Shown here: positions 1 through 64,000 of the stretch, piece by piece
Numbering within the stretch: position 1 is the first letter of the stretch
Layout of the letters: every line of letters starts with the position of its first letter
Assembly (NCBI RefSeq): GCF_900187225.1
Contig: NZ_LT906436.1
Coordinates: forward strand, 2,170,001 to 2,234,000
Reading direction: 5' to 3'
DNA: 64,000 nt
From: Listeria monocytogenes
GTDB lineage: Bacteria; Bacillota; Bacilli; Lactobacillales; Listeriaceae
The notes under the pieces: generated by a model
The model's database searches: none
What the model was told of the DNA's origin: nothing
What the model saw: the letters and a program-made list of their open reading frames with translations, nothing else
Position numbers and translations under genes: made by a program

Positions 1-316
1 TAATGTAATACTTATATTTATTCAATTTTATAGATAAGTATTAATTCTTATTTCCATTTTTTCAAGTTTTATTGCCTATCTTTTTATAGCATATACAAAA
101 AAAGTGTGCTCTTTTTTCTATCCATACATTATTTTTAAAATTGTGTAAAAAACTTGATTCGAGCAGTTTTTTTAATTTTCTAGGAAAACTTGGCATTTAA
201 AATGCCTTTTTCATCTAAAGGAAATTTAGTTTTTCGATGAATATTCTTCTTTGAAATCTAAATTTCCACTTTTTACAAATAAATAAACAACCGTTATGAT
301 TACATCGTTCCATTAT
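1..316. other. AT-rich intergenic stretch
   Basis: No credible reading frame, RNA gene or repeat is seen here. It lies beyond the terminator of the kimA gene. It probably carries the flank of a gene outside the window. Confidence 0.5.
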
Positions 317-366
317 AAAAACGGAAGAGCTCCCCCTCTTCCCCCGAAGGTCTCTTCCGTTTTTTC
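317..366 (-). terminator. Intrinsic terminator of kimA
   Basis: A 12-bp stem (AAAACGGAAGAG paired with CTCTTCCGTTTT) closes a C-rich loop and ends in a T run on the minus strand, directly after the kimA stop codon. The flanking A run also allows function on the plus strand. Confidence 0.85.
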
Positions 367-371
367 TCTTG

Positions 372-2195
372 TTATTCTTTTAAATGATAAGGATATGTGG
401 AAACTACTACATCCCTTTTCATTAGAAGTCTTGTGCGAATCAATAGACTTGTTTGATTATGAAGGACATTTTGCCAACCTTTTCTAGGGATGAATTGCGG
501 TATTAAAACCGTGAGCGAATAATTGTCTTGATCTGCTTTTTGTTTAGCTGTATCAATAAATTTCATTAATGGATCTGAGATAGATCGATACGGAGAAAAC
601 AGATTAGCCATACGCACTTCAGGATGCACCCTATTCCATCTCTCTACAAATTCTTTTTCCTGTTTTTTATCAATAGAAATATGAACAGCAATGACTGTAT
701 CACCAATAGACTTAGCATATTGTAATGCGCCCTCTACAACTTTGGTGGTATCAGACACACAAATAATGACGGCATTCCCTTTAAAGTCCGGCAAGTCCAT
801 TGTTTCGTCAATTCTAAGTTGTGGTCCAACTTTCCGGTAATGATGTCTTGTACGATGGAAAACATAAATCATAATTGGCATAAAGACAAATACTGGCCAA
901 ACAGATTCAATTCGAGTTAAGAATAATACTAATAATACTGTAAATGAAATTGATGCTCCAAGTAAGTTAGCCGATAATGATTTTTTCCAACCTTTAGGGC
1001 GCTGTTTCCACCATTTTACTATCATCCCCGTTTGAGACAACGTAAACGGTATGAACACTCCGACAGAGTATAATGGAATCAGTAGTTCCGTTTTCCCTTT
1101 AAACAAAATAATTAGTAGGATAGAACCCACCGCTAAAGTAATAATTCCATTAGAGTAGCCAAGTCTATCTCCTCTTGCTAAATACATTCTTGGCATGAAT
1201 TTATCTTTTGCCAAGTTAAATGCTAACATCGGGAATGCAGAAAATCCGGTATTAGCTGCTAAAACCAAAATAAGTGCCGTAGTGGCTTGAATAAAATAAA
1301 ACATGAAGTTTCTGCCAAATACATTTTCAGCAATTTGAGAAAGCACCGTTACCTTTAGCTCCGGAACAGTTCCATAAACAAAAGCAAGTACTGTTATTCC
1401 TACAAAGAAGAAACCAAGCAAGCCTGCCATTAATGTTAATGTTTTTGCGGCATTTTTTGGTCGTGGCTCTTTAAATAAAGGAACAGCATTTGAGATAGCT
1501 TCGATACCAGTTAAAGAAGCTGACCCAGATGCAAATGCTCTTAGTAAAAGAAAAATGGTTACACCCTGTACGTGAGTCCCTACTGCAGCTGTTTCATGAC
1601 TTGCATCCATACCAGTTAATACTTTAAATAAACCTGTAAATATAAGAGCTATAATAGAAAAAACAAATAAATATACTGGTATTGCAAGTAAACTAGCTGA
1701 TTCAGTAATTCCTCTCAGATTGATAATCGTTACTCCAATGACAAGAACTACAGCTATAGGCACTGCAAACGGATATAATGATGGAACAGCAGAAACGATC
1801 GCATCTGTCCCAGAGGATACACTTACAGCAACTGTAAGCATATAATCTACTAGTAAAGATCCACCTGCGATTAAACCGGCATTATTCCCCAAATTCTCTC
1901 TTGAAACAATATAAGCTCCCCCACCATGCGGATATGAGTATATAATTTGTTTGTAAGATAGATTAAGAGCAAACAAAAGAACAAGTACACAAAGCGCAAT
2001 TGGTAATGAATACCACATAGCGGCAGCACTAACAGTTACAAGCACCAATAAGATCTGTTCTGTACCATACGCAATAGAAGAAAGTGCATCTGATGACAGA
2101 ACTGCTAAAGCTTTTAATTTCCCCAGTTTTTGGTCTCCAGCTTCTGATGTTTTCAGAGGGCGGCCGATTAATAGTCTTTTTAGCGGCGAAGCCAT
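372..2195 (-). CDS. kimA: KimA-type potassium transporter (APC superfamily)
   Basis: This 607-aa membrane protein looks like KimA (formerly YdaO), the high-affinity K+/H+ symporter of Bacillus; the Listeria homologue is known to be inhibited by c-di-AMP. Residues 7-44 carry the family hallmark (LLIGRPLK, then SSDALSSIAYG). About 12 hydrophobic segments fill residues 30-460. The last ~140 residues form a soluble domain with a UspA-like core (NAVIICVSDTTKVVEGAL). I start at MASPLK (2195) because AAGGTAGGG lies just upstream; a TTG/ATG 19 codons earlier has no ribosome site. It is monocistronic. Unlike B. subtilis kimA, I see no ydaO-type c-di-AMP riboswitch in the 5' region (2196-2500). An amino-acid permease is the alternative reading, but the N-terminal motif argues for K+. 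Confidence 0.85.
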   Translation of the reverse strand: MASPLKRLLIGRPLKTSEAGDQKLGKLKALAVLSSDALSSIAYGTEQILLVLVTVSAAAMWYSLPIALCVLVLLFALNLSYKQIIYSYPHGGGAYIVSRENLGNNAGLIAGGSLLVDYMLTVAVSVSSGTDAIVSAVPSLYPFAVPIAVVLVIGVTIINLRGITESASLLAIPVYLFVFSIIALIFTGLFKVLTGMDASHETAAVGTHVQGVTIFLLLRAFASGSASLTGIEAISNAVPLFKEPRPKNAAKTLTLMAGLLGFFFVGITVLAFVYGTVPELKVTVLSQIAENVFGRNFMFYFIQATTALILVLAANTGFSAFPMLAFNLAKDKFMPRMYLARGDRLGYSNGIITLAVGSILLIILFKGKTELLIPLYSVGVFIPFTLSQTGMIVKWWKQRPKGWKKSLSANLLGASISFTVLLVLFLTRIESVWPVFVFMPIMIYVFHRTRHHYRKVGPQLRIDETMDLPDFKGNAVIICVSDTTKVVEGALQYAKSIGDTVIAVHISIDKKQEKEFVERWNRVHPEVRMANLFSPYRSISDPLMKFIDTAKQKADQDNYSLTVLIPQFIPRKGWQNVLHNQTSLLIRTRLLMKRDVVVSTYPYHLKE

Positions 2196-2467
2196 TGTAT
2201 TCCCTACCTTTTTTATTTGATTTTTAACTAACTTCAAGTTGACCAGACACATTATAGCACAGCTGATTTTAGATTGTAATACTAATTTGTATTATTTTAG
2301 CTGAGTAATTACTTTTCAAGTGAATAATTGTTCATAATGCTTGTTTTCATGTCTTTAAAAAGTGGAAGTTTATTTCACACGCCTTTCAATATACATACCC
2401 ATTAATAAGATAAATAACCCGTTTTCCAAACTTATATTTTCAGAAAAAAAAGAATTTAATTTGGGTA

Positions 2468-2497
2468 TTTACAAATGACATCTTTTTTTTATATAAT
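2468..2497 (+). promoter_or_regulatory. SigA-type promoter of the tRNA cluster
   Basis: TTTACA (2468-2473) and TATAAT (2492-2497) are spaced 18 bp apart, about 30 bp before tRNA-Glu. This suits a strong stable-RNA promoter. Confidence 0.65.
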
Positions 2498-2528
2498 AGT
2501 TTCTAGCGGTAAAAAACTTTTATCATAC

Positions 2529-2600
2529 GGCCCGTTGGTCAAGCGGTTAAGACACCGCCCTTTCACGGCGGTAACACGGGTTCGAATCCCGTACGGGTCA
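2529..2600 (+). tRNA. tRNA-Glu (TTC)
   Basis: The acceptor arms GGCCCGT and ACGGGTC pair, and the anticodon stem CCGCC/GGCGG encloses loop CTTTCAC with anticodon TTC (2562-2564). The T-loop is TTCGAAT. CCA is not encoded. It is followed by a 157-bp AT-rich gap before the other four tRNAs. Confidence 0.95.
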
Positions 2601-2757
2601 CTTTTTAATCAAAAATAATAACTTCAAAAATATTTTTCACTTTTTTTGAAAAAAAGCTGGTAAAATTGATTAAAATGTTATATCATGTATTAGTATCTGT
2701 TTTGAAGAATTAATTATGCAAGAGATTTCGATTTGCCAGCAGTGAGAGCGATTCTTC

Positions 2758-2831
2758 GCCGACTTAGCTCAATCTGGTAGAGCAACTGAATCGTAATCAG
2801 TAGGTTGCGGGTTCAATTCCTGCAGTCGGCA
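2758..2831 (+). tRNA. tRNA-Thr (CGT)
   Basis: Acceptor arms GCCGACT/AGTCGGC pair. The anticodon stem ACTGA/TCAGT encloses ATCGTAA, giving anticodon CGT, which reads ACG (Thr). The T-loop is TTCAATT. CCA is not encoded. It is 9 bp from the next tRNA, so the last four are surely one transcript. Confidence 0.93.
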
Positions 2832-2840
2832 TTTTATAGC

Positions 2841-2924
2841 GGAGGGGTAGCGAAGTGGCTAAACGCGGCGGACTGTAAATCCGCTCCTTCGGGTTCGGTG
2901 GTTCGAATCCACTCCCCTCCACCA
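2841..2924 (+). tRNA. tRNA-Tyr (GTA)
   Basis: Acceptor arms GGAGGGG/CCCCTCC pair and the anticodon stem GCGGA/TCCGC encloses CTGTAAA (anticodon GTA). The long variable arm typical of bacterial tRNA-Tyr is present. The 3' ACCA is encoded (2921-2924), the only member of the cluster where it is. Confidence 0.95.
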
Positions 2925-2935
2925 TTTTCTATTAT

Positions 2936-3007
2936 TGGGCTATAGCCAAGCGGTAAGGCAACGGATTTTGATTCCGTCATGCGCTGGTTCGAATCCAGCT
3001 AGCCCAG
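2936..3007 (+). tRNA. tRNA-Gln (TTG)
   Basis: Acceptor arms TGGGCTA/TAGCCCA carry the U1-A72 pair typical of tRNA-Gln. The anticodon stem ACGGA/TCCGT encloses TTTTGAT with anticodon TTG. The discriminator base is G and CCA is not encoded. Confidence 0.95.
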
Positions 3008-3016
3008 TCATATTTA

Positions 3017-3089
3017 GAGCCGTTAGCTCAGTTGGTAGAGCATCTGACTTTTAATCAGAGGGTCGCTGGTTCGAACCCAGCACGGCTCA
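3017..3089 (+). tRNA. tRNA-Lys (TTT)
   Basis: Acceptor arms GAGCCGT/ACGGCTC pair and the anticodon stem CTGA/TCAG region encloses CTTTTAA with anticodon TTT. It is the last tRNA of the cluster, 10 bp before the terminator. Confidence 0.95.
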
Positions 3090-3098
3090 TCCTTTATG

Positions 3099-3133
3099 AA
3101 ACAAGCGAAGAAAATACTTTGCTTGTTTTTTTA
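3099..3133 (+). terminator. Terminator of the tRNA cluster
   Basis: A 12-bp stem (AAACAAGCGAAG with CTTTGCTTGTTT, one G-T pair) is followed by a T run. Confidence 0.85.
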
Positions 3134-3155
3134 TGGTGTGAATTATTTTTTCCCT

Positions 3156-3195
3156 ATAAAAAAAGATAAACTATAAATTAAATAGTTTATCTTTT
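3156..3195 (-). terminator. Terminator of the first Crp-family gene
   Basis: AAAAGATAAACTA (3161-3173) and TAGTTTATCTTTT (3183-3195) form a 13-bp stem just past the stop codon on the minus strand. Confidence 0.75.
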
Positions 3196-3207
3196 ACTCA
3201 AGTATAA

Positions 3208-3897
3208 TTAAATCGTAGTTACTTCCGGTTCTATTTTTCCATATTTATCCAACAAAACAAAAGACTTAGAATTTTCTGCTAAAAAACCTGCTTCAACCAA
3301 TTTTCTACAAAGATGAGTGACTGAACGTACCGATAGGTTAGAATAATTAGCAATAATTTTCTTTGTGAAACATTTTGGAATGCGTAGCACACCTTCCTTT
3401 TCATTTCCAAAATATCTTCCCAGCTGCTCTAGAGACTCTTTTAAACGATTTTCTCCATTACCACGCATTAAATTACATTTTTCAATTAAAACATTTTCGT
3501 GATTTCGATTATTAAGATATAAATAGAGCCACCCCTCTTGCATCCCAATAATCGAGCAAATTATATCTTCTTTATCAAATTCGTATGCTGTAATTGTTTC
3601 GATAACTCTAGCAGTGTATAGGTTTGCTTCTGCCATAAAATAATCATTCAATCCAGCAATTTGGTTTGATCCTAAAAAACTTATAACATTTTTATTCTTC
3701 TCTAATGAAACTATCCCTTTTTCAATAAAATAAACCTTTGTATTTATTGTATCTTCTGTTAGTAAAATCATGTTGCTTGGTATTCTTGTTTTTTTATAAG
3801 GGATTCTGTTATCAATTAAAGTTTGCAAGAAGCATGTATAACCAAATTCTTCTTCCAAAATTTTTTTACTATACAAATCTTCAAATACGGATTGCAT
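3208..3897 (-). CDS. Crp/Fnr-family transcription regulator
   Basis: This 229-aa protein has the Crp/Fnr layout: an N-terminal cyclic-nucleotide-binding-like beta roll (about residues 15-120) and a C-terminal winged helix (about 175-215, with ANYSNLSVRSVTHLCRKLVEAGFL). It lacks the residues that bind cAMP in E. coli CRP, as is usual for the PrfA-like family expanded in Listeria. The ligand and targets are unknown. It is divergent from another Crp-family gene, so the shared 480-bp region may be cross-regulated. The gene stands alone, with its own terminator. Confidence 0.75.
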   Translation of the reverse strand: MQSVFEDLYSKKILEEEFGYTCFLQTLIDNRIPYKKTRIPSNMILLTEDTINTKVYFIEKGIVSLEKNKNVISFLGSNQIAGLNDYFMAEANLYTARVIETITAYEFDKEDIICSIIGMQEGWLYLYLNNRNHENVLIEKCNLMRGNGENRLKESLEQLGRYFGNEKEGVLRIPKCFTKKIIANYSNLSVRSVTHLCRKLVEAGFLAENSKSFVLLDKYGKIEPEVTTI

Positions 3898-4375
3898 TTA
3901 TTGTCATCTCATTTCTATTTTGTGTTGTTAGCAAATAGTTTTATAATGCAATGAGTGGCTTCTTACAAGTGATGATACTACCAAACACTTTTAAAAGGAA
4001 CCCAACAAAAAAACAAAACTTCCTGCTTTAACCAACTATTTTTGACTTTTTTGTCACAATTGAATTTTATTCACTTTATAAATTATTGTATAAGTTTCTT
4101 TTGATACTTCTATTATAAGACGAAGCACATTTCATCTACTTTTCTACCAAAAAATTTCATATAATATTTTAGTAAAAACAGTACCTTCCTAACTACCTTT
4201 TTAGAAGAATAACCTCTATTTTTTAGTGATTATCGCGATATTTTGTATTATTTGTGAAAGTTATTAATTCGTGCTTTTATTCTTCCTCGCTTATGTTTAC
4301 GCAGAAATGTTCTGCTAGAAGAATAAGTTTTATGCGCTTATATTGCGGGAAACTAATGGCATAGGGGGGATTGGT
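3898..4375. other. Divergent intergenic region between two Crp-family genes
   Basis: This AT-rich region should hold promoters for both genes. I see no convincing PrfA-box (TTAACANNTGTTAA) and no reading frame with a ribosome site. Confidence 0.45.
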
Positions 4376-5086
4376 ATGTATTTAAAAGAAACGTTAGATC
4401 AATTTGCTTCGATAGATAATATGCTTAAACTGCTCAAGAAAAATCCGAGTTTTAATAAGCACTGTATTCAAGAGCGGCTCCCACAAAAAACAATCATCAC
4501 ATCCAATAAACAACGAAAACATATCTATATAATAGAAGAAGGTTTTATGAAACTAATATTTGATGACAACAAACCGCGTGATTTTTCTTATATTTTGTCT
4601 AAAGGAGCGTTTCCCTTTTTGCCAGTTTATATAGAGGATATACCTGAACACACAATGATGGTTGCTCTTACAGATATTGTATGGTGGAAAATCGATATTG
4701 GTTTCTTTAAGAGCATGATGGAGATTGAAGATCCGCGAAATTATCTCATGCTCCATCAATTAGCGGAAACTAGAAGAAGATTTTACACTATCGCTTATCA
4801 AGAAAAGTTGACTTCACGTGAAAGTATTTATTACTCTTTAAGTACACTAATTGAATTTGGCTTACGTATCTCTGAAAAAGTAGTAGAACTTCCAGAATTT
4901 TTAACCTATCAAATACTTGCGGATCATGCTAATACTTCTAAAAGCTACACGTCTAAAGTTCTAGGCCATTTACGTGAAGATGGCATTTTGGAATCACAAA
5001 AAAAGCCTTGGCGCATTAACGATGTCCAGAAGCTTCAAAAATTAATAGAGATGAATGTACCACTTGTAAAGATACAAAAAAACTAA
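4376..5086 (+). CDS. Crp/Fnr-family transcription regulator
   Basis: The 236-aa product has an N-terminal effector beta roll and a C-terminal helix-turn-helix (QILADHANTSKSYTSKVLGHLRE). The start at 4376 follows an excellent ribosome site (AGGGGGGATTGGT); the upstream TTG at 4343 has none. It is convergent with the PTS/aldolase operon and shares a bidirectional terminator with it. Its target is unknown; a role in the neighbouring sugar operon is only a positional guess. Confidence 0.75.
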   Translation: MYLKETLDQFASIDNMLKLLKKNPSFNKHCIQERLPQKTIITSNKQRKHIYIIEEGFMKLIFDDNKPRDFSYILSKGAFPFLPVYIEDIPEHTMMVALTDIVWWKIDIGFFKSMMEIEDPRNYLMLHQLAETRRRFYTIAYQEKLTSRESIYYSLSTLIEFGLRISEKVVELPEFLTYQILADHANTSKSYTSKVLGHLREDGILESQKKPWRINDVQKLQKLIEMNVPLVKIQKN

Positions 5087-5114
5087 GAGCCGACTTGCAC
5101 TCTTAGTTTTTTTA
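5077..5114. terminator. Bidirectional terminator
   Basis: AACTAAGAG and CTCTTAGTT form the stem, with A and T runs on either side, between two convergent genes. The stem includes the TAA stop of the Crp-family gene. Confidence 0.85.
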
Positions 5115-5115
5115 T

Positions 5116-6015
5116 TTAGATTAGTTCACTTCGCCAAGCTGTAGTTTTTGCTTGTTGGTATTTTTCTACTTGACCAATAGACTCAAAAAGTCCCATCTTA
5201 TACTTCACCACTTCTTTCGCCGCATCAATACAGTCTGGGTAGATTGCGTTTGCATCCCAAAGTTCTGTTGTACTTAGAATTTCACGACATTTCTTATAAA
5301 AGGCGTATTTGTAATCGCTGGAAATATTTACTTTTTGAATTCCAATTTCGACAGCCGCAGCAATTTCTGCATCTGGATTTGCAGAACCACCGTGAAGTAC
5401 AAGCGGAATATTCACTAAAGCTTTTATTTCTTTTAAGATATCTAGCCGTAATTTTGGCTCTTTATCTTTAGGATAAATCCCGTGTGCTGTCCCAATCGCA
5501 ACAGCTAGCGTATCTACCCCCGTACGGCTGATATATTCTTCTGCTTCTTCGGGTTTTGTATAGATAATCTCACTGACGCCGCCTTCAATACTGTTACCAG
5601 TTTTCCCGATAGTCCCGAGCTCTCCTTCAACTGAAACCCCCAGTTTATGACAGACATCTACAACCTCCTTTGTAACTCGAATATTTTCTTCAAAAGGAAG
5701 TAAAGAGCCATCAATCATCACTGAACTAAAACCACAACGCACCGCTCGCATCACATCTCCCATATTGTCACCATGATCTAAATGAAGGACAAATGGAACA
5801 GGACTATTTTTAATTCTTGCAAGGACATATTGGAAAAAATCATCTTTCGTAAAATCTAATTCTGTTGGATGCACAGCAATAATTGCTGGAGCATTGTTTT
5901 TTTCAGCTTCTTCTACTACCACCCGTAAAAAGTTACTGTCTGCTACATTAAATGCTCCCACCGCGAATTTGTTTTCTTTAGCTACTTCTAATAATTGTTT
6001 CATATTTACTAACAT
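5116..6015 (-). CDS. Class II ketose-bisphosphate aldolase
   Basis: This 299-aa enzyme belongs to the zinc-dependent FbaA/GatY/IolJ aldolase family. The zinc and catalytic motifs are present: HLDHGD (78-83, with catalytic Asp80 and zinc ligand His81), GTAHG (His178) and VLHGGS (His208). It is the last gene of the PTS operon and follows a second aldolase by 16 bp. The substrate is a ketose 1,6-bisphosphate or similar, made from a sugar imported by the adjacent PTS. Sequence alone does not separate fructose-, tagatose- and 6-phospho-5-dehydro-2-deoxygluconate substrates. Confidence 0.8.
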   Translation of the reverse strand: MLVNMKQLLEVAKENKFAVGAFNVADSNFLRVVVEEAEKNNAPAIIAVHPTELDFTKDDFFQYVLARIKNSPVPFVLHLDHGDNMGDVMRAVRCGFSSVMIDGSLLPFEENIRVTKEVVDVCHKLGVSVEGELGTIGKTGNSIEGGVSEIIYTKPEEAEEYISRTGVDTLAVAIGTAHGIYPKDKEPKLRLDILKEIKALVNIPLVLHGGSANPDAEIAAAVEIGIQKVNISSDYKYAFYKKCREILSTTELWDANAIYPDCIDAAKEVVKYKMGLFESIGQVEKYQQAKTTAWRSELI

Positions 6016-6031
6016 ATTTTCATTTCTCCTT

Positions 6032-6886
6032 TTAAAGTGATTTTCCGGTTGAACCGGATAGTTGAATATAATATTTAACAGCTTTTGTGCCGGCTTTTAT
6101 CGTTTCATGAATTAAGTCCACATAGTTAACAGCCGGACTTTCTTTTAAGTTAGTTTTTATTTGATTTACTTGTGCTTTCATGAAGTCGGAGCCAACATTG
6201 ATTTTATTGATTCCTAGTCGAACGGATTCTCGAATGTTTTCCGCCCCGCAACCAGAACCTCCGTGCAAAACGAGCGGCATGTTTGTCGCGGATTTGATTT
6301 CTCTGACAATATCAAACTGAAAAGCTGGTTTAAAACCTTCTGGATAATCACCATGGGAAGAACCATAAGAAATTGCTAAAGCGTCAATCCCTGTTCGTTT
6401 AGCAAAATCGATGGCCACTTTGGGATCAGTATACATTTCTTGATTAGTGTAATTATCTCCTGTCACCGCGCCAATATTACCAACTTCCGCCTCGACACTC
6501 GCATGATAAACCTCCGCAAACTCGACCATTTTTTTCGTAATTGCAACGTTTTCTTCATAAGGAAAACTAGACGCATCCATCATCACACTAGAAAAACCAT
6601 CCGCTAAGCACTGCTTCACTATCGCTACATCATGCCCGTGATCCAAATTAATCGCTACCTCGACACTCGCTTCTTCTGCCATTTTTATAATGGGTTTTGT
6701 CAAAAAACGACTCCCTAGATGACTTGTCAAATGGTCTTGAAGTAAATCAATGATAATTGGCGCACGAAGTTCTTGAGCAGCATCAATGACCGCACGAGCC
6801 GTTTCCAGATTAAAACAATTAATTGCCATTACTGCATAATGCTCCTTGTTCGCACGTTCTAACATACCTTTCATGGAAACATACAT
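6032..6886 (-). CDS. Class II ketose-bisphosphate aldolase
   Basis: This 284-aa aldolase has the same zinc motifs (LDHGHD at 81-86, GSSHGDYP, LVLHGGSG). It is a divergent paralogue of the neighbouring enzyme, not a recent copy. It lies 17 bp after the IIC gene, so it is translated from the PTS message. The presence of two aldolases in one operon suggests different substrates, or a heteromeric enzyme as in GatY/GatZ-type systems; the second is inference, and both chains keep full active sites. Confidence 0.8.
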   Translation of the reverse strand: MYVSMKGMLERANKEHYAVMAINCFNLETARAVIDAAQELRAPIIIDLLQDHLTSHLGSRFLTKPIIKMAEEASVEVAINLDHGHDVAIVKQCLADGFSSVMMDASSFPYEENVAITKKMVEFAEVYHASVEAEVGNIGAVTGDNYTNQEMYTDPKVAIDFAKRTGIDALAISYGSSHGDYPEGFKPAFQFDIVREIKSATNMPLVLHGGSGCGAENIRESVRLGINKINVGSDFMKAQVNQIKTNLKESPAVNYVDLIHETIKAGTKAVKYYIQLSGSTGKSL

Positions 6887-6903
6887 TTCAAAATCTCCTC
6901 ACC

Positions 6904-8001
6904 TTATGAAATTTTAATTCCAGACAGATCAACTTCATCTTCCTCTTCTAATCCTTGGTCAGCAATGAGCTCTTCTTCTTTAGTAGGTTCTCGTTTCAAG
7001 ATGAGTAACATGGCTGCTGTGACACAAGTACCAATTAATAATGCTAAACAGAATAAGAGTGGTTCATTCATTGCTGGGACGATAAACATTCCGCCTGATG
7101 GAACTGGTGAGCCAATTCCCCAAGTCATACTAAGACCTCCGCCGACTGCCGCACCAAGTGTACAAGAAATAATAACGCGAATGGGGTCAACCGCCGCAAT
7201 GGGAATAACACCTTCTGTAATCATACAAATCCCCATAGGGAAAGCAATTTTGATATTGTCTTCTTCTGACTTCGTGTATTTTTTCTTTTTAATTAATTTG
7301 GAAACTACCCATGAAAGGGTCACCCCAAATGGCGGAACCATCGAAGCAAGAATTTTTACTGCTTCTGGTTCTTTGACGCCTTCAAGAAGAAGCCCATCTG
7401 CGAATAAGGAAGCCACTTTATTTACAGGTCCACCAAAGTCAAATGCCGCCATAGCTCCAAGTACAGCTCCGAAAACAAAGCGCATACTGCCTTGCATACC
7501 TTGTAAGAAGCTTGTCATCGCCTCCGTGGCCCAAACGATTGGAACCCCTACAACAAAGTACATCAGAAGCCCGACGACTAAACTACTAATTAGCGGAATA
7601 ATCATCATCGGCATTAAACCTTGCGCCCATTTAGGCACTTTTAAATATTTCACAAGAATAAGTACAAAATAACCGACTAAGTATCCACCGAGCATTCCGC
7701 CTAAGAACCCAGCGCCAATCGAATTGGCGATAAGCCCCATGAGTAATCCCGGCGCAATTCCTGGCCTGTCTGCTATCGAATAGGCAATCGCCCCTGCAAT
7801 AACTGGTGCAAGCAGTCCCATACCAAGCACACCGAGAGAGACAAGAGCATCAGGAATGGAGTACGGTGCTTTGTAGTTTTCAATAACTTGTCCATTTGTT
7901 AAATTTCCAATGGCAATAAGTAACCCCGAGGCAACAACTAACGGTAACATATACGAAATCGCTGTAAGTGCATGTTTTTTGATTTGCAGTTTTTTCATCA
8001 T
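6904..8001 (-). CDS. PTS fructose-type transporter, IIC subunit
   Basis: This 365-aa integral membrane protein matches the fructose/mannitol-class EIIC permease: about nine hydrophobic segments, a cytosolic loop with KKKKYTKSEEDN, and the conserved PFGVTLSW and GSPVPSGGMF stretches. It forms the sugar channel with the separate IIB and IIA encoded just upstream. The first codons are ATGATG; ribosome site GGAGTGA supports this start. The acidic C-terminus (EEEDEVD) is cytoplasmic. Confidence 0.88.
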   Translation of the reverse strand: MMKKLQIKKHALTAISYMLPLVVASGLLIAIGNLTNGQVIENYKAPYSIPDALVSLGVLGMGLLAPVIAGAIAYSIADRPGIAPGLLMGLIANSIGAGFLGGMLGGYLVGYFVLILVKYLKVPKWAQGLMPMMIIPLISSLVVGLLMYFVVGVPIVWATEAMTSFLQGMQGSMRFVFGAVLGAMAAFDFGGPVNKVASLFADGLLLEGVKEPEAVKILASMVPPFGVTLSWVVSKLIKKKKYTKSEEDNIKIAFPMGICMITEGVIPIAAVDPIRVIISCTLGAAVGGGLSMTWGIGSPVPSGGMFIVPAMNEPLLFCLALLIGTCVTAAMLLILKREPTKEEELIADQGLEEEDEVDLSGIKIS

Positions 8002-8014
8002 ACCGGTTCACTCC

Positions 8015-8326
8015 CTAGTTATTTATTTCTTTGTCTATTTTATTAATAATTTGTTTTGGTGCTTTAATCGCTAGATCCGTTGGAATTTCGACAACTCGTT
8101 TTCCTTTAAAACGATCCTTCCCACTAATTTTAATATCGGCAGCAATAATAACTACATCGGCATTTTTCACTTGTTCTGCTGAAAGTTCGTCTTCGATACC
8201 AATTGTTCCTTGTGTTTCAATATGAACGTTGTGACCAAGTGCTAACCCTGCTTTTGTTAGTTTTTCTTTAGCAATATACGTATGTGCGATTCCCGACGTA
8301 CAAGCTGCTATTCCGATAATATTCAT
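8015..8326 (-). CDS. PTS fructose-type IIB subunit
   Basis: This 103-aa protein starts with MNIIGIAACTSGIAHTYIA, the fructose-class IIB P-loop, in which Cys9 is the phosphorylated residue. It passes phosphate from IIA to the incoming sugar. The gene lies 13 bp from both neighbours in the operon. Confidence 0.9.
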   Translation of the reverse strand: MNIIGIAACTSGIAHTYIAKEKLTKAGLALGHNVHIETQGTIGIEDELSAEQVKNADVVIIAADIKISGKDRFKGKRVVEIPTDLAIKAPKQIINKIDKEINN

Positions 8327-8338
8327 CCCAAACTCCTC

Positions 8339-8812
8339 CTAATCCTGATTTTTGGCTAACAACTTAATAAAATCTTCTTTTGTCTGTACAGTTTGAAATT
8401 GACCAATCACCTCATCGTCTGCCAGTAAGATTGCTACTTTTTGAAGTAATTTAATATGAGTTGTTGTAGCATCTGAATTTTTCACTGCGAAAAGAATAAT
8501 AATATTTACAGGTTTATCATCAAGCGACTCCCACTCAACGGGGTTTTTAGTTCTTCCAACGGCAATGGATGTATTCGTAACACTTGTCGACTTCCCGTGT
8601 GGAATAGCGACTCCTTCCCCTAGTCCCGTTTTACCTTCTTCTTCGCGATATAATACATCTGCTATAAAAGCATCTTTGTCTGCTACTGCCCCAGTTTCAA
8701 CAAGTAAATCTGTTAACTCTTCAATGACTTCTAATTTACTTGTAGCTTGTAAGTCTAAATTTACAAGTGCTGGGCTTATTACTTTGCTAATATCTAATTC
8801 TTGGATATCCAT
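8339..8812 (-). CDS. PTS fructose/mannitol IIA subunit
   Basis: This 157-aa IIA carries the motif GEGVAIPHGK, in which His72 should accept phosphate from HPr. The length and fold signature fit the fructose/mannitol (PTS_EIIA_2) class. It follows the regulator gene by 11 bp and precedes IIB. A GGAGG site supports the start. Confidence 0.9.
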   Translation of the reverse strand: MDIQELDISKVISPALVNLDLQATSKLEVIEELTDLLVETGAVADKDAFIADVLYREEEGKTGLGEGVAIPHGKSTSVTNTSIAVGRTKNPVEWESLDDKPVNIIILFAVKNSDATTTHIKLLQKVAILLADDEVIGQFQTVQTKEDFIKLLAKNQD

Positions 8813-8823
8813 GGATTCGCCTC

Positions 8824-10281
8824 CTATAAACTTTCCATCAATTTTTTTACCATTATTTTATCTTTCTCGGTAAACATCGCACTTACAAGTAACGACGGGA
8901 TTTCTTTCGTACTTTCTGCATTAATTGTTGTTAGAATAAAATCAATATTCTGATAGTCTTGCAAGTTATTTTTGAATCTTGTAGATGATAAAACGTCTAC
9001 TATTTCAACATCTGGAAAAGCTTTTTGAACCTTTACTTTTAAAAGTTCTGACGTCCCGATGCCGCTTGAACACATAATGATAATTCGTTTGACTAGAGGA
9101 GACGCTTCCATGTGTTTCGCAAAATATATAGTGATATAGCCAACTTCATCGTCAGAGATTGTATTTAGCTTAAAGGTTTTCGCTACATCTCGTGCAGTTT
9201 CTTTGATGATTTCAAACAGTTCGCCGTACTCTAGTTTTATATCGCTCAACAAGTTATTCTTAATGTGAATTTGGTGATTCATCCGATTAACCATTGGTTT
9301 CATATGGCTCAGCAATTCGATTTTTAATTGCTTTTTATTAATCGGCATATTAATTTTAGCAGCCACTTGTTCAATATAAAAATCAGTCATCTCTTCCACA
9401 ATCGGTAAAATTTTACCTGGAACTAATTCGATTTCATGGTTAAAACGAGAAGAAATCAAGTATTGTAAAAAATGGAAAGTCTCTCGCTTCGGTAGCTTCA
9501 TTTTTAAATATTGTTCAATTGCATCAATGGCTTCTACAGCAAGCGTATGCAATTTTTCATTTGTGACGATATAATCATCATCACTTTCTTTAAAATCTTC
9601 TACCTCCCCTTGACGGAAACGGTTGATTAAAATATACAAATGCGAAAAGATATTAATATCATACGGATACGGAATGCTAATCATCAGCTTGTTCTCAATC
9701 AACTCCATTTGCCGCACAATAAACTGAACGTCGGCTTTATTGAGATCACTGTATTCTGTTTTCAAATCATCATAGGTCGATAAATCCAAGTTGTTAATCA
9801 CTTCATTAATGGCGGTCCGGATGTTTTCTTCAGTGCCAACAACCCGTATTTCTTTTTGCCTTTTTTCAAGAGCCAAATCATATTTCTCGATGGCTTGATT
9901 TAAAAGAGAGAAATCATTTTTGATTGAATTATACCCAACATAATAATCTTCATACAGCTCTGTTACATTCAAGTACTTTGGTGATTTAAACAATACTTGC
10001 AGCAAGATTTTTTCACGTCTTTCTGTCGGTGTATAGCCAAAAATATCACCTGTCGTTTCTAATTTCGCTTGTATGTAAGCTTTGTAATCTAACTTAAAAC
10101 CACGCCCCTTTTCAGAAATGATGATATCCTTTCTTCCAGTTGTCTCATTGATGTTTTTAATCTTGCGATAAATCGTTTTAGAGGAAACGTCTAGAATTTC
10201 AGCTAATTGCTTTGCTGTCAAAAAATCGTTTTTCGTTAAGAACAAGTTAATTAATGCATGCTCCGATTTGGTTAGAAGCAT
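8824..10281 (-). CDS. PRD-containing PTS transcription regulator (MtlR/BglG-like)
   Basis: This 485-aa regulator has an N-terminal HTH_11-type domain (about 5-60), two PTS regulation domains (about 170-390) and a C-terminal IIB-like domain with Cys in the loop IIIMCSSGIGTSELL. It lacks the C-terminal IIA domain that many MtlR/LicR regulators carry. It is the first gene of the operon it most likely controls, with GGGAGGTG before ATG. Phosphorylation of PRD histidines and the IIB-like cysteine by PTS proteins should set its activity according to sugar supply. Confidence 0.83.
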   Translation of the reverse strand: MLLTKSEHALINLFLTKNDFLTAKQLAEILDVSSKTIYRKIKNINETTGRKDIIISEKGRGFKLDYKAYIQAKLETTGDIFGYTPTERREKILLQVLFKSPKYLNVTELYEDYYVGYNSIKNDFSLLNQAIEKYDLALEKRQKEIRVVGTEENIRTAINEVINNLDLSTYDDLKTEYSDLNKADVQFIVRQMELIENKLMISIPYPYDINIFSHLYILINRFRQGEVEDFKESDDDYIVTNEKLHTLAVEAIDAIEQYLKMKLPKRETFHFLQYLISSRFNHEIELVPGKILPIVEEMTDFYIEQVAAKINMPINKKQLKIELLSHMKPMVNRMNHQIHIKNNLLSDIKLEYGELFEIIKETARDVAKTFKLNTISDDEVGYITIYFAKHMEASPLVKRIIIMCSSGIGTSELLKVKVQKAFPDVEIVDVLSSTRFKNNLQDYQNIDFILTTINAESTKEIPSLLVSAMFTEKDKIMVKKLMESL

Positions 10282-10320
10282 TTCATCACCTCCCTCTACG
10301 CTCTATTATACACAAATAAA

Positions 10321-10334
10321 AGAAAACGGTTACA
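10321..10334 (-). promoter_or_regulatory. Candidate CcpA cre site
   Basis: Read on the minus strand, TGTAACCGTTTTCT matches the cre consensus TGWAANCGNTNWCA at all but the last position. It sits 40 bp before the PRD regulator start, a suitable place for catabolite control of the PTS operon. Confidence 0.6.
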
Positions 10335-10476
10335 ACAAGTTATGTCCACTACACTAGACAATTTTTTGGCTGAGTTTGTGAAAAAAGTAATCATCATAGC
10401 TCTTTACTTTTAGCAAGACAATCCTCCAATAAAACCGTATAATAAAAACAGGGAACAATTAGAAAGGGGTGCTCGT

Positions 10477-11379
10477 GTGACGCTTGAACTACATAATGTT
10501 ACGAAGAAATTTGGAACAAAAGTCGCTGTCAATGATTTATCGTTTCGGGTAGAACCAGGAAAAATACTCGGATTAATTGGTCAAAATGGCGCTGGTAAAA
10601 CAACTACTTTTCGCCTTATTTTGCATTTTTTAGAAGCTACTTCTGGAAAAATCACTTGGGACGGCAAAGAAGTAAGCAAAATCGATCCAAATATTATCGG
10701 CTATTTACCCGAAGAACGTGGTTTATATCCAAATGTCACAATTGAAGAACAATTAATATTTTTTGCTGAATTAAAAGGATATCCAAAACAAAAAATAAAG
10801 GCAGAAATTGATAGCTGGCTAGAACGCGCTGAAATTGTCGGTAAAAAAACAGACTTAATCAAAACACTATCCAAAGGAAATCAACAAAAAATCCAGCTTT
10901 TAAGTACAATTATCCACCAACCAAAACTAGTTATCTTAGATGAACCATTCAGCGGTTTAGACCCAGTCAATGCAGAAATTTTGAAAAAGTTTGTATTTGA
11001 CTTACGCGCTTCTGGGGCAGCTATTATTTTTTCCAGTCATCGGATGGAAAATGTGGAGGAGCTTTGCGACTCGCTATTAATGTTAAAAAAAGGAAATGTG
11101 GTCCTCCAAGGAACGACTGAATCTGTAAAATCTGTTTTTGGTCGTAAACGTATTTTGATTGAATCCAGCCACAGTGCAGCAGAACTCGCTACTTTACCTG
11201 GTGTATTAAATGTCCAAACCCACCGTGATGGCGTTCTACAGCTTGAAATTGCGCATGAAAGCGACGCAGAGAAAATTTTTGACTATGTAACAAAAGATGG
11301 TTTCATCCAAACATTCAGTCTCCAAGCTCCAACACTGGAAGAAATTTTCAAATGGAAGGCTGGTGAGTTGAATGAGTAA
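10477..11379 (+). CDS. ABC transporter ATPase, NatA-type
   Basis: This 300-aa ATPase has Walker A GQNGAGKTT (35-43), signature LSKGNQQKIQL, Walker B LVILDEPFSGLD and a switch histidine in SSHRMENVEEL. A C-terminal ~75-residue tail (about 225-300) is typical of NatA/EcsA-like drug or ion exporters. The start is GTG with AGAAAGGGG before it. It overlaps the permease gene by 8 bp. In Bacillus, NatAB exports Na+; here the substrate is not established. Confidence 0.85.
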   Translation: MTLELHNVTKKFGTKVAVNDLSFRVEPGKILGLIGQNGAGKTTTFRLILHFLEATSGKITWDGKEVSKIDPNIIGYLPEERGLYPNVTIEEQLIFFAELKGYPKQKIKAEIDSWLERAEIVGKKTDLIKTLSKGNQQKIQLLSTIIHQPKLVILDEPFSGLDPVNAEILKKFVFDLRASGAAIIFSSHRMENVEELCDSLLMLKKGNVVLQGTTESVKSVFGRKRILIESSHSAAELATLPGVLNVQTHRDGVLQLEIAHESDAEKIFDYVTKDGFIQTFSLQAPTLEEIFKWKAGELNE

Positions 11380-12607
11380 ATTTTGGGTGATAACGAAGCA
11401 AGTTTACAAAAGACGTGTGAAAACAAAATCATTTTTAATTTCACTACTTTTTCCCGTTTTAATCGCTGCGCTCATTGCTGGTATTCCGAAAATGGTCGAC
11501 TATTTTGACTCAAGTAGCGATATTACAAAGCTTGCGGTACTTGCAGAAGATCCTGTTTTTGCCAAATCCTTGGCTGCTGATAAAAATCATTTCAAAGTAA
11601 ATACGGACATTAAAGACAAAAAATCCGCCCAGTCCGCTCTGAAAGACGGTAAGATAGACGGATTTGTCACGATTACACAGAAAGATGATTCAGTAAGTGC
11701 CGTTTATACAACGCAAGAAACAGCTGGTCAAGATATTATTACACGTTTAACCGAAGACCTTACAGCTACCAAAATTGCTGAAAAAGCAGCCGCCTATAAA
11801 ATCACCAATGAACAATTGCAATCTATCACGTCTCCTGTTTCGGTCACCAATGATTTAGAATCCAACAATCAGTTAACAAACCACGAAAAAGATGTGATGA
11901 GTGCTGCTGTCCTGATTTTAACACTAATTATTTTTATTTTCGTGATGAGTTATGCAAACATTGTTGCTTCTGAAATAGCTACAGAAAAAGGCACGCGCAT
12001 CATGGAAGTCATTTTATCCAGCGTTTCTGCAACAACTCACTTATTTGCCAAATTGACTGCGATAATTTTTATGCTTTTAACACAAATTGGGTTTTACATC
12101 ATTTGTGGCGCTATCGTCCTAATTGCTGGTAGAAATACTGAAATGGTACAAAACGTCTTAGATCAAATTGCTGTTTTCCCAGCCTACTACCTTGTGCTAA
12201 ATTTACTATTTGTTATTTTAGGTTTGTTGTTATACATTTTACTCGCAGCCATGATTGGTTCGATGGTCCCGAATGTGGAAACTGTGGCTCAGTTTATTTA
12301 TCCGATGACGATTCTTGCTATTATTGGTTACTGGGGTTCCATCGCAGCAGCTAATGCCCCAGATAATATGCTTGTTATCATTGGTTCTTATATTCCGACA
12401 TTCTCACCAATGATGATGCTAGCACGAATGGACTTACTTTCTGTTTCAACTATCGGTATCTTTAGTTCACTCGCCATTTTACTTGTGAGTGTTGTCGGCG
12501 CATTTTTCCTCACTGTCCGCCTTTACCAAGGAAATGTGCTACTTTACAGTAATGACGGTCTATGGAAAACTTGGAAAACATCACTATCTTATGCAAAAAG
12601 AAAATAA
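11372..12607 (+). CDS. ABC exporter permease, NatB-type (ABC-2)
   Basis: The 411-aa protein has one N-terminal membrane segment (about 22-42), an outer domain of ~130 residues, then five or six hydrophobic segments from about residue 175 to 390. This is the ABC-2 (NatB/YhaP-like) layout. The motif SEIATEKGTRIMEVILSS is characteristic of the family. It pairs with the overlapping ATPase gene. Confidence 0.85.
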   Translation: MSKFWVITKQVYKRRVKTKSFLISLLFPVLIAALIAGIPKMVDYFDSSSDITKLAVLAEDPVFAKSLAADKNHFKVNTDIKDKKSAQSALKDGKIDGFVTITQKDDSVSAVYTTQETAGQDIITRLTEDLTATKIAEKAAAYKITNEQLQSITSPVSVTNDLESNNQLTNHEKDVMSAAVLILTLIIFIFVMSYANIVASEIATEKGTRIMEVILSSVSATTHLFAKLTAIIFMLLTQIGFYIICGAIVLIAGRNTEMVQNVLDQIAVFPAYYLVLNLLFVILGLLLYILLAAMIGSMVPNVETVAQFIYPMTILAIIGYWGSIAAANAPDNMLVIIGSYIPTFSPMMMLARMDLLSVSTIGIFSSLAILLVSVVGAFFLTVRLYQGNVLLYSNDGLWKTWKTSLSYAKRK

Positions 12608-12623
12608 AGAAAGTTGGTACATT

Positions 12624-13097
12624 ATGCAAATCAGACTATCTAAACGAGAAGATGCCGCTTCAATGATTGAATTAGAACATTTAGTTTGGACACCAGGAAC
12701 AACGCCTGGCGATATCCATTTTGATAGCGAGGCAGAATTTTTACTTAAAAGTCCGCCCGGTTCCAAAATTGTTGTCGTGACGGATGATAAAGTAGTTGGG
12801 ATTCTTGGTTATAAGTCCCCTATCCCACTCGCATCAAATAAACACGTCGCAGAAATTGATATCGCTGTGCATCCAGACTATCAACGCGCGGGCATTGGTC
12901 AACTTTTAATGGACAAAATGAAGGAAGTAGCGCGCGAAAAAGGCTACATTAAAATCGCCTTACGAGTTTTATCCATCAACCAAAAAGCCATTCGTTTTTA
13001 TGAAAAAAATGGCTTTAAACAGGAAGGGCTCCTCGAAAAAGAATTCATTATTCAAGGCGAATTTGTTGATGATATTCTAATGGCTTATTTCCTCTGA
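12624..13097 (+). CDS. GNAT-family N-acetyltransferase
   Basis: This 157-aa protein carries the acetyl-CoA-binding motif A (VHPDYQRAGIGQLLMDKMKEVAR) and a C-terminal NQKAIRFYEKNGFKQEGLL segment, as in RimI-like acetyltransferases. I start at MQIRL (12624); a longer frame would overlap the permease gene by over 100 bp. The substrate is not predictable. It is 16 bp after natB and may be cotranscribed. Confidence 0.8.
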   Translation: MQIRLSKREDAASMIELEHLVWTPGTTPGDIHFDSEAEFLLKSPPGSKIVVVTDDKVVGILGYKSPIPLASNKHVAEIDIAVHPDYQRAGIGQLLMDKMKEVAREKGYIKIALRVLSINQKAIRFYEKNGFKQEGLLEKEFIIQGEFVDDILMAYFL

Positions 13098-13154
13098 CAA
13101 AAGGCCTGGCTTAAAATTCAAACTATGACTTTATAATCATTTTACTAATAAAGC

Positions 13155-13179
13155 GTTTACATTTATTTAGAACGGTTAT
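13155..13179 (+). promoter_or_regulatory. SigB promoter of the Rli47-like RNA
   Basis: GTTT (13155-13158) and GGTTAT (13174-13179) are 15 bp apart, close to the SigB consensus GTTT-N13-15-GGGWAT. The predicted start is near 13187. Confidence 0.7.
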
Positions 13180-13215
13180 ATATATAGTACAACGAACAAA
13201 TAAAAGGTGATGCGA

Positions 13216-13242
13216 ATGAAACAAACTTGGTGTACAAGCTGA
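13216..13242 (+). CDS. Possible 8-aa micro-ORF in the 5' end of Rli47
   Basis: ATG at 13216 opens MKQTWCTS and stops at TGA. A good ribosome site (AAAAGGTGA, 13202-13210) precedes it by 5 bp. Such a strong site before a short frame could act as a ribosome docking site or leader peptide. Translation is unproven. Confidence 0.3.
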   Translation: MKQTWCTS

Positions 13243-13661
13243 TTTTTTCTCAGCTTTGTCATATGCCGGCAAACGTCTGGTGAAGGATTTTAGTGTCAAG
13301 CAACTACAGTTAGCTTACAGGAGGAAGGCGAGGAGTATACGCCGCGTCAAGGACTTTACGCTAACTTAGTTGTAGGAAGACGGAATTTCGTTACGTCGCT
13401 CGTTTATCAATATTTTTATCCTCACTACATTGGTAAATAAGCGAATAAAGTATCGTATCATTCATGGCCACTATTTAAGCAAGTTACGGGCGCTCATTTA
13501 TTCGTAAGTTAGAATATCTTGAGAAGTAAGTAGCAAGACAAAGAATTCGCCTACTTGTTTGAAAATGCCTCACCGTTTTCCGAATGTTGTATGTTTATTC
13601 AGAAACATCCAGACATGGTCCGGCCCATCAGATGAGTGGCAAGACAAGCTCATCCGAAAAG

Positions 13662-13700
13662 AAAAACCCCGCGTGACGAAATCGTCATTCGGGGTTTTTT
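13662..13700. terminator. Bidirectional terminator
   Basis: AAAAACCCCG and CGGGGTTTTTT, with inner pairing around GACGAAATCGTC, form a strong hairpin. It ends the Rli47-like RNA and, on the other strand, overlaps the last codons of the GntR/FCD gene. Confidence 0.9.
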
Positions 13701-14350
13701 GATTCTGAAAACAAGATAGAGATATTTTTATCGTAAAACTGTTGAATGACTGTGTGACATTTTTCAAATTCCTTCGCTTCTAAATGCGTTACTAATTCCT
13801 CCAAGGCCTGCGAAACATCTATTGTAAAAGCCTCGAAAAATAACTTTTCATTCTTTTCTTTCATATTTCGCAGTGTCTGGCTTAGTATATCAATGTTCTT
13901 CTCCATTGCCGGCATTTCTGTATAGTGAATCATACAAGCATAAAAGTTTTTCACATGATTAATAAAGACTTCTGTGTCATGCTCTCGAGCAGCTAGTTTT
14001 ATATATACTAACTCCTTTCTTAAGCATGTTGCGCATAATTCTGCGTCTTGTTCTTGTAGTTTTTGTACAGCATAATTTAAATGAAAAAAAGCTAACTTTA
14101 ATCGTGATTTTTCGCGATGCTCGGCTTCACTATTTACTGCGACTGAAAAACCGCTCTCTCCGATGTTCTTGCATAGTATACCACTCTTATGTAAACAATG
14201 GAGCGCACTAAAAGCTACTCGTTTGCTGACCTGAAATCGTTTCATGATGTCTTCTATGTCCACTTTCTCGCCATTTTCCAAAGTATTGGCCATTATCTCA
14301 TTCTTGATTTCTCCATAAATCGGATCTGCAACAAATCCACTTTTTTCCAT
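13685..14350 (-). CDS. GntR-family regulator with FCD-like C-terminal domain
   Basis: This 221-aa protein has an N-terminal winged helix (about residues 8-70: YGEIKNEIMANTLENGEKV..RFQVSKRVAFSALHCLHKSGIL) and an all-helical C-terminal domain resembling FCD. The usual metal-binding histidines of FCD are only partly evident. The start at 14350 has AGAGG upstream; a longer frame begins 11 codons earlier without one. It is divergent from manA and shares with it a region holding three copies of an operator that also occurs before the other GntR gene downstream. Confidence 0.7.
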   Translation of the reverse strand: MEKSGFVADPIYGEIKNEIMANTLENGEKVDIEDIMKRFQVSKRVAFSALHCLHKSGILCKNIGESGFSVAVNSEAEHREKSRLKLAFFHLNYAVQKLQEQDAELCATCLRKELVYIKLAAREHDTEVFINHVKNFYACMIHYTEMPAMEKNIDILSQTLRNMKEKNEKLFFEAFTIDVSQALEELVTHLEAKEFEKCHTVIQQFYDKNISILFSESKNPE

Positions 14351-14465
14351 AATTCGAACCTCTTTAATTTTTATTGCTTTCAATGTTATATTTTACACGA
14401 AAAATCTCTATTTAGATATGGCTTTTTGCGAAAAAATGTGTCCATTACGTTACAAAAACAATTGT

Positions 14466-14479
14466 ATTGTTATAACAAA
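14466..14479. promoter_or_regulatory. GntR operator copy 1
   Basis: ATTGTTATAACAAA fits the palindromic consensus ATTGTNATNACAAW found four times in this locus. Confidence 0.6.
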
Positions 14480-14491
14480 AATAGACAATAG

Positions 14492-14505
14492 ATTGTAATG
14501 ACAAA
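14492..14505. promoter_or_regulatory. GntR operator copy 2
   Basis: ATTGTAATGACAAA, 26 bp after copy 1, fits the same consensus. Confidence 0.6.
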
Positions 14506-14529
14506 CAATGATTATAGTGTTATATTTAT

Positions 14530-14543
14530 ATTGTAATAACAAT
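14530..14543. promoter_or_regulatory. GntR operator copy 3
   Basis: ATTGTAATAACAAT lies 20 bp before the manA start codon, where bound protein would block initiation or early elongation. Confidence 0.65.
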
Positions 14544-14563
14544 ATAAACAAGGAGTGATTGTT

Positions 14564-16306
14564 TTGAGTACGTACGATTTAGCACCTGAAGTGAAAATTC
14601 ATCAATTTGATGGTGCTTGGGCTGGTTATAAAGATATTGCCGGAGAGCTACTAACAGCCATCCAAAAGAAGAACAATGAACATATTATCGTTGCTATTGA
14701 ATGTTACCCTGGAACGCGAAATGAAGAAATTGTTGCCGAACTACTTCCATTACTACCTGTCGAAAAAGCGGTTTTCGCGGATGAGTGGGCATTAAATAAC
14801 GAAGAAGTAACAAATAAAGTCCAATCTCACTTAACAGATGACCGTGTGTTCGGCATTATGTCCCACTATGAAGTGAGCGACTTTTATCCAGCAGAAAAAC
14901 TTGCTGAAATTCAAGCAGAAATTTCGGCTAGTAAGGGGTTAGTTGTAATTTACGGGACTGGCGCAACAGTTATAGCACCAAATCCAGACATCCTTATTTA
15001 TGCCGATTTAGCGCGCTGGGAGATTCAGTGCCGTTACCGCAGAGAAAATAAACCTAACTGGAAAGCAGACAATGCGAATGAAGATGCGCTTCGTAAATTC
15101 AAACGAGGTTACTTTTTTGAATGGCGCATGGCTGACCGCCAAAAGAAAAAACTTTATCAACAAATAGATTTCTTACTTGATACAAATAAAAAAAATGAAC
15201 CAAAAATGGTACGCGGGGAAGATTACCGAAATGGTTTAAAACAAGTTTCGAAAGCTCCTTTTAGAGTAGTTCCTTACTTTGATGCAAGTGTATGGGGTGG
15301 CCAGTGGATGAAAAACAACTTCGGACTTGACCCTACTGCTGACAATTATGGTTGGGCATTTGATGGTGTTCCTGAAGAAAATAGTTTATACATGCGATTT
15401 GGGGATATTCGGATTGAAGTCCCGTCTACCAATGTAGTAAACCATTTCCCAAATGAATTACTTGGACCAAAAGTACATAGCCGTTTCGGTACGGAATTCC
15501 CGATTCGTTTTGACTATCTCGATACAGTGGGCGGTGGTAATTTAAGCCTTCAAGTCCATCCATTAGTAGAGTACGCGCAAGATAAGTTTGGCATTCATTA
15601 TACCCAAGATGAAAGTTACTATATTTTAGAAGCAGATAGTGACTCTACCGTTTACCTTGGAACAAAAGAAGGCACAACAAAAGAAGCAATTATGGCAGAT
15701 CTAGAAAAAGCCGCTGAAGGAAATTACCGTTTTCCCGATGAAAAATACATTAACGTCTTCCCAGTGAAAAAGCACGATCATATTTTAATTCCAGCTGGGA
15801 CGATTCATTGCGGTGGTCCAAGTACCGTCGTCCTAGAAATAAGTGCCACCCCTTATATTTTCACTTTTAAATTATGGGACTGGGAACGCACTGGACTCGA
15901 CGGCATGCCTCGCCCTGTTCATTTAGAGCACGGCAGAGAAAATTTACAACTTGACCGCGATACCAAATGGGTAAATGACAACTTAATAAACCAATTTGAA
16001 ACATTACACGAAGATAACGATTCAAAAGTAGAGCGCACCGGGCTACATGAATTAGAGTTTATCGAAACACAACGCCACTGGTTTAAAGAAACTGTTACCG
16101 TCCACACAAACGATAGCGTCAATATGCTCAATTTGGTAGAAGGAACAAGTGCTGTCGTTGAAAGTATTGACGACTCTTTCGCACCATTTGAAGTGCATTA
16201 CGGAGAAACATTTATCGTCCCTGCAATCGTCGGAACTTATCAAATTAGAAATACAAGCGCTAGTGAAAAAGTAGCTGTTATTCAAGCATTTGTACGTAAC
16301 TTATAG
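14564..16306 (+). CDS. manA: Class I mannose-6-phosphate isomerase with N-terminal extension
   Basis: This 580-aa protein interconverts mannose-6-P and fructose-6-P. The catalytic cupin half starts near residue 235 (FRVVPYFDASVWGGQWM) and has the zinc motifs LQVHP and IPAGTIHCGG. The first ~230 residues are an extra domain absent from the ~315-aa Bacillus ManA; it has a Rossmann/P-loop-kinase flavour without a clear Walker A, and its role is unknown. I start at TTG 14564, 8 bp after AAGGAG; the GTG at 14555 lies inside that ribosome site. Three palindromic operators precede it. Its terminator is split by an insertion sequence. Confidence 0.85.
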   Translation: MSTYDLAPEVKIHQFDGAWAGYKDIAGELLTAIQKKNNEHIIVAIECYPGTRNEEIVAELLPLLPVEKAVFADEWALNNEEVTNKVQSHLTDDRVFGIMSHYEVSDFYPAEKLAEIQAEISASKGLVVIYGTGATVIAPNPDILIYADLARWEIQCRYRRENKPNWKADNANEDALRKFKRGYFFEWRMADRQKKKLYQQIDFLLDTNKKNEPKMVRGEDYRNGLKQVSKAPFRVVPYFDASVWGGQWMKNNFGLDPTADNYGWAFDGVPEENSLYMRFGDIRIEVPSTNVVNHFPNELLGPKVHSRFGTEFPIRFDYLDTVGGGNLSLQVHPLVEYAQDKFGIHYTQDESYYILEADSDSTVYLGTKEGTTKEAIMADLEKAAEGNYRFPDEKYINVFPVKKHDHILIPAGTIHCGGPSTVVLEISATPYIFTFKLWDWERTGLDGMPRPVHLEHGRENLQLDRDTKWVNDNLINQFETLHEDNDSKVERTGLHELEFIETQRHWFKETVTVHTNDSVNMLNLVEGTSAVVESIDDSFAPFEVHYGETFIVPAIVGTYQIRNTSASEKVAVIQAFVRNL

Positions 16307-16324
16307 TAAAAGAAAGCCTATCAA
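16307..16324 (+). terminator. Left arm of a terminator hairpin split by an IS
   Basis: TAAAAGAAAGCCTATCAA is the exact reverse complement of 17598-17615. Removing the IS and one ATTG copy leaves an 18-bp stem with loop GATTG, a bidirectional terminator between manA and the convergent gntR. Confidence 0.85.
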
Positions 16325-16325
16325 G

Positions 16326-16329
16326 ATTG
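16326..16329. repeat. Target-site duplication, left copy (ATTG)
   Basis: ATTG here and at 17594-17597 flanks the element directly. IS3-family elements make 3-5 bp duplications. Confidence 0.7.
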
Positions 16330-16367
16330 GGCACTGCCACTAAAAAATGAGAATAAGATAAAAACAC
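16330..16367 (+). repeat. IS left inverted repeat
   Basis: GGCACTGCCACTAAAAAATG opens the repeat; the right end reads TGCACTGACATGGAAAAATG on the other strand. The outermost base differs (G against T), so the exact tip could be off by a base. Confidence 0.75.
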
Positions 16368-16408
16368 CTTCGTTGGATTCATGTAAAATGAAACTAACGG
16401 AGGTGTTT
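16362..16408 (+). promoter_or_regulatory. Hairpin over the orfA ribosome site
   Basis: AAACACCTTCGTT (16362-16374) pairs with AACGGAGGTGTTT (16396-16408), which contains the orfA ribosome site. Further pairs join TTCAT and ATGAA near the loop. Messages that read in from manA would fold and hide the site, a known way for insertion sequences to limit transposase. Confidence 0.65.
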
Positions 16409-16410
16409 CT

Positions 16411-16716
16411 ATGAGTACAAGAGTAATGTATCCAGCAGAAATAAAAGAAAAAGCTATCAAAATGAAATTAGCAGGTAAATCTACCAAAGAAATTATGAGA
16501 ACATTAAACATCAAAAATCCAACACAAGTGAAAACTTGGTGGCGCTGGTATCGAAATGAAGAAACCCACAGGTTTCACCAAGGAGTAGGTAAACAATATA
16601 AATACCAAAAAGGGGTGCCTGAATTACCAGAAATAGAACAATTAAAAATAGCTCTTCGGCAAAAAGAGCTAGAACTGGAAATTTTAAAAAAGTACAAGGC
16701 ATTGGAAAGGAAGTGA
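16411..16716 (+). CDS. IS3-family transposase OrfA
   Basis: This 101-aa protein has an N-terminal helix-turn-helix (KEKAIKMKLAGKSTKEIMRTLNIKNPTQVKTWWRWY) that binds the element ends, and a C-terminal leucine zipper (IEQLKIALRQKELELEILKKY). GGAGG precedes the ATG. It overlaps orfB by 4 bp. Confidence 0.9.
   Translation: MSTRVMYPAEIKEKAIKMKLAGKSTKEIMRTLNIKNPTQVKTWWRWYRNEETHRFHQGVGKQYKYQKGVPELPEIEQLKIALRQKELELEILKKYKALERK
16686..16692 (+). promoter_or_regulatory. Programmed -1 frameshift site (A AAA AAG)
   Basis: AAAAAAG is read as A AAA AAG in the orfA frame. A slip to -1 gives Lys-Lys-Val-Gln-Gly and runs straight into orfB with no stop, making the OrfAB fusion transposase. Confidence 0.8.
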
Positions 16717-17549
16717 ATCCAGCATATTTTGTTTTGTTAGTAGAAGAGCTAAAAACAAAGTATCTTGTCAAAGATATCTGTCAGATACTACAAGTACTTT
16801 TATCTACCTATTATCGCTGGAAAAAGAAAGATTTCGCACAGAGCTCATTGGAGAAAAAAATAGGGCAGTTATGTAAAGCATATCAGTTCACTTATGGTTA
16901 TCGAAAAATCGCCGCATTAATGAAACAAGAAGAACAAGTTGGCATCAATAAAGTACAGCGTATTATGCAAAAATATCAGTGGCAATGTCAGGTAAAAGTA
17001 AAAAAGAAAAATCGACCAGGCTCCGCCTACTATCAAACAGAAAACCACTTAAATCGAAACTTTCAAGCTAGTCAGCCGCTGGAAAAATTAACTACCGATA
17101 TCACCTACCTTTATTTCGGAGACTGCCGTTTATATTTATCAAGCATTATGGATTTGTATAATGGAGAAATCGTTGCCTACTCCATTGGCGAAAAACAAGA
17201 CACAGAATTAGTGCTAGATACATTAAATCAGTTGTCCCTTCCAGAAGGAAGTTTACTTCATAGCGATCAAGGTTCGGTGTACACATCTTATGAATATTAT
17301 CAGTGCTGTAAAAAGAAAAACGTTATCCGCAGTATGTCCCGAAAAGGGACACCCGCAGACAACGCTCCCATAGAATGTTTCCATTCCTCGCTAAAGTGCG
17401 AAACATTCTACCATAAAACAGCGTATAAATACGCTAAATCTATTGTAATCCAAATCGTAAAAGATTACATTAAATATTATAACGAAGAACGAATTCAACA
17501 AAAATTAGGCTACCAATCTCCTATTAATTTCAGGAAACAAGCAGCCTAA
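16713..17549 (+). CDS. IS3-family transposase OrfB (DDE integrase)
   Basis: This 278-aa protein has the rve integrase core with Asp129 (LTTDITYLY), Asp185 (LHSDQGSVY) and Glu221 (DNAPIECFHSSLK), giving the D-D-35-E spacing of the family. The HTH_21-like segment near residues 44-100 precedes it. It is mainly made as OrfAB by frameshifting; the GTG at 16713 could also start it alone. The frame is intact. Confidence 0.92.
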   Translation: MNPAYFVLLVEELKTKYLVKDICQILQVLLSTYYRWKKKDFAQSSLEKKIGQLCKAYQFTYGYRKIAALMKQEEQVGINKVQRIMQKYQWQCQVKVKKKNRPGSAYYQTENHLNRNFQASQPLEKLTTDITYLYFGDCRLYLSSIMDLYNGEIVAYSIGEKQDTELVLDTLNQLSLPEGSLLHSDQGSVYTSYEYYQCCKKKNVIRSMSRKGTPADNAPIECFHSSLKCETFYHKTAYKYAKSIVIQIVKDYIKYYNEERIQQKLGYQSPINFRKQAA

Positions 17550-17555
17550 TTTAAA

Positions 17556-17593
17556 GGGTTTTTATTTCATTCTCATTTTTCCATGTCAGTGCA
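17556..17593 (-). repeat. IS right inverted repeat
   Basis: On the minus strand this reads TGCACTGACATGGAAAAATG and then GAATGAAATAAAAACCC, the imperfect partner of 16330-16367. Confidence 0.75.
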
Positions 17594-17597
17594 ATTG

Positions 17598-17615
17598 TTG
17601 ATAGGCTTTCTTTTA
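17598..17615 (-). terminator. Right arm of the split terminator hairpin
   Basis: TTGATAGGCTTTCTTTTA pairs perfectly with 16307-16324. It overlaps the stop codon of gntR, which now lacks the other arm within folding reach. Confidence 0.8.
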
Positions 17616-18347
17616 TTCAAAATCAATATAATATCGATAATGCTTTCCTACATAAAAGCATTCACTGTATTCTCTAAAATCACTTTCTTTTTGTTTCGTC
17701 ATCCGTACTCTTTTTAAAATTGGTTCCTGCTTATCGATTGCTAAAGCTTCCTGAACTTCACGATTTGGTAGCATAGCTTCAATATATTCCTTTTCTTGAT
17801 TAACGACAATCCCAAATCCTTTCAAATATTCATAAAAAGAACCGTAATAATCTTCTGCTTGAAGGGAATACGCTTGTCGATAAGGAATCGCACTGATAAA
17901 AAGAGCAAACGCCAAGTCTTTCGTGCCTCGTAGCCGCTTAACTTGTAAAACCTTATCCCCAACTGCAAGCCCCAACTGCAACGCAATTTTTTTATCAGCA
18001 TTGATCACTTCTACTTCTGCATGTAGTGTAGCCGCTTTTTTACCAAGTTCTTTCATCTCATTCGTAAAACTGCGCACCAAAGTAAAATGCTCATCCTCTG
18101 CTTCTTCCCAGTCACGTACAAAAGTACCTTTCGCACGCTCTCTATAAAGTAGATTCTCACGAACGAGTTCATCAATTGCTTTCCGAACGGTAATTCTACT
18201 AACGTTGTATAACTCACATAAATCCAGCTCTGGTGGAATTTTATCTCCGGTTTTCCAAATTCCTGATTGGATTTTTTCCCGTAAGTCATCCGCTATTTGT
18301 GCATAAAGTGGCGACGCATCATTCATCTTATTTAATTTTCTAACCAT
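17613..18347 (-). CDS. GntR-family regulator, HutC/UTRA type
   Basis: This 244-aa protein has an N-terminal GntR winged helix (about 12-75: PLYAQIADDLREKIQSGIW, then NVSRITVRKAIDELV) and a UTRA ligand domain (about 95-240, ending RVRMTKQKESDFREYSECFY). HutC-type regulators usually sense a phosphosugar or related metabolite. An ATTGTNATNACAAW palindrome lies just upstream, and three more precede manA, so I infer autoregulation and control of manA. The effector is likely a hexose phosphate, which is inference. The IS has separated it from manA. Confidence 0.82.
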   Translation of the reverse strand: MVRKLNKMNDASPLYAQIADDLREKIQSGIWKTGDKIPPELDLCELYNVSRITVRKAIDELVRENLLYRERAKGTFVRDWEEAEDEHFTLVRSFTNEMKELGKKAATLHAEVEVINADKKIALQLGLAVGDKVLQVKRLRGTKDLAFALFISAIPYRQAYSLQAEDYYGSFYEYLKGFGIVVNQEKEYIEAMLPNREVQEALAIDKQEPILKRVRMTKQKESDFREYSECFYVGKHYRYYIDFE

Positions 18348-18374
18348 TTTAGGTCTTCCCTTTCAAATTGTATT

Positions 18375-18388
18375 ATTGTCATCACAAT
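18375..18388. promoter_or_regulatory. GntR operator copy 4
   Basis: ATTGTCATCACAAT, a near-perfect palindrome 28 bp before the gntR start, fits the consensus found three times before manA. Confidence 0.65.
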
Positions 18389-18423
18389 AAATCATAGCAT
18401 AAGCTTATTCAAAATTCCAATAT

Positions 18424-18453
18424 AAAAAGTAGAGCGATAAAGCTCTACTTTTT
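18424..18453 (-). terminator. Terminator of the PTS_EIIC_2 gene
   Basis: AAAAAGTAGAGC and GCTCTACTTTTT form a 12-bp stem, so the membrane gene and gntR are transcribed separately. Confidence 0.85.
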
Positions 18454-18461
18454 ATACTATT

Positions 18462-19478
18462 CTACTGTAGCTCAATAGTTAAATCACCAGTTTTCAAGCG
18501 TTCCTTTTTAATAAGAAACGGTCTGACAACAAGTGCAATAACACCTGGCAAGACAACTGCTACCAAAATAAAAGCAGCAAGTGTGCTGAATCCATAATTT
18601 GCTATTAAATAAAGTGGTGCAACAAAGGCACATAACCCGAGACCAGCGACTTCACTCGCGGCTTGGATATGGAACACCATCACGCCAAGAGGTCCAGCAA
18701 TCAGTGTTGTTAGTAGTGGTACTAACATAAGGCTAGGCTTTCTAATAATATTAGGTGTTTGTAATTTTGGTGTACAGATAAGTTGGGCGAAAAATGCACC
18801 CCAGTTATTATCCCTATAACTTAATACCGCAAATGACACAAATTGTACCGAGCAGCCAATCAATGCGGCAGCACTTGCTGTTGGATCAAGTTGAAGCGCA
18901 ATCGCGAGCGCAGCAGATGAAGCTGGACTAAGTATCAGTAACCCAAACACAAAAGCAATAATCATCGATGAAATCAGCGGTGAACCACCAATTAATGAAC
19001 TAATTCCAAGGCTTACAGAAGCTAAAATCGGTGCCATTATCTTTGCAAATAAAATACCACTAAGTCCACCAGCTAAAAGTGAAACACCGGGAATCAAAAT
19101 CATATCAAATTTCGTCTTTCCAGTGACTCGCTTCCCAGTCCAAACCGCCACAATAACAGCCAAAATAGCTCCGACTGGTTCTCCGCTAGTAATAGCAACT
19201 CCGCCACCAGCTAACGTCGCCACTGCCCCGCCTCCAATAACAGCAGAGGCTGCCGCACTTATCGTCACAAGCGTGTTTGCGTGCAAGCACATCGCAATAC
19301 CAACACCAATTCCCGGAATTAACATCGTTTTACCAATTGCGCCAACCGTTGCAAGAAATGAAATCCCTGTCATCTGCCCAATTGTTTGCAAAAGAAGTCC
19401 AATTCCAAGCGTTACAAGAACCGCATTCGCAATTCCCATAGAAGCCTTATAGGAACGATCTATAAAATATTCTTTCAT
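18462..19478 (-). CDS. PTS_EIIC_2-type membrane protein
   Basis: This 338-aa protein is almost wholly hydrophobic, with about ten membrane segments and glycine-rich turns (VIGGGAVATLAGGGVAITSG). It resembles the PTS EIIC type 2 family, which often lacks partner IIA/IIB genes, as here. Transport substrate and phosphorylation are unknown. It has its own terminator. A plain permease is the alternative. Confidence 0.65.
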   Translation of the reverse strand: MKEYFIDRSYKASMGIANAVLVTLGIGLLLQTIGQMTGISFLATVGAIGKTMLIPGIGVGIAMCLHANTLVTISAAASAVIGGGAVATLAGGGVAITSGEPVGAILAVIVAVWTGKRVTGKTKFDMILIPGVSLLAGGLSGILFAKIMAPILASVSLGISSLIGGSPLISSMIIAFVFGLLILSPASSAALAIALQLDPTASAAALIGCSVQFVSFAVLSYRDNNWGAFFAQLICTPKLQTPNIIRKPSLMLVPLLTTLIAGPLGVMVFHIQAASEVAGLGLCAFVAPLYLIANYGFSTLAAFILVAVVLPGVIALVVRPFLIKKERLKTGDLTIELQ

Positions 19479-19546
19479 TGCTTCTCCCTTTCTAAAATGT
19501 ATTCTTTCTCATTGTAAGCACTAGTTAATTAAAAAGCTAGTTTTAT

Positions 19547-20401
19547 TTACTGATTTTCCTTTAAAAATGTTAAAAAAGTTTCAGCAATTCGATTCTCAAG
19601 CCTTTGTCTGTTTTTCAGTACCGAAAACTTCCGCATTAAGCTCCCAGACTCATTAAAGGTCTGCATTTTCCCCGCTGTAATTTCTGTTTGAACAACACAC
19701 TTAGAAATAACAGTGTAGCCCATCCCTTCAAGAACCATTTGTTTGACCGCCATATTACTCCAGGCAACAACTTTTTCAGCAACATTCCAGCCATTAGTAC
19801 TTAATACATGATCCAAATATTCACGCGTTCCCGAACCTTCTTCTCGCGCAATCCAAGTCGCTCCTTGCTCAATTTCTGTAAGCGAACCGTCTGCTCGACC
19901 AACGATACACATTTCATCATCCGAAAAAGCACTTATCTCCAAATCTTTCTTACTCACCTGGCCTTCAATTAGCCCTGTGTCCACTTGAAGAAGTTCAACT
20001 TTGTCAGCAATTTTCGCGGTATTTTCAATGATAAGTTCTATTGTAATATCCGGATAAAGGGCATGAAATTTCGCAATCACTTCTGGCAGATAATACTCTC
20101 CTATCGTAAAACTAGCACCAATTCGAAGTCGACCTTTTAAATGATGGTGATATAAACTTATTTCATCTTCCACTTGTTTATATAGTCCTTCTAATTGCTT
20201 GGCACGGTGGTATAAAATTTCTCCTGTTGCTGTTAAAATAAACTTCTTAGCTTGTCTGTAAATAAGCTCTGTTTCGTAAAGCTCTTCTAATTTCTTTAAT
20301 TGCAACGATACAGCGGGTTGCGAAATGTGTAATTCTTCAGCTGCTTTTGTAAAACTTTGCAATTCTACTACTCGGATATATGTTCTTAATGCCTCATCCA
20401 T
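19547..20401 (-). CDS. LysR-family regulator (CysL/YwfK-like)
   Basis: This 284-aa protein has the LysR helix-turn-helix (RTYIRVVELQSFTKAAEELHISQPAVSLQLKKLEE, residues 4-40) and a periplasmic-binding-like effector domain. The start at 20401 has GGAGGTG upstream; the longer frame adds a spurious hydrophobic leader. It is divergent from yeiH, the usual LysR/target arrangement. CysL-like regulators respond to sulfur metabolites, so a sulfur link is plausible but inferred. Confidence 0.82.
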   Translation of the reverse strand: MDEALRTYIRVVELQSFTKAAEELHISQPAVSLQLKKLEELYETELIYRQAKKFILTATGEILYHRAKQLEGLYKQVEDEISLYHHHLKGRLRIGASFTIGEYYLPEVIAKFHALYPDITIELIIENTAKIADKVELLQVDTGLIEGQVSKKDLEISAFSDDEMCIVGRADGSLTEIEQGATWIAREEGSGTREYLDHVLSTNGWNVAEKVVAWSNMAVKQMVLEGMGYTVISKCVVQTEITAGKMQTFNESGSLMRKFSVLKNRQRLENRIAETFLTFLKENQ

Positions 20402-20506
20402 CGTAACACCTCCATAAAAATAACTTATCAATAATATAATTAATATAAATTTTACTAATAAAATCAGGAATGGTAAAGTAAAAGTATAAAAGAAAGGGGG
20501 ATGAAC

Positions 20507-21514
20507 ATGAGTCAAATTTTATTTAAAACGAAGACATTTTGGTATGGTATTGCGCTTACTTTCTGTATTGCTACCTTATCTTATTTTTTAGCGAAATTAC
20601 CATTTTTAATGATTCTCGGACAACTTGTAACTGCTATTTTAATTGGTATTATCATTCGTGCACTTTTCCCAGTTCCGGATAAATGGTTTACTGGTATTCA
20701 ATTTTCCAACAAGGTAATTCTTCGTGCCGGGATTATTTTACTTGGTTTCCGCTTGAACTTAGTTGATATTTATCATGCTGGATGGCGCGTATTTCTAATT
20801 GCTGCCTTATGCCTTAGCTTTGGTATTACTATTGTTTATTTCTTAGCCAAACTTTTTGGAGTGGATAAGAAACTAGCTATTTTGGTCGCTTGCGGTACGG
20901 GGATTTGTGGTGCTGCTGCAGTAGTTGCGATTTCTCCACAAGTAAAAGCTGATAACAACCAAACGGCTGTGGCTGCTACGATTATTGCACTACTTGGAAC
21001 TATTTTCACTGTTATCTATACGTTGATTTATCCAATTCTACCACTTGGACCAGATGGTTATGGTATTTTTGCAGGGGCTACACTTCATGAAATTGCCCAC
21101 GTTATTGCAGCTGCAGATCCAGGCGGCTCATCAGCTGTTGATATGGCGGTTATCGTTAAATTAACACGTGTAGCCTTACTTGTTCCAGTCTGCTTTGTTG
21201 TCGCAAAAATGGTTAATGCTGGGACTAAAAATCGCTTTTCATGGGCTGAACTTCCTGTACCATGGTTTATTTTCGGCTTTTTAGCAACTAGTGCAATTAA
21301 TAGCTTTGGAATTATTCCAACATCTGTAACTGATTTTCTTGTCATCTGCGCATATTTTCTCATTGCTATGTCAATGGGCGGACTCGGTTTAAATGTCCAC
21401 TTGCCATCGTTCGGAAAAATGGGTGGAAAACCTTTTGCTGCGGCGTTAATCGGTTCTGTTTTCCTCTCAGCATTTGGTCTTGCTTTAGTACTTTTGTTTC
21501 ATTTAGCAGGTTAA
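20507..21514 (+). CDS. YeiH/UPF0324 family membrane protein
   Basis: This 335-aa protein has about ten membrane segments and the UPF0324 hallmarks [22 protein letters not shown]-like and [15 protein letters not shown]. The family is proposed to export sulfate or related anions. The start is ATG 20507, with AGAAAGGGGG 6 bp upstream; the ATG at 20501 is too close to it. The divergent LysR gene probably controls it. Confidence 0.8.
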
Positions 21515-21523
21515 GATGTCCTC

Positions 21524-21563
21524 GTCACCTCGATTTATGATACAATAGCAAACACGAGGTGAC
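21524..21563 (+). repeat. Inverted repeat covering a ribosome site
   Basis: GTCACCTCG (21524-21532) and CGAGGTGAC (21555-21563) are perfect 9-bp arms. The right arm holds the AGGTGA site of the next gene, and a -10-like TACAAT lies in the loop. Confidence 0.55.
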
Positions 21564-21569
21564 TATTTC

Positions 21570-22211
21570 ATGACGAAAGCAATTTGGACTTGCCGAGCGT
21601 TCTTACTCGGATACTTTCTTGTGCTGCATTTCACTGCAGATACTTACACTTTTCTAATTTTAAATGTCGGGCTTGCTTATATACCTTTCGAAATAGCAGT
21701 ATTTCTCACAAAAAAGCCTCGCGTCTGGTGGATTTTTTGGCCACTTGGGATTGTTTGGCTAGTATTTTTCCCAAATGCACCGTATCTTTTAACTGATTTA
21801 CTTCATTTACAACGTTTAGAAATTTACGGAGCAGAAGGAGTACTTTCAACAGCACCTTGGTTATGGCGACATTTCACTTATATTATCGTCGGTGTGTTCT
21901 TTGGATTATTTATTGGATTCTGGTCTTTCGCAAAAATGCTTGCTGAAATAAGAAGACGATTTAATTGGACTAGTTTACTAAGTTATCAATTACTTTTGAT
22001 TGGCTTAATATTATTATCTAGTTATGCGATATACATTGGACGGTTCTCTCGCTTACATTCCATCCATTTACTTACGCAGCCAATTGATTCATTGCAAATT
22101 ATGTTTAGTGTTTTTCACTGGCCATTTTGGAATTTTGTGTTTTACTTTTCGATTATCCAATATGTAATTTATACGCTATTTAGCAGGTTTTCTAGCTCAC
22201 TAAAAAACTAA
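21570..22211 (+). CDS. DUF1361 family membrane protein
   Basis: This 213-aa protein has six or so membrane segments and the family motif FFPNAPYLLTDLLHL at about residue 66. Function is unknown. The ribosome site AGGTGA is inside an inverted repeat. It lies 55 bp after yeiH on the same strand. Confidence 0.7.
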   Translation: MTKAIWTCRAFLLGYFLVLHFTADTYTFLILNVGLAYIPFEIAVFLTKKPRVWWIFWPLGIVWLVFFPNAPYLLTDLLHLQRLEIYGAEGVLSTAPWLWRHFTYIIVGVFFGLFIGFWSFAKMLAEIRRRFNWTSLLSYQLLLIGLILLSSYAIYIGRFSRLHSIHLLTQPIDSLQIMFSVFHWPFWNFVFYFSIIQYVIYTLFSRFSSSLKN

Positions 22212-22262
22212 AAACGTTTGTATTTTAGGAAAATTTATTTTCTTAAATACAAACGTTTTTTT
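22210..22262. terminator. Bidirectional terminator
   Basis: AAAAACGTTTGTATTT and AAATACAAACGTTTTT form a long stem between convergent genes. Confidence 0.88.
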
Positions 22263-22578
22263 AATCGATATGGAGCTTACTTCGCTCTGTTGAAAAACCT
22301 TGAGGATAACGACGCTTTAATTTCTCGATATTTAATTCTGCTACTGTTTCCATGCTTATATCTGCCCATTTAGCAATTTGTGATACGTACCAAAGTACAT
22401 CTCCTAGCTCTTTTGTTAGAGACTCCTTATCTAAATCATGTCCATGAAAAGCATATTTCTTAATCAAATCGGCAACTTCACCGGCCTCTCCAGTAATACC
22501 AAGTCCGTAATTTGTTAGTGCCTGTTCGTGTGTTGCAGCAGTTCTATTCGCTAAAATTTGATACTCTTTAAAATCCAT
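22261..22578 (-). CDS. MazG-like nucleotide pyrophosphohydrolase
   Basis: This 105-aa protein has the all-alpha MazG signature: GLGITGEAGEVADLIKK (about 26-42) and KELGDVLWYVSQIA (about 56-69), giving the EExxE...ExxD metal site. It probably hydrolyses non-canonical or excess NTPs to NMP and pyrophosphate. It is followed on the same strand upstream by a second MazG-like gene near the ribonucleotide reductase operon. A GGAGG site supports the start. Confidence 0.78.
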   Translation of the reverse strand: MDFKEYQILANRTAATHEQALTNYGLGITGEAGEVADLIKKYAFHGHDLDKESLTKELGDVLWYVSQIAKWADISMETVAELNIEKLKRRYPQGFSTERSKLHID

Positions 22579-22776
22579 ATGTTTTCCTCCTTGCTTCTCT
22601 CACTTTCTTACTATAACAGATAATTTTTTTCCTTTGCAGTCTTGACTATTTCCAACTTATGCGAACTGATGCTCTATCAATGCATTTCATCTTTAAAAAT
22701 TTTTTATCTTTAAAGTCTTATTTTTTTCAGATAATTCCTATATAATAGAGATAAGATTTCTGAAAGGAGTTTTCAA

Positions 22777-22953
22777 ATGAAACTAGCTGGCTTAGTGTTA
22801 CTTCTGATTGGTTTGATTGGTTTTGGCTTTTCATTTAGCATTACCGGACTTATCGGTTTTGGTGTATGTATCATTTCTATTATTTTAGTTATAGCAGGAA
22901 TTTTTACAATGATTCGTTCAAAAAAACGCCGTAAACGTTCTTATTCTTATTAA
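22777..22953 (+). CDS. Small membrane protein, 58 aa
   Basis: ATG 22777 is 7 bp after AAAGGAG and a TATAAT lies at 22741-22746. The product MKLAGLVLLLIGLIGFGFSF... has two hydrophobic stretches (about 3-17 and 23-45) and ends in a basic tail (RSKKRRKRSYSY), so the C-terminus should be cytoplasmic. A terminator follows within 6 bp. No function is recognised. Confidence 0.72.
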   Translation: MKLAGLVLLLIGLIGFGFSFSITGLIGFGVCIISIILVIAGIFTMIRSKKRRKRSYSY

Positions 22954-22958
22954 AATAA

Positions 22959-22993
22959 AAGCTGCTTTATCATCATTTGGTAAAGCAGCTTTT
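22959..22993. terminator. Bidirectional terminator
   Basis: AAAGCTGCTTTA and TAAAGCAGCTTT form the stem; a T run follows. Confidence 0.88.
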
Positions 22994-22994
22994 T

Positions 22995-23294
22995 TTATTT
23001 TTTTGGCCAAGTTCTCCTACGATTTTCTGCTAATTTCATTCGAACAAGTTCCTCGCCGTCCGCCCCCATACTCTCTGCAATTTGAAGCGCATAGATAAGC
23101 ACATCAGCTACTTCTTTTAAAAGTTCTTCACGATTTTCTTTTAACGCTATTTCATCTGTTTTCCACTGAAAGCATTCAAGTAATTCTGCTGCTTCAAGTG
23201 ACAATGAAATTGCCAAATCTTTTGGATGATTGTATTGATCTAGCCAATCACGCTCTTTTAGAAAAGCAGTAATTTCAGCTTGTAGTTGTTTCAC
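22995..23294 (-). CDS. MazG-like nucleotide pyrophosphohydrolase
   Basis: This 99-aa protein has SLEAAELLECFQW (about 34-46) and KEVADVLIYALQIAE, the EAAE...EVAD metal site of the MazG superfamily (dUTPase-like/iMazG). The best start is GTG 23294, 9 bp after AAAGGAG; the longer frame at 23339 has no ribosome site. It lies next to the nrd operon, which suits nucleotide-pool housekeeping. Confidence 0.78.
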   Translation of the reverse strand: MKQLQAEITAFLKERDWLDQYNHPKDLAISLSLEAAELLECFQWKTDEIALKENREELLKEVADVLIYALQIAESMGADGEELVRMKLAENRRRTWPKK

Positions 23295-23347
23295 TGTTTT
23301 AACTCCTTTAGAAGAATTTATTTGTGAAAAATATCGCAAGGACTCGT

Positions 23348-23398
23348 AAAAAAATGAGCACCAAGCCGCCTATTTACAAGGAGGCCTGCTACTCATTA
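23348..23398 (-). terminator. Terminator of the nrd operon
   Basis: On the minus strand, AATGAG with GCAGGCC pairs across a loop with GGCGGCTTGGTGCTCATT and is followed by a T7 run, right after the thioredoxin-like stop. Confidence 0.8.
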
Positions 23399-23400
23399 AA

Positions 23401-23727
23401 TTACGCGTTTAATGAAACTGCTTCTTCAATTTTGTTTGGTGGAATAAATCCATTTAAACGGTGGATCTCTTCGCCGCCTTTGTAAAGTACAAGTGTTGGC
23501 GTTTGTTGTACATCACGGTCAAAAAAGAAGTTTTCGCCCATTTCTTCTAATTTTACTTTTAATACTTTCACTTTGCTTGCGATTTCAGAGTTTTTGAATT
23601 CAGCAAAAGAAAGATCAAGCATTTTACAATTAGGACAATTATCTTTCCAATAGTCTACATATACTAATTCTTCCCCATTAATATGAGCTTGGAACTCTTC
23701 AGGTGATTTAATTTCAATACTTGTCAT
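23401..23727 (-). CDS. Thioredoxin-like protein
   Basis: This 108-aa protein has a thioredoxin fold with active site CPNC (WKDNCPNCKMLDL, about 30) in place of CGPC, and the cis-Pro in QQTPTLVLYKGG. It overlaps the flavodoxin gene by ATGA, and AAGGAGTGG sits in front. As the last gene of the nrd operon it is probably a reductant for the ribonucleotide reductase. Confidence 0.82.
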   Translation of the reverse strand: MTSIEIKSPEEFQAHINGEELVYVDYWKDNCPNCKMLDLSFAEFKNSEIASKVKVLKVKLEEMGENFFFDRDVQQTPTLVLYKGGEEIHRLNGFIPPNKIEEAVSLNA

Positions 23728-24161
23728 TTGATTCCACTCCTTAGCGCTAAAATTTTCTTGACCCAATTGTCTATGTCAGCCACATCTTGCTCGGTGTGTG
23801 GCATTTGTTCTATTTTTAAGGTTGGGTAGCTTGTTCCGAAATATTTTGCCATTCGGTCGACAGCTCCGCAATAAAAATCCATACCCCATTGTGTTTCCCC
23901 AGTGCCAAAAATGGCTACATTCTTGGGCTTTACGGCTAGTTCCGCGATAAAATCTTTCATATCTGGCGGTGTTCTTCCGTAGTCGACTGTCCATGCCCCC
24001 AACACGTACAAGTCAAAATCCTCATCAAGCGGATACTCGGCTAAAGGAGATACGCGAAAGGACACAACTTCATGCCCTTCGCTTATTAGTATCTCTTCAA
24101 TTTCATCAGCTACCATTTTTGTGTTGCCGCTTAGAGAATCATAGGCTAACAAGATTCTCAT
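23724..24161 (-). CDS. Flavodoxin
   Basis: This 145-aa protein has the FMN phosphate loop SLSGNTKMVADEI (about 9-21) and the flavodoxin aromatic loop GAWTVDYGRTPPDM. It overlaps nrdB and the thioredoxin gene by 4 bp each. In class Ib systems NrdI, a flavodoxin relative, activates the radical cofactor; here a flavodoxin takes that position, and a similar role is inferred. Confidence 0.82.
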   Translation of the reverse strand: MRILLAYDSLSGNTKMVADEIEEILISEGHEVVSFRVSPLAEYPLDEDFDLYVLGAWTVDYGRTPPDMKDFIAELAVKPKNVAIFGTGETQWGMDFYCGAVDRMAKYFGTSYPTLKIEQMPHTEQDVADIDNWVKKILALRSGIK

Positions 24162-25207
24162 AAATCGTCGAATCCGTTATCCATGTTCGTTTTTTTATAG
24201 CTTGAATTGCGCATTTCGAAAAAGTCGGTTTTTGTTTCTGTAAAGTTATCTGCATAGGCTTTAATCCATGTCATTGTGTTGTCACTATGTCCTGGATAAA
24301 GTTCTGGAATACCAAGCATTCCTAGCATTTTGTTGGCACGATATTTCACGTAGTCAACCATTTCTTCCACATCTATACCTTCAATACCTTGTAAAACTTC
24401 TTCGGACCATTCTGTTTCAAGTTCAACAGCGTGACGGAAAGCTTCATGTGTATATTCCACTAGCTCTTCTGTTTGTAATTCTGGGTTTTCCCCAAGGATT
24501 GCTCGGATTACTTCAGAGATAAATTTTGAGTGAGCTAATTCATCGCGATTGATAAAGCTGATGATTTTTCCTGTTCCAGTCATTTTATTTTGACGAACCA
24601 GGTTGTAGAAGTAAGCAAAGCCACTGTAGAAATTAATTCCTTCTAAAATAGAAGATTGAATTAATGCTTTTACAAGTGTTTCACCCGTTTTATTATTCAT
24701 GAAATCATCATATGCGTCCATGATTGGCTCATTACGCTTGATAATTGTCGGATGCGTTCTTGCAAGTTCAAAGACACGATTTTGTTCTTGTAAATTTGTA
24801 ATAGAAGCAAGTACATACGAGTAACTCTCATTATGAATTACTTCTTGTTGTGCGATAATTGCTGCGTTTGCATGGACAGCTGGATCAGTAATGTATTCCG
24901 CAATGTTATAAATAAAACGTGTTTGCGGAGAATCCAGTGTTGCAAGTAAGCCAATGATTGCATCAAAAGCATATTTTTCTTGTTCTGAAAGAGCGGGATA
25001 TTGTTTTGCATCGCTTTTCATGTCTACTTCGTCTGGAATCCAGTAGTTAGTAGAAAGTTCTTTATACGCACGGTAGAAAGAAGGATACGGGATGTCGTTC
25101 CAATTTAAAATCCCACTAGTTTCTCCGTTTATGATTGAAGTAGAACGATTAGGAAATAAAGGTTCTAAAATTTTAATACGTGTCAGTTGTTCTTTTTGGT
25201 TAGCCAT
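24158..25207 (-). CDS. nrdB: Ribonucleotide reductase small subunit
   Basis: This 349-aa subunit houses the diiron tyrosyl radical. The ligands are visible: Asp92, Glu122 and His125 (QEVIHNESYSY), the radical Tyr129 with the E-xx-H-xxx-Y spacing, and Glu and Glu-xx-His in ILEGINFY and INRDELAHSKF. It lies 55 bp after the large subunit. Annotated as NrdF or NrdB in different genomes; the partner carries an ATP-cone, so I favour the class Ia reading. Confidence 0.88.
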   Translation of the reverse strand: MANQKEQLTRIKILEPLFPNRSTSIINGETSGILNWNDIPYPSFYRAYKELSTNYWIPDEVDMKSDAKQYPALSEQEKYAFDAIIGLLATLDSPQTRFIYNIAEYITDPAVHANAAIIAQQEVIHNESYSYVLASITNLQEQNRVFELARTHPTIIKRNEPIMDAYDDFMNNKTGETLVKALIQSSILEGINFYSGFAYFYNLVRQNKMTGTGKIISFINRDELAHSKFISEVIRAILGENPELQTEELVEYTHEAFRHAVELETEWSEEVLQGIEGIDVEEMVDYVKYRANKMLGMLGIPELYPGHSDNTMTWIKAYADNFTETKTDFFEMRNSSYKKTNMDNGFDDL

Positions 25208-25262
25208 CTAGGCAAGCCCTCCCTTTCTTATTGTGTTATTGATAAAATGTTTTAGAGATTTA

Positions 25263-27554
25263 TCAGCTTGAGCACCATTCGCACTCTTCTACATCGATAT
25301 CGTTGGAGCGGACATAGTAAGTTGTTTTTAGTCCTTCATTCCAAGCAGTCATGTGTAGTTCAAGTAATTTACTTGCTTTGATACCACTTGGCACATAGAA
25401 GTTAAAGCTTAGTGATTGGTCTACGTGACGTTGACGACGACCGTTTTGACGAACGCTTGCGAATTGGTCTACTTTGTAAGCACCTTTTTCGTAGTACGGG
25501 TATGTGCTTAAGTTTAAGTCTGGTGCAATTACTGGACGACGATAGTCTTTTTTCTCTTCATAGTAGAAAGCACTGTAAATTGGGTCGATTGAAGCAGTGG
25601 ATCCAGCAATTTGAGCTGTACTCATATTTGGCGCTACAGCAACAAGGTACGCATTACGTAAGCCTTTTTCTGCTACTTCTTTCGCTAATTCTTGCCATTC
25701 AGGTGAATTATAGTTGCGACGCGCGAAATATTCTCCTGTATTCCAGTCACTGCCTTTGAAGACTTTGTAAGCACCTTTTTCTTGCGCTAATTTGTTACTA
25801 GCGCGAATAGCTAAATAGTTAATTTGTTCATATAATTCATCGGCATATTTCTCCGCTTCTTCTGAGTCCCAAGCGATATTTTTAAGAGCAAGCAGGTGAT
25901 GCCAACCAAATGTTCCAAGACCGATAGAACGGTATTTTTGGTTTGTAATAGTTGCTTGTGGTACTGGGAGTTCGTTTAAGTCGATAACGTTATCTAACAT
26001 ACGTACTTCTACTTCGATTAAACGTTCTAAAGTACCTTCTTCCGCAACAACCGCACGACCTAAGTTTACAGAAGATAAGTTACATACAACAAAATCTCCC
26101 GCTTGTTTTGTAATGACGATTTGATCTCCAGAAATAATTTCTTGGATCATTTTTGTTGGGCTCATATTTTGCATGATTTCTGTACATAAGTTACTAGAAT
26201 ATACCATGCCTTCATGTTTATTAGGGTTCATTCTGTTTACTTCATCACGGTAAAACATGAATGGATTCCCTGTTTCTAATTGACTCATCATAATACGTTT
26301 CATGATATCAATAGCTTTAACAATTTTTTTGCTAATTGTTTCATCTGCAACTAATTCTTCATATTTTTCACGGAAAGTACCTTCGCCTTTTGATTCATCG
26401 TAGAAATCTTGTAGGTACCAGCCTTTTTTCGCTTTTACTTCATGTGGATCGAATAAATACCACTCGCCACGACGCTCTACAGCTTCCATGAAAATATCAG
26501 GAATACAAACAGCCGTAAATACATCATGTGCGCGTAAACGTTGATCTCCATTGTTTAAACGTAAATCAAGGAAAGACTCGATATCTTTATGGAAAACATC
26601 TAAATAAACTGCAATTGCGCCTTTACGTTGACCTAGTTGGTCCACGCTCACTGCCGTATTGTTTAATTGTTTAATCCAAGGAATAACACCACCACTTGCA
26701 CCTTTTACGCCACGGATAGCAGCTCCTGTTGAACGAACGTAACCAAGATATGCACCAACACCGCCACCGTGCTTAGAAACTCTAGCGACGTCTGTATTGC
26801 TGTCATAAATACCTTGTAAGCTATCATCTACTGTATCAATGAAACAGCTAGACAATTGACCACCAACTTTTCCAGCATTTGCAAGTGTCGGTGTTGCAAC
26901 GGTCATATATAAATTACTTAAAGCCCAGTAAGCTTCTTCTACTAGTTTCATCCGTTTTTCTTTTGGTTCATTTTGCATTAAATAAAGTGCGATAGTTAAC
27001 CAACGTTCTTGTGGCAACTCATACACATTACGTTCAGAGTCAGTCGCTAAGTAACGCGTCGCAAGTAAATACAAACCATTATACGTAAATAATTTATCTT
27101 TCTCAGGGTCAATTAATTTCCCTGCTGCAATCAAATCTTCTTTAGAATAATTTTTTAGAATATTGCCAGAATAAATACCACGTTCGCCTAGGCTCTCTTG
27201 TAGTCCAACGTACGAACCATATTTATCATCATCATTATAGAAACGATTTTTACTTGCTTTTTTATATAATTTATTTAAATAAAGGCGTGCTGCGAAATGT
27301 TCCCATTCAGGAATATGAATATCTGTACGAGCTTCTGCTTCCCTAATTAAATAATCGACTAATTCGTCAGCCGCGTAATCTTCCTTCTTCTCTACAAAAT
27401 TAAAAACCTTACGTTTGTAATCCTCTAAATCAAGTTTCGGAAATTCTTCATGGATTTTCTCTAAATATCCATCCAATCGGCTTTTGTCAAAAGGTAGCTT
27501 TCTGTTTCCCCCGTCTTTTACTATGTAAGTTGTCATTTGCAATCCCCATTTCAT
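25263..27554 (-). CDS. nrdA: Ribonucleotide reductase large subunit
   Basis: This 763-aa catalytic subunit reduces ribonucleoside diphosphates. An N-terminal ATP-cone (about residues 8-95) precedes the barrel; active-site features include the cysteine in SSCFIDTV, NLCTEI and the C-terminal redox pair ECEWCSS. The ATP-cone marks class Ia (NrdA) instead of typical class Ib NrdE, although many annotations use nrdE. GAGG precedes the ATG at 27554; an alternative is MTTYIV at 27536 with GGGGA. Paired NrdR boxes overlap its promoter and a terminator-like hairpin lies in the leader. Confidence 0.87.
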   Translation of the reverse strand: MKWGLQMTTYIVKDGGNRKLPFDKSRLDGYLEKIHEEFPKLDLEDYKRKVFNFVEKKEDYAADELVDYLIREAEARTDIHIPEWEHFAARLYLNKLYKKASKNRFYNDDDKYGSYVGLQESLGERGIYSGNILKNYSKEDLIAAGKLIDPEKDKLFTYNGLYLLATRYLATDSERNVYELPQERWLTIALYLMQNEPKEKRMKLVEEAYWALSNLYMTVATPTLANAGKVGGQLSSCFIDTVDDSLQGIYDSNTDVARVSKHGGGVGAYLGYVRSTGAAIRGVKGASGGVIPWIKQLNNTAVSVDQLGQRKGAIAVYLDVFHKDIESFLDLRLNNGDQRLRAHDVFTAVCIPDIFMEAVERRGEWYLFDPHEVKAKKGWYLQDFYDESKGEGTFREKYEELVADETISKKIVKAIDIMKRIMMSQLETGNPFMFYRDEVNRMNPNKHEGMVYSSNLCTEIMQNMSPTKMIQEIISGDQIVITKQAGDFVVCNLSSVNLGRAVVAEEGTLERLIEVEVRMLDNVIDLNELPVPQATITNQKYRSIGLGTFGWHHLLALKNIAWDSEEAEKYADELYEQINYLAIRASNKLAQEKGAYKVFKGSDWNTGEYFARRNYNSPEWQELAKEVAEKGLRNAYLVAVAPNMSTAQIAGSTASIDPIYSAFYYEEKKDYRRPVIAPDLNLSTYPYYEKGAYKVDQFASVRQNGRRQRHVDQSLSFNFYVPSGIKASKLLELHMTAWNEGLKTTYYVRSNDIDVEECEWCSS

Positions 27555-27638
27555 CCTTTTTTCCTCGTTGTAAAAATATCTGATTCATTTTGCGCTTTTC
27601 ATTCGTCCGCTGAACTATTTGTGGTCGTTCCATGGAGC

Positions 27639-27684
27639 AAAAAAATTAACTTTTAAAGGAGCAAATTCCCCTGATAAAAGTTAA
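27639..27684 (-). terminator. Terminator-like hairpin in the nrd leader
   Basis: On the minus strand TTAACTTTTA and TAAAAGTTAA form a 10-bp stem with inner AGGGGA/TCCTT pairing and a T7 tail. It lies about 30-75 nt after the predicted start and 85 bp before nrdA, so it could end transcription early. Confidence 0.65.
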
Positions 27685-27712
27685 AAGGCGATGAAGCAAT
27701 ATTTCGCTTTCG

Positions 27713-27760
27713 ATACTATATATAGTATAACTTTTTCATTGTGAATGCAAGATATAGTAC
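27713..27760 (-). promoter_or_regulatory. Tandem NrdR boxes over the nrd promoter
   Basis: A perfect palindrome ATACTATATATAGTAT (27713-27728) and a half-conserved copy ATGCAAGATATAGTAC (27745-27760) are 32 bp apart, three helix turns, as usual for NrdR. The promoter TTGCAT-N17-TACTAT (minus strand, 27750 to 27722) overlaps both boxes, so binding would block RNA polymerase. Confidence 0.8.
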
Positions 27761-28032
27761 TCTGGTTTTATTACGAAAAGTGTCCAAACAATGATTACAA
27801 CTAGGTTTTCGGCAAATAAAAAAATTTTTTCCGACACTTGTGTGTTTTCGAGCATATTTCAAGTATAAAAATGCTACTACTTCTAGTGCCTATTTTTTCG
27901 CTAGTTTCTATATTTAGTAGTTAAAAAAAGGATGTTTTGTAACTTCACAATCTTTTAAACTCACTTTTGTCACCTTTCTGACAAAAATGTAAGATTAACG
28001 CTGGATTTTGTTAGTTAACAAACGGGATAATT

Positions 28033-28061
28033 TTGTCATTCCATTGTAAACTTAATGTAAT
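28033..28061 (+). promoter_or_regulatory. SigA-type promoter of the YxeA gene
   Basis: TTGTCA (28033-28038), a 17-bp spacer and TGTAAT (28056-28061) lie 30 bp before the gene. Confidence 0.55.
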
Positions 28062-28090
28062 AAAACAAATCAAGAAAGGATGAGGGAGAA

Positions 28091-28432
28091 ATGTTTACTA
28101 AAAAAAGAGGTTTAATGTTATTAGCCGCAGTTCTTCTAACTGTTTGCGCGATTTGGGAGTATGCGATGCCAACTGACGCCGCAGTAAAATCCTATTACGT
28201 AAAAGTAGAAGACGCAGGGAAACCCGTTCAAAAAAATCAATTCAAAGGGTTCAAATATATATCAAATGTTTATGATGACAAAGGAAAACAAAAGCAACTA
28301 ACTTTCTACTCAGAAAAAGAATTAACTAAGAACGAGCAATTCAAAGTACTTGTCGGCGAGAACAAAATGGTTGTTAATTATAAAAAAATAAAAAACGTAC
28401 CAGATAAAATTAAATATTTAGCTGAAAAATAA
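28091..28432 (+). CDS. YxeA-family (DUF1093) secreted protein
   Basis: This 113-aa protein has an N-terminal membrane anchor or signal (KRGLMLLAAVLLTVCAIWEY) and a small beta-rich domain starting KSYYVKVEDAGKPV, the YxeA signature. There is no lipobox. Function of the family is unknown. It is monocistronic, with its own promoter and terminator. Confidence 0.78.
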   Translation: MFTKKRGLMLLAAVLLTVCAIWEYAMPTDAAVKSYYVKVEDAGKPVQKNQFKGFKYISNVYDDKGKQKQLTFYSEKELTKNEQFKVLVGENKMVVNYKKIKNVPDKIKYLAEK

Positions 28433-28482
28433 AAAACGCTTTGTTATAGCCTGATAAAAGGCTAAACAAAGCGTTTCTGTTT
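28431..28482. terminator. Bidirectional terminator
   Basis: AAACGCTTTGTT and AACAAAGCGTTT form the outer stem, with TAGCC/GGCTA pairing inside. It separates two convergent genes. Confidence 0.85.
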
Positions 28483-28486
28483 TTTA

Positions 28487-30388
28487 TTAAGGTGTAACAA
28501 TATTGAAGACAGGATTAAATTCATCTAACAAGGAAGCAAACTCCCCAAATTTCTTCGCGTCTCCTTCTAGTTTAGCTGTTTGGTCAGCAAATGCTGCTTC
28601 AAAGCTTTTCACACCACCGAAGATATGATTAAATGTATCACGAGTAGTAGTTAAAGTTAAATCAGCTTTATCGTCTACTTCACCTTCACGATAAATAAGT
28701 ACTGAATTATTTACAAGTAAATGATAATTCTCATCAACATCTGTTAATTTCCAGTTCATGGAGATACGTTTACCAATGGATCTTTCCCCATTTAAACGAA
28801 TACCCATGTAATCTAAAATCAAGTTAAACGGCATACCCTCCACAATATCCAGTGTAACACCAGAAATAACTTCATCTGGGACAGAATTTCTCAGTTCATC
28901 CGCACCAGCTAAAAATACATTACGCCATGGTCCAGACTCAGATTGATAGCCAAGTTGTTCTAACGCATCTGCAAGAAGAGCTCTTGCTTCTCCGTTTTCT
29001 CCATCTGCGAAAATCGCATGTTTGACAACTTCCGCAACCCAGCGATATTCACCCGCTTCATAGGATACACGCGCTTTTTTCAATACTTCATCAACGCCAC
29101 CCATAAACTCAACGTATTTTTTCGCAACATCTTCTGGAGGTAGCGGATAAAGGTCAGCAGGATTTCCGTCATACCACCCAAGATAAAATTGATAAATCGC
29201 TTTAACATCATGGTTAAGCGTACCGTAGTAGCCTCGTAAATACCATTTTTCTTCTAGTGCAGGAGGGAATTTCACAGCTTCAGCTACTTCAATAGCAGTT
29301 AATCCTTTATTAATAAAATGAAGCGTTTGGTCATGCATATATTTATAAGCGTCACGTTGGTGAATAAGCATATCATTAATTTCTTCATTCCCCCACGTTG
29401 GCCAGTGATGTTGACCGATACAAACTTCATATTTATCGCCAAAGGCACGAATTGCTTTGTCAATATCTTTCCACCACTCATAAGCGTCACGAATTTGCGC
29501 ACCACGTAATGTTAAAATGTTATGCAAGTTATGAACGGCATCTTCTGCGATATTAAGTAGTTTAAATTGTGGGAAATACATCATATGTTCTGAAGGAGCT
29601 TCTGTATTTGGAGCCATCAAGAATTCCACTTCAATCCCATCAACAACACGTTTTTCGTGATCAAACGTAATAGTATCATTTGGAGCAAGCAAGGACATAT
29701 GACCTTTAGAAGCTGTCTTACCAAGACCAGCATCTACTTGACCTAATTCCCCGCGTGACAAGCGGCTACCATACATATATTCTGCACGACGAATCATCGC
29801 GTTTCCAGCAAAAATATTTTCACTGACCGCAGCTTCCATAAATCCTTCTGGCCCAATAAGTGCCACTTTTCCAGAGGCTACATCTTCTTTGCTAATAAGA
29901 CCCGCTACACCGCCGTAATGATCGGCATGGGAATGGGTATAAATAATCGCCTTAATAGGTTTTTTTGGACGATGCTCATAGTATAGATCAAGCGCCGCAC
30001 GAGCAGTTTCAACCGACATTAATGTATCCGTAATTACAAGACCAGTATCGCCTTCCATAATCGTAGTATTCGACATATCAAACCCACGTACTTGATAAAC
30101 GCGGTCCGTTACTTTGAATAAACCATTTGTCATATTAAGCTGAGCGATACGCCACAAACTTGGGTTAACAGAATCAGGTGCTTCTCCTTCAATAAACTTA
30201 TAATCCTCCAAATCCCAAACTGCATGGCCATCTTCAGTATCTACTTTTACATGATCCCAAGTTCCAATAAAACCTTTTTTAGCATCATCAAAATCTTTCG
30301 TGTTCTCAAATGGTAAAGATTTTTTTACTTTCTCATTCACTTTCTTTGTAAATTCGGACGCTTCTTTTGGTAAGACTTTTTTTGTCAT
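28487..30388 (-). CDS. sepA: SepA / alkyl sulfatase-like metallo-beta-lactamase hydrolase
   Basis: This 633-aa protein has the metallo-beta-lactamase motif THSHADHYGG (about residue 150), the dimerisation region of SdsA1-type alkyl sulfatases (about 390-520) and a C-terminal SCP2-like domain (about 525-630). Such enzymes cleave alkyl sulfate esters, giving alcohol and sulfate. There is no signal peptide, unlike secreted SdsA1. The locus is named sepA in L. monocytogenes as I recall it. A SigB-type promoter lies upstream, so it belongs to the general stress response. Confidence 0.78.
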   Translation of the reverse strand: MTKKVLPKEASEFTKKVNEKVKKSLPFENTKDFDDAKKGFIGTWDHVKVDTEDGHAVWDLEDYKFIEGEAPDSVNPSLWRIAQLNMTNGLFKVTDRVYQVRGFDMSNTTIMEGDTGLVITDTLMSVETARAALDLYYEHRPKKPIKAIIYTHSHADHYGGVAGLISKEDVASGKVALIGPEGFMEAAVSENIFAGNAMIRRAEYMYGSRLSRGELGQVDAGLGKTASKGHMSLLAPNDTITFDHEKRVVDGIEVEFLMAPNTEAPSEHMMYFPQFKLLNIAEDAVHNLHNILTLRGAQIRDAYEWWKDIDKAIRAFGDKYEVCIGQHHWPTWGNEEINDMLIHQRDAYKYMHDQTLHFINKGLTAIEVAEAVKFPPALEEKWYLRGYYGTLNHDVKAIYQFYLGWYDGNPADLYPLPPEDVAKKYVEFMGGVDEVLKKARVSYEAGEYRWVAEVVKHAIFADGENGEARALLADALEQLGYQSESGPWRNVFLAGADELRNSVPDEVISGVTLDIVEGMPFNLILDYMGIRLNGERSIGKRISMNWKLTDVDENYHLLVNNSVLIYREGEVDDKADLTLTTTRDTFNHIFGGVKSFEAAFADQTAKLEGDAKKFGEFASLLDEFNPVFNIVTP

Positions 30389-30432
30389 TATCGGTTTCCT
30401 CCTGCACGTTTATTTTCACATACTTTCTTTTT

Positions 30433-30457
30433 ATACCTCCATAAAATTATTCAAAAC
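30433..30457 (-). promoter_or_regulatory. SigB-type promoter of sepA
   Basis: On the minus strand GTTT (30457-30454), a 15-bp spacer and AGGTAT (30438-30433) fit GTTT-N13-15-GGGWAT with one mismatch. Confidence 0.65.
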
Positions 30458-30476
30458 CTTTTGCTATTATTAGACC

Positions 30477-30513
30477 AAAAAAAAGAGGCTTGAAAAATCC
30501 AAGCCTCTTTTTT
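30477..30513 (-). terminator. Terminator of the CsbD gene
   Basis: AAAAAGAGGCTTG and CAAGCCTCTTTTT form a strong stem just past the stop. Confidence 0.88.
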
Positions 30514-30516
30514 AAC

Positions 30517-30702
30517 TTATTCGGATAATTTCTTTTTAGCGTCGCCGGTTTTATCTTCTACTTCGCCTTTAGCTTTTTGAGCTTTACCTTCAACTTGTTT
30601 GCCTTTGTCATCTGTTGCTTTCCCGAATTTGTCTTTTGCGTCACCTACTACTTTATCTTTCAATCCTTTTGCTTTGTCCTTCATACCTTTATCTTCGCTC
30701 AT
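30517..30702 (-). CDS. CsbD-family stress protein
   Basis: This 61-aa, very hydrophilic, Lys- and Asp-rich protein (GLKDKVVGDAKDKFGKATDDKG) has the CsbD repeat pattern. Bacillus CsbD is a SigB-dependent general stress protein of unknown mechanism. GGAGG precedes the start, and a SigB-like promoter lies upstream. Confidence 0.85.
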   Translation of the reverse strand: MSEDKGMKDKAKGLKDKVVGDAKDKFGKATDDKGKQVEGKAQKAKGEVEDKTGDAKKKLSE

Positions 30703-30763
30703 TGATATTGCCTCCTAATTAGAATATTTTCTAATGAAGAATTCTTTATCTCCATAGTAGTGT

Positions 30764-30788
30764 TTTCCACAATATAGAAAGCTAAAAC
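30764..30788 (-). promoter_or_regulatory. Possible SigB promoter of the CsbD gene
   Basis: On the minus strand GTTT, 15 bp, then TGGAAA partly matches the SigB consensus. It is weaker than the sepA and Rli47 promoters. Confidence 0.45.
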
Positions 30789-30795
30789 ATCTTTT

Positions 30796-31845
30796 TTAAA
30801 TAGAATGGATAGTTCGATTTGTCTCAGCCGCTTCAAATATGGCTTCAATCAATTTTAAAACTTGGTAAACTTCTTCATTTTGAACGATGGGTTCACTCGT
30901 ATTATTTAAAACATCGACAAAATTGTTATAGAAAGAAGGAGCTAATTTGGCGGGCGCTGGAAGTGATAATGTATTGGTTGCTTCTTCGCTTGGTGGTGCC
31001 ATTGTTTTTGTTAGACCTTGACCAGCTTTGATTGGTGTTGGCTCAGACGTTTTAGCAAGCGCAGTTGGTTGGACGATTTCTCCGCTTAAATCCCAATCGT
31101 GGATAATTCCAGTTCCTTCTGTGCCTTTGACGTACCAGCGAGGTAATTTAATGAAATTGGTTGTTCCAACTTCGATTTGAGCAGTAATGCCATTCTCAAA
31201 AGTAATGAATGTTACAAAGCCATCATCTACTTCATCTCCAAGCGCAAAGCTTAGATTAGCAGATACTGACTTCACATTACTATCAACTAGGAACAGCAAT
31301 TGGTCAAGTAGATGCACACCCCAATCAAGTACCATCCCGCCGCCATGTGCTTTCAAATGACGCCAATCTCCTGGAATACCATTTGCTCCGTGGACACGTG
31401 ATTCCAGGTGGAACATTTCGCCAATCGTTTTTTGTTCAAAAATTTCTTTTATAATTAGGAAATCTTCGTCCCAACGCCTATTTTGATGAACCATGAAATG
31501 TTTATTTACTTTTTTAGCAACATCCATAATTGCTAGTAAATCTTCGCTTGTCATCGTCACTGGTTTCTCGCAAACAACATGCTTACCTGCTTCAAGTGCA
31601 GTAATTGCCAGTTCTTTATGGCTATCATTCGGTGTCGCGATAAGAACGGCATCTACTTGTTCATCCGCTAAAACCGCTTCAAAGCTTTCATAAATTTTCA
31701 AACCTTTTTCAGCAGCGGCTTCGCGTTTTTCTTCTAGAATGTCGAATACGCCATGAACTTCTAAATTATCAGCAGCCGATGCAAGCGTTACATGATAGCT
31801 TCCCATCCCGCCGTAACCAACAATTACTAATTGATATTTTTTCAT
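30796..31845 (-). CDS. Gfo/Idh/MocA-family NAD(P)-dependent oxidoreductase
   Basis: This 349-aa dehydrogenase starts with a Rossmann loop (VIVGYGGMGSYH), has the family EKP motif (HVVCEKPVTM, about residue 96) and catalytic HLLDQ near 180 (DWGVHLLDQLLF). It likely oxidises a sugar, inositol or sugar acid. It is the last gene of a five-gene operon with sugar epimerases. Confidence 0.83.
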   Translation of the reverse strand: MKKYQLVIVGYGGMGSYHVTLASAADNLEVHGVFDILEEKREAAAEKGLKIYESFEAVLADEQVDAVLIATPNDSHKELAITALEAGKHVVCEKPVTMTSEDLLAIMDVAKKVNKHFMVHQNRRWDEDFLIIKEIFEQKTIGEMFHLESRVHGANGIPGDWRHLKAHGGGMVLDWGVHLLDQLLFLVDSNVKSVSANLSFALGDEVDDGFVTFITFENGITAQIEVGTTNFIKLPRWYVKGTEGTGIIHDWDLSGEIVQPTALAKTSEPTPIKAGQGLTKTMAPPSEEATNTLSLPAPAKLAPSFYNNFVDVLNNTSEPIVQNEEVYQVLKLIEAIFEAAETNRTIHSI

Positions 31846-31867
31846 CCTAAGACACCCTTTCTTATCG

Positions 31868-32836
31868 TTAAGCCCACCACATATCCAGTGGTTTATCTTT
31901 AATTAAAATCGATTGTAAGTTTGTAACAGCACGGTCGAAGCCTTCATCAATCGACATTAATGGATCTTCGTGTTCAATGCTGACTACATAATCATAACCG
32001 TATGTTCTAAGTGCGCTCATAATATCCGACCACTCGGTTAAACTATGACCACAACCTACCGAACGGAATGTCCAACTTCTCGTTTGTACATCGCCATATG
32101 GTTGCATATCCGTTAGACCGTACATATTGATATTATCTTGATCTAAATACGTATCTTTGGCATGGAAATGATGGATTGCTCCAGCTTTTCCTAAGATTTT
32201 GATAGCGCCAACTGGGTCGATTCCTTGCCACCATAAATGACTTGGGTCTAAATTGACTCCAATAGAATCATTTGTTTCTTCCCGCAATTTTAAAATAGTA
32301 TATGGGGTATGGCATAAGAAACCGCCGTGCAATTCGATACCAATTTTAACGCCACTGGCTGCTGCAAGTTCACCAATTTCTTTCCAGTAAGGAATTAACT
32401 TGGTTTCCCATTGCCATGTTTTAATATCACTATAAACTGTTGGCCAAGGAATAACCGGCCAGTTCGGAGCTTTGGCATCATCACTATCACCAGCTGTTCC
32501 AGAAAATGTATTAACAACCGGAACATTCATTAATGAAGCTAGTTTAATTGATTTACGTAAAATTTCATCGGACGCTGCCGCTTCTTCTTTATTTGGAGAG
32601 ATTGGATTATCATGACAACTAAATGCGCTAATCGTTAATCCCCGGCTAGTAAATTTTTCTAAGTATTCTTTGCGTGCTGCTTCGCTTGCCAAAAGTTCGT
32701 CCGTTGGGCAGTGATGATTCCCAGGGTTTCCTCCTGTGCCAATTTCTACAGCATCAAGACCCGCTGCTTTCACTTTATCTAACATTTCTTCTAATGATAA
32801 ATTAGCAAATAATGGTGTAAAAACGCCTAATTTCAT
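31868..32836 (-). CDS. Sugar phosphate isomerase/epimerase (AP-endonuclease-2 fold)
   Basis: This 322-aa TIM-barrel protein has the xylose-isomerase-like metal site: GIELHGGFLCH, GVNLDPSHLWWQG, HFHAKD and a late glutamate in SIEHEDP. It is longer than the paralogue 1 kb upstream and may act on a different ketose or inosose. It is 2 bp from the ThuA-like gene. Confidence 0.82.
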   Translation of the reverse strand: MKLGVFTPLFANLSLEEMLDKVKAAGLDAVEIGTGGNPGNHHCPTDELLASEAARKEYLEKFTSRGLTISAFSCHDNPISPNKEEAAASDEILRKSIKLASLMNVPVVNTFSGTAGDSDDAKAPNWPVIPWPTVYSDIKTWQWETKLIPYWKEIGELAAASGVKIGIELHGGFLCHTPYTILKLREETNDSIGVNLDPSHLWWQGIDPVGAIKILGKAGAIHHFHAKDTYLDQDNINMYGLTDMQPYGDVQTRSWTFRSVGCGHSLTEWSDIMSALRTYGYDYVVSIEHEDPLMSIDEGFDRAVTNLQSILIKDKPLDMWWA

Positions 32837-32838
32837 TT

Positions 32839-33561
32839 TTATTTCCTCCCTATTTTTTCAAGTGGTTGGTGATTTCCGTATGCCGGATAATTCTTCCGAC
32901 CTTCCGCGCACCAATGTACGCCGTTAATAATTACTTGCTGAATATCCGGATGGTGATAGGTTGGATAAGATTCGTGGCCTGGTTGGAAATAGAAAATCCG
33001 ACCATTTCCTCGTTTGTACGTAATCCCACTGCGGAAAACTTCGCCGCCTTCAAACCAACCTAAGAAAATTAGTTCATCAGGGGTCGGTATATCAAAATGC
33101 TCGCCGTACATTTCTTCCTCGTCCAACTCAATAAATTCGCCGATGCCTTTTGCAATTGGATGCGTCGGGTCAACTACCCAAAGGCGTTCTCTTTCATTTG
33201 CTTCGCGCCATTTTAAATCACAGCTTGTTCCCATTAGACGCATAAAGATTTTCGACATATGACCAGAATGTAGTACGACAAGTCCCATGCCTTCTAACAC
33301 ACGTTTTTGTACACGATCGACAATTTTATCTTCCACGCGGTCATGACCCATATGTCCCCACCAAATCAGTACATCCGTATTCGCCAATACTTCTTCGGTA
33401 AGTCCGTGTTCAGGCTCTTCTAAAGTAGCCGTTCCCGCCTCAATTCCTGCTTTTTCTAGAAAGCTAGCGATTTGCCCATGAATTCCGTCTGGATAAATTG
33501 CCAACACAGCATCATCTTCTTTTTCATGTAAAAATTCGTTCCACACTGTTACACGTGTCAT
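32839..33561 (-). CDS. ThuA-like protein
   Basis: This 240-aa protein has the ThuA/class I glutamine amidotransferase-like fold, with [20 protein letters not shown] and [19 protein letters not shown]. ThuA of rhizobia takes part in trehalose catabolism (3-ketotrehalose route); many relatives are of unknown function. The start at 33561 follows GGAGGAGA and is 1 bp past the upstream stop. Confidence 0.78.
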
Positions 33562-33562
33562 A

Positions 33563-34303
33563 TTAGTTCTCCTCCAATACATTCGCTAAATACGTATAAC
33601 CTTTGGCCACGCTCGTTAGCGGATCTTGCGTAAATGCTTCTTGTTCAATAATCAGCCATTTTGTTCCAGAATGAAGCGCCGTTTTAACGAAACCTGGCAC
33701 ATCCAAAACACCTTCACCGATAATAGTGCTTTCCTTGTTTGCTCTCGATTTATCCTTAATATGAATAAGTGGTACCCGGTTACGATATTTTTCGATAAAA
33801 GGAATAACTCCAATTCCCGCATACTCAATCCAGTAAGTGTCTAATTCCGCAACCATTTCTGGTACATTTTTGAGTAAACTGTCCAAAATAATTTCGTCAT
33901 CTAATTTATCTAATTCATGGGCATGATTATGATAGCCAAAATGCATCCCAGCTTGTTGAACCGTTTTTGTGATTTCAAGAAGTTTTTCACTAAATGCAAG
34001 CCATTCTTGCTTTGTTTTAAAGTCTGCATATGGGCAAATAATGTATTCATTTCCCAATTCGCGTTCAAACAGAATGACATTTTCTAAATCTACCTCAAGC
34101 TGTTCTTTACTAATATGCGATCCGGCTACTTCTAGTCCGAGTTCAGCCAATTTCGCTTTAATTTCACTGGCAGATTTGCCGTAATAACCAGCAAACTCCA
34201 CGCCGACATAACCCATTTCCGCCACTTTTTCTAACGTTCCAAAGAAATCATCTTCACAAGCTTCCTTAACACTCCACAACTGTAACGCAATTTTCGCTTT
34301 CAT
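33563..34303 (-). CDS. Sugar phosphate isomerase/epimerase
   Basis: This 246-aa xylose-isomerase-like TIM barrel carries metal residues in [26 protein letters not shown] and WLIIEQE. It is IolE/IolI-like. It sits between an oxidoreductase and the ThuA gene, so it probably handles the keto-sugar made by those dehydrogenases. Confidence 0.82.
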
Positions 34304-34318
34304 AAAGGCACTTCCTCC

Positions 34319-35395
34319 TTAATTAAAATAAACTGGCTGTCCTGTTTTCGATGATTCATAAATAGCTTCTAAGATTTGTGTTACAACAAGTGCTTGTTCT
34401 GGTTTAACAACAGGATCTGTATTTTTTTCAATTGCTTCTAACCATTGTTCTGCTTCGATTAATGCTGGATCATCACCTGTTCCGTCGTAAAAATCAACGC
34501 CACCTGCTTCTAATTGAATTTTCTTTTCATACATTTGGCTGTGCGCTTCGCCGTTAATTCGTAAACCGTCTTCCATATCCGCGCCGCCTTCTGTTCCCGA
34601 TAGAGACGTCCTTGCTTCACCGACATCAAGTGTGTTAAGCGCCCAACTTGCTTCTAATACTATCGTCGCGCCGTTTTCCATTGTAATAAAACCAAATGCG
34701 GAATCTTCTACAGTAAATTTATTTGGGTCCCATGAGCCCCATGCATTTGCTGCATTTTCTTTTTTAGCAAGTTTATGATAACTGTTTCCTACTACATATT
34801 TCGGTTTATAATTGTCCATCATCCAAAGCGTTAAATCAAGCGCATGTGTTCCAATATCAATAAGAGGTCCGCCGCCCTGCGCTTCTTCATCTAAAAACAC
34901 ACCCCATGTTGGGACAGCACGACGACGAATCGCTTTTGCTTTTGCATAATAGATATCACCTAATTCGCCATTCTCGCAAACTTGGTGCAAGTAATCCGAG
35001 TCTTTGCGAAATCTATTTTGGTACCCAATTGTTAGTTTTTTGCCTGTACGCTCTGCAGCTTCAATCATACTTTTCGCTTCTGCTGTTGTTTTCGCCATTG
35101 GTTTTTCACACATAACGTGTTTTCCGGCTTCCATTGCTGCGATAGAAATCTCCGCATGAGAAATATTTGGTGTACACACATGGATGACATCGATGGATTT
35201 ATCTTGGAGTAATTCTACATAGTTTGTGTATACGCTTGCATTTTCGCCACCAAATTCTTTTGCTGCTGCTTCGGCTTTTTCTAAAACGATATCGCAAAAA
35301 GCAACCATTTCTGCTTTCTCAGCTTTTAATAAACTTGGCATATGCTTCCCGTTTGCAATGCCTCCACAACCAATAATTCCAACTTTTAATGTCAT
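34319..35395 (-). CDS. Gfo/Idh/MocA-family NAD(P)-dependent oxidoreductase
   Basis: This 358-aa enzyme has Rossmann loop IIGCGGIANGKH, EKP motif HVMCEKPMAK and the catalytic DIGTHALDLTLW. It is a distant paralogue of the last gene of the operon. As first gene it follows the AraC regulator by 75 bp. A pair of such dehydrogenases could oxidise a sugar to a 3-keto derivative and reduce the product again. Confidence 0.83.
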   Translation of the reverse strand: MTLKVGIIGCGGIANGKHMPSLLKAEKAEMVAFCDIVLEKAEAAAKEFGGENASVYTNYVELLQDKSIDVIHVCTPNISHAEISIAAMEAGKHVMCEKPMAKTTAEAKSMIEAAERTGKKLTIGYQNRFRKDSDYLHQVCENGELGDIYYAKAKAIRRRAVPTWGVFLDEEAQGGGPLIDIGTHALDLTLWMMDNYKPKYVVGNSYHKLAKKENAANAWGSWDPNKFTVEDSAFGFITMENGATIVLEASWALNTLDVGEARTSLSGTEGGADMEDGLRINGEAHSQMYEKKIQLEAGGVDFYDGTGDDPALIEAEQWLEAIEKNTDPVVKPEQALVVTQILEAIYESSKTGQPVYFN

Positions 35396-35469
35396 AATAA
35401 AAAACCTCCAATAGTTTTGATAGTTACATCATACAAAACTACTCGAGGTAAATCTTCCTATTTTATTGC

Positions 35470-36348
35470 TTAATTATTCCCGTATATTGTCTTTCTGTAT
35501 TTTAATGGCGCGACTCCCATTGCTCGTTTGAAGGCATGATGAAAAGTTTTTACACTACTAAAGCCAGCTAGTTCAGCCACTTCTGTTACAGGGAACGCCT
35601 CATTTAACAACATCCATTTTGCTTTGTTCAGCCGGTAATCATTTAAAAAAGTCACAAACGTCATTCCGGTATTTCGCTTGAAAAATTTCGTGAAATAGTA
35701 TGTGCTAAAACCAGTGTAGTTCGCGACTTCTTGTAAGCTGACAGGTTCTTGATAATGTTTCTCGACATAGGAAAAAATTTGATCTAATTTATGTAGTGTT
35801 TCTTGAGATTTTAAGACTGCATCTTCTGAAATCACACTATCAGGTTGAGTTTTTATTTGAGGGATTTCCCGGTATATCAAGCCGATAATCGCCAGTAGGT
35901 CTGCTTTTAGAATATAATGCTTTCCAGGTTTTTCCCCGCTTGACTCAGAATGGATATTCATAATTAAAGATTGCATTTTAGCAACCGTTTCTTCTGGCCA
36001 TTCCCTGCTCAAATGTGCCATTTCTGTAAGCATTTCGCGTAATGTTTGCATTTTGTCATCCATTTGCATTTCTTCTTGAAATAAACTTAAATCAAATTGG
36101 ATAACGATACGTTCACTACTCGGCGAAGCTAAAAAATAATGCACATCTCCGCCATTTATTACTTGAATCTCTCCTTCTTTTAATTGAATTGGCATATCAT
36201 TAATGCCAAGATTAAGGCTGCCTTTTAGCGCATAAATAATTTCAATCTCTTTATGCCAATGTGGATAAACAAGAACTTCTCCTTCATTAACAAACGAACG
36301 AAAAGGGAAAGCTTTATTTAATTCTGGAATTTCCAAGTATTCACTCAT
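35470..36348 (-). CDS. AraC-family regulator with N-terminal cupin
   Basis: This 292-aa protein has an N-terminal cupin (about 15-90; VYPHWHKEIEIIYALKGSL) and a C-terminal pair of helix-turn-helix motifs (about 188-285; LQEVANYTGFSTYYFTKFFKRNTGMTF). It most likely activates the downstream dehydrogenase/epimerase operon when the sugar binds the cupin. Confidence 0.83.
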   Translation of the reverse strand: MSEYLEIPELNKAFPFRSFVNEGEVLVYPHWHKEIEIIYALKGSLNLGINDMPIQLKEGEIQVINGGDVHYFLASPSSERIVIQFDLSLFQEEMQMDDKMQTLREMLTEMAHLSREWPEETVAKMQSLIMNIHSESSGEKPGKHYILKADLLAIIGLIYREIPQIKTQPDSVISEDAVLKSQETLHKLDQIFSYVEKHYQEPVSLQEVANYTGFSTYYFTKFFKRNTGMTFVTFLNDYRLNKAKWMLLNEAFPVTEVAELAGFSSVKTFHHAFKRAMGVAPLKYRKTIYGNN

Positions 36349-36381
36349 AGCGGAACTCCTTTTTTTCTTTCATTTTAGCAT

Positions 36382-36411
36382 AAAAAAGAAGACAGCCGTT
36401 AAACTATCTTC
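36382..36411 (-). terminator. Terminator of the third Crp-family gene
   Basis: On the minus strand GAAGATAG and CTGTCTTC (one G-T pair) form the stem before a T6 run. Confidence 0.72.
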
Positions 36412-36417
36412 ATAAGA

Positions 36418-37113
36418 TTATAAAATTAATGATTCATAGGGAATTTCATTAAAAAGTTTTTCTACATTTATAACAACAGGTATTTTAGTATTTAGTAAGT
36501 AACCTTCTTTTTTTAGTTCACTAAGAGTTAAGCTAAGATACTCTCTTGTAATCCCCATGAATTTAGATAAAAATGTAGTAGATAATTCTTGCGGGATTTG
36601 AATGTTATCTCCATTGGAAATACCGTATTCATAACCAATTGCAGCAATTAAATGTTTTACGCGGTCTTTCACCTTAAGCGTATTAAGCAGACATCGACGT
36701 TGCAGTATCATAATTTCTTTTTTCGCTTGATAAAGCATAAATTCTTCTATACTAACATGTTTTTCAACCATAAAAATGAAAAAATCTCTATCTACTGCCG
36801 TGATGACACTAGAACTTGGCGAGAGTAATTGAGCACCGATATTGCGTTTTAAATCTGAAGACATAAAAGATGAAAAATTACATACATCCCCATGTTTTAG
36901 CAATTGGTCGTACCCAATATAGTCATCTATTTGTGTTCCTTTCATAACAATACCTTTTTCAACAAAATAGATACCTGTTACAAAATCTACATCAAAAAGT
37001 TCATTTTTAGAAAGTTTAATACTCATACTATGTTTAGCAAAATCTCCAGACTTCTTACAAAAATGAAGTGGATTGGTCAAAATTTCATGTTGTCGTTTTT
37101 CTAATGTGTTCAT
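36418..37113 (-). CDS. Crp/Fnr-family transcription regulator
   Basis: This 231-aa regulator has the effector beta roll (about 25-125) and a C-terminal winged helix (LSTTFLSKFMGITREYLSLTLSELKKEGYLL, about 175-207). Length and layout match the other three in the window. Target and ligand are unknown. The 252-bp upstream region to 37365 is AT-rich and holds its promoter; I see no clear operator. Confidence 0.75.
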   Translation of the reverse strand: MNTLEKRQHEILTNPLHFCKKSGDFAKHSMSIKLSKNELFDVDFVTGIYFVEKGIVMKGTQIDDYIGYDQLLKHGDVCNFSSFMSSDLKRNIGAQLLSPSSSVITAVDRDFFIFMVEKHVSIEEFMLYQAKKEIMILQRRCLLNTLKVKDRVKHLIAAIGYEYGISNGDNIQIPQELSTTFLSKFMGITREYLSLTLSELKKEGYLLNTKIPVVINVEKLFNEIPYESLIL

Positions 37114-37365
37114 TGCGAACTCCTCCTCTAAAGTATAATATCACACAATGAAAACACCCCAGAGAAGGAATACGCTGAATAAAATAACGTTACAATCATT
37201 AAAAAAGAAATTTTTCACTATTTGTTCATTAAAACTAACTTTTTTTATGCCAAAAACATCTAAATAAGTACTTTTTGTGACATTTTTTCTCTGCTTTTTT
37301 TAGATAATATTTTAACTTTTCCACCTTTTTTAACGTAAAAATCAATATATATTAAGTTTTGTTCT

Positions 37366-38037
37366 TTAAAGTGTGTCTATTTTCTTAATGACCCACGGTT
37401 TGTGACTATCGTCGAGAATTCCTTCTTTTCGTAGTTTCAGTACAATAATATTCGTATATTCTCGAGTAGTATTCGCATATTGGGCTAAAATAGAATTATT
37501 GATTTCATCAGGCAAAATGAATTCTTTATCCTTCGTTACTCTTCCCATATAAAGCCCAATCTCTTTTAAGCATGCTCTAATACGAAGTTCTTTCTTCATA
37601 AAATTACGTTTACTAGCTTTAAAATAAACTTTTCTTGTATAAAGTAAGTTAGATAATAGATATTTCGCTTTTTGACCTGATTCGTCCAAAACACGTTCCA
37701 CAAAATCAGGATCAAGTACCCAACAATGAACTTCTGTCAGGCTGCGCAGTACAGACTCTTCTGGTTCTTCCTTAATAATAGGAATTAAATTAATTGCTAT
37801 TTCGCCACCTACAAAGCTAATAATCCCTGAATCTCCGTATTCATTTTGAAGGCAATAAGAGAAGTATCCACTTTCTACTAAATAGATCTTGAAACCTTTC
37901 GAATTATTCATTTTAATTTCTTTACCTCTAGGAATAATTTCTTGATAACAATAATCATGAAAGGTGTAATCTTTTTTTAGTAATTGTAGTAGTGCTTTTG
38001 GCGTTGTTTCTTTAAAAATTTCCTCATCTGAATGCAT
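37366..38037 (-). CDS. Crp/Fnr-family transcription regulator
   Basis: This 223-aa protein (start MHSDEEIF, 7 bp after AAAGGATG) has the Crp-like beta roll and a winged helix (NSILAQYANTTREYTNIIVLKLRKEGIL). A longer frame to 38094 has no ribosome site. It is separated from the metallo-hydrolase gene by a terminator. Confidence 0.75.
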   Translation of the reverse strand: MHSDEEIFKETTPKALLQLLKKDYTFHDYCYQEIIPRGKEIKMNNSKGFKIYLVESGYFSYCLQNEYGDSGIISFVGGEIAINLIPIIKEEPEESVLRSLTEVHCWVLDPDFVERVLDESGQKAKYLLSNLLYTRKVYFKASKRNFMKKELRIRACLKEIGLYMGRVTKDKEFILPDEINNSILAQYANTTREYTNIIVLKLRKEGILDDSHKPWVIKKIDTL

Positions 38038-38063
38038 TTTCCAACATCCTTTCCATTTGATTA

Positions 38064-38101
38064 CAAAAAAACTGCAGAATAAATGCTTCTGCAAGTTCTT
38101 T
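38064..38101 (-). terminator. Terminator of the metallo-hydrolase gene
   Basis: On the minus strand AACTTGCAGAA and TTCTGCAGTT pair with one bulge, before a T7 run. Confidence 0.7.
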
Positions 38102-38102
38102 T

Positions 38103-38720
38103 TTAGTTAAAGTATGGGTTTGTCTTCTTTTCATGACCGATGGTAGTTACATCACCATGACCTGAATAGGCTGGGAAATCATCTGGAAGTACAAACAGTT
38201 GTGTTTTAATACTGTTTATTAACATATCAAAATCTCCTGTATATAAATCTGTACGGCCGATACTACCTTTAAACAAAGCGTCTCCAACTACGACAAATTC
38301 GTCGAAAATAAAACTAACGCTTCCGATAGAATGCCCTGGTGTCGGTACTACTTTAAAACGAAAACCTTCTATATTATATTCACCTAACGTAAATTCATTT
38401 TCTGCAGGTTGCGCTATGATTGCTTTACCAGCTATGTGCGCAGATAAATTTAATTCTGGATTGGATAGCCATTCTTGCTCTAATGGGCTAACATATACTG
38501 GAATATTATATGTTTTGCGGATCTCTTCTAAAGCACCAATATGATCATAGTGACAATGAGTTAATAAAACTGCCACTGGTTTTACTTCGAGTTTTGCAAT
38601 TTCCGCTTCAATTTTACTTGCTTCATCGCCTGGGTCAACAATTAATGCTACATTATCTTGATAAATGATATAACAATTTTCTTGGATTATTCCTGTCATG
38701 ATTCGTTTGATTTTTGTCAT
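38103..38720 (-). CDS. Metallo-beta-lactamase fold hydrolase (glyoxalase II-like)
   Basis: This 205-aa protein has LTHCHYDHIGAL (about 57), PTPGHSIGSVSF, VGDALFKGSIGRTD and a late SGHGDVTTIGHE, the full binuclear metal site of the YqgX/YcbL glyoxalase II-like group. It lies back to back with a glyoxalase I-like gene, suggesting joint methylglyoxal detoxification with bacillithiol or another thiol; this link is inference. ATG 38720 follows AAAGGCGG. Confidence 0.8.
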   Translation of the reverse strand: MTKIKRIMTGIIQENCYIIYQDNVALIVDPGDEASKIEAEIAKLEVKPVAVLLTHCHYDHIGALEEIRKTYNIPVYVSPLEQEWLSNPELNLSAHIAGKAIIAQPAENEFTLGEYNIEGFRFKVVPTPGHSIGSVSFIFDEFVVVGDALFKGSIGRTDLYTGDFDMLINSIKTQLFVLPDDFPAYSGHGDVTTIGHEKKTNPYFN

Positions 38721-38850
38721 TTCACTTCCGCCTTTCTTCACATTCACCATTATACCTAAAATACTACCTTACTTCCATCAATATTCCTTGTTTGTATTCA
38801 CTTCCGAGATATACTACAATGAAGAAAGAAGTTTAAAAGGAGGAATAAAA

Positions 38851-39240
38851 ATGACTGCAAAAATGTTACATACATGTATCCGCGTAAAAAACCTAACAGA
38901 ATCAATTACTTTTTATGAAAAAGCATTAGGACTTAAAGAAGTTCGCCGCAAGGACTTCCCGGATTTCGAATTTACGTTAGTTTATATGGCGTTTGAAGAA
39001 GGCGGTTTTGAACTAGAATTAACGTACAACTACGACCAAAAAGAAGCCTACGATTTAGGAAATGGTTACGGTCACTTAGCGGTTGGTGTTCCGGACGTAC
39101 GTGCTTTATTAAAAGAACACCAAGAAGCTGGTTTTACTGTGACAGATTTAAAAGGACTACCTGGCGAAGACCCATTCTATTATTTCTTAACAGATCCAGA
39201 TGGTTATAAAACAGAAATCATTCAAGATGGCGCTTTATAA
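38851..39240 (+). CDS. Glyoxalase I-family protein (lactoylglutathione lyase-like)
   Basis: This 129-aa VOC-fold protein has the glyoxalase I pattern: HTCIRVKNL with a metal His7 region, ELELTYNY, GYGHLAVGV and KTEIIQ. The start at 38851 follows AAAAGGAGG; the much longer frame has no support. The protein is likely a metal-dependent enzyme that handles thiol adducts of methylglyoxal. Confidence 0.85.
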   Translation: MTAKMLHTCIRVKNLTESITFYEKALGLKEVRRKDFPDFEFTLVYMAFEEGGFELELTYNYDQKEAYDLGNGYGHLAVGVPDVRALLKEHQEAGFTVTDLKGLPGEDPFYYFLTDPDGYKTEIIQDGAL

Positions 39241-39265
39241 GTAGAAGAAGGACTGGAGAAGCTTA

Positions 39266-39424
39266 ATGGGAAAATATTTTGTTATAATTTTGATCGCACT
39301 AGCAATTAATGGAATCAGTATTTTATTCCATAATGATATAGCAAGCCTTATCGCTGTCATCATTACAGCTGTACTACTTATTTATTTGATGGTGGACTTA
39401 ACAAAAATGTATCGACGTAAATAG
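39266..39424 (+). CDS. Small membrane protein, 52 aa
   Basis: ATG 39266 has GGAG 8 bp upstream, 25 bp after the glyoxalase stop. The product MGKYFVIILIALAINGISIL... has two hydrophobic stretches (4-20 and 25-43) and a basic end (KMYRRK). A terminator follows at once. It may be cotranscribed with the glyoxalase gene. Unknown function. Confidence 0.7.
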   Translation: MGKYFVIILIALAINGISILFHNDIASLIAVIITAVLLIYLMVDLTKMYRRK

Positions 39425-39467
39425 AAAAAGAGTCAGCAAAATCCACAGGATTCTGCTGACTCTTTTT
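39425..39467. terminator. Bidirectional terminator
   Basis: AAAAAGAGTCAGCA and TGCTGACTCTTTTT form a 14-bp stem. Confidence 0.92.
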
Positions 39468-39468
39468 A

Positions 39469-40398
39469 TTATTGAATCACTAAATTGCTTGCAACTTGTT
39501 TAGATTCTTTCATAAGATTTTCGATAATATCACTAGTGGAACGAATTTCAGTTAACATACCACAAATTTGTCCAGCCATAACAGAACCATTCTCAACGTC
39601 ACCTTCATGGACTGCTTTTCTAAGAGAGCCAAGTGTTAATTCCTCTAATTTGTCTCTGGAGGCATTTTCGTTTTCTAGTTCTACATATTTTTGAATCATT
39701 GGGTTTTTAATACTTCTAACTGGCGCACCATTGCGACGACCTGTTACAGTCGTGCTTGTATCCGTTGCGTCAAGTACCGCTTGTTTAAAGCTAGCTGGAA
39801 CCGGACATTCCTCAGCAACAAGGAAAAGTGTGCCGATTTGGACACCACTTGCGCCTAATGCATAAACAGCTGCCATTCCGTGACCATCGGCAATTCCCCC
39901 TGCTGCAATGACAGGAATGTTCACTGCTGAAACGACTTGACGAACTAGTGCCATCGTTGTTGTTTCACCAACATGTCCCCCTGCTTCTGTACCTTCTGCA
40001 ACAACTGCATCGACACCGATTTCTTCCATTTTTTGTGCAATTTTTACAGATGGGATAACTGCGATAACTTTAATTCCAGCTGCTTTAAATTTTTCCATAA
40101 ATGGTTTAGGCGTTCCTGCCCCAGTTGTAACAACGCGCACATCTTCTTCAATAATGACATCGACAAGTTCTGGGCAATTTGGCATCATCAGCATGATATT
40201 TACAGCGAAAGGTTTCGTTGTTTTTTCTTTACAAAGACGAATTTGTTCTCGTAATGTGTCTGCTGACATTCCACCAGACGCGATAATTCCTAGCCCACCT
40301 GCATTTGATACCGCGGAAGCTAATTCATATGTGGCAATTTGTGCCATTGCCCCTTGTAAAATCGGATATTTGATTTGTAGCATTTCAGTTAAACTCAT
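39469..40398 (-). CDS. Nitronate monooxygenase / FabK-like flavoprotein
   Basis: This 309-aa FMN TIM-barrel has the family motifs QGAMAQIATYELASAVSNAGGLGIIASG, VVAEGTEAGGHVG, PVIAAGGIADG and GVQIGTLFL. It could oxidise nitronates or reduce enoyl-ACP. The latter is less likely given its place in a CoA-transferase operon under sigma-54 control. It ends the set of three genes behind the RpoN promoter. Confidence 0.8.
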   Translation of the reverse strand: MSLTEMLQIKYPILQGAMAQIATYELASAVSNAGGLGIIASGGMSADTLREQIRLCKEKTTKPFAVNIMLMMPNCPELVDVIIEEDVRVVTTGAGTPKPFMEKFKAAGIKVIAVIPSVKIAQKMEEIGVDAVVAEGTEAGGHVGETTTMALVRQVVSAVNIPVIAAGGIADGHGMAAVYALGASGVQIGTLFLVAEECPVPASFKQAVLDATDTSTTVTGRRNGAPVRSIKNPMIQKYVELENENASRDKLEELTLGSLRKAVHEGDVENGSVMAGQICGMLTEIRSTSDIIENLMKESKQVASNLVIQ

Positions 40399-40419
40399 TT
40401 TCTTTTCTCCTCTCTATTT

Positions 40420-41643
40420 TTACGCTAATTCTTTAGTTGGTTGTTTTTTCTCACGTAATTTATAAACAATATTAATACAAAGTCCTACAGCAGCAAGTGC
40501 GATAGCTATATAGAAAGCTTGTGTGAAGTCGCCACCGTTTTGACCGGCGATTTGCGCTGCCATTTTTGGTGCAAAAAAGGCTGCTGTGGAATAACCAATG
40601 AAGACGATTCCGTAGTTGACGCCTTGATTTTTCGGACCGTAATTTTCCATAACGATGGACGGGAAAACGCCCATTGTTCCACCAAAGCAAAGCCCCAGCC
40701 CAATAATCCCGATAACAAATCCAACAACAGATTGAAGTGTTGCAAGTGCTAGTAAAGATAAAGCAATTACTGTATAAATAATCATTAATGTATTTGATCT
40801 ACCTAGACGGTCAGATACAGCGCCCCAAACTACTCGACCTAAACAGTTGCTTAGTGAATAAATACTAACGTAAGCAGCAGCCGATGCAGCCGTTAAGCCA
40901 AACATATTTTGACCAATTAAGGATGCATTAGAAGCAATCATCAGACCTGAGAATGCGCCAATACCTAACATTAAAAGAATCAGGTAAAAAGTAACTGTTC
41001 GAACCATTCCCGTCCAAGGTACATTTACCATACCCGCTCCATTTCCAGCAGGTGGTGTCCAGCCTTTTGGTGCATAGCCAGCTGGTGCGACACGAATAAG
41101 GAAACTGCATCCAATGACAACTGCGATATAAACGGCCCCCATAATTTTAAATGCTGTCATTACGTTATACGTTTCAATTAAGTAGTTAGCAATCGGTGCA
41201 GCAATAATTGTCGCTCCGCCCATTCCAGCTGTAATAAGTCCTGAAGCAAGTCCACGTTTATCTGGGAAAAGTCGAATTGTGTTGCTAAGACATCCTGAAT
41301 ATGCAAAACCTTGTCCAAGCCCAGCAAGGACACCATAAGATAAGTAAAGCATTGTAGTGGAGGTAGCAAATCCTGTTAACGCAAAACCAAGCCCGAATAG
41401 TATACCTCCAATTAAAATCGCCCATTTTGCTTTCCCTTTATCCGTTAAAATCCCACCTAAAATAGTTGGAATCGGTCCAATCGCCGCATTAATTGTAAAT
41501 GCCATCATAACTTGCGGGATTGTCCAGCCATGAGCGGCACTTAACGGTCCAGCAAATACACTAAATGCATATACTGCCCCCGTACAAAGTAGAACACCAA
41601 CAGAACCAATTAAGACTCCCCAACGGTTTATTTCTTTTGTCAT
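40420..41643 (-). CDS. OFA-family MFS transporter
   Basis: This 407-aa, 12-segment carrier starts NRWGVLIGSVGVLLCTGAVYAFSVFAGPL, the oxalate/formate antiporter (OFA) signature, with SLSNCLGRVVWGAVSDRLGR between segments 8 and 9 loops. It overlaps the CoA-transferase stop by ATGA. A carboxylate such as a short-chain acid is the likely substrate. Confidence 0.85.
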   Translation of the reverse strand: MTKEINRWGVLIGSVGVLLCTGAVYAFSVFAGPLSAAHGWTIPQVMMAFTINAAIGPIPTILGGILTDKGKAKWAILIGGILFGLGFALTGFATSTTMLYLSYGVLAGLGQGFAYSGCLSNTIRLFPDKRGLASGLITAGMGGATIIAAPIANYLIETYNVMTAFKIMGAVYIAVVIGCSFLIRVAPAGYAPKGWTPPAGNGAGMVNVPWTGMVRTVTFYLILLMLGIGAFSGLMIASNASLIGQNMFGLTAASAAAYVSIYSLSNCLGRVVWGAVSDRLGRSNTLMIIYTVIALSLLALATLQSVVGFVIGIIGLGLCFGGTMGVFPSIVMENYGPKNQGVNYGIVFIGYSTAAFFAPKMAAQIAGQNGGDFTQAFYIAIALAAVGLCINIVYKLREKKQPTKELA

Positions 41644-43223
41644 ATAGATACTCCCTCTCGCGTTTGTTTTTCAATAATAGCTTTTAAGCCGCCCCATTCT
41701 TCGCTAAACATACCGCCATCCATTACTTTTAAATCGCTCGCAATAATGGGTTCGAATTCCATTTGTCCAAGAATATCCTTTTCTAAATCTACTCCTGGCG
41801 CGATTTCTGTTAGAACCATTTTGCCATTTTCTAAGCGAAATACAGCACGTTCTGTCACATAGAGGATTGTTTGATTGGTCGTAGAAGCATATTCGCCACT
41901 AAATGTGATTTGTTGAACTTGTTTGATAAACTTTTTAGCTTTTCCTTCTTGTAAAATCTCTAGTTTGCCGTCAGCTACCCGCGTCTTTAAACCACCTGCT
42001 GTAAATGTTCCGGCAAAAATTAATTTTTTCGCTGATTGGGAGATATTAATAAATCCACCGCACCCAGCAACTCTTGAGCCAAACTTGCTGACATTCACAT
42101 TACCGGATTCGTCGGTTTGCGCCAAACCAAGTACGGATAAATCGAGTCCGCCACCATCGTAAAAATCGAACTGTGAATGATGGTCGACAATAGCTTCACT
42201 GTTATACGCATGACCGAAATCTGCTAACCCTGCTGGCACACCACCAACAGATCCTGCTTCCGTTGTTAGTATTAATTGGTCACTCACGCCTTCTTCCGCT
42301 GCAACAGTAGAGACGTTCACTGGAATTCCTACACCTAAATTTAGAATGGTTTGTGGTTCTAGTTCTGCTGCTGAACGACGCGCAATTACTTTACGGTCAT
42401 CTAACGGAAGTGGCTCAATATCTCCAAGCGGAACTTGAATGTGCCCAGAAAAAGCTGGATTGTACTGTGTATTTTCAGTTTGGAAATGATTTTCTGGTTC
42501 TGAAATAATAATATGATCAACTAAAATTCCTGGAACTCTTACATCTTTAGGATTAAGCGATCCTTTTTTCGCAACAGATTCTACTTGTGCGATAACTATT
42601 CCACCTGAATTTCGAACTGCCTGTGCGATTGGCAAGACTTCCATATGTAAGCCTTCTTTTTCTAACGTTAAGTTCCCAAATTCATCTGCCACAGTTCCGC
42701 GAATGAGCGCAACTTGAATTGGAAAACTTGGATAGAATAGCCATTCTTCGTTGTGGATCGTCAATAGCTCTACTAAGTTATCTTTGGAACTTGCAGACAT
42801 TTTTGCCCCTTCAATGCGTGGATCTACAAATGTTCCCATGCCAATTTTTGTAATCACTCCTGGCCTCTTAGCAGCAATTTCACGATACAGTTGTGTAATA
42901 ACACCTTGTGGCAGATTGTATGCTTCACATTTGTCTTCTTCAATTAATTTCGCCATTTTGGGAGAAGCGATTGCAATTCCACCAATCCAGCGTTTAATCA
43001 ATCCTTCATGTCCCCAGTGGCTCATTCCTTTTTCCCGACGATCACCAAGCGCACTAGCATGCATAACTGTAAGATTACGCGGAGCCCCTTCTTCTAAAAA
43101 ACGCTTTTCAACCGCAATAGCCATTTCTTCATTAACACAAGCTAAACCGAAACCACTAAAAGCAACAGTATCGCCATCCTTTAATAATTTTGCTGCTTCA
43201 CTAGCTTTTATTACTTTTGACAA
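41640..43223 (-). CDS. Acetate/propionate CoA-transferase (YdiF-type)
   Basis: This 527-aa fused alpha-beta family I CoA-transferase has the oxyanion glycine loop GFGLACVNEEM near the N-terminus and the catalytic glutamate in LTTEAGSVGGVPAG. It moves CoA between short-chain acids. I start at TTG 43223, 8 bp after AAGGAG; the GTG at 43232 is too close to it. A consensus sigma-54 promoter lies 64 bp upstream and the operon also has an OFA carrier and a flavoprotein. Confidence 0.85.
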   Translation of the reverse strand: MSKVIKASEAAKLLKDGDTVAFSGFGLACVNEEMAIAVEKRFLEEGAPRNLTVMHASALGDRREKGMSHWGHEGLIKRWIGGIAIASPKMAKLIEEDKCEAYNLPQGVITQLYREIAAKRPGVITKIGMGTFVDPRIEGAKMSASSKDNLVELLTIHNEEWLFYPSFPIQVALIRGTVADEFGNLTLEKEGLHMEVLPIAQAVRNSGGIVIAQVESVAKKGSLNPKDVRVPGILVDHIIISEPENHFQTENTQYNPAFSGHIQVPLGDIEPLPLDDRKVIARRSAAELEPQTILNLGVGIPVNVSTVAAEEGVSDQLILTTEAGSVGGVPAGLADFGHAYNSEAIVDHHSQFDFYDGGGLDLSVLGLAQTDESGNVNVSKFGSRVAGCGGFINISQSAKKLIFAGTFTAGGLKTRVADGKLEILQEGKAKKFIKQVQQITFSGEYASTTNQTILYVTERAVFRLENGKMVLTEIAPGVDLEKDILGQMEFEPIIASDLKVMDGGMFSEEWGGLKAIIEKQTREGVSI

Positions 43224-43286
43224 ATTCCTCACTCCTTATTGTTCAATTATTCACATATATTTGTAATGACATGCAGTTCTTTATAA

Positions 43287-43303
43287 AGCAACTTCCGTGC
43301 CAA
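43287..43303 (-). promoter_or_regulatory. Sigma-54 (RpoN) promoter of the CoA-transferase operon
   Basis: On the minus strand TTGGCACGGAAGTTGCT matches YTGGCACG-N4-TTGCW perfectly, with the GG and GC dinucleotides 10 bp apart. The adjacent gene encodes a sigma-54 activator. Confidence 0.92.
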
Positions 43304-43352
43304 CATGAAAAATGGCTCTATAACACACTTTATAATATAAAACATTATTTAT

Positions 43353-43364
43353 TGTCGCAAAAAA
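43353..43364. promoter_or_regulatory. Candidate activator-binding site
   Basis: TGTCGCAAAAAA, 50-65 bp upstream of the sigma-54 promoter, recurs in opposite orientation at 44912-44923 before the activator gene. Confidence 0.45.
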
Positions 43365-43397
43365 GAGACGTCAAAATGGTTGTTTTTACAAACAGGA

Positions 43398-43413
43398 GTC
43401 GCGAAAACGCAAC
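43398..43413. promoter_or_regulatory. Candidate activator-binding palindrome
   Basis: GTCGCGAAAACGCAAC has near-inverted halves (GTCGCG against GTTGCG) and shares the GTCGC core with 43353. It lies about 100 bp upstream of the sigma-54 promoter, a usual enhancer distance. Confidence 0.45.
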
Positions 43414-43448
43414 AAAAAAGGTCTAATCGCAACATCCGATTAGGCCTT
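43414..43448 (-). terminator. Terminator of the sigma-54 activator gene
   Basis: On the minus strand AAGGCCTAATCG and CGATTAGACCTT pair with one mismatch before a T6 run. Confidence 0.82.
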
Positions 43449-43452
43449 CTAT

Positions 43453-44820
43453 TTAATGAAGTGTTTTTAGTTTTCGATATAAAACAGAACGATGAATTCC
43501 AAGTGTACTAGCAGCTTTTGTCACATTTCCATTACTTTCTTCGAGCACTCGCAGTATAAAGTGTTTTTCTACATCTTGCAAATAATCTTTCAAATAAAGT
43601 GAGTCTTTTTTTGTTTGTTCTTTAAAATGTAAGTCTAGTGCGAAATCATCTGTTTCTGCAACTGTTACTTCTTTATTTCCAGACATAACAACTAATCGCT
43701 CAATCTTGTTTCTAAGTTCGCGGACATTTCCTGGCCAATTATGAGAAAGTAATTCTTTCGTTTTATCGCCACTTAACTGAAAATCTTTTTGGTACTTTTG
43801 ATTAAATTTTTGTATGAATTGACGTGCAAGACCAATAATATCTTGCGGTCGCTCTCTTAGTGCTGGAATGTGAACCGGCACAACATTAATACGATAATAT
43901 AAATCACGCCTAAATGTTCCTTTTTCAACCATTTCTCCAAGGTTTCGATTTGTCGCTGAAATAAGTCTAAAGCGGCGTTTCGTCTCGGTTGTTGAGCCCA
44001 GTCTTCTTACCTCGCCAGTTTCAAGCACTCGGAGCATTTTCGCTTGAAGTTCTAACGGCATTTCAGAAATTTCATCTAAAAACAATGTACCGCCATCAGC
44101 TAGCTCAAGCATCCCGGGTTTTTCAATATCCGCACCGGTAAATGAGCCTTTTTCATGTCCGAAAAGCTCAGATTCAAATAGTGCTTTTGGGATTGCGGCA
44201 CAGTTAATCGAGATAAAAGGCCCAGCAGCTTGTTTACTTTTTTCATGAATATAGCGCGACAAGACTTCTTTACCAGTACCAGACTCCCCGTATAATAAGA
44301 CTTTACTGTCAAACGGAGCTATCTGGTTGCACACTCGAACTATCTGCTTCATCGCGACGCTCTCTGCTACTATCACAGTTCCATCATTTTCTTTATAATC
44401 TTCAAGAAGAAGTGACTCTTTATTGCCAGAAATTGCCTCACCACGCCATGTTTTAAAACTATCTGGTTGCGTTTCATCTGACATCGTAACAACTAAATGC
44501 ACCGTGCCATCTGGATAGAGAATTGGTGTAGAAGTCGAACGAATACTAAAACCTTTCTTCGTATTGATCACTTTTGTTTTCTTTTGTTTTGTGCGGATTG
44601 CTTCTAGTGTGACAGAATCATTGTACACACCGTCTTCCACTAAGTCTCTTACATTACAACGAAGCAATTCTTCGAGCGACATTCCAACTGTAAGCGCAGT
44701 GAATTTATTAGAAATTAGAATATTCCCATCTGCATCCGTGACAAAAAGCGTTGTCGGCATATCCTTATTTAATTCGCCAAATGACTGTACTCCCAGCAAG
44801 TTATCCATTAAGTCAAACAT
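43453..44820 (-). CDS. Sigma-54-dependent transcription activator
   Basis: This 455-aa protein has a PAS-like N-terminus (about 15-120), an AAA+ domain with Walker A GESGTGKE (178-185), sigma-54 contact loop GSFTGA (225-230, a variant of GAFTGA) and Walker B GGTLFLDEI, and a Fis-type helix-turn-helix at the end (NVTKAASTLGIHRSVLYRKLKTL). The start at 44820 has AAAGGATG before it; a TTG 18 codons upstream has none. It almost surely activates the neighbouring CoA-transferase operon. The PAS domain implies a small-molecule signal. Confidence 0.88.
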   Translation of the reverse strand: MFDLMDNLLGVQSFGELNKDMPTTLFVTDADGNILISNKFTALTVGMSLEELLRCNVRDLVEDGVYNDSVTLEAIRTKQKKTKVINTKKGFSIRSTSTPILYPDGTVHLVVTMSDETQPDSFKTWRGEAISGNKESLLLEDYKENDGTVIVAESVAMKQIVRVCNQIAPFDSKVLLYGESGTGKEVLSRYIHEKSKQAAGPFISINCAAIPKALFESELFGHEKGSFTGADIEKPGMLELADGGTLFLDEISEMPLELQAKMLRVLETGEVRRLGSTTETKRRFRLISATNRNLGEMVEKGTFRRDLYYRINVVPVHIPALRERPQDIIGLARQFIQKFNQKYQKDFQLSGDKTKELLSHNWPGNVRELRNKIERLVVMSGNKEVTVAETDDFALDLHFKEQTKKDSLYLKDYLQDVEKHFILRVLEESNGNVTKAASTLGIHRSVLYRKLKTLH

Positions 44821-44911
44821 TAAAAGCTCATCCTTTTGGACTAGTTCCCTAGTTATTTGCTCATCATTACACAATATATTATAACATAAGAAATCTGCCA
44901 GAAGTACTCGT

Positions 44912-44923
44912 TTTTTTGCGACA
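44912..44923. promoter_or_regulatory. TGTCGC motif before the activator gene
   Basis: TTTTTTGCGACA is the exact inverse of TGTCGCAAAAAA at 43353. It lies about 95 bp before the activator start and just past the cyclase stop. Confidence 0.4.
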
Positions 44924-44925
44924 GA

Positions 44926-45999
44926 CTAATTTCCGTCTGCAATACATACTTGATTTCGCCCAGTTAATTTTGCTTTATATAAAGCCTCATCCGCAGATTT
45001 AAATAATCCTTCACTTGTATTAGCGCCATCCTTACTGCTGCTAACCCCCACGGAAATCGTAATTTTCACCACTTGTCCACTTGGTATCATAAAATCGTAT
45101 TCTTCTGTTTCTCTACGAACTTGTTCAGCAAAAAAATTCCCTTTTTCAATCGGGCAATCTAATAAGACAATGGAAAATTCTTCCCCGCCGTTTCTAAATG
45201 CCTCAGAACCGTCTGATGTATTTCGCTTTAAAATAATAGCTAATTGTTTCAAAATAGCATCACCAGCGTCATGACCATATGTATCATTAATATTTTTAAA
45301 GTAATCAATATCAATCAACATGAGCGTAACTTGTCTGCTCCCAGCATCCATCACATGATTTATTTTTTCATCAAATTGTCTTACATTCGATAATTTAGTC
45401 AAATAATCTAGCGTGGAGTCCTGCTCATATTTTTGGAAAAGTTGCTTTGATTTAATCATGTTGCTCATTAGTCCCGCTGAAACAGCCCCAATAACAAGCG
45501 CAATAAGTACGAAAACAGTCATATTTATCCAAAAATGAGACTCCCTAGCTAAAATCAAATGCAGGTTAATAACAACAAAACTACACGCGATGATATTCAA
45601 AATAAAAACGCCCCAAATTTTGAATTTCTCTATGCGTTTGCCAAAAATTGCTGTTATTATGCCGATTAACATCATCACAACAGCCGCCATAATAGCTGCG
45701 GAATTCACAGATAATAAAAAGCGCGATGCTGAAATGATAATAGCTGATACAATCGCGGGAATCGGCCCACCATAAAAGCCTACCATTATTATTGGAATGT
45801 GACGTAAATCGACAATCACATTATTCGAAATTGGAATCCCGAAAACCATCAGCGCAAAACCGAGAAGCCCAGCCCAAATTCCGATTACTATTTTTTTATT
45901 TGTTGATAATTCTTTTGTAATTGGTTCTTTATAAACTAAGGAAATAATATAAAAGCCTGCGAGCAATATCGCTGCATTACTTACCAACTGTTCGACCAA
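44926..45999 (-). CDS. dgcC: Membrane diguanylate cyclase (DgcC)
   Basis: This 357-aa protein has a 5TM-LYT sensor (six hydrophobic stretches, residues 5-185; motif GGPIPAIVSAIIISASRF) and a GGDEF domain (about 195-355) with active-site GGEEF and substrate loop IDIDYFKNINDTYGHDAGD. It should make c-di-GMP. A standard RxxD inhibitory site five residues before GGEEF is missing (the region reads RNTSDGSEAFRN). L. monocytogenes DgcC is the named homologue. Start is TTG with GGGGATG before it. Confidence 0.85.
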   Translation of the reverse strand: MVEQLVSNAAILLAGFYIISLVYKEPITKELSTNKKIVIGIWAGLLGFALMVFGIPISNNVIVDLRHIPIIMVGFYGGPIPAIVSAIIISASRFLLSVNSAAIMAAVVMMLIGIITAIFGKRIEKFKIWGVFILNIIACSFVVINLHLILARESHFWINMTVFVLIALVIGAVSAGLMSNMIKSKQLFQKYEQDSTLDYLTKLSNVRQFDEKINHVMDAGSRQVTLMLIDIDYFKNINDTYGHDAGDAILKQLAIILKRNTSDGSEAFRNGGEEFSIVLLDCPIEKGNFFAEQVRRETEEYDFMIPSGQVVKITISVGVSSSKDGANTSEGLFKSADEALYKAKLTGRNQVCIADGN

Positions 46000-46123
46000 A
46001 AAGCATCCCCGCCTCTCACTTTGTTACTCAATACCCCAATATGCTCACAACTATTCATACGCACAAAGAAACAACCTCTGCAAAAATAGACGCTGTCCCA
46101 AAGCTTTATTCTTCTATTTTCTC

Positions 46124-46162
46124 AAAAAAAGTCCACAAAAGAAAATGATTTCCATTGTGGAC
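46124..46162 (-). terminator. Terminator of the SDR gene
   Basis: GTCCACAA and TTGTGGAC pair, with a T7 run on the minus strand. Confidence 0.8.
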
Positions 46163-46171
46163 GAAATTTTA

Positions 46172-46933
46172 TTAGTAAGCTGTCCAACCTGCATCGGCTG
46201 TGATAACTGTACCATTAACAAAACTAGAGTCATCCGAAGCTAAAAATAGCGCGACTTTGGCAATTTCAGAAGCATCGCCAGCTCGGGGGTTAATCCCCAT
46301 TCCAATCATGGCACGTTCTTGGCCGAATTCATCCGGCGCATAAATCGTTGTTCCAATGTTTGTATTTACAGCTCCTGGCGCAATTGCATTACAACGAATG
46401 TTTTTATTCGCATATTGGAATCCGACATTTTTCGTAAAGCCCACGACCGCATGTTTTGAAGCAGTATAAGCCGCTCCTGCTCTTGAACCAAATAGTCCGC
46501 CAGCAGAAGCAATGTTAACAATCACACCTTGTCCTTTTTCTTCAAAGATATGGAGTGCTTCTCGAGTTGCGCGCATGACACCAGTTGTGTTTATCGCAAA
46601 CACTTTATCCCAAAGTTCATCTGTTAATTCACCAGCTGGTACAAAATTATCCATAATTCCAGCATTGTTGACTAAAATATCTAATGTTCCAAATGCCTCA
46701 ATAGCTTGGTTAATCATATTTTCAATATCCTCTTGCTTTGTTACATTAGCTGCGACGGCAAGCCCAGTTCCGTGTTCTTTTTCGACTAGTTCGACTGTTT
46801 TTTGCGCCGCCTCTAAATTCAAATCTGCCACTACTACTTTTGCGCCTTCTTTAGCAAAAAGAATCGCAATTTGTTGCCCCATTCCAGATGCCGCACCAGT
46901 TACTACGGCTACTTTTCCATTTAATTTCCCCAT
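46172..46933 (-). CDS. Short-chain dehydrogenase/reductase
   Basis: This 253-aa SDR has the classical cofactor loop TGAASGMGQQ (about 12), NNAG (LVNNAGIM), active-site Ser and the YTASK motif (GAAYTASKHAVVGFTKN). Asp near the second strand (VVVADLN) favours NAD. The start at 46933 has GGAGG upstream. The divergent TetR gene likely regulates it. Confidence 0.87.
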   Translation of the reverse strand: MGKLNGKVAVVTGAASGMGQQIAILFAKEGAKVVVADLNLEAAQKTVELVEKEHGTGLAVAANVTKQEDIENMINQAIEAFGTLDILVNNAGIMDNFVPAGELTDELWDKVFAINTTGVMRATREALHIFEEKGQGVIVNIASAGGLFGSRAGAAYTASKHAVVGFTKNVGFQYANKNIRCNAIAPGAVNTNIGTTIYAPDEFGQERAMIGMGINPRAGDASEIAKVALFLASDDSSFVNGTVITADAGWTAY

Positions 46934-47114
46934 TGTTATTTCCTCCTTCACTTTTGTTCCGCTAGAAAAAGAAATCAATCCCTTTCTATTTTTATTATAA
47001 TCCCGGTATAAAACGCTTTCAATATGTAAAGAAAGCCTGTTTTGTTGATTAAGCAACACTTTTGCGTTATATGTATAGTAATAAGAAAATTTCTCAAATG
47101 GGAGGTTCTAAATC

Positions 47115-47678
47115 ATGGATAGACGGGTTAAAAAAACAAAAAAAGCCTTCAATCAAGCCCTCTTCACACTACTTGACCAAAAAACCTTTCAGCAAATTAC
47201 GATTACGGATATTGTCACAGAAGCAGATGTGAATCGCGGGACTTTTTATAAACACTATCGTGATAAAGAAGAACTGTTAGATAGCATCATTGAAGAAATT
47301 CTGATGGACTTAAAAAGTGCCTATCAAGATCCTTATTTACATACAAGTCATTTTTCTATTCAAACACTTACACCATCAATGATAAAAATATTTGATCATG
47401 TGTATCATCATCAAGCCTTTTACCGCCAAGTAATAAAATCGACTATTCGGCCCAGTTTTCAAAATCAGGTTTGTGACGTTATTCGAGAGCTTATATTAGA
47501 TGATGTTGCGAGTTTCCCTGATAGTTCAGAAGCTAACCTCCAACTACTAGCCACTTATCAAGCGCATGCGATTTTTGGAATGATTGTTTTTTGGGCAGAA
47601 GAAGATTTTTCGCATTCGCCAGCATATATGTCGGAGCAATTACTTTATATTATTCATGCTAAAACACAACAAGTGTAA
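47115..47678 (+). CDS. TetR-family regulator
   Basis: This 187-aa protein has an N-terminal TetR helix-turn-helix (FQQITITDIVTEADVNRGTFYKHYRDKEELLDSIIEEI, about 24-62) and a C-terminal TetR_C_7/DhaS-like domain. It is divergent from the SDR gene, its probable target. GGAGG precedes the ATG. Confidence 0.85.
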   Translation: MDRRVKKTKKAFNQALFTLLDQKTFQQITITDIVTEADVNRGTFYKHYRDKEELLDSIIEEILMDLKSAYQDPYLHTSHFSIQTLTPSMIKIFDHVYHHQAFYRQVIKSTIRPSFQNQVCDVIRELILDDVASFPDSSEANLQLLATYQAHAIFGMIVFWAEEDFSHSPAYMSEQLLYIIHAKTQQV

Positions 47679-47783
47679 TCCTTACATATTTGTTATGTTA
47701 CTTTCTAGCTTTGTCACTTGAATCGAGGGCGTGAGCTGTTTTCCCTTGTTATAATGAAAGCATATTAGAAAGGTGTGTTGATT

Positions 47784-48131
47784 ATGAATGATCATCGAAT
47801 TTTAAATGCTTTAAGTTATTTTAGTATCTTGTTTGCACCAATTATTGTCCCGGTGCTTATTTGGATATTTGCTAAATCAGAAGAAGTTTCGCATCATGCT
47901 AAAGTTGCTTTATTAACTCATATTATTCCGACTATCGCTGGATTCCTTTGTTTCTCAAGTATTTTTGTTACAGCTACGACAAGTGGCGGCTTACTCGCAA
48001 ATGTATCACTATTTGTTACTGGTAGTTTGTTTGTATTTACATTAGTTGCTGTTGTCGGACTATTTATTTTTAACATTGTTCGCGGCATTCAAATGTTATG
48101 TAAAAAAACAGAAGAAGATATTTGGATTTAA
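47784..48131 (+). CDS. DUF4870-like membrane protein
   Basis: This 115-aa protein has three or four membrane segments and the early motif LNALSYFSILFAPIIVPVLIWIF, typical of DUF4870. Start is ATG 47784 with AAAGGTG before it. Function unknown. It is convergent with the large wall-protein gene. Confidence 0.68.
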   Translation: MNDHRILNALSYFSILFAPIIVPVLIWIFAKSEEVSHHAKVALLTHIIPTIAGFLCFSSIFVTATTSGGLLANVSLFVTGSLFVFTLVAVVGLFIFNIVRGIQMLCKKTEEDIWI

Positions 48132-48133
48132 TC

Positions 48134-48172
48134 AAAAAAGTGGCTATCCTTTGTAGGATAGCCACTTTTTTT
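48134..48172. terminator. Bidirectional terminator
   Basis: AAAAAGTGGCTATCCT and AGGATAGCCACTTTTT form a 16-bp stem with loop TTGT. Confidence 0.93.
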
Positions 48173-51100
48173 AATCATTTATTTTTTTTGATTTTCTCAA
48201 TAAGAATAGTCCCATGAAGCTAGCGAATAATCCAGTAAAGATTATTCCATATGGAGACTCATCTCCTGTTGAAGGAAGACTTGTTTTTACTGTAGGTTTC
48301 TTCGCCGGGTCTACCGGTTTAGTTGGTTTTACCGGTGTGACTGGTTTATCTGGATTTACCACGATTGGCGCTTTGTTTTTCTCGTATACAAAGGTTACTT
48401 TTTGTTCCGTTTCTTTGAATACGCCCTCTTTGTTCGTAGGTTGTTTTGTTAATTTATAACCTTTGATATCTTTTGCTTTCGTTGCATATTTATCGCCAAC
48501 GATGCCAGTGTGAATTTCTTTCTCTGCTAATACATTGCCTTTTGTGTCAACAAATTCTGCGATGACTTTTCCGCTCACAACTGTTTTTAGGTTCGTTTTT
48601 GTTACTTGCAACGTTTCTTTTTGATCGAAAGTGATTTTCACATCAACAGGAACTGTATCTAATTCATAGCCTGCTGGTGCTTTTGTTTCAATCAATTGAT
48701 AATCTCCAGGTGCTAAATTAGTTATTTCTAGTTTCCCAGATGCATCCGTAGTTAAGTTTTCTGTAACATTATTATCTTCATCTACTAATTTGAACGTTGC
48801 ATTTGCAAGAAGTGCTTTCGTCTCACCATCTGTTTTAGTTAGTAAAACAGATCCAGTAGACATCGTGTTTGTTTTTGTCACTTGAATTGGTGCTTTTTGG
48901 TTGAACTCGATGGTGAATTCAACTGGTGTAGCATCTAAATCATAACCTGTTGGAGCTTTCGTTTCTACTAATTGATAATCACCTGGTGCCAAGTTATCAA
49001 TTTGCAGTTGACCATTTGCTTCTGTCACTACTTTGTCTTTCAAACTTACCCCAAGTTTTGTTTGTAGTTCAAATTCTGCACCAGCTAAATTACTTCTTGA
49101 TTTACTATCTAGCTTAGTTAAGACCACACTACCAGTTTTCGCAACATTTTCTTTAGTTACATTTACTGCAGTTGCTTGGTTAAATTCGATGGTAAAGGTA
49201 ACCGGTGTTGCGTCCAACTCATAGCCTGTTGGTGCTTTTGTTTCAACGAACTTGTAATCACCTGGCGCTAAATCTGTTACTTCTAGCTTACCATCCGCAT
49301 TCGTTGTTAAATTATCTTTTACTTTAGTTCCAGTGGCATTTTGTAATTCAAATTCTGCTCCTGATAAAGTAGCTTTTGAAACACTATCTTCTTTCGTTAA
49401 AACTACACTACCCGTTTTCGCTGTGTTTTCTTTTGTAACAATTACAGCCGCTTCTTGGTTAAATTCAACCGTAAATTTCGTTGGTGCCCCATCCAAAACA
49501 TAGCCAGTTGGCGCTTTTGTTTCTACAAATTGGTAATCGCCTGGCGCTAAGTCCGTTACTTCGATTTTACCATCTGCATTAGATACTAAGTTATCAGCAA
49601 CTTTTGTACCGTCTGCATTTTGCAATTCGAATTCTGCTCCTGCGATAGCATCTTTTGTTGCGCTATCTTCTTTTAAAAGAACTACGCTACCAGTTTGTTC
49701 TGTGTTTTCAATAGTCACATTCGTCGCTATATCGGCGGTAACCGTGATTTCTTTACCATCTTTGTATTCATCACTAATTGTATATCCTGTTGGTGCTTCT
49801 GTTTCAACAAGTTTATATTTTCCGGATTGAAGACCATCCATAACGATTTTCCCGTCCGAATCTGTTGTTGCCTCTTGCCCTGCTTTGTCTCCTTCAAGCG
49901 TATAAAGCTGGAATTTGGCTCCTGTTAGTTTTTTTGAATTATCCTTTTTATCAACTTTGGTAATTTCAAGTGAACCAATTGTCGCCGTCCCGCTACCACT
50001 ACCAATAGTGAAGGCTGGCGATATGCTTGTTGTTCTTGATTTATACGTCATTGGTAAACTACCGTAGTCAGGAGAAGCAGTTGTCGCTGTGTTACTAACT
50101 AGCCCAGACATTAAGCTGATTGTACTATAGGTTACTTTAATTGGTGCAGTTGCTTTATAGTCTTTGAATTGGATAGTGAAATTATTGTCTGTGTAAGTGA
50201 TGTCATAATATTTTGAGTCAATATCTTCGCCTGTCGTTTCATTCATTACTTTAAAGCTACTTTTTACTACTTGTGCTCCAGTTGTTCCTGTTTTCATTGT
50301 ATCTGTAATTGTTGGATTGTTAATAGGACGATCTGCTGAGATATTGCTCAGTGTAACAACCCAGTTAACTTTATTATCAAAAGACGGATCAATAGTAGCC
50401 GTTTTTGTCATCGCATTAAAAAGTTTGCTTGCGTATGCTTGGTAACTATATGATTTTTCGCCTACTCCATTATCGCTCACCTTCGCAGTGTTTTGTACGT
50501 AGGAGTAGAAATACCAGTTTTCGTTTGGTTTGGTACTGTATTTAATAAATACGCGTGAATTCTCCAAGTTAGCAAATTCTAAATGTAATTTATTCCCAGT
50601 TGTATCGACTTTTGTTGGATAGTTTTTATCACCTGTTTTGGCTACTGTTCCAACAGAGTTAAGCGGGATATATAAATTCATCATCTCACTTGTGGAAGCC
50701 ACATTACGATATTGTAGTGAGCCTTCTACGTAAGTTAATCCAGTTGGAATAGCATCATCAAAAATTAAGTTGTCATAGTTTTTCGCCATAGCATTTACAG
50801 ATACAATCCAATCGATATTCCCCGTAGTTGAATTGTATGATCCGTACTTACCACCATTTGTCATCATGCCTGGATCTGGTGTCATTGAAGCAGTTACCTC
50901 ATCAACATACTTGATAATCCCGCCATCGTAATAAGAAATGGATGCTTTATTATCAATTGTTTTTGTTACATCAGAAAGGTCAATATCTGTGACGAAATCA
51001 ACCACAATTTTTTTGTCTGTAGAAGCATAATCGCCGATAAGTTGGATATAAAAACCAGCTGGCGTCACATCTTTATCAATCGTATAATCTTTGCCTTCTG

Positions 51101-53009
51101 TTAGTAATACGCTATTGGTATTATCTGTATAGGCGCGGACAGTGTAACTCTTGAGGGCTTTTACCCCAGTAGAAAATTCATCCGTAATATTAAGATTCCC
51201 CATCTTAATTCTGTCGGAGTTAGCAGTAATTTTCCATGTCATCGTGTTATTAAAATAGTCAATTGTTCCAGCTTCTTTTTTCAGTAAATCTGGTTGAATC
51301 GCGATCGTTGCGTCAGCGGAAACACCATTTTCATCTGTAATTTCATTTTTAATTTTACGATCACTAAAGTCGGTGATTTTCGTTGAATAAGTGATTTCAT
51401 ATGCGTTGGTATTAGTGTTTTTATACGTTAAATTAAAATTCCCATTTGCCGAGATTGCCGAAGTTGTCCAATCACTTGAAGCGTCACTTCCAACGATTGG
51501 CGACCCGTTAGTTGCGTTAAAAGTTACTCGTTTAATTTTAAGTGAATCTGCTACATATTCGACATCGTTATCCGCTAAAACATCGGTAAGCACTGTTGAA
51601 GGAGATATTTCGTCTTGATCAAAGTTAAAGTTAATTTTCCAATCAATACTTTGTGTTGAGCCGTTGTAAGTAGCTTTTTTCTCCAGATGCTTATAATTAG
51701 TCATCGTCAGGTAAACATAAGCAGAGTTGCTTGATAATGTCCCTGCATCGCCTACTGTGTAAGCTTGTGTAGACATGTAAGAAAGTGAATCACTTGGTTT
51801 ATTGATTGTACGGTCATATGTTACTTGGTAGCCTTTCCCAGCAAGCCCACCGTTTAACGTAACAGTTAGAGAAGTTGCGGAATAAGTTAACGTATAGTCC
51901 GTGCCTTCTACAAGTAATTTTTTCGTACCAATGAAGGTTCCCCCAGCACTAACATCACTCGAATATACTTTGATGCTATCTTTATCAATAGTTGTTGTGC
52001 CACCGGAAGTATAATCAGTAAGTTTCAGCTCACCTTTAGCATCTTTTTCTTTTGTTAAGTTGAACTTGGCATCCACTTGCCCTTTAGTTGGATTCACTAC
52101 CCCTGGATTTGCTGTAATTGCTACAGTAGTTGGATAGTTAACTACTGGTACAACTTCAATTTGATAAATAGTATCTTTCCCAGCTGTCTTGAAAACAACT
52201 TCTTGTATCGTTTCTTCTGTTGATGTAAATACTTTAAAAGCGGTACTGATATTCACATCATAATCGCCTTCTTGAATACCATCTTTTAAGAAAGTAATCG
52301 TAAGTTCACGCGTTGTAACATCAAGTGACCATTCTGCTTCTGTTGAAGGCAAGAAGTTCCCACTTAAATTTTTATTTCCAAAGTTGAAAGCATCTGGTAA
52401 AACGGTAGTAAATGTATCTCCCGCTTTATAATTTTTCCCTGAAAATGCAAAGTTCATGTTAAGCACAACTCCGCTACCATTTTGAATTCGGTCCGAAGTA
52501 TTGATTTCATCGCCATTGCCGTCTTTCAGTGTTACTTTGCTGAAAATATTGTCTGTAATAGCAGCTTTTAGATGTGCATTTTGTGTTGCTTTTTTAACCG
52601 GTGTTGCTGCTTCTTTTGTTGTTTCTTCTTGCACTTTTGCTGAAACAGAAGTAATCACTTCTTCTTTTTCTGTTAAAGTTACACTATATTCTTTTTCATC
52701 TAGTGTGTAACCTTTTGCTGCAACTTTTTCTTTAACAAGATAGTCACCAGGTAAAAGAGAATCCACAGTCGCTTCACCATTTGCACTGATTGTTAACTCG
52801 TTTGTTTCGCCCGTTTCTTTATTCTTTATCTCAAAGGTAGAACCATCGATTTTTTCTTTTGTATCTTTATCTTCTTTGATTATTTTTAATGTTGTGTTTG
52901 CTGTTTCATCGTCTGTCATTGTAGCTAGTACAGGTGAAACGTTTTGGAATACTAGTAATCCTATAACCATTGCAATAACTAGCTTCTTCCAGTGTCTGAT
53001 ATTTTTCAC
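48171..53009 (-). CDS. LPXTG wall-anchored protein with SpaA/Cna-B repeats
   Basis: This 1612-aa surface protein has a signal peptide (1-30), an N-terminal SpaA-like domain (about 40-125), a long region of collagen-adhesin-like beta domains (about 150-1010), five C-terminal SpaA/Cna-B repeats (about 1015-1475), a MucBP-like domain (about 1480-1550), a Pro-rich wall spacer and the sorting signal LPSTG (1578-1582) followed by a membrane segment and basic tail. Sortase A should anchor it. The E-x-LxPGDYxxxExxAPxGY pattern in each repeat suggests intramolecular isopeptide bonds. It is a putative adhesin or structural wall fibre; the ligand is unknown. Confidence 0.9.
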   Translation of the reverse strand: MKNIRHWKKLVIAMVIGLLVFQNVSPVLATMTDDETANTTLKIIKEDKDTKEKIDGSTFEIKNKETGETNELTISANGEATVDSLLPGDYLVKEKVAAKGYTLDEKEYSVTLTEKEEVITSVSAKVQEETTKEAATPVKKATQNAHLKAAITDNIFSKVTLKDGNGDEINTSDRIQNGSGVVLNMNFAFSGKNYKAGDTFTTVLPDAFNFGNKNLSGNFLPSTEAEWSLDVTTRELTITFLKDGIQEGDYDVNISTAFKVFTSTEETIQEVVFKTAGKDTIYQIEVVPVVNYPTTVAITANPGVVNPTKGQVDAKFNLTKEKDAKGELKLTDYTSGGTTTIDKDSIKVYSSDVSAGGTFIGTKKLLVEGTDYTLTYSATSLTVTLNGGLAGKGYQVTYDRTINKPSDSLSYMSTQAYTVGDAGTLSSNSAYVYLTMTNYKHLEKKATYNGSTQSIDWKINFNFDQDEISPSTVLTDVLADNDVEYVADSLKIKRVTFNATNGSPIVGSDASSDWTTSAISANGNFNLTYKNTNTNAYEITYSTKITDFSDRKIKNEITDENGVSADATIAIQPDLLKKEAGTIDYFNNTMTWKITANSDRIKMGNLNITDEFSTGVKALKSYTVRAYTDNTNSVLLTEGKDYTIDKDVTPAGFYIQLIGDYASTDKKIVVDFVTDIDLSDVTKTIDNKASISYYDGGIIKYVDEVTASMTPDPGMMTNGGKYGSYNSTTGNIDWIVSVNAMAKNYDNLIFDDAIPTGLTYVEGSLQYRNVASTSEMMNLYIPLNSVGTVAKTGDKNYPTKVDTTGNKLHLEFANLENSRVFIKYSTKPNENWYFYSYVQNTAKVSDNGVGEKSYSYQAYASKLFNAMTKTATIDPSFDNKVNWVVTLSNISADRPINNPTITDTMKTGTTGAQVVKSSFKVMNETTGEDIDSKYYDITYTDNNFTIQFKDYKATAPIKVTYSTISLMSGLVSNTATTASPDYGSLPMTYKSRTTSISPAFTIGSGSGTATIGSLEITKVDKKDNSKKLTGAKFQLYTLEGDKAGQEATTDSDGKIVMDGLQSGKYKLVETEAPTGYTISDEYKDGKEITVTADIATNVTIENTEQTGSVVLLKEDSATKDAIAGAEFELQNADGTKVADNLVSNADGKIEVTDLAPGDYQFVETKAPTGYVLDGAPTKFTVEFNQEAAVIVTKENTAKTGSVVLTKEDSVSKATLSGAEFELQNATGTKVKDNLTTNADGKLEVTDLAPGDYKFVETKAPTGYELDATPVTFTIEFNQATAVNVTKENVAKTGSVVLTKLDSKSRSNLAGAEFELQTKLGVSLKDKVVTEANGQLQIDNLAPGDYQLVETKAPTGYDLDATPVEFTIEFNQKAPIQVTKTNTMSTGSVLLTKTDGETKALLANATFKLVDEDNNVTENLTTDASGKLEITNLAPGDYQLIETKAPAGYELDTVPVDVKITFDQKETLQVTKTNLKTVVSGKVIAEFVDTKGNVLAEKEIHTGIVGDKYATKAKDIKGYKLTKQPTNKEGVFKETEQKVTFVYEKNKAPIVVNPDKPVTPVKPTKPVDPAKKPTVKTSLPSTGDESPYGIIFTGLFASFMGLFLLRKSKKIND
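48601..49720 (-). repeat. Tandem ~276-bp SpaA/Cna-B coding repeats
   Basis: Units beginning GSVVLxKxDS recur near 49695, 49413, 49137 and 48861, about 92 codons apart, with near-identical blocks (AGAEFELQ, LAPGDYQFVETKAPTGY). A fifth, more divergent unit (SLEITKVDKKDNSK) starts near 49965. The high likeness makes copy-number change by recombination likely. Confidence 0.8.
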
Positions 53010-53189
53010 TTTGTTTTGTCCTCCTATAATCTATTTCTAACTATTGTTAAATCTCTAATAGACTTGTTGAATTGTAACAAATAAACGTACTAAAAAATCA
53101 CTTTTCATGAAAATAAAAAACGGTTTGTGTCTTTTTTGTGACCAAAAGTAATCAAAAGCACTCATAAACAATTAAAAAACTTGTATAAA

Positions 53190-56100
53190 TCACCTTTTCT
53201 TCATAATCACAAAAGCACCTGAAAGCATGAAAAGTCCAATGATAACCCATAAATTAGTTGTAGTAGAGTCTCCTGTATGTGGAAGTTTTGCCAACTTTTT
53301 CACGTTTTCAGTTCCCTTATTAGAAGACGAAATTGATAGATTGCTTGTCCTTTCATACACATAAGTTACTGTCTGTGAGGTATTCAAAAATTTTCCAGTT
53401 GCATTTTTTGGAGTCTGATATAATTTATACCCTGAGATTTTTTTTGCTGAAGTTGTATAACTTGAATTTAATTTTCCGTTTAAGACAATCGAATCAGCTA
53501 TTTTTTCGCCATTTTTATCAACATAATTGACAATGATTCTTCCTGCTGTCACTTTTTGATAAATAAAAGTAATTGTCTGTGCTTTTTCGTTAAATGTTCC
53601 ACTTACATTAGCAGGTATTTTTACAAGCGAGTAATTGTTAATTTTTTTCTGTTTTGCAGTAAATTTTTCTCCGTAAGCTCCTGTTAATGTTTCTGGGCTT
53701 GCAATTTGTTTGTGGTTTTGATCAACATATTGCACCGTAACTGGAGCAACACTATCATCTAAAGCCACTCCTACTTGGGCCGGCTCAATTACTTGAGAAT
53801 TATTTACAGCAACAGCAAAAGAATTCCATGCAGCTCTGTCTTCTTTTTTTGTTTTTTGCTTTAAAAGAGTCTTATCTATTTGGTTTTTCTTTGGTGTTTT
53901 TAAATCAAATTGAATTTTCATGGATTTCCCAGGAATCCACTCAATACCTTCTTTAAGTTCTATTTTAAAAGAGTAAATATTTGACCAATCTTTTACTTCT
54001 GACGCTGTTAACCAATCTGCTTGTGTTGCTTCTGTGTTATCGACTAAAGGCTCCGTTCCTATTGGGTAAATCGTGTGTTTATCAAGAATCCCTGCACGCT
54101 TAGGATTTTTAGCAGTACTATAAGTTACTTCGACTTTATCTTTCCATTCTTTCGGAACTTCTACAGCTTTCGTTAACGCAAGATTGAATTTACTACCACG
54201 TTCGCTGTTATCTGTAATTCCTAAATCATTTTCACTTGGTAAAACATCCATTAAGACCATATTAGCTATTTTTTCATCTGAATCATTTTCCAGTGACAAT
54301 TGATACGAAACAATGGAATTTGTTGTGGCATTTGCCAGTCCGCTGTATTCTTTATCGCGATTACCCTTAGCTTTTTTACTAATTTTCAAATGATTACTCG
54401 TATTTAAAATGTAATGATTTCCCGATGTGATTCTAGACTCTTCCGAATTCCCATTTTGATTAATGTCATTTGAATCAATTTCCATTTTTGTATCAGAAAT
54501 TGTTGGAGTTCCACTCACTTCTGGCACATTGAAATCCGTGTCCTGCAAGAAACCAAACATCTCAACAGTCATATTACTTGGTGTGTCTTTTGCTACACTC
54601 ACATTAATTTTTGCCGTTAATTTTTCTGCTGGTAAAAGCGTCTTTTTATCCCATTTCACTTTGAGTAGTTGACGTCCTGCGTTTTGGTAATTCTCGTTCA
54701 ACACAGTTACTTTAAAGCCATTTTGCTCCGTGTTTTTCATTTTGACCCCAGAAGGTAATAAAACCATTGCTTCAAAAGGACCTTTTAATCGTGAAATAGA
54801 AGCTTTATTGCTTTCTAAATTAACAGAAATAGAATTATCACCTATGTTGATTAAATTCCCATCGGTATCATCAAACACAACTGATCCTTGTACAAATTTA
54901 TTTTTACCAGTAGGTTGCGGAATGATTTGCGCTGTTCGGTCTCCTGCATAATTTTTCCAAGCTTCCGGCCAAGGATTGGTATCGTCATAATAATGGATAT
55001 AGTCTTGACTATCCGCTCCGTACATGTTGATTTGTGTACTATTCCTAACCTCGCCTACATAACCTTCTTTGACTGTTGTAAAGAAAGATAGATCAGCAGC
55101 ATACATTCCAGCTGGTGCATACGTGAAATGAAGCCATACTTTACTCACATGTTTATCATCTGGAATTCCAAGATCTTTTCTCGAATACATTTTGCTCAGT
55201 TCTACATCTTCTTTTAACGTAGTCCAGTCAGTATCCCCATCATATTTTACGAGTAAATTGTATTTAGGGGATTTTTTCAACTGAGCCCAACCTAGGTAAT
55301 TAACATTTGGTTTAAAATAAAAATCGCCACTCCGGAAGTAATCCAAATTTAAATTATCATCAATATTGTAGTAAGCATCATAATAAAGGAAGTCGTACCA
55401 AGGTGAGTCATTCATTGCCGAATTTAACATCAAACTAAAGCCTAATTTAGCAGTATCATATACTTTTATATCAGGATTTCCGGTCACAGTAGCGATTCCC
55501 CAATTCGCATCCACCGGTCCTCTGTGTGCTGGAGCATAAACACTTCCAATAGTTGGCGGGATTGTCGCTGGATCACTTGCTGAAACTGAAACAGATGCTT
55601 TGGATGTATCTACAATGCTATCAGTCAAAGTAACAAAGTTCGTTGTTGCAACAGCTTTATTTTCCACCGTTGCAAAATTCGGTATAGTAGGCTGGAAGAA
55701 CGTTCTAATTTGGAAAGTCTTGTTAAGTAAACTGTTTGCTTTTTCTTGTTCCAAATATGTAGGTGCTGCAATTTCCCAAGTTAGTTTTTGTCCTTCGACC
55801 TTCGTTGGTTCTGGTGTATCTCCTGCTACACCTAAGTAATCTAGCTTATCTGCTAATGTATACTCAATAACAATTTTCTTACCTTCTTCCATAAAAAGAC
55901 TTCCTGTAGACTTTTTCGGAATATTTAGGTTGAAAGACCAAATCCCAATGTCACCTTGACTCGGATTATTATTGATGCTATTTTCTACCTTAGTAAAATC
56001 ATTTGATAAAGCTGTTGTGGCTGTTGCGTTGACAGTTGTTTCAGCTTGTTCAGTTACTTTTTCAGATAAATTATCTGCGCTTAATTCACCTGTTACTACT

Positions 56101-56648
56101 AATTTCGTTCCATTTGGTGTGTAACCATTTTTCGTAGTCATCTTGAGAATCACTTTATCAACTACACCACTGTTTAGTGTTTGATATGTGTAAACGAGCT
56201 GACGAGTTGTTTTGTTATAACTTGGTGTTGCTCCCGCAATCTTAAGTTCATTTAGTGATTGATTAAATTCCCCATGTTTTGGTAAATTGATTACCAATTT
56301 AGCATTTTGGTACCTTGTGTTTGGTCCAGTGATTTTTAAATAAATATTATAGTTTACCGTCTGACCAGATTCAATCACGTCTTTTTGAGAATTAATACTG
56401 AAGTCCCCTGAATAATTCCCAGTTGGAAATGATTTTGCGTTTATTGCTTTATTTACTGTGGTCCCTTTTAAAGGCTCTGAAGTAGTCTCATTTGAAGTCG
56501 TTTCCTGCGTAACCTTTTCTTTCGTAGTTATTTCTTCTACGTCCGTTCCATCCCTTTCTTGACTATCTGCCCAAACCGAAAATGGAAGAAGTGAAACTAT
56601 CAGCAAAGTACAAATTAATATAGATACTAATTTTTTCAAATGATTCAC
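53190..56648 (-). CDS. LPXTG wall-anchored protein with MucBP domains
   Basis: This 1152-aa surface protein has a signal peptide (1-28), a Thr/Glu-rich stretch, an extended beta-domain region (about 75-960), two MucBP domains (APVTVQYVDQNHKQI and GRIIVNYVDKNGEKI, about 970-1100) and LPHTG (1122-1126) with membrane tail. Sortase A should anchor it. MucBP domains hint at binding mucin or related glycans. No Cna-B repeats occur. It lies 180 bp before the other LPXTG gene on the same strand, and I see no clear terminator between them. Confidence 0.88.
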   Translation of the reverse strand: MNHLKKLVSILICTLLIVSLLPFSVWADSQERDGTDVEEITTKEKVTQETTSNETTSEPLKGTTVNKAINAKSFPTGNYSGDFSINSQKDVIESGQTVNYNIYLKITGPNTRYQNAKLVINLPKHGEFNQSLNELKIAGATPSYNKTTRQLVYTYQTLNSGVVDKVILKMTTKNGYTPNGTKLVVTGELSADNLSEKVTEQAETTVNATATTALSNDFTKVENSINNNPSQGDIGIWSFNLNIPKKSTGSLFMEEGKKIVIEYTLADKLDYLGVAGDTPEPTKVEGQKLTWEIAAPTYLEQEKANSLLNKTFQIRTFFQPTIPNFATVENKAVATTNFVTLTDSIVDTSKASVSVSASDPATIPPTIGSVYAPAHRGPVDANWGIATVTGNPDIKVYDTAKLGFSLMLNSAMNDSPWYDFLYYDAYYNIDDNLNLDYFRSGDFYFKPNVNYLGWAQLKKSPKYNLLVKYDGDTDWTTLKEDVELSKMYSRKDLGIPDDKHVSKVWLHFTYAPAGMYAADLSFFTTVKEGYVGEVRNSTQINMYGADSQDYIHYYDDTNPWPEAWKNYAGDRTAQIIPQPTGKNKFVQGSVVFDDTDGNLINIGDNSISVNLESNKASISRLKGPFEAMVLLPSGVKMKNTEQNGFKVTVLNENYQNAGRQLLKVKWDKKTLLPAEKLTAKINVSVAKDTPSNMTVEMFGFLQDTDFNVPEVSGTPTISDTKMEIDSNDINQNGNSEESRITSGNHYILNTSNHLKISKKAKGNRDKEYSGLANATTNSIVSYQLSLENDSDEKIANMVLMDVLPSENDLGITDNSERGSKFNLALTKAVEVPKEWKDKVEVTYSTAKNPKRAGILDKHTIYPIGTEPLVDNTEATQADWLTASEVKDWSNIYSFKIELKEGIEWIPGKSMKIQFDLKTPKKNQIDKTLLKQKTKKEDRAAWNSFAVAVNNSQVIEPAQVGVALDDSVAPVTVQYVDQNHKQIASPETLTGAYGEKFTAKQKKINNYSLVKIPANVSGTFNEKAQTITFIYQKVTAGRIIVNYVDKNGEKIADSIVLNGKLNSSYTTSAKKISGYKLYQTPKNATGKFLNTSQTVTYVYERTSNLSISSSNKGTENVKKLAKLPHTGDSTTTNLWVIIGLFMLSGAFVIMKKR

Positions 56649-56791
56649 ATTCGCCCCTCCTTTGTTTACTCAAGATTAATTATTTCATAGGAGGAAGTGG
56701 CTAAATGTTCTCAAGGTACAAAAAACAGGACAGTTTGTTACGGAAATGTGAACTATTTTACGTTTATATTCACATAAATGCCATTATTAAC

Positions 56792-56838
56792 AAAAAATAA
56801 CCAAAATCATTAAATAAATTCAACGATTTTGGTTATTT
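56792..56838 (-). terminator. Terminator of the Gp157-like gene
   Basis: AACCAAAATC (56799-56808) and GATTTTGGTT (56825-56834) form the stem, with a T run on the minus strand. Confidence 0.85.
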
Positions 56839-56841
56839 TAT

Positions 56842-57318
56842 TTATCTTATTCGAATCGATTCGCTTTCAACTAATCTAGCACCCTTTACTTCCTCACCAG
56901 ATTTTAGTATCTCTGCAATTCGCTTTTTATCAATTTTAGGTTCTTGTAGTAAAAAGAACGGTTTTAGCAAAGCTTCTTCCACTATTTCCACACTTGGTGG
57001 ATTCTTTTGTATTTGAATTGTAAAAAGTGTACTGTTTATTTTTCTAATTTCCATTCGTTCCATCTCTGTTTGTAAATAGTTTTTTAAATTTTGAACATTA
57101 TTTTCTAGCGCTTGTTTTCGTTTTAAAAGTCGTTTCGCTTCTATTCCTGCCATTTCAGCATCAGCAGCTAAAGACTTAATAATTTTAACAATATTCTCTG
57201 ATTTATCATGAAAACTATCAGTAAGCGCATCTAACGTATCTTTCACAGCATCAGTATTATTTTCTTCCAAAAATTCTTGTACTTTTAAATAATTATCGGT
57301 TAGTTCATATAATTTCAT
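56842..57318 (-). CDS. Siphovirus Gp157-like protein
   Basis: This 158-aa, coiled-coil-rich protein has the Gp157 pattern: MKLYELTDNYLKVQEFLEE, a run of helices through DALTDSFHDKSENIVKIIKSL, MAGIEAKRLLKRKQALENNVQNLKNYL and a C-terminal IQKNPPSVEI segment. Gp157 proteins occur in phage early regions with single-strand annealing genes. Here it is the last gene of the sortase B locus, with no other phage gene. The start at 57318 follows GAAAGGGTG; the longer frame is unsupported. Its role is unknown. Confidence 0.8.
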   Translation of the reverse strand: MKLYELTDNYLKVQEFLEENNTDAVKDTLDALTDSFHDKSENIVKIIKSLAADAEMAGIEAKRLLKRKQALENNVQNLKNYLQTEMERMEIRKINSTLFTIQIQKNPPSVEIVEEALLKPFFLLQEPKIDKKRIAEILKSGEEVKGARLVESESIRIR

Positions 57319-57341
57319 CGTTCGCACCCTTTCCAAAAAAG

Positions 57342-57377
57342 GAAAAAGCGCCAAAAGCTATTATATTTTGGTGCTTT
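57342..57377 (-). terminator. Terminator-like hairpin after srtB
   Basis: On the minus strand AAAGCACCAAAA and TTTTGGCGCTTT pair with one mismatch and a short T run. It may lower expression of the Gp157-like gene relative to srtB. Confidence 0.6.
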
Positions 57378-57378
57378 C

Positions 57379-58119
57379 TCATTTTGTTACTAATTTTCCT
57401 TGAATAACCATACGTCCTTTTTCATAATCTTTTTCTGTATCGCAAGTTGAAAGTGTTATAATTCGGTCCTTTCCACTGACTTTTACATTTGATTTATACA
57501 CAGATTGTTGTTTTACTTTTTGCAAATAATCCTCAAAATCCGTTGTTTCCGGAAATTCTGTTTCAATGTAGTAAAAATCCGTCGTCGTTTCATACACAGC
57601 AAAGATTTCCACTTCATAATTCGTTAAGCCCGATTCATAGGAAAACGTTGGATGTGCCACCAAAAAATCTTTGTCCAAGTATTTACGTAAATCCGCAAAC
57701 ATGGATCCGTCCTTCATATTATGACCATAAATAATCGTATTTTTATCCAAAAACTCATTCGTATTCCGATAATCTTTAAAAATACTGCCCGCGCGCGCCT
57801 TTTCATTTTTATAATTGTGATGTAAATAGTAATCATTATCCTTACTTTGCAAAATCGGATAATCTATTTCCGTATCTGTAATCGTCAGCCACCCAACCAT
57901 ATCTTTATTTAACTTTTGCAAATCTCTAAGTTCATCTCGTACTTCACCATTCACATTTGTAGTAGCGGCATCCTTTGTGTAAACAGCTTTCGCATCATCT
58001 AGAATCGTCTGGTTATGCTTATTTTCATACAGTTCCATACCAATTTTCCATCCAGAAAAAAGAAAAACCCCTAACACAACCAAGGTCAAACTTTTCCCCA
58101 AAAACGATTTTATTTTCAC
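57379..58119 (-). CDS. srtB: Sortase B
   Basis: This 246-aa class B sortase has an N-terminal membrane anchor (11-29), catalytic His133 (IIYGHNMKDGSMF), Cys226 (TLSTC) and Arg236 (EKGRMVI). It anchors proteins with NXXTN/S-type signals; its substrates, Hbp2 and Hbp1, are coded just upstream. The start is GTG with AAAGGAG upstream. It is 3 bp past hupC, in the Fur-controlled haem locus. Confidence 0.93.
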   Translation of the reverse strand: MKIKSFLGKSLTLVVLGVFLFSGWKIGMELYENKHNQTILDDAKAVYTKDAATTNVNGEVRDELRDLQKLNKDMVGWLTITDTEIDYPILQSKDNDYYLHHNYKNEKARAGSIFKDYRNTNEFLDKNTIIYGHNMKDGSMFADLRKYLDKDFLVAHPTFSYESGLTNYEVEIFAVYETTTDFYYIETEFPETTDFEDYLQKVKQQSVYKSNVKVSGKDRIITLSTCDTEKDYEKGRMVIQGKLVTK

Positions 58120-58122
58120 TCT

Positions 58123-58902
58123 CTAAAACTCCTTTCGTCTTTGAGGAACAATGTATTTCCCGTTGTTCGCATCGTTTAAAACATCTGCAACTACACCATA
58201 AGTTTCAGCAATCAAATCCGTTGTTAGTAATTCTTCTGGTTCTCCTTTTGCAACCACTTCCCCATTTTTCATCACAATCAAATGGTCACTATACATCAGT
58301 GCTTGGTTTAAGTCATGCAAAATCATTACAATAGTCAAATTTTCTTCTTGATTTAATCGTTTCACTAATTCTAAAATTTCTAGTTGAAAATACATGTCTA
58401 GAAATGTCGTGGGCTCGTCCAACAGCAAAATAGGTGTATCCTGAACTAATGCTGTTGCTATAAAAACACGTTGCCGCTCTCCTCCAGAAAGACTATCAAC
58501 AAATTTCTCTGCTTTTTCAGTTAGCTCCGTTTGCATCAAAGCCCGCTCAACAGCTAGATCATCCTCCTTCGTCCGAGTCATTCGCCAATTTTTATAAGGT
58601 AGACGTCCAAAGTAAAGCAATTCCTTCACCATTAGTTCATTCGGAAGAACGTTACTTTGATGAACAATCGCCACATTTTGCGCAAATTCTTTTGCTTTCC
58701 ATTCAAAAATCGATTTTCCTTCCAGTAAAACATCCCCAGAATTAGGTGAAAGGAGTCTAGCCAAAATTTCTAATAAAGTAGATTTCCCACTACCATTTGG
58801 CCCAACAATCGTATTGATTTTATTTTTCTGGATAGTAAATGAGACATTTTTCAAAATTGCATCGGTTCCATTATAACTAAAATTAACGTCCCTTACTTCC
58901 AT
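58123..58902 (-). CDS. hupC: Haem/siderophore ABC transporter ATPase
   Basis: This 259-aa FecE-type ATPase has Walker A GPNGSGKST (about 35), signature LSGGERQR and Walker B ILLLDEPTTFLD. It powers the HupG permease. I start at MEVRDVN (58902), after AAAGGGTG; the GTG at 58911 lies inside that ribosome site. It overlaps hupG by 20 bp. Confidence 0.9.
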   Translation of the reverse strand: MEVRDVNFSYNGTDAILKNVSFTIQKNKINTIVGPNGSGKSTLLEILARLLSPNSGDVLLEGKSIFEWKAKEFAQNVAIVHQSNVLPNELMVKELLYFGRLPYKNWRMTRTKEDDLAVERALMQTELTEKAEKFVDSLSGGERQRVFIATALVQDTPILLLDEPTTFLDMYFQLEILELVKRLNQEENLTIVMILHDLNQALMYSDHLIVMKNGEVVAKGEPEELLTTDLIAETYGVVADVLNDANNGKYIVPQRRKEF

Positions 58903-59872
58903 AAAAATCACCCTTTCGCATTAAAAAGATTAAGAACGGACCACCAATAATAAGCATAATCACAGACGCAGGGATTTCCATTTGTTGAAATAACGTTCTG
59001 CCTATCGTATCCGCGAAAAGTAGCAATAAAGCCCCAAATAATATCGAAAACGGCACAAGTATTTGATAATTTCCACCAACTAGTTTTCTTGCAATATGTG
59101 GTACAAGTAAACCAACAAAAGCAATAACACCCACTACTGCCGTGGTAATCGATGCAAGGAGTACAGCAATCAACGCTAGCCATATCCGCGTTTTATTAAC
59201 TGGCACACCGAATCCTCTAGCCATTTTATTTTCAAGACCTAACACATTGCACCATTTAGCAAGTAAGAGCGCACAAATCAGTCCAATCGTTACATATATT
59301 AATAAAGTTTCCACATCAGACCATTTTTTCATTGCCAAACTCGCTGCACTACTGGCAGATTGACTAGAAACAAGCGCCACTTGCGAAGATAACGCATCAC
59401 TCAGCCCTGTAAAAACCGCATTAATCGCAATCCCAATAATAATAAAACGAAGCGGATTAAAATCAGAACGATAACTAAACAAAAAGACTAGAAAACAAGC
59501 AAGTGCTCCCCCAATAAAAGAAAAAAGTGGCAACCAAAAATATAATTCCGGTAAAAATAAAATAATTACAAAACTAAAAAATTTCGCACCCGCAGAAATC
59601 CCAATCACCCCAGCATCAGCAAGCGGATTCCGCATCACAGCTTGAAGTAACAACCCTGAAACCGATAGCGCCGCACCAGCTAGCAGGGCAATAATAATCC
59701 GCGGAAATCGCAAATCAATAACGACATCCACCATTTCATTTCCACCACTAAATATCCCACTTAAAAAAGCTGGGATGGACATCGACAAACTCCCCGCTTG
59801 AACTGCCCACAAAATAGTCCCAATCAATAAAACAATCACAGCGCCAAAAGAACTTTTTTGCTTAATTGTCAT
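58883..59872 (-). CDS. hupG: Haem ABC transporter permease (FecCD family)
   Basis: This 329-aa permease has nine to ten membrane segments and the FecCD signatures RFPRIIIALLAGAALSVSGLLLQAVMRNPLADAGVIGIS and GVIAFVGLLVPHIARKLVG. It forms the channel for haem delivered by HupD. It overlaps hupD by 11 bp and hupC by 20 bp. Confidence 0.92.
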   Translation of the reverse strand: MTIKQKSSFGAVIVLLIGTILWAVQAGSLSMSIPAFLSGIFSGGNEMVDVVIDLRFPRIIIALLAGAALSVSGLLLQAVMRNPLADAGVIGISAGAKFFSFVIILFLPELYFWLPLFSFIGGALACFLVFLFSYRSDFNPLRFIIIGIAINAVFTGLSDALSSQVALVSSQSASSAASLAMKKWSDVETLLIYVTIGLICALLLAKWCNVLGLENKMARGFGVPVNKTRIWLALIAVLLASITTAVVGVIAFVGLLVPHIARKLVGGNYQILVPFSILFGALLLLFADTIGRTLFQQMEIPASVIMLIIGGPFLIFLMRKGDFYGSKGR

Positions 59873-60734
59873 AAAGCATCTTTTCCATTTCCTTTAGTGC
59901 TTCTGGCGCATTCAAACTTGCTGTCATACCAAATAAATTTTCATCCAAATCATACACACGGTTATTTTTCACCGCATCAAAATGTTTCCAAATATCATTT
60001 GTTTTAAATTCTTCGTCAAACATTTTAACCACTTCCGCAGGCATACCATGAGCCGCTCGCAAAATAATATCTGGATTAGCGCTTTGTAAGTATTCTGTAT
60101 TAGAAGCTAAATATTCTACTTTTTGGTCCTTAATAACATTTTCTCCTCCAGCAAGTTTGACCAAATCGCCAATGTACGCGTGTTCTGTTACAACTAAGTA
60201 ACTTCCCGGAACCCCCATAAGAATGAGTACAGTCGGCTTTTTCTTTTTCGCCACATTCGACTTCACCTGATCAATATCACTTGTTAAATCTTTATTTAAT
60301 TTAGTTGCTTCTTCTATACGATCAAATTTGGCCCCAAGATTTTTAATTTCCGTTTGCATTGAAGCAATACTCGTAAAATCTAAAAAATCCGCTTCTAAAT
60401 TTGCCCCTTCAAAACCACTCTTCAAGTCCGCTTCTAGCGTTTTTGTTGAAAGGACCATGTCTGGCTTCAACATCCGAATAATTTCCAAATCAGGCCCCAT
60501 AGGCGACCCAGTTTCCTTTACATCAGCATAACGTTTCGGAAGTTTTTTTGAACTAGACGGAATTCCAACGAGGGGCAAATCAAGTTTATCCATAATTTCC
60601 GTAATCGCAACCGTCGTTGCCACAATTTTTGGCTCTTTCTCCGTTTTTTGTTCAGGCTTTTGAGCCGCTTCTTCCTTTCCGCAGCCAACTAAAAAAAGCA
60701 ATAACACTAAAGATATGACAGCCATTTTCCTCAT
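59862..60734 (-). CDS. hupD: Haem-binding lipoprotein of the HupDGC transporter
   Basis: This 290-aa lipoprotein has a signal peptide with lipobox LLFLVGC and mature Cys near residue 18, then a PeriplasmicBP_2 (FecB-like) fold with PKIVATTVAITEIMDKL and paired lobes. I start at MRKMAV (60734), after GGGGGA. It takes haem from Hbp proteins and passes it to HupG. A hairpin separates it from hbp2 upstream. Confidence 0.9.
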   Translation of the reverse strand: MRKMAVISLVLLLFLVGCGKEEAAQKPEQKTEKEPKIVATTVAITEIMDKLDLPLVGIPSSSKKLPKRYADVKETGSPMGPDLEIIRMLKPDMVLSTKTLEADLKSGFEGANLEADFLDFTSIASMQTEIKNLGAKFDRIEEATKLNKDLTSDIDQVKSNVAKKKKPTVLILMGVPGSYLVVTEHAYIGDLVKLAGGENVIKDQKVEYLASNTEYLQSANPDIILRAAHGMPAEVVKMFDEEFKTNDIWKHFDAVKNNRVYDLDENLFGMTASLNAPEALKEMEKMLYDN

Positions 60735-60766
60735 CACTAATTCCCCCATTTATAAAATAAAATCGG

Positions 60767-60811
60767 TAAAGCGAGTTAAGCAAAGGAAAACCCCGACCTA
60801 ACTCGCTTTTA
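60767..60811 (-). terminator. Hairpin between hbp2 and hupD
   Basis: AAAGCGAGTTA and TAACTCGCTTT form an 11-bp stem directly after the hbp2 stop. The T run is short, so partial read-through into hupDGC-srtB is likely. Confidence 0.65.
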
Positions 60812-60820
60812 CTAGTTTTA

Positions 60821-62530
60821 TTAACTCAATCTTTTACGTTTTAATCGATAAGCTAAATAAAGGAAGGATGCTCCAAATAATGTAATATACCATACCATAC
60901 TTGATGAATCATTCGTCTTTGCATTTTTTTCTGTCTTACTTGCTGTTTTTTGAACAGAATTTGTATCATCAAAATCCGGTTTTGCCAATTTTGGTCCAGC
61001 ATTATTGTTACTCGCTACATTACCAGTATTTAAAATATCTTTTTTCACAGGTTCCTTTAACGTTACATCTTTCCCTGTAATGTCTTTAATCGTTGCTGCA
61101 TTTAGTTTTACTTGAACAGTATACTCATGGTCATAAGAAAAACCTGGCATATCTTCAATTAATACATGCGTTTTTACATCTGTATTAGCCGTACCATCTT
61201 TCACAGGATACTTGACGGTTCTCGTATTTTTGTTGATATCTCCGGAAACAACTTCCATATCTTTCCAAACACCATTTACTTTATACTGGAAAGTTTTAAT
61301 CCAACTACTGTTTGTTAAAGTTAAATAAACATAGGGTTGGTTATTTTCAACTTTGATTAAAGCTGGCTTCATCACATAGCTTTCCATCATGGAAGTTTCT
61401 GTTGTTCCATCTTTAAATACATCAAAATCAATCGAGTACGTATGGTTGTTCAGTAGATTTTTCGGATCAACTACTGCCGGTTTACTTGGTGTTGTTGGCG
61501 GTGTTGTCACAGGTGGATTCGTTGTACCTGGATCAGGCTTTGTCACTGGTGGGTTTGTTTCACCAGGATTTACTACAGGAGGCGTTTCGTCACTACCTGG
61601 GTATGAACTTGCTGCAGTTGCTTTCGCTGTGTCAAAAACATAACGGAAGTCTGCTTGTCCTTTGTATACAGAACCATTGAAAGGCGCTTCATAATTAACA
61701 TGAGCCGCAAGTGGTTGATTTAAGTCCTCCACTTCAAACTCCACAATACGTGTATTAGCATCTTTATCTTCAGAAACAACTTTTACATCTTGTAAAGTTC
61801 CAGCAAGAGTTGTTTTTAAAGCTGTTACTGTTTTATTATCATTAACTGTCATTGCTACCATTTTCTTACCATTTTTCACTTTCAACCAAGCAGGATTGTT
61901 AAAATAATTTTGCATGCTTGAATTGCTATCATCATTTGCTTTTTTCGCTACAAACGGAATCGTATAAATTCCATCCGAAAGAGTCACTGGTGTTGTAACA
62001 GCAGGTTCTGAGATGACTTTGAAAGTACTTGGATCAATAGTTAAATCCACTTGATACCAGTGATCATAACTAATTGCATCTACCTTAATATGCATATAGG
62101 AGAAAATAACATCATCTAAAGAACTAAGCTTGAATTTCTCTACACGCGTATCTTTTGCTGCATCAGTGCTCACTGTTTGAACATCTTCATAACGGTCTTG
62201 GTAAACATCCGCTTGTGCGGGTTTTTCAGGACGAGTTCCATTTTTTGAAATCGCCATTGTTTGCCACCAAGTACTATTTGTAATTGTTAAGTACATATAA
62301 GGTTGACCATTTTCCACTTTAATCGTTGCTGTATGGTCAATATATTTATCTGCTTCTGAAGATTCTTTCGTTGTCTTACCAGTATTATCTTTATAAAAAT
62401 TCACTTGAACTTGGTATTCCCCGCCATCTTTCAGACGAGAATCAGCCGCGCTGGCAAATCCAGGTATCAATTGAAAAATAAGTGTCAAAGCTAAGAAAGC
62501 TACTAAGCCTTTTTTCCATAATTTCTTCAT
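60821..62530 (-). CDS. hbp2: Haemophore Hbp2 (SvpA), NEAT-domain surface protein
   Basis: This 569-aa protein has a signal peptide (1-28), three NEAT domains (about 33-165, 180-310 and 360-495), a Pro/Thr linker (GETNPPVTKPDPGTTNPP) between the second and third, and the sortase B signal NAKTN (536-540) with membrane tail. Haem-binding YxxxY helices show as YDHWY in the first and YDHEY in the third; the second has a changed motif. It is both wall-anchored and released and captures haem at low concentration. Confidence 0.93.
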   Translation of the reverse strand: MKKLWKKGLVAFLALTLIFQLIPGFASAADSRLKDGGEYQVQVNFYKDNTGKTTKESSEADKYIDHTATIKVENGQPYMYLTITNSTWWQTMAISKNGTRPEKPAQADVYQDRYEDVQTVSTDAAKDTRVEKFKLSSLDDVIFSYMHIKVDAISYDHWYQVDLTIDPSTFKVISEPAVTTPVTLSDGIYTIPFVAKKANDDSNSSMQNYFNNPAWLKVKNGKKMVAMTVNDNKTVTALKTTLAGTLQDVKVVSEDKDANTRIVEFEVEDLNQPLAAHVNYEAPFNGSVYKGQADFRYVFDTAKATAASSYPGSDETPPVVNPGETNPPVTKPDPGTTNPPVTTPPTTPSKPAVVDPKNLLNNHTYSIDFDVFKDGTTETSMMESYVMKPALIKVENNQPYVYLTLTNSSWIKTFQYKVNGVWKDMEVVSGDINKNTRTVKYPVKDGTANTDVKTHVLIEDMPGFSYDHEYTVQVKLNAATIKDITGKDVTLKEPVKKDILNTGNVASNNNAGPKLAKPDFDDTNSVQKTASKTEKNAKTNDSSSMVWYITLFGASFLYLAYRLKRKRLS

Positions 62531-62544
62531 TATAATCCCCCTTT

Positions 62545-63168
62545 TTATTTAAAAATCGCACGTCTTTTAAGTAAAATTAACCCTGCCCCAGTTGCAACAA
62601 AAATAATTCCGTATAAAAACATTTGGCTAGAATCACTAGACTTTGGATTTGTTACTTTATTACTTGAATCACTCTTTGTTGCGGGTGTTGTTGTATTATT
62701 ATCAGAAGATTTCACCGATCCAGCTAATGCTTTTGCAGATCCTTCATCGAAACGTAACTTGATTTGATATTCATGATGATAATTCAAGTCGTCATCATCA
62801 ATATCCACTTTAATTTTCGCATTAACAGGATTGCTTAAAGTCGACACAGGAAACGAAACTTTTCTAGTGTCACTTGATGCATTTTTCGAAGTCACACTAA
62901 CCGCGTTCCCTTCAACCCATAGGCCCGTAATCCACTTACTATGGTTCACTTGCAAGCTAACAGTTGATTTCCCCCCATTTACTGTTACCGTTGCAGGTTT
63001 ATCAAAATAGTCATTCGCCATAGATGCGGAATCACTATCCCCTTGTATCACCGTATAATCAACCGAATAGGTTCCATCCTTAAGTGCGGCTTGTGCCGTT
63101 AATCCAGTAGAAAGAAACGAAAAACTGAATAAAACGATAAAAGCAGCAAAAACTAAAACTTTCTTCAT
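62545..63168 (-). CDS. hbp1: Haem-binding surface protein Hbp1 (SvpB), one NEAT domain
   Basis: This 207-aa protein has a signal peptide (1-28), one NEAT domain (about 30-150) with the haem motif YHHEY (DDDLNYHHEYQIKL) and a C-terminal sorting region NKVTNPKSSD followed by membrane segment and KRRAIFK. Sortase B should anchor it. It is the first gene of the haem locus, 108 bp past a Fur box. Confidence 0.92.
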   Translation of the reverse strand: MKKVLVFAAFIVLFSFSFLSTGLTAQAALKDGTYSVDYTVIQGDSDSASMANDYFDKPATVTVNGGKSTVSLQVNHSKWITGLWVEGNAVSVTSKNASSDTRKVSFPVSTLSNPVNAKIKVDIDDDDLNYHHEYQIKLRFDEGSAKALAGSVKSSDNNTTTPATKSDSSNKVTNPKSSDSSQMFLYGIIFVATGAGLILLKRRAIFK

Positions 63169-63266
63169 TCTTAAATCTCCCTTCTTTAATAAAAACTACT
63201 ATTTATAAAAAACCCCCACAAACACAAGTGGAGTAAAAGTTTATGTAAAAGTATACGTTAATTATC

Positions 63267-63296
63267 ATTTTAATTGATAATGATTATCATTGTCAA
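63267..63296 (-). promoter_or_regulatory. Promoter of the haem locus with Fur box in the spacer
   Basis: On the minus strand TTGACA (63296-63291), an 18-bp spacer and TAAAAT (63272-63267). The spacer is filled by a 19-bp Fur box (plus strand GATAATGATTATCATTGTC, 63276-63294), 17 of 19 matches to GATAATGATAATCATTATC. Iron-bound Fur would block RNA polymerase. Confidence 0.88.
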
Positions 63297-63328
63297 CAAC
63301 AGATTGTTTTTTTACTAATTAAATACTC

Positions 63329-63362
63329 AAAAAAACCATGAATAGCAACTCCTATCCATGGA
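63329..63362 (-). terminator. Terminator of the 86-aa protein gene
   Basis: On the minus strand CCATGGATAG and CTATTCATGG pair with one mismatch before a T7 run. Confidence 0.75.
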
Positions 63363-63378
63363 TAATAATTATTTCCTA

Positions 63379-63639
63379 TTACTCTTCTATTTGAGAAAAG
63401 CGATCATATAATAGTTCCCCTTTTAACGTTAAAGTATATCGTTTTTCTGCAATATTATTATTTCTAATTAAAAAACCATTCTCCTCTAACCAATAAAGAG
63501 TTAATAACACTTCATTTTTTGTATAGTCCCGCAAATTCCCAAAATCAATGACCTCAAGCGACATATCATTAATTTTCGTATCCACACTTCTGGCAAAAAG
63601 AAGAACTTCTCGTAGTAATCTTTCATCTTCAAATTCCAT
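63379..63639 (-). CDS. Small winged-helix-like protein, 86 aa
   Basis: The protein has helices MEFEDERLLREVLLFARSVD and TKNEVLLTLYWLEENGFLIR, then a short strand pair (EKRYTLTLKGELLYDRF), a winged-helix look. AAAGGAGG precedes the ATG. I do not recognise the family with certainty. It lies next to the Fur-controlled locus but has its own terminator. Confidence 0.6.
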   Translation of the reverse strand: MEFEDERLLREVLLFARSVDTKINDMSLEVIDFGNLRDYTKNEVLLTLYWLEENGFLIRNNNIAEKRYTLTLKGELLYDRFSQIEE

Positions 63640-63678
63640 CTTTAGTCCTCCTTTAATTCTGAGTTAGTATCGTAATAA

Positions 63679-63780
63679 CGTAAAAAGCCGTAGCAAAATG
63701 CCACGGCTTCTTACAGCGCAATCAAAAGGAGAAATTCACACAATCAAATAAAGGGGGTATTTGTTTGTGATTTATTTCAC
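63679..63780 (-). ncRNA. Candidate ~100-nt small RNA or terminated leader
   Basis: A good promoter at 63815-63787 is followed by about 70 nt without a start codon and a terminator-like hairpin (AAGCCGTGGC, TTTTG, GCTACGGCTT with one mismatch, then T5). The single-stranded part holds two C/U-rich blocks (ATACCCCCTTT, TTTCTCCTTTT) that mimic an anti-Shine-Dalgarno. It could act on target ribosome sites, or it could be a leader attenuating the 86-aa gene. Confidence 0.5.
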
Positions 63781-63786
63781 GGTTAT

Positions 63787-63815
63787 AATATACCATATAA
63801 ACGCTTATAATTCAA
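63787..63815 (-). promoter_or_regulatory. SigA-type promoter of the candidate small RNA
   Basis: On the minus strand TTGAAT (63815-63810), a 17-bp spacer and TATATT (63792-63787). Confidence 0.6.
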
Positions 63816-63875
63816 TAGTTCACATACCTATTTTTATTTGTTTATTCCATGAATACTGACACCACTTATTCATAC

Positions 63876-63919
63876 GAAAAAAAAGACACGCAGCCATTAT
63901 TGCTACTGTGTCTTTTTTT
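63876..63919 (-). terminator. Terminator of the gene leaving the window
   Basis: AAAAAGACAC and GTGTCTTTTT pair across an 18-nt loop, with a T run on the minus strand. Confidence 0.82.
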
Positions 63920-63937
63920 AGTAAATTTCACAATGTG

Positions 63938-64000
63938 TTATTTAACCAGCTCTTCCAATTCATCCAATCTTTGTTCAAATACCTTTAATGCATCATCTAC
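63938..64000 (-). CDS. 3' end of a gene (partial), possibly oligoendopeptidase F
   Basis: The last 20 codons read VDDALKVFEQRLDELEELVK and stop at TAA, followed by a terminator. The helical, Glu-rich tail suits the C-terminus of PepF-type oligoendopeptidases, and recalled Listeria gene order supports this. Too little is visible for a firm call. Confidence 0.45.
   Translation of the reverse strand, partial: VDDALKVFEQRLDELEELVK

Follow-up and report, generated by a model that had tools for sequence, protein, structure and literature searches.

An insertion sequence (IS) lies between the two arms of a terminator-like hairpin in the genome of Listeria monocytogenes, and this locus raises the question whether such a position is accidental or reflects a target choice of the element. 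The window, i.e. the whole stretch of DNA analysed here, comprises 64,000 nucleotides (contig NZ_LT906436.1, positions 2,170,001 to 2,234,000).

An IS150-like element in the loop of a hairpin

The features which define the locus are the following:

14555..16306, + strand: manA-like gene, 583 aa, upstream convergent neighbour (weak TIGR00218 match; PDB 1qwr)
16307..16324, unstranded: left hairpin arm, TAAAAGAAAGCCTATCAA, 18/18 complementary to 17598-17615
16326..16329, unstranded: left copy of the ATTG target duplication, read from the sequence
16330..17593, + strand: IS3-family, IS150-like insertion sequence, 1264 bp, ends GGCACTG...CAGTGCA
16411..16716, + strand: orfA, helix-turn-helix protein, 101 aa (PF13518, E 4.5e-7)
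16686..16692, + strand: AAAAAAG, putative slippery site for a -1 frameshift from orfA into orfB (sequence motif)
16713..17549, + strand: orfB, DDE transposase (rve), 278 aa (PF00665, E 5e-17; NF033516, 263.7 bits)
17594..17597, unstranded: right copy of the ATTG target duplication, read from the sequence
17598..17615, unstranded: right hairpin arm, TTGATAGGCTTTCTTTTA, overlapping the gntR stop codon (17613-17615)
17613..18347, - strand: gntR/UTRA-family regulator gene, 244 aa (open reading frame and domain search)

The left arm begins directly after the stop codon of the manA-like gene (16304-16306), and removal of the IS reconstructs an empty site with an 18/18-bp stem and the 5-nt loop GATTG. 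The first-pass annotation had described an IS placed exactly in a hairpin loop, with perfectly complementary 18-bp arms directly outside the IS and its ATTG duplication and a 5-nt loop after its removal; reading of the arms, the ATTG copies and the element limits proved this description correct to the base. Arms were scored as the best ungapped complementary run between the flanks (+1 per match, -2 per mismatch) at most 18 nt from the element ends. With the same scoring, 0.042% of 12,000 random window sites reached a score of at least 17 and 0.55% a score of at least 10. These data support the view that the window element occupies a hairpin resembling an intrinsic terminator.

The two neighbouring genes are convergent, as annotated before, and one of them encodes a GntR/UTRA regulator. 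The identity of the other as manA is weak: its product matched TIGR00218 with 33.2 bits, under the cut-off of 116.2, and PDB entry 1qwr with an E value of 4.8e-9, and no Pfam family was found at 0.001. As the family match is weak, manA-like is the safer name.

The NF033516 match of orfB exceeds the cut-off of 160 bits and identifies an IS3-type DDE transposase. The overlap of orfA and orfB together with the putative slippery site AAAAAAG agrees, at the level of sequence, with the layout of the IS3 family; an A6G frameshift motif is described for IS3 subgroups in the accessible part of PMC6211511. The five Listeria copies with both ends share the ends GGCACTG...CAGTG, while the outer TG varies among them (IS3 elements are expected to end with 5'-TG...CA-3'). 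In a quick tree the window element fell within a clade of 33 rows with 95% support; E. coli IS150 was placed outside this clade, at an unresolved base and apart from E. coli IS3, and the element is therefore termed IS150-like. E. coli IS150, IS2 and IS3 were included with one copy each, for the tree and for inspection by eye.

Empty sites and other Listeria copies

Comparison with IS-free Listeria genomes, proposed in the first-pass annotation, revealed that the hairpin of the window site is intact in all five close relatives (loci L142, L143, L144, L145 and L146), which were defined by manA-like proteins of 94-97% identity. Their empty-site hairpins have 15-18 predicted pairs and loops of 5-6 nt. 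Eight more distant orthologues mostly carry another hairpin at the manA-like/gntR site; at the distant locus L148 no strong hairpin was found there, and the readings of L150 and L152 are less sure, the matched genes being partial.

The genome contains one other full copy of the element (C1:166171-167434). It splits a hairpin of 17/17 bp with the arms AAAAAACACCTCGTAAA and TTTACGAGGTGTTTTTT and is flanked by two convergent genes whose products resemble LPXTG surface proteins, the LPXTG motif having been read by eye. This second site was matched in six other genomes of 25 searched, and the hairpin was intact in five of the six, one being masked. The two stems of this genome are unrelated in sequence; for each of them, relatives have a hairpin at the corresponding position.

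A Listeria set assembled by hand from ten sources (the window, L002 and eight fragment loci) contained both element ends in five cases, with arm scores of 18 (window), 17 (L002), 15 (L007, copy length 1009 bp), 10 (L021, 954 bp) and 5 (L026, 954 bp). No clear stem was seen at L026, whose edges are A- and T-rich, and an exact target duplication was seen by eye in two of the five copies. Two internally deleted copies of ~0.5 kb were observed in another Listeria (L027; genome G015, C1:1419370-1419877 and C1:2297835-2298341). They keep both element ends (query 2-379 and ~1125-1266) and resemble a non-autonomous derivative.

Target choice across IS150-like elements

Thirty sets of IS150-like elements were scored, and 78 of 156 copies reached an arm score of at least 10. 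This value was found in 0.37% of 9,300 random sites from the neighbourhoods of the copies and in 6.0% of 732 cross-paired flanks from the same sets, the latter figure being inflated because the score favours pairing of A-runs with T-runs. The 17 sets closest to the window element gave 38 of 80. Half of the 156 copies fall short of the strict threshold of 10, and several of those resemble terminators with imperfect stems. Exact duplications of at least 3 bp adjoin 110 of the 156 copies, with ends as set. An earlier survey which included single copies yielded 59 of 145 copies at a score of at least 11 versus 1.0% of 6,000 cross pairs; here, 191 copies were kept, 25 of them had no end anchor, and 21 more were dropped for weak terminal repeats, cut flanks or duplication, leaving 145.

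Element ends were set from terminal-repeat motifs in the sets G283, G628, Meso, Erys2, G631, G746, cG539a, cG686 and cG593. The seven G746 copies derive from six loci, so that one may be the same copy read twice, and some given copies were left unused (four of five used in G044; seven of eight and then five in Xanth).

Target choice is thus real and wide in IS150-like elements. The suggestion in the first-pass annotation that this element may choose terminator hairpins holds for the window element and its relatives. As for the flanks of other copies, their sites are non-random, although two sets, G631 (0/6) and Erys2 (0/3), are without hairpin targets. Xanth scored 1/5, its palindromes lying further out, and the single IS150 copy of E. 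coli K-12 showed no obvious flanking hairpin by eye.

Two observations concern the sites of particular sets. The G631 copies (L217-L221) lie outside hairpins and are in most cases surrounded by a dispersed repeat in which GCAAC(A/G)C occurs. In Xanthomonas (L089-L095 and L099), near-identical GC-rich palindromic flanks occur at different loci and resemble a REP-type repeat target.

The anatomy of the targeted hairpins was determined for 90 copies with scores of at least 9. A tract of A4 or T4 was present at the stem edge in 83 of them, a count which the scoring of A-run/T-run pairs inflates (background for one 14-mer, 17.6%). The median stem has 13 bp with 5 GC pairs, and the median gap between arm and element is 5 nt on either side. 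Tracts were of T only in 11 cases, of A only in 13 and of both in 59, which indicates no orientation bias. Stem and loop sequences vary between sites of one genome, and inspection by eye revealed no common loop motif. Kin in Xanthomonas and Pseudomonas adjoin GC-rich palindromes without a T-tract.

Other IS types as controls

None of ten IS256 copies and none of nine copies of the IS3-subgroup set cG322 reached a score of 10. The comparison of these 0/19 with the 78/156 of the IS150-like sets gave a Fisher p of 7.4e-6, which is only a guide as the copies are related. Other IS3-family sets from the same genomes were moved from the controls to the test group, most of them lying in terminators as well, so cG322 is the sole IS3-family control retained. 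It groups with E. coli IS3 (98% support), although the tree tool warns that this may be a false join of two long branches. Within genome G707, 9/9 IS150-like copies scored versus 0/5 of IS256.

Elements with a DDE_Tnp_1 transposase were initially counted as controls too. Two of 26 copies reached 10, both in set G628, and the first tally including them was 2/45 with p 2.7e-9. We rejected these sets as clean negatives because in several of them the left flank is A-rich and the right flank T-rich, as after replacement of a terminator stem, and IS256 together with cG322 serves as the main control. With corrected ends, 0/9 copies of the sets D1_G044 and D1_G425 reach 10, and all four D1_G044 copies have such flanks. 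Same-genome counts of IS150-like versus DDE_Tnp_1 copies were 4/4 versus 0/4 (G044), 2/3 versus 0/5 (G425), 4/15 versus 0/4 (G497), 2/7 versus 0/5 (G451) and 1/4 versus 2/3 (G628).

The DDE_Tnp_1 elements merit description in their own right. At L377, L383, L389 and L400 (G044) and at L387 and L398 (G451) they directly adjoin an A-rich flank on the left and a T-rich flank on the right, as if a terminator stem-loop had been replaced in the manner of IS1272. At L384 and L396 (G628), a 1662-bp DDE_Tnp_1 element with an open frame of 531 aa, which we take to be IS1182-like, has a full copy of one hairpin on both sides; in these two of three copies the duplicated target appears to equal the whole stem-loop.

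Inward-facing hairpins at both element ends

The element itself carries a predicted hairpin near each end:

16363..16407, + strand: left inward-facing hairpin; its 3' arm contains the orfA ribosome-binding site GGAGGTG (16399-16405)
~17502-17552, - strand: right inward-facing hairpin, formed in RNA that reads in from the gntR side; antisense fold z -6.0

The A-tract 17500-17504 supplies the U-tract of the right hairpin, which partly overlaps the orfB coding sequence. The U-tract of the left hairpin is weak in the window element (TTTCTA). Inward hairpins of -10 kcal/mol or lower were predicted at the left end of 36 and the right end of 37 of the 37 elements of the window clade, the window element included; 14% (left) and 43% (right) of shuffled sequences, 76 each, reached this value. 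Mean terminator scores were -22.0 (left-inward) and -23.5 kcal/mol (right-inward) versus -5.2 and -8.7 for the shuffles, and the outward strands gave means of -18.1 at the left end and -11.4 at the right end. On the opposite strand, too, the left hairpin has a good score, and its stem edges are A- and T-rich.

The region before orfA folds below its shuffles (mean z -5.1; z < -2 in 36/37). The ribosome-binding site, recognised in 34 of the 37 elements, is paired in all 34, and neighbouring pairs show compensating variation. Per-sequence folds were used for these results; a consensus fold of the left hairpin (28 sequences; 5 pairs, weak) was set aside as MAFFT had slid the 5' arm, and folding of the left flank alone was uninformative. 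The right hairpin was aligned from 23 of 26 sequences (L158, L046 and L050 omitted) and showed 19 pairs on the antisense strand, with 92.0% of the cells paired. Fourteen of these pairs change on both sides, and 65 cells with two-sided change were counted versus 22.3 in shuffled and 7-11 in slid alignments, a value as high being reached by 0 of 500 shuffles. Many of the pairs are G-U on the antisense strand and mismatches on the other strand; the molecule under selection thus appears to be RNA that enters from the right.

The representatives of the DDE_Tnp_1 sets have strong inward hairpins too. Weak values at both ends were obtained for the cG322 representative, E. coli IS3, E. coli IS2 and the G707 IS256 representative; the IS256 representative of G322 reached -13.9 at the left end only, and E. 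coli IS150 gave 0 (left) and -23.8 (right). The Meso and Xanth elements lie in or by palindromes and have right-end hairpins near shuffled values, and G631, a single case, has neither hairpin targets nor a left hairpin. The occurrence of such hairpins in DDE_Tnp_1 and other elements suggests that shielding hairpins are a broader device of insertion sequences, which is here joined with homing to terminators.

According to the first-pass annotation, the insertion destroys the terminator, manA transcripts should enter the IS and gntR transcripts should run antisense into orfB. The host hairpin is indeed split; simple run-through is not well supported, as an inward hairpin lies near each end. Read-in from either neighbour is predicted to be stopped within ~100 nt or left untranslated.

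Proposed mechanism and alternative explanations

We consider it very likely that this IS150-like element of the IS3 family prefers hairpin-forming DNA, mostly intrinsic terminators, inserts in or near the loop and brings its own inward hairpin at each end. Insertion would usually duplicate 3-4 bp and leave one arm on each side. The complex of transposase and element ends most likely reads the palindrome as a DNA structure, either bent or extruded as a cruciform; we infer this from the lack of orientation bias, the differing stem sequences and the kin on GC-rich palindromes.

A similar distribution would arise if insertion occurred anywhere and copies persisted only in dispensable, terminator-rich spacers between genes. 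Both copies of this genome are intergenic and outside long open reading frames, and cost to the host would bias the copies observed, but IS256 (0/10) and the IS3-subgroup set (0/9) lie outside hairpins in genomes with hairpin-borne IS150-like copies. Moreover, the scoring copies lie in or beside the loop and not anywhere in the spacer. Survivorship was rejected as the main cause on the evidence of the other IS types, and we hold it to be highly improbable. It is also hard to believe that the IS recognises a short sequence which is frequent in terminators by chance: A-rich and T-rich edges are common to many sites, but stems and loops differ within one genome and share no loop motif visible by eye.

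The terminator-like tracts in 83 of the 90 stems would also agree with recognition of a terminating transcription complex or a nascent RNA hairpin instead of a DNA palindrome. This reading we regard as unlikely. The one-sided tracts show no orientation bias (11 versus 13), most stems being two-sided and uninformative in this respect, the Xanthomonas and Pseudomonas kin lie by GC-rich palindromes without a T-tract, and IS3-family elements which target REP sequences are reported in the accessible part of PMC1525189.

If hairpin-forming DNA is recognised, landing in a terminator would place the element behind genes. In RNA that reads in from outside, the left hairpin would pair with the orfA ribosome-binding site; in most relatives a T-tract follows this hairpin. 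The right hairpin would arise in antisense RNA from the opposite direction. The broken host terminator would thereby be exchanged for two substitute stops, and the transposase gene would be shielded from outside transcription. We are evenly balanced on the wider proposal that an IS150-like lineage present in Bacillota, Pseudomonadota and probably Bacteroidota homes by the shape of DNA hairpins and swaps one terminator for two inward ones, so that insertion would be almost silent for both neighbours while the transposase is shielded.

Relation to known elements and significance

Targeting of hairpins by insertion sequences is already known. IS1272 and TnSha1 insert into inverted repeats, several of them terminators confirmed by RNA-seq, in both orientations and without specificity for primary sequence, and the stem-loop is deleted wholly or partly without target duplication (accessible parts of PMC5678879 and PMC4923244). 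The window element differs from this type, as it keeps 18/18 arms and duplicates ATTG instead of replacing the hairpin. The IS1272 transposase belongs to the IS1182 family, unlike the IS3-type enzyme of the window element.

Within the IS3 family, IS1397, ISKpn1 and ISPsy8 target REP palindromes, ISPsy8 inserting at the symmetry axis of the hairpin with a 3-bp duplication, as stated in the available sections of PMC1525189. The transposase family is common to both, but their targets are repeated REPs, whereas the window element occupies individual terminators; this distinction from a repeated palindrome is based on the two unrelated stems of this genome. In IS200, one hairpin terminates incoming transcripts and another hides the ribosome site (PMC3196728, as far as accessible). 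Its transposase family is unrelated, and in the window element both tasks may fall to the left hairpin alone, a second hairpin being directed inward from the right end. Group IIC introns are further mobile elements associated with terminator hairpins; they are ribozyme retroelements and not DDE transposons. In the open-access literature, as far as its texts were available, we found no account of an IS3-family element that targets terminators. What appears new with respect to this literature is insertion into the loop, with target duplication, of individual terminators by a broad IS150-like lineage.

These results extend one unusual insertion to a rule, testable across a widespread IS group, by which landing sites would be predictable from terminator maps. 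They also serve as a warning that terminators may be split in IS-rich genomes, and the element would offer a natural hairpin-directed transposase for study. Because it supplies stops itself, the element may land at low cost, which suggests spread with little harm to the host and would help to explain the persistence of insertion sequences in compact genomes.
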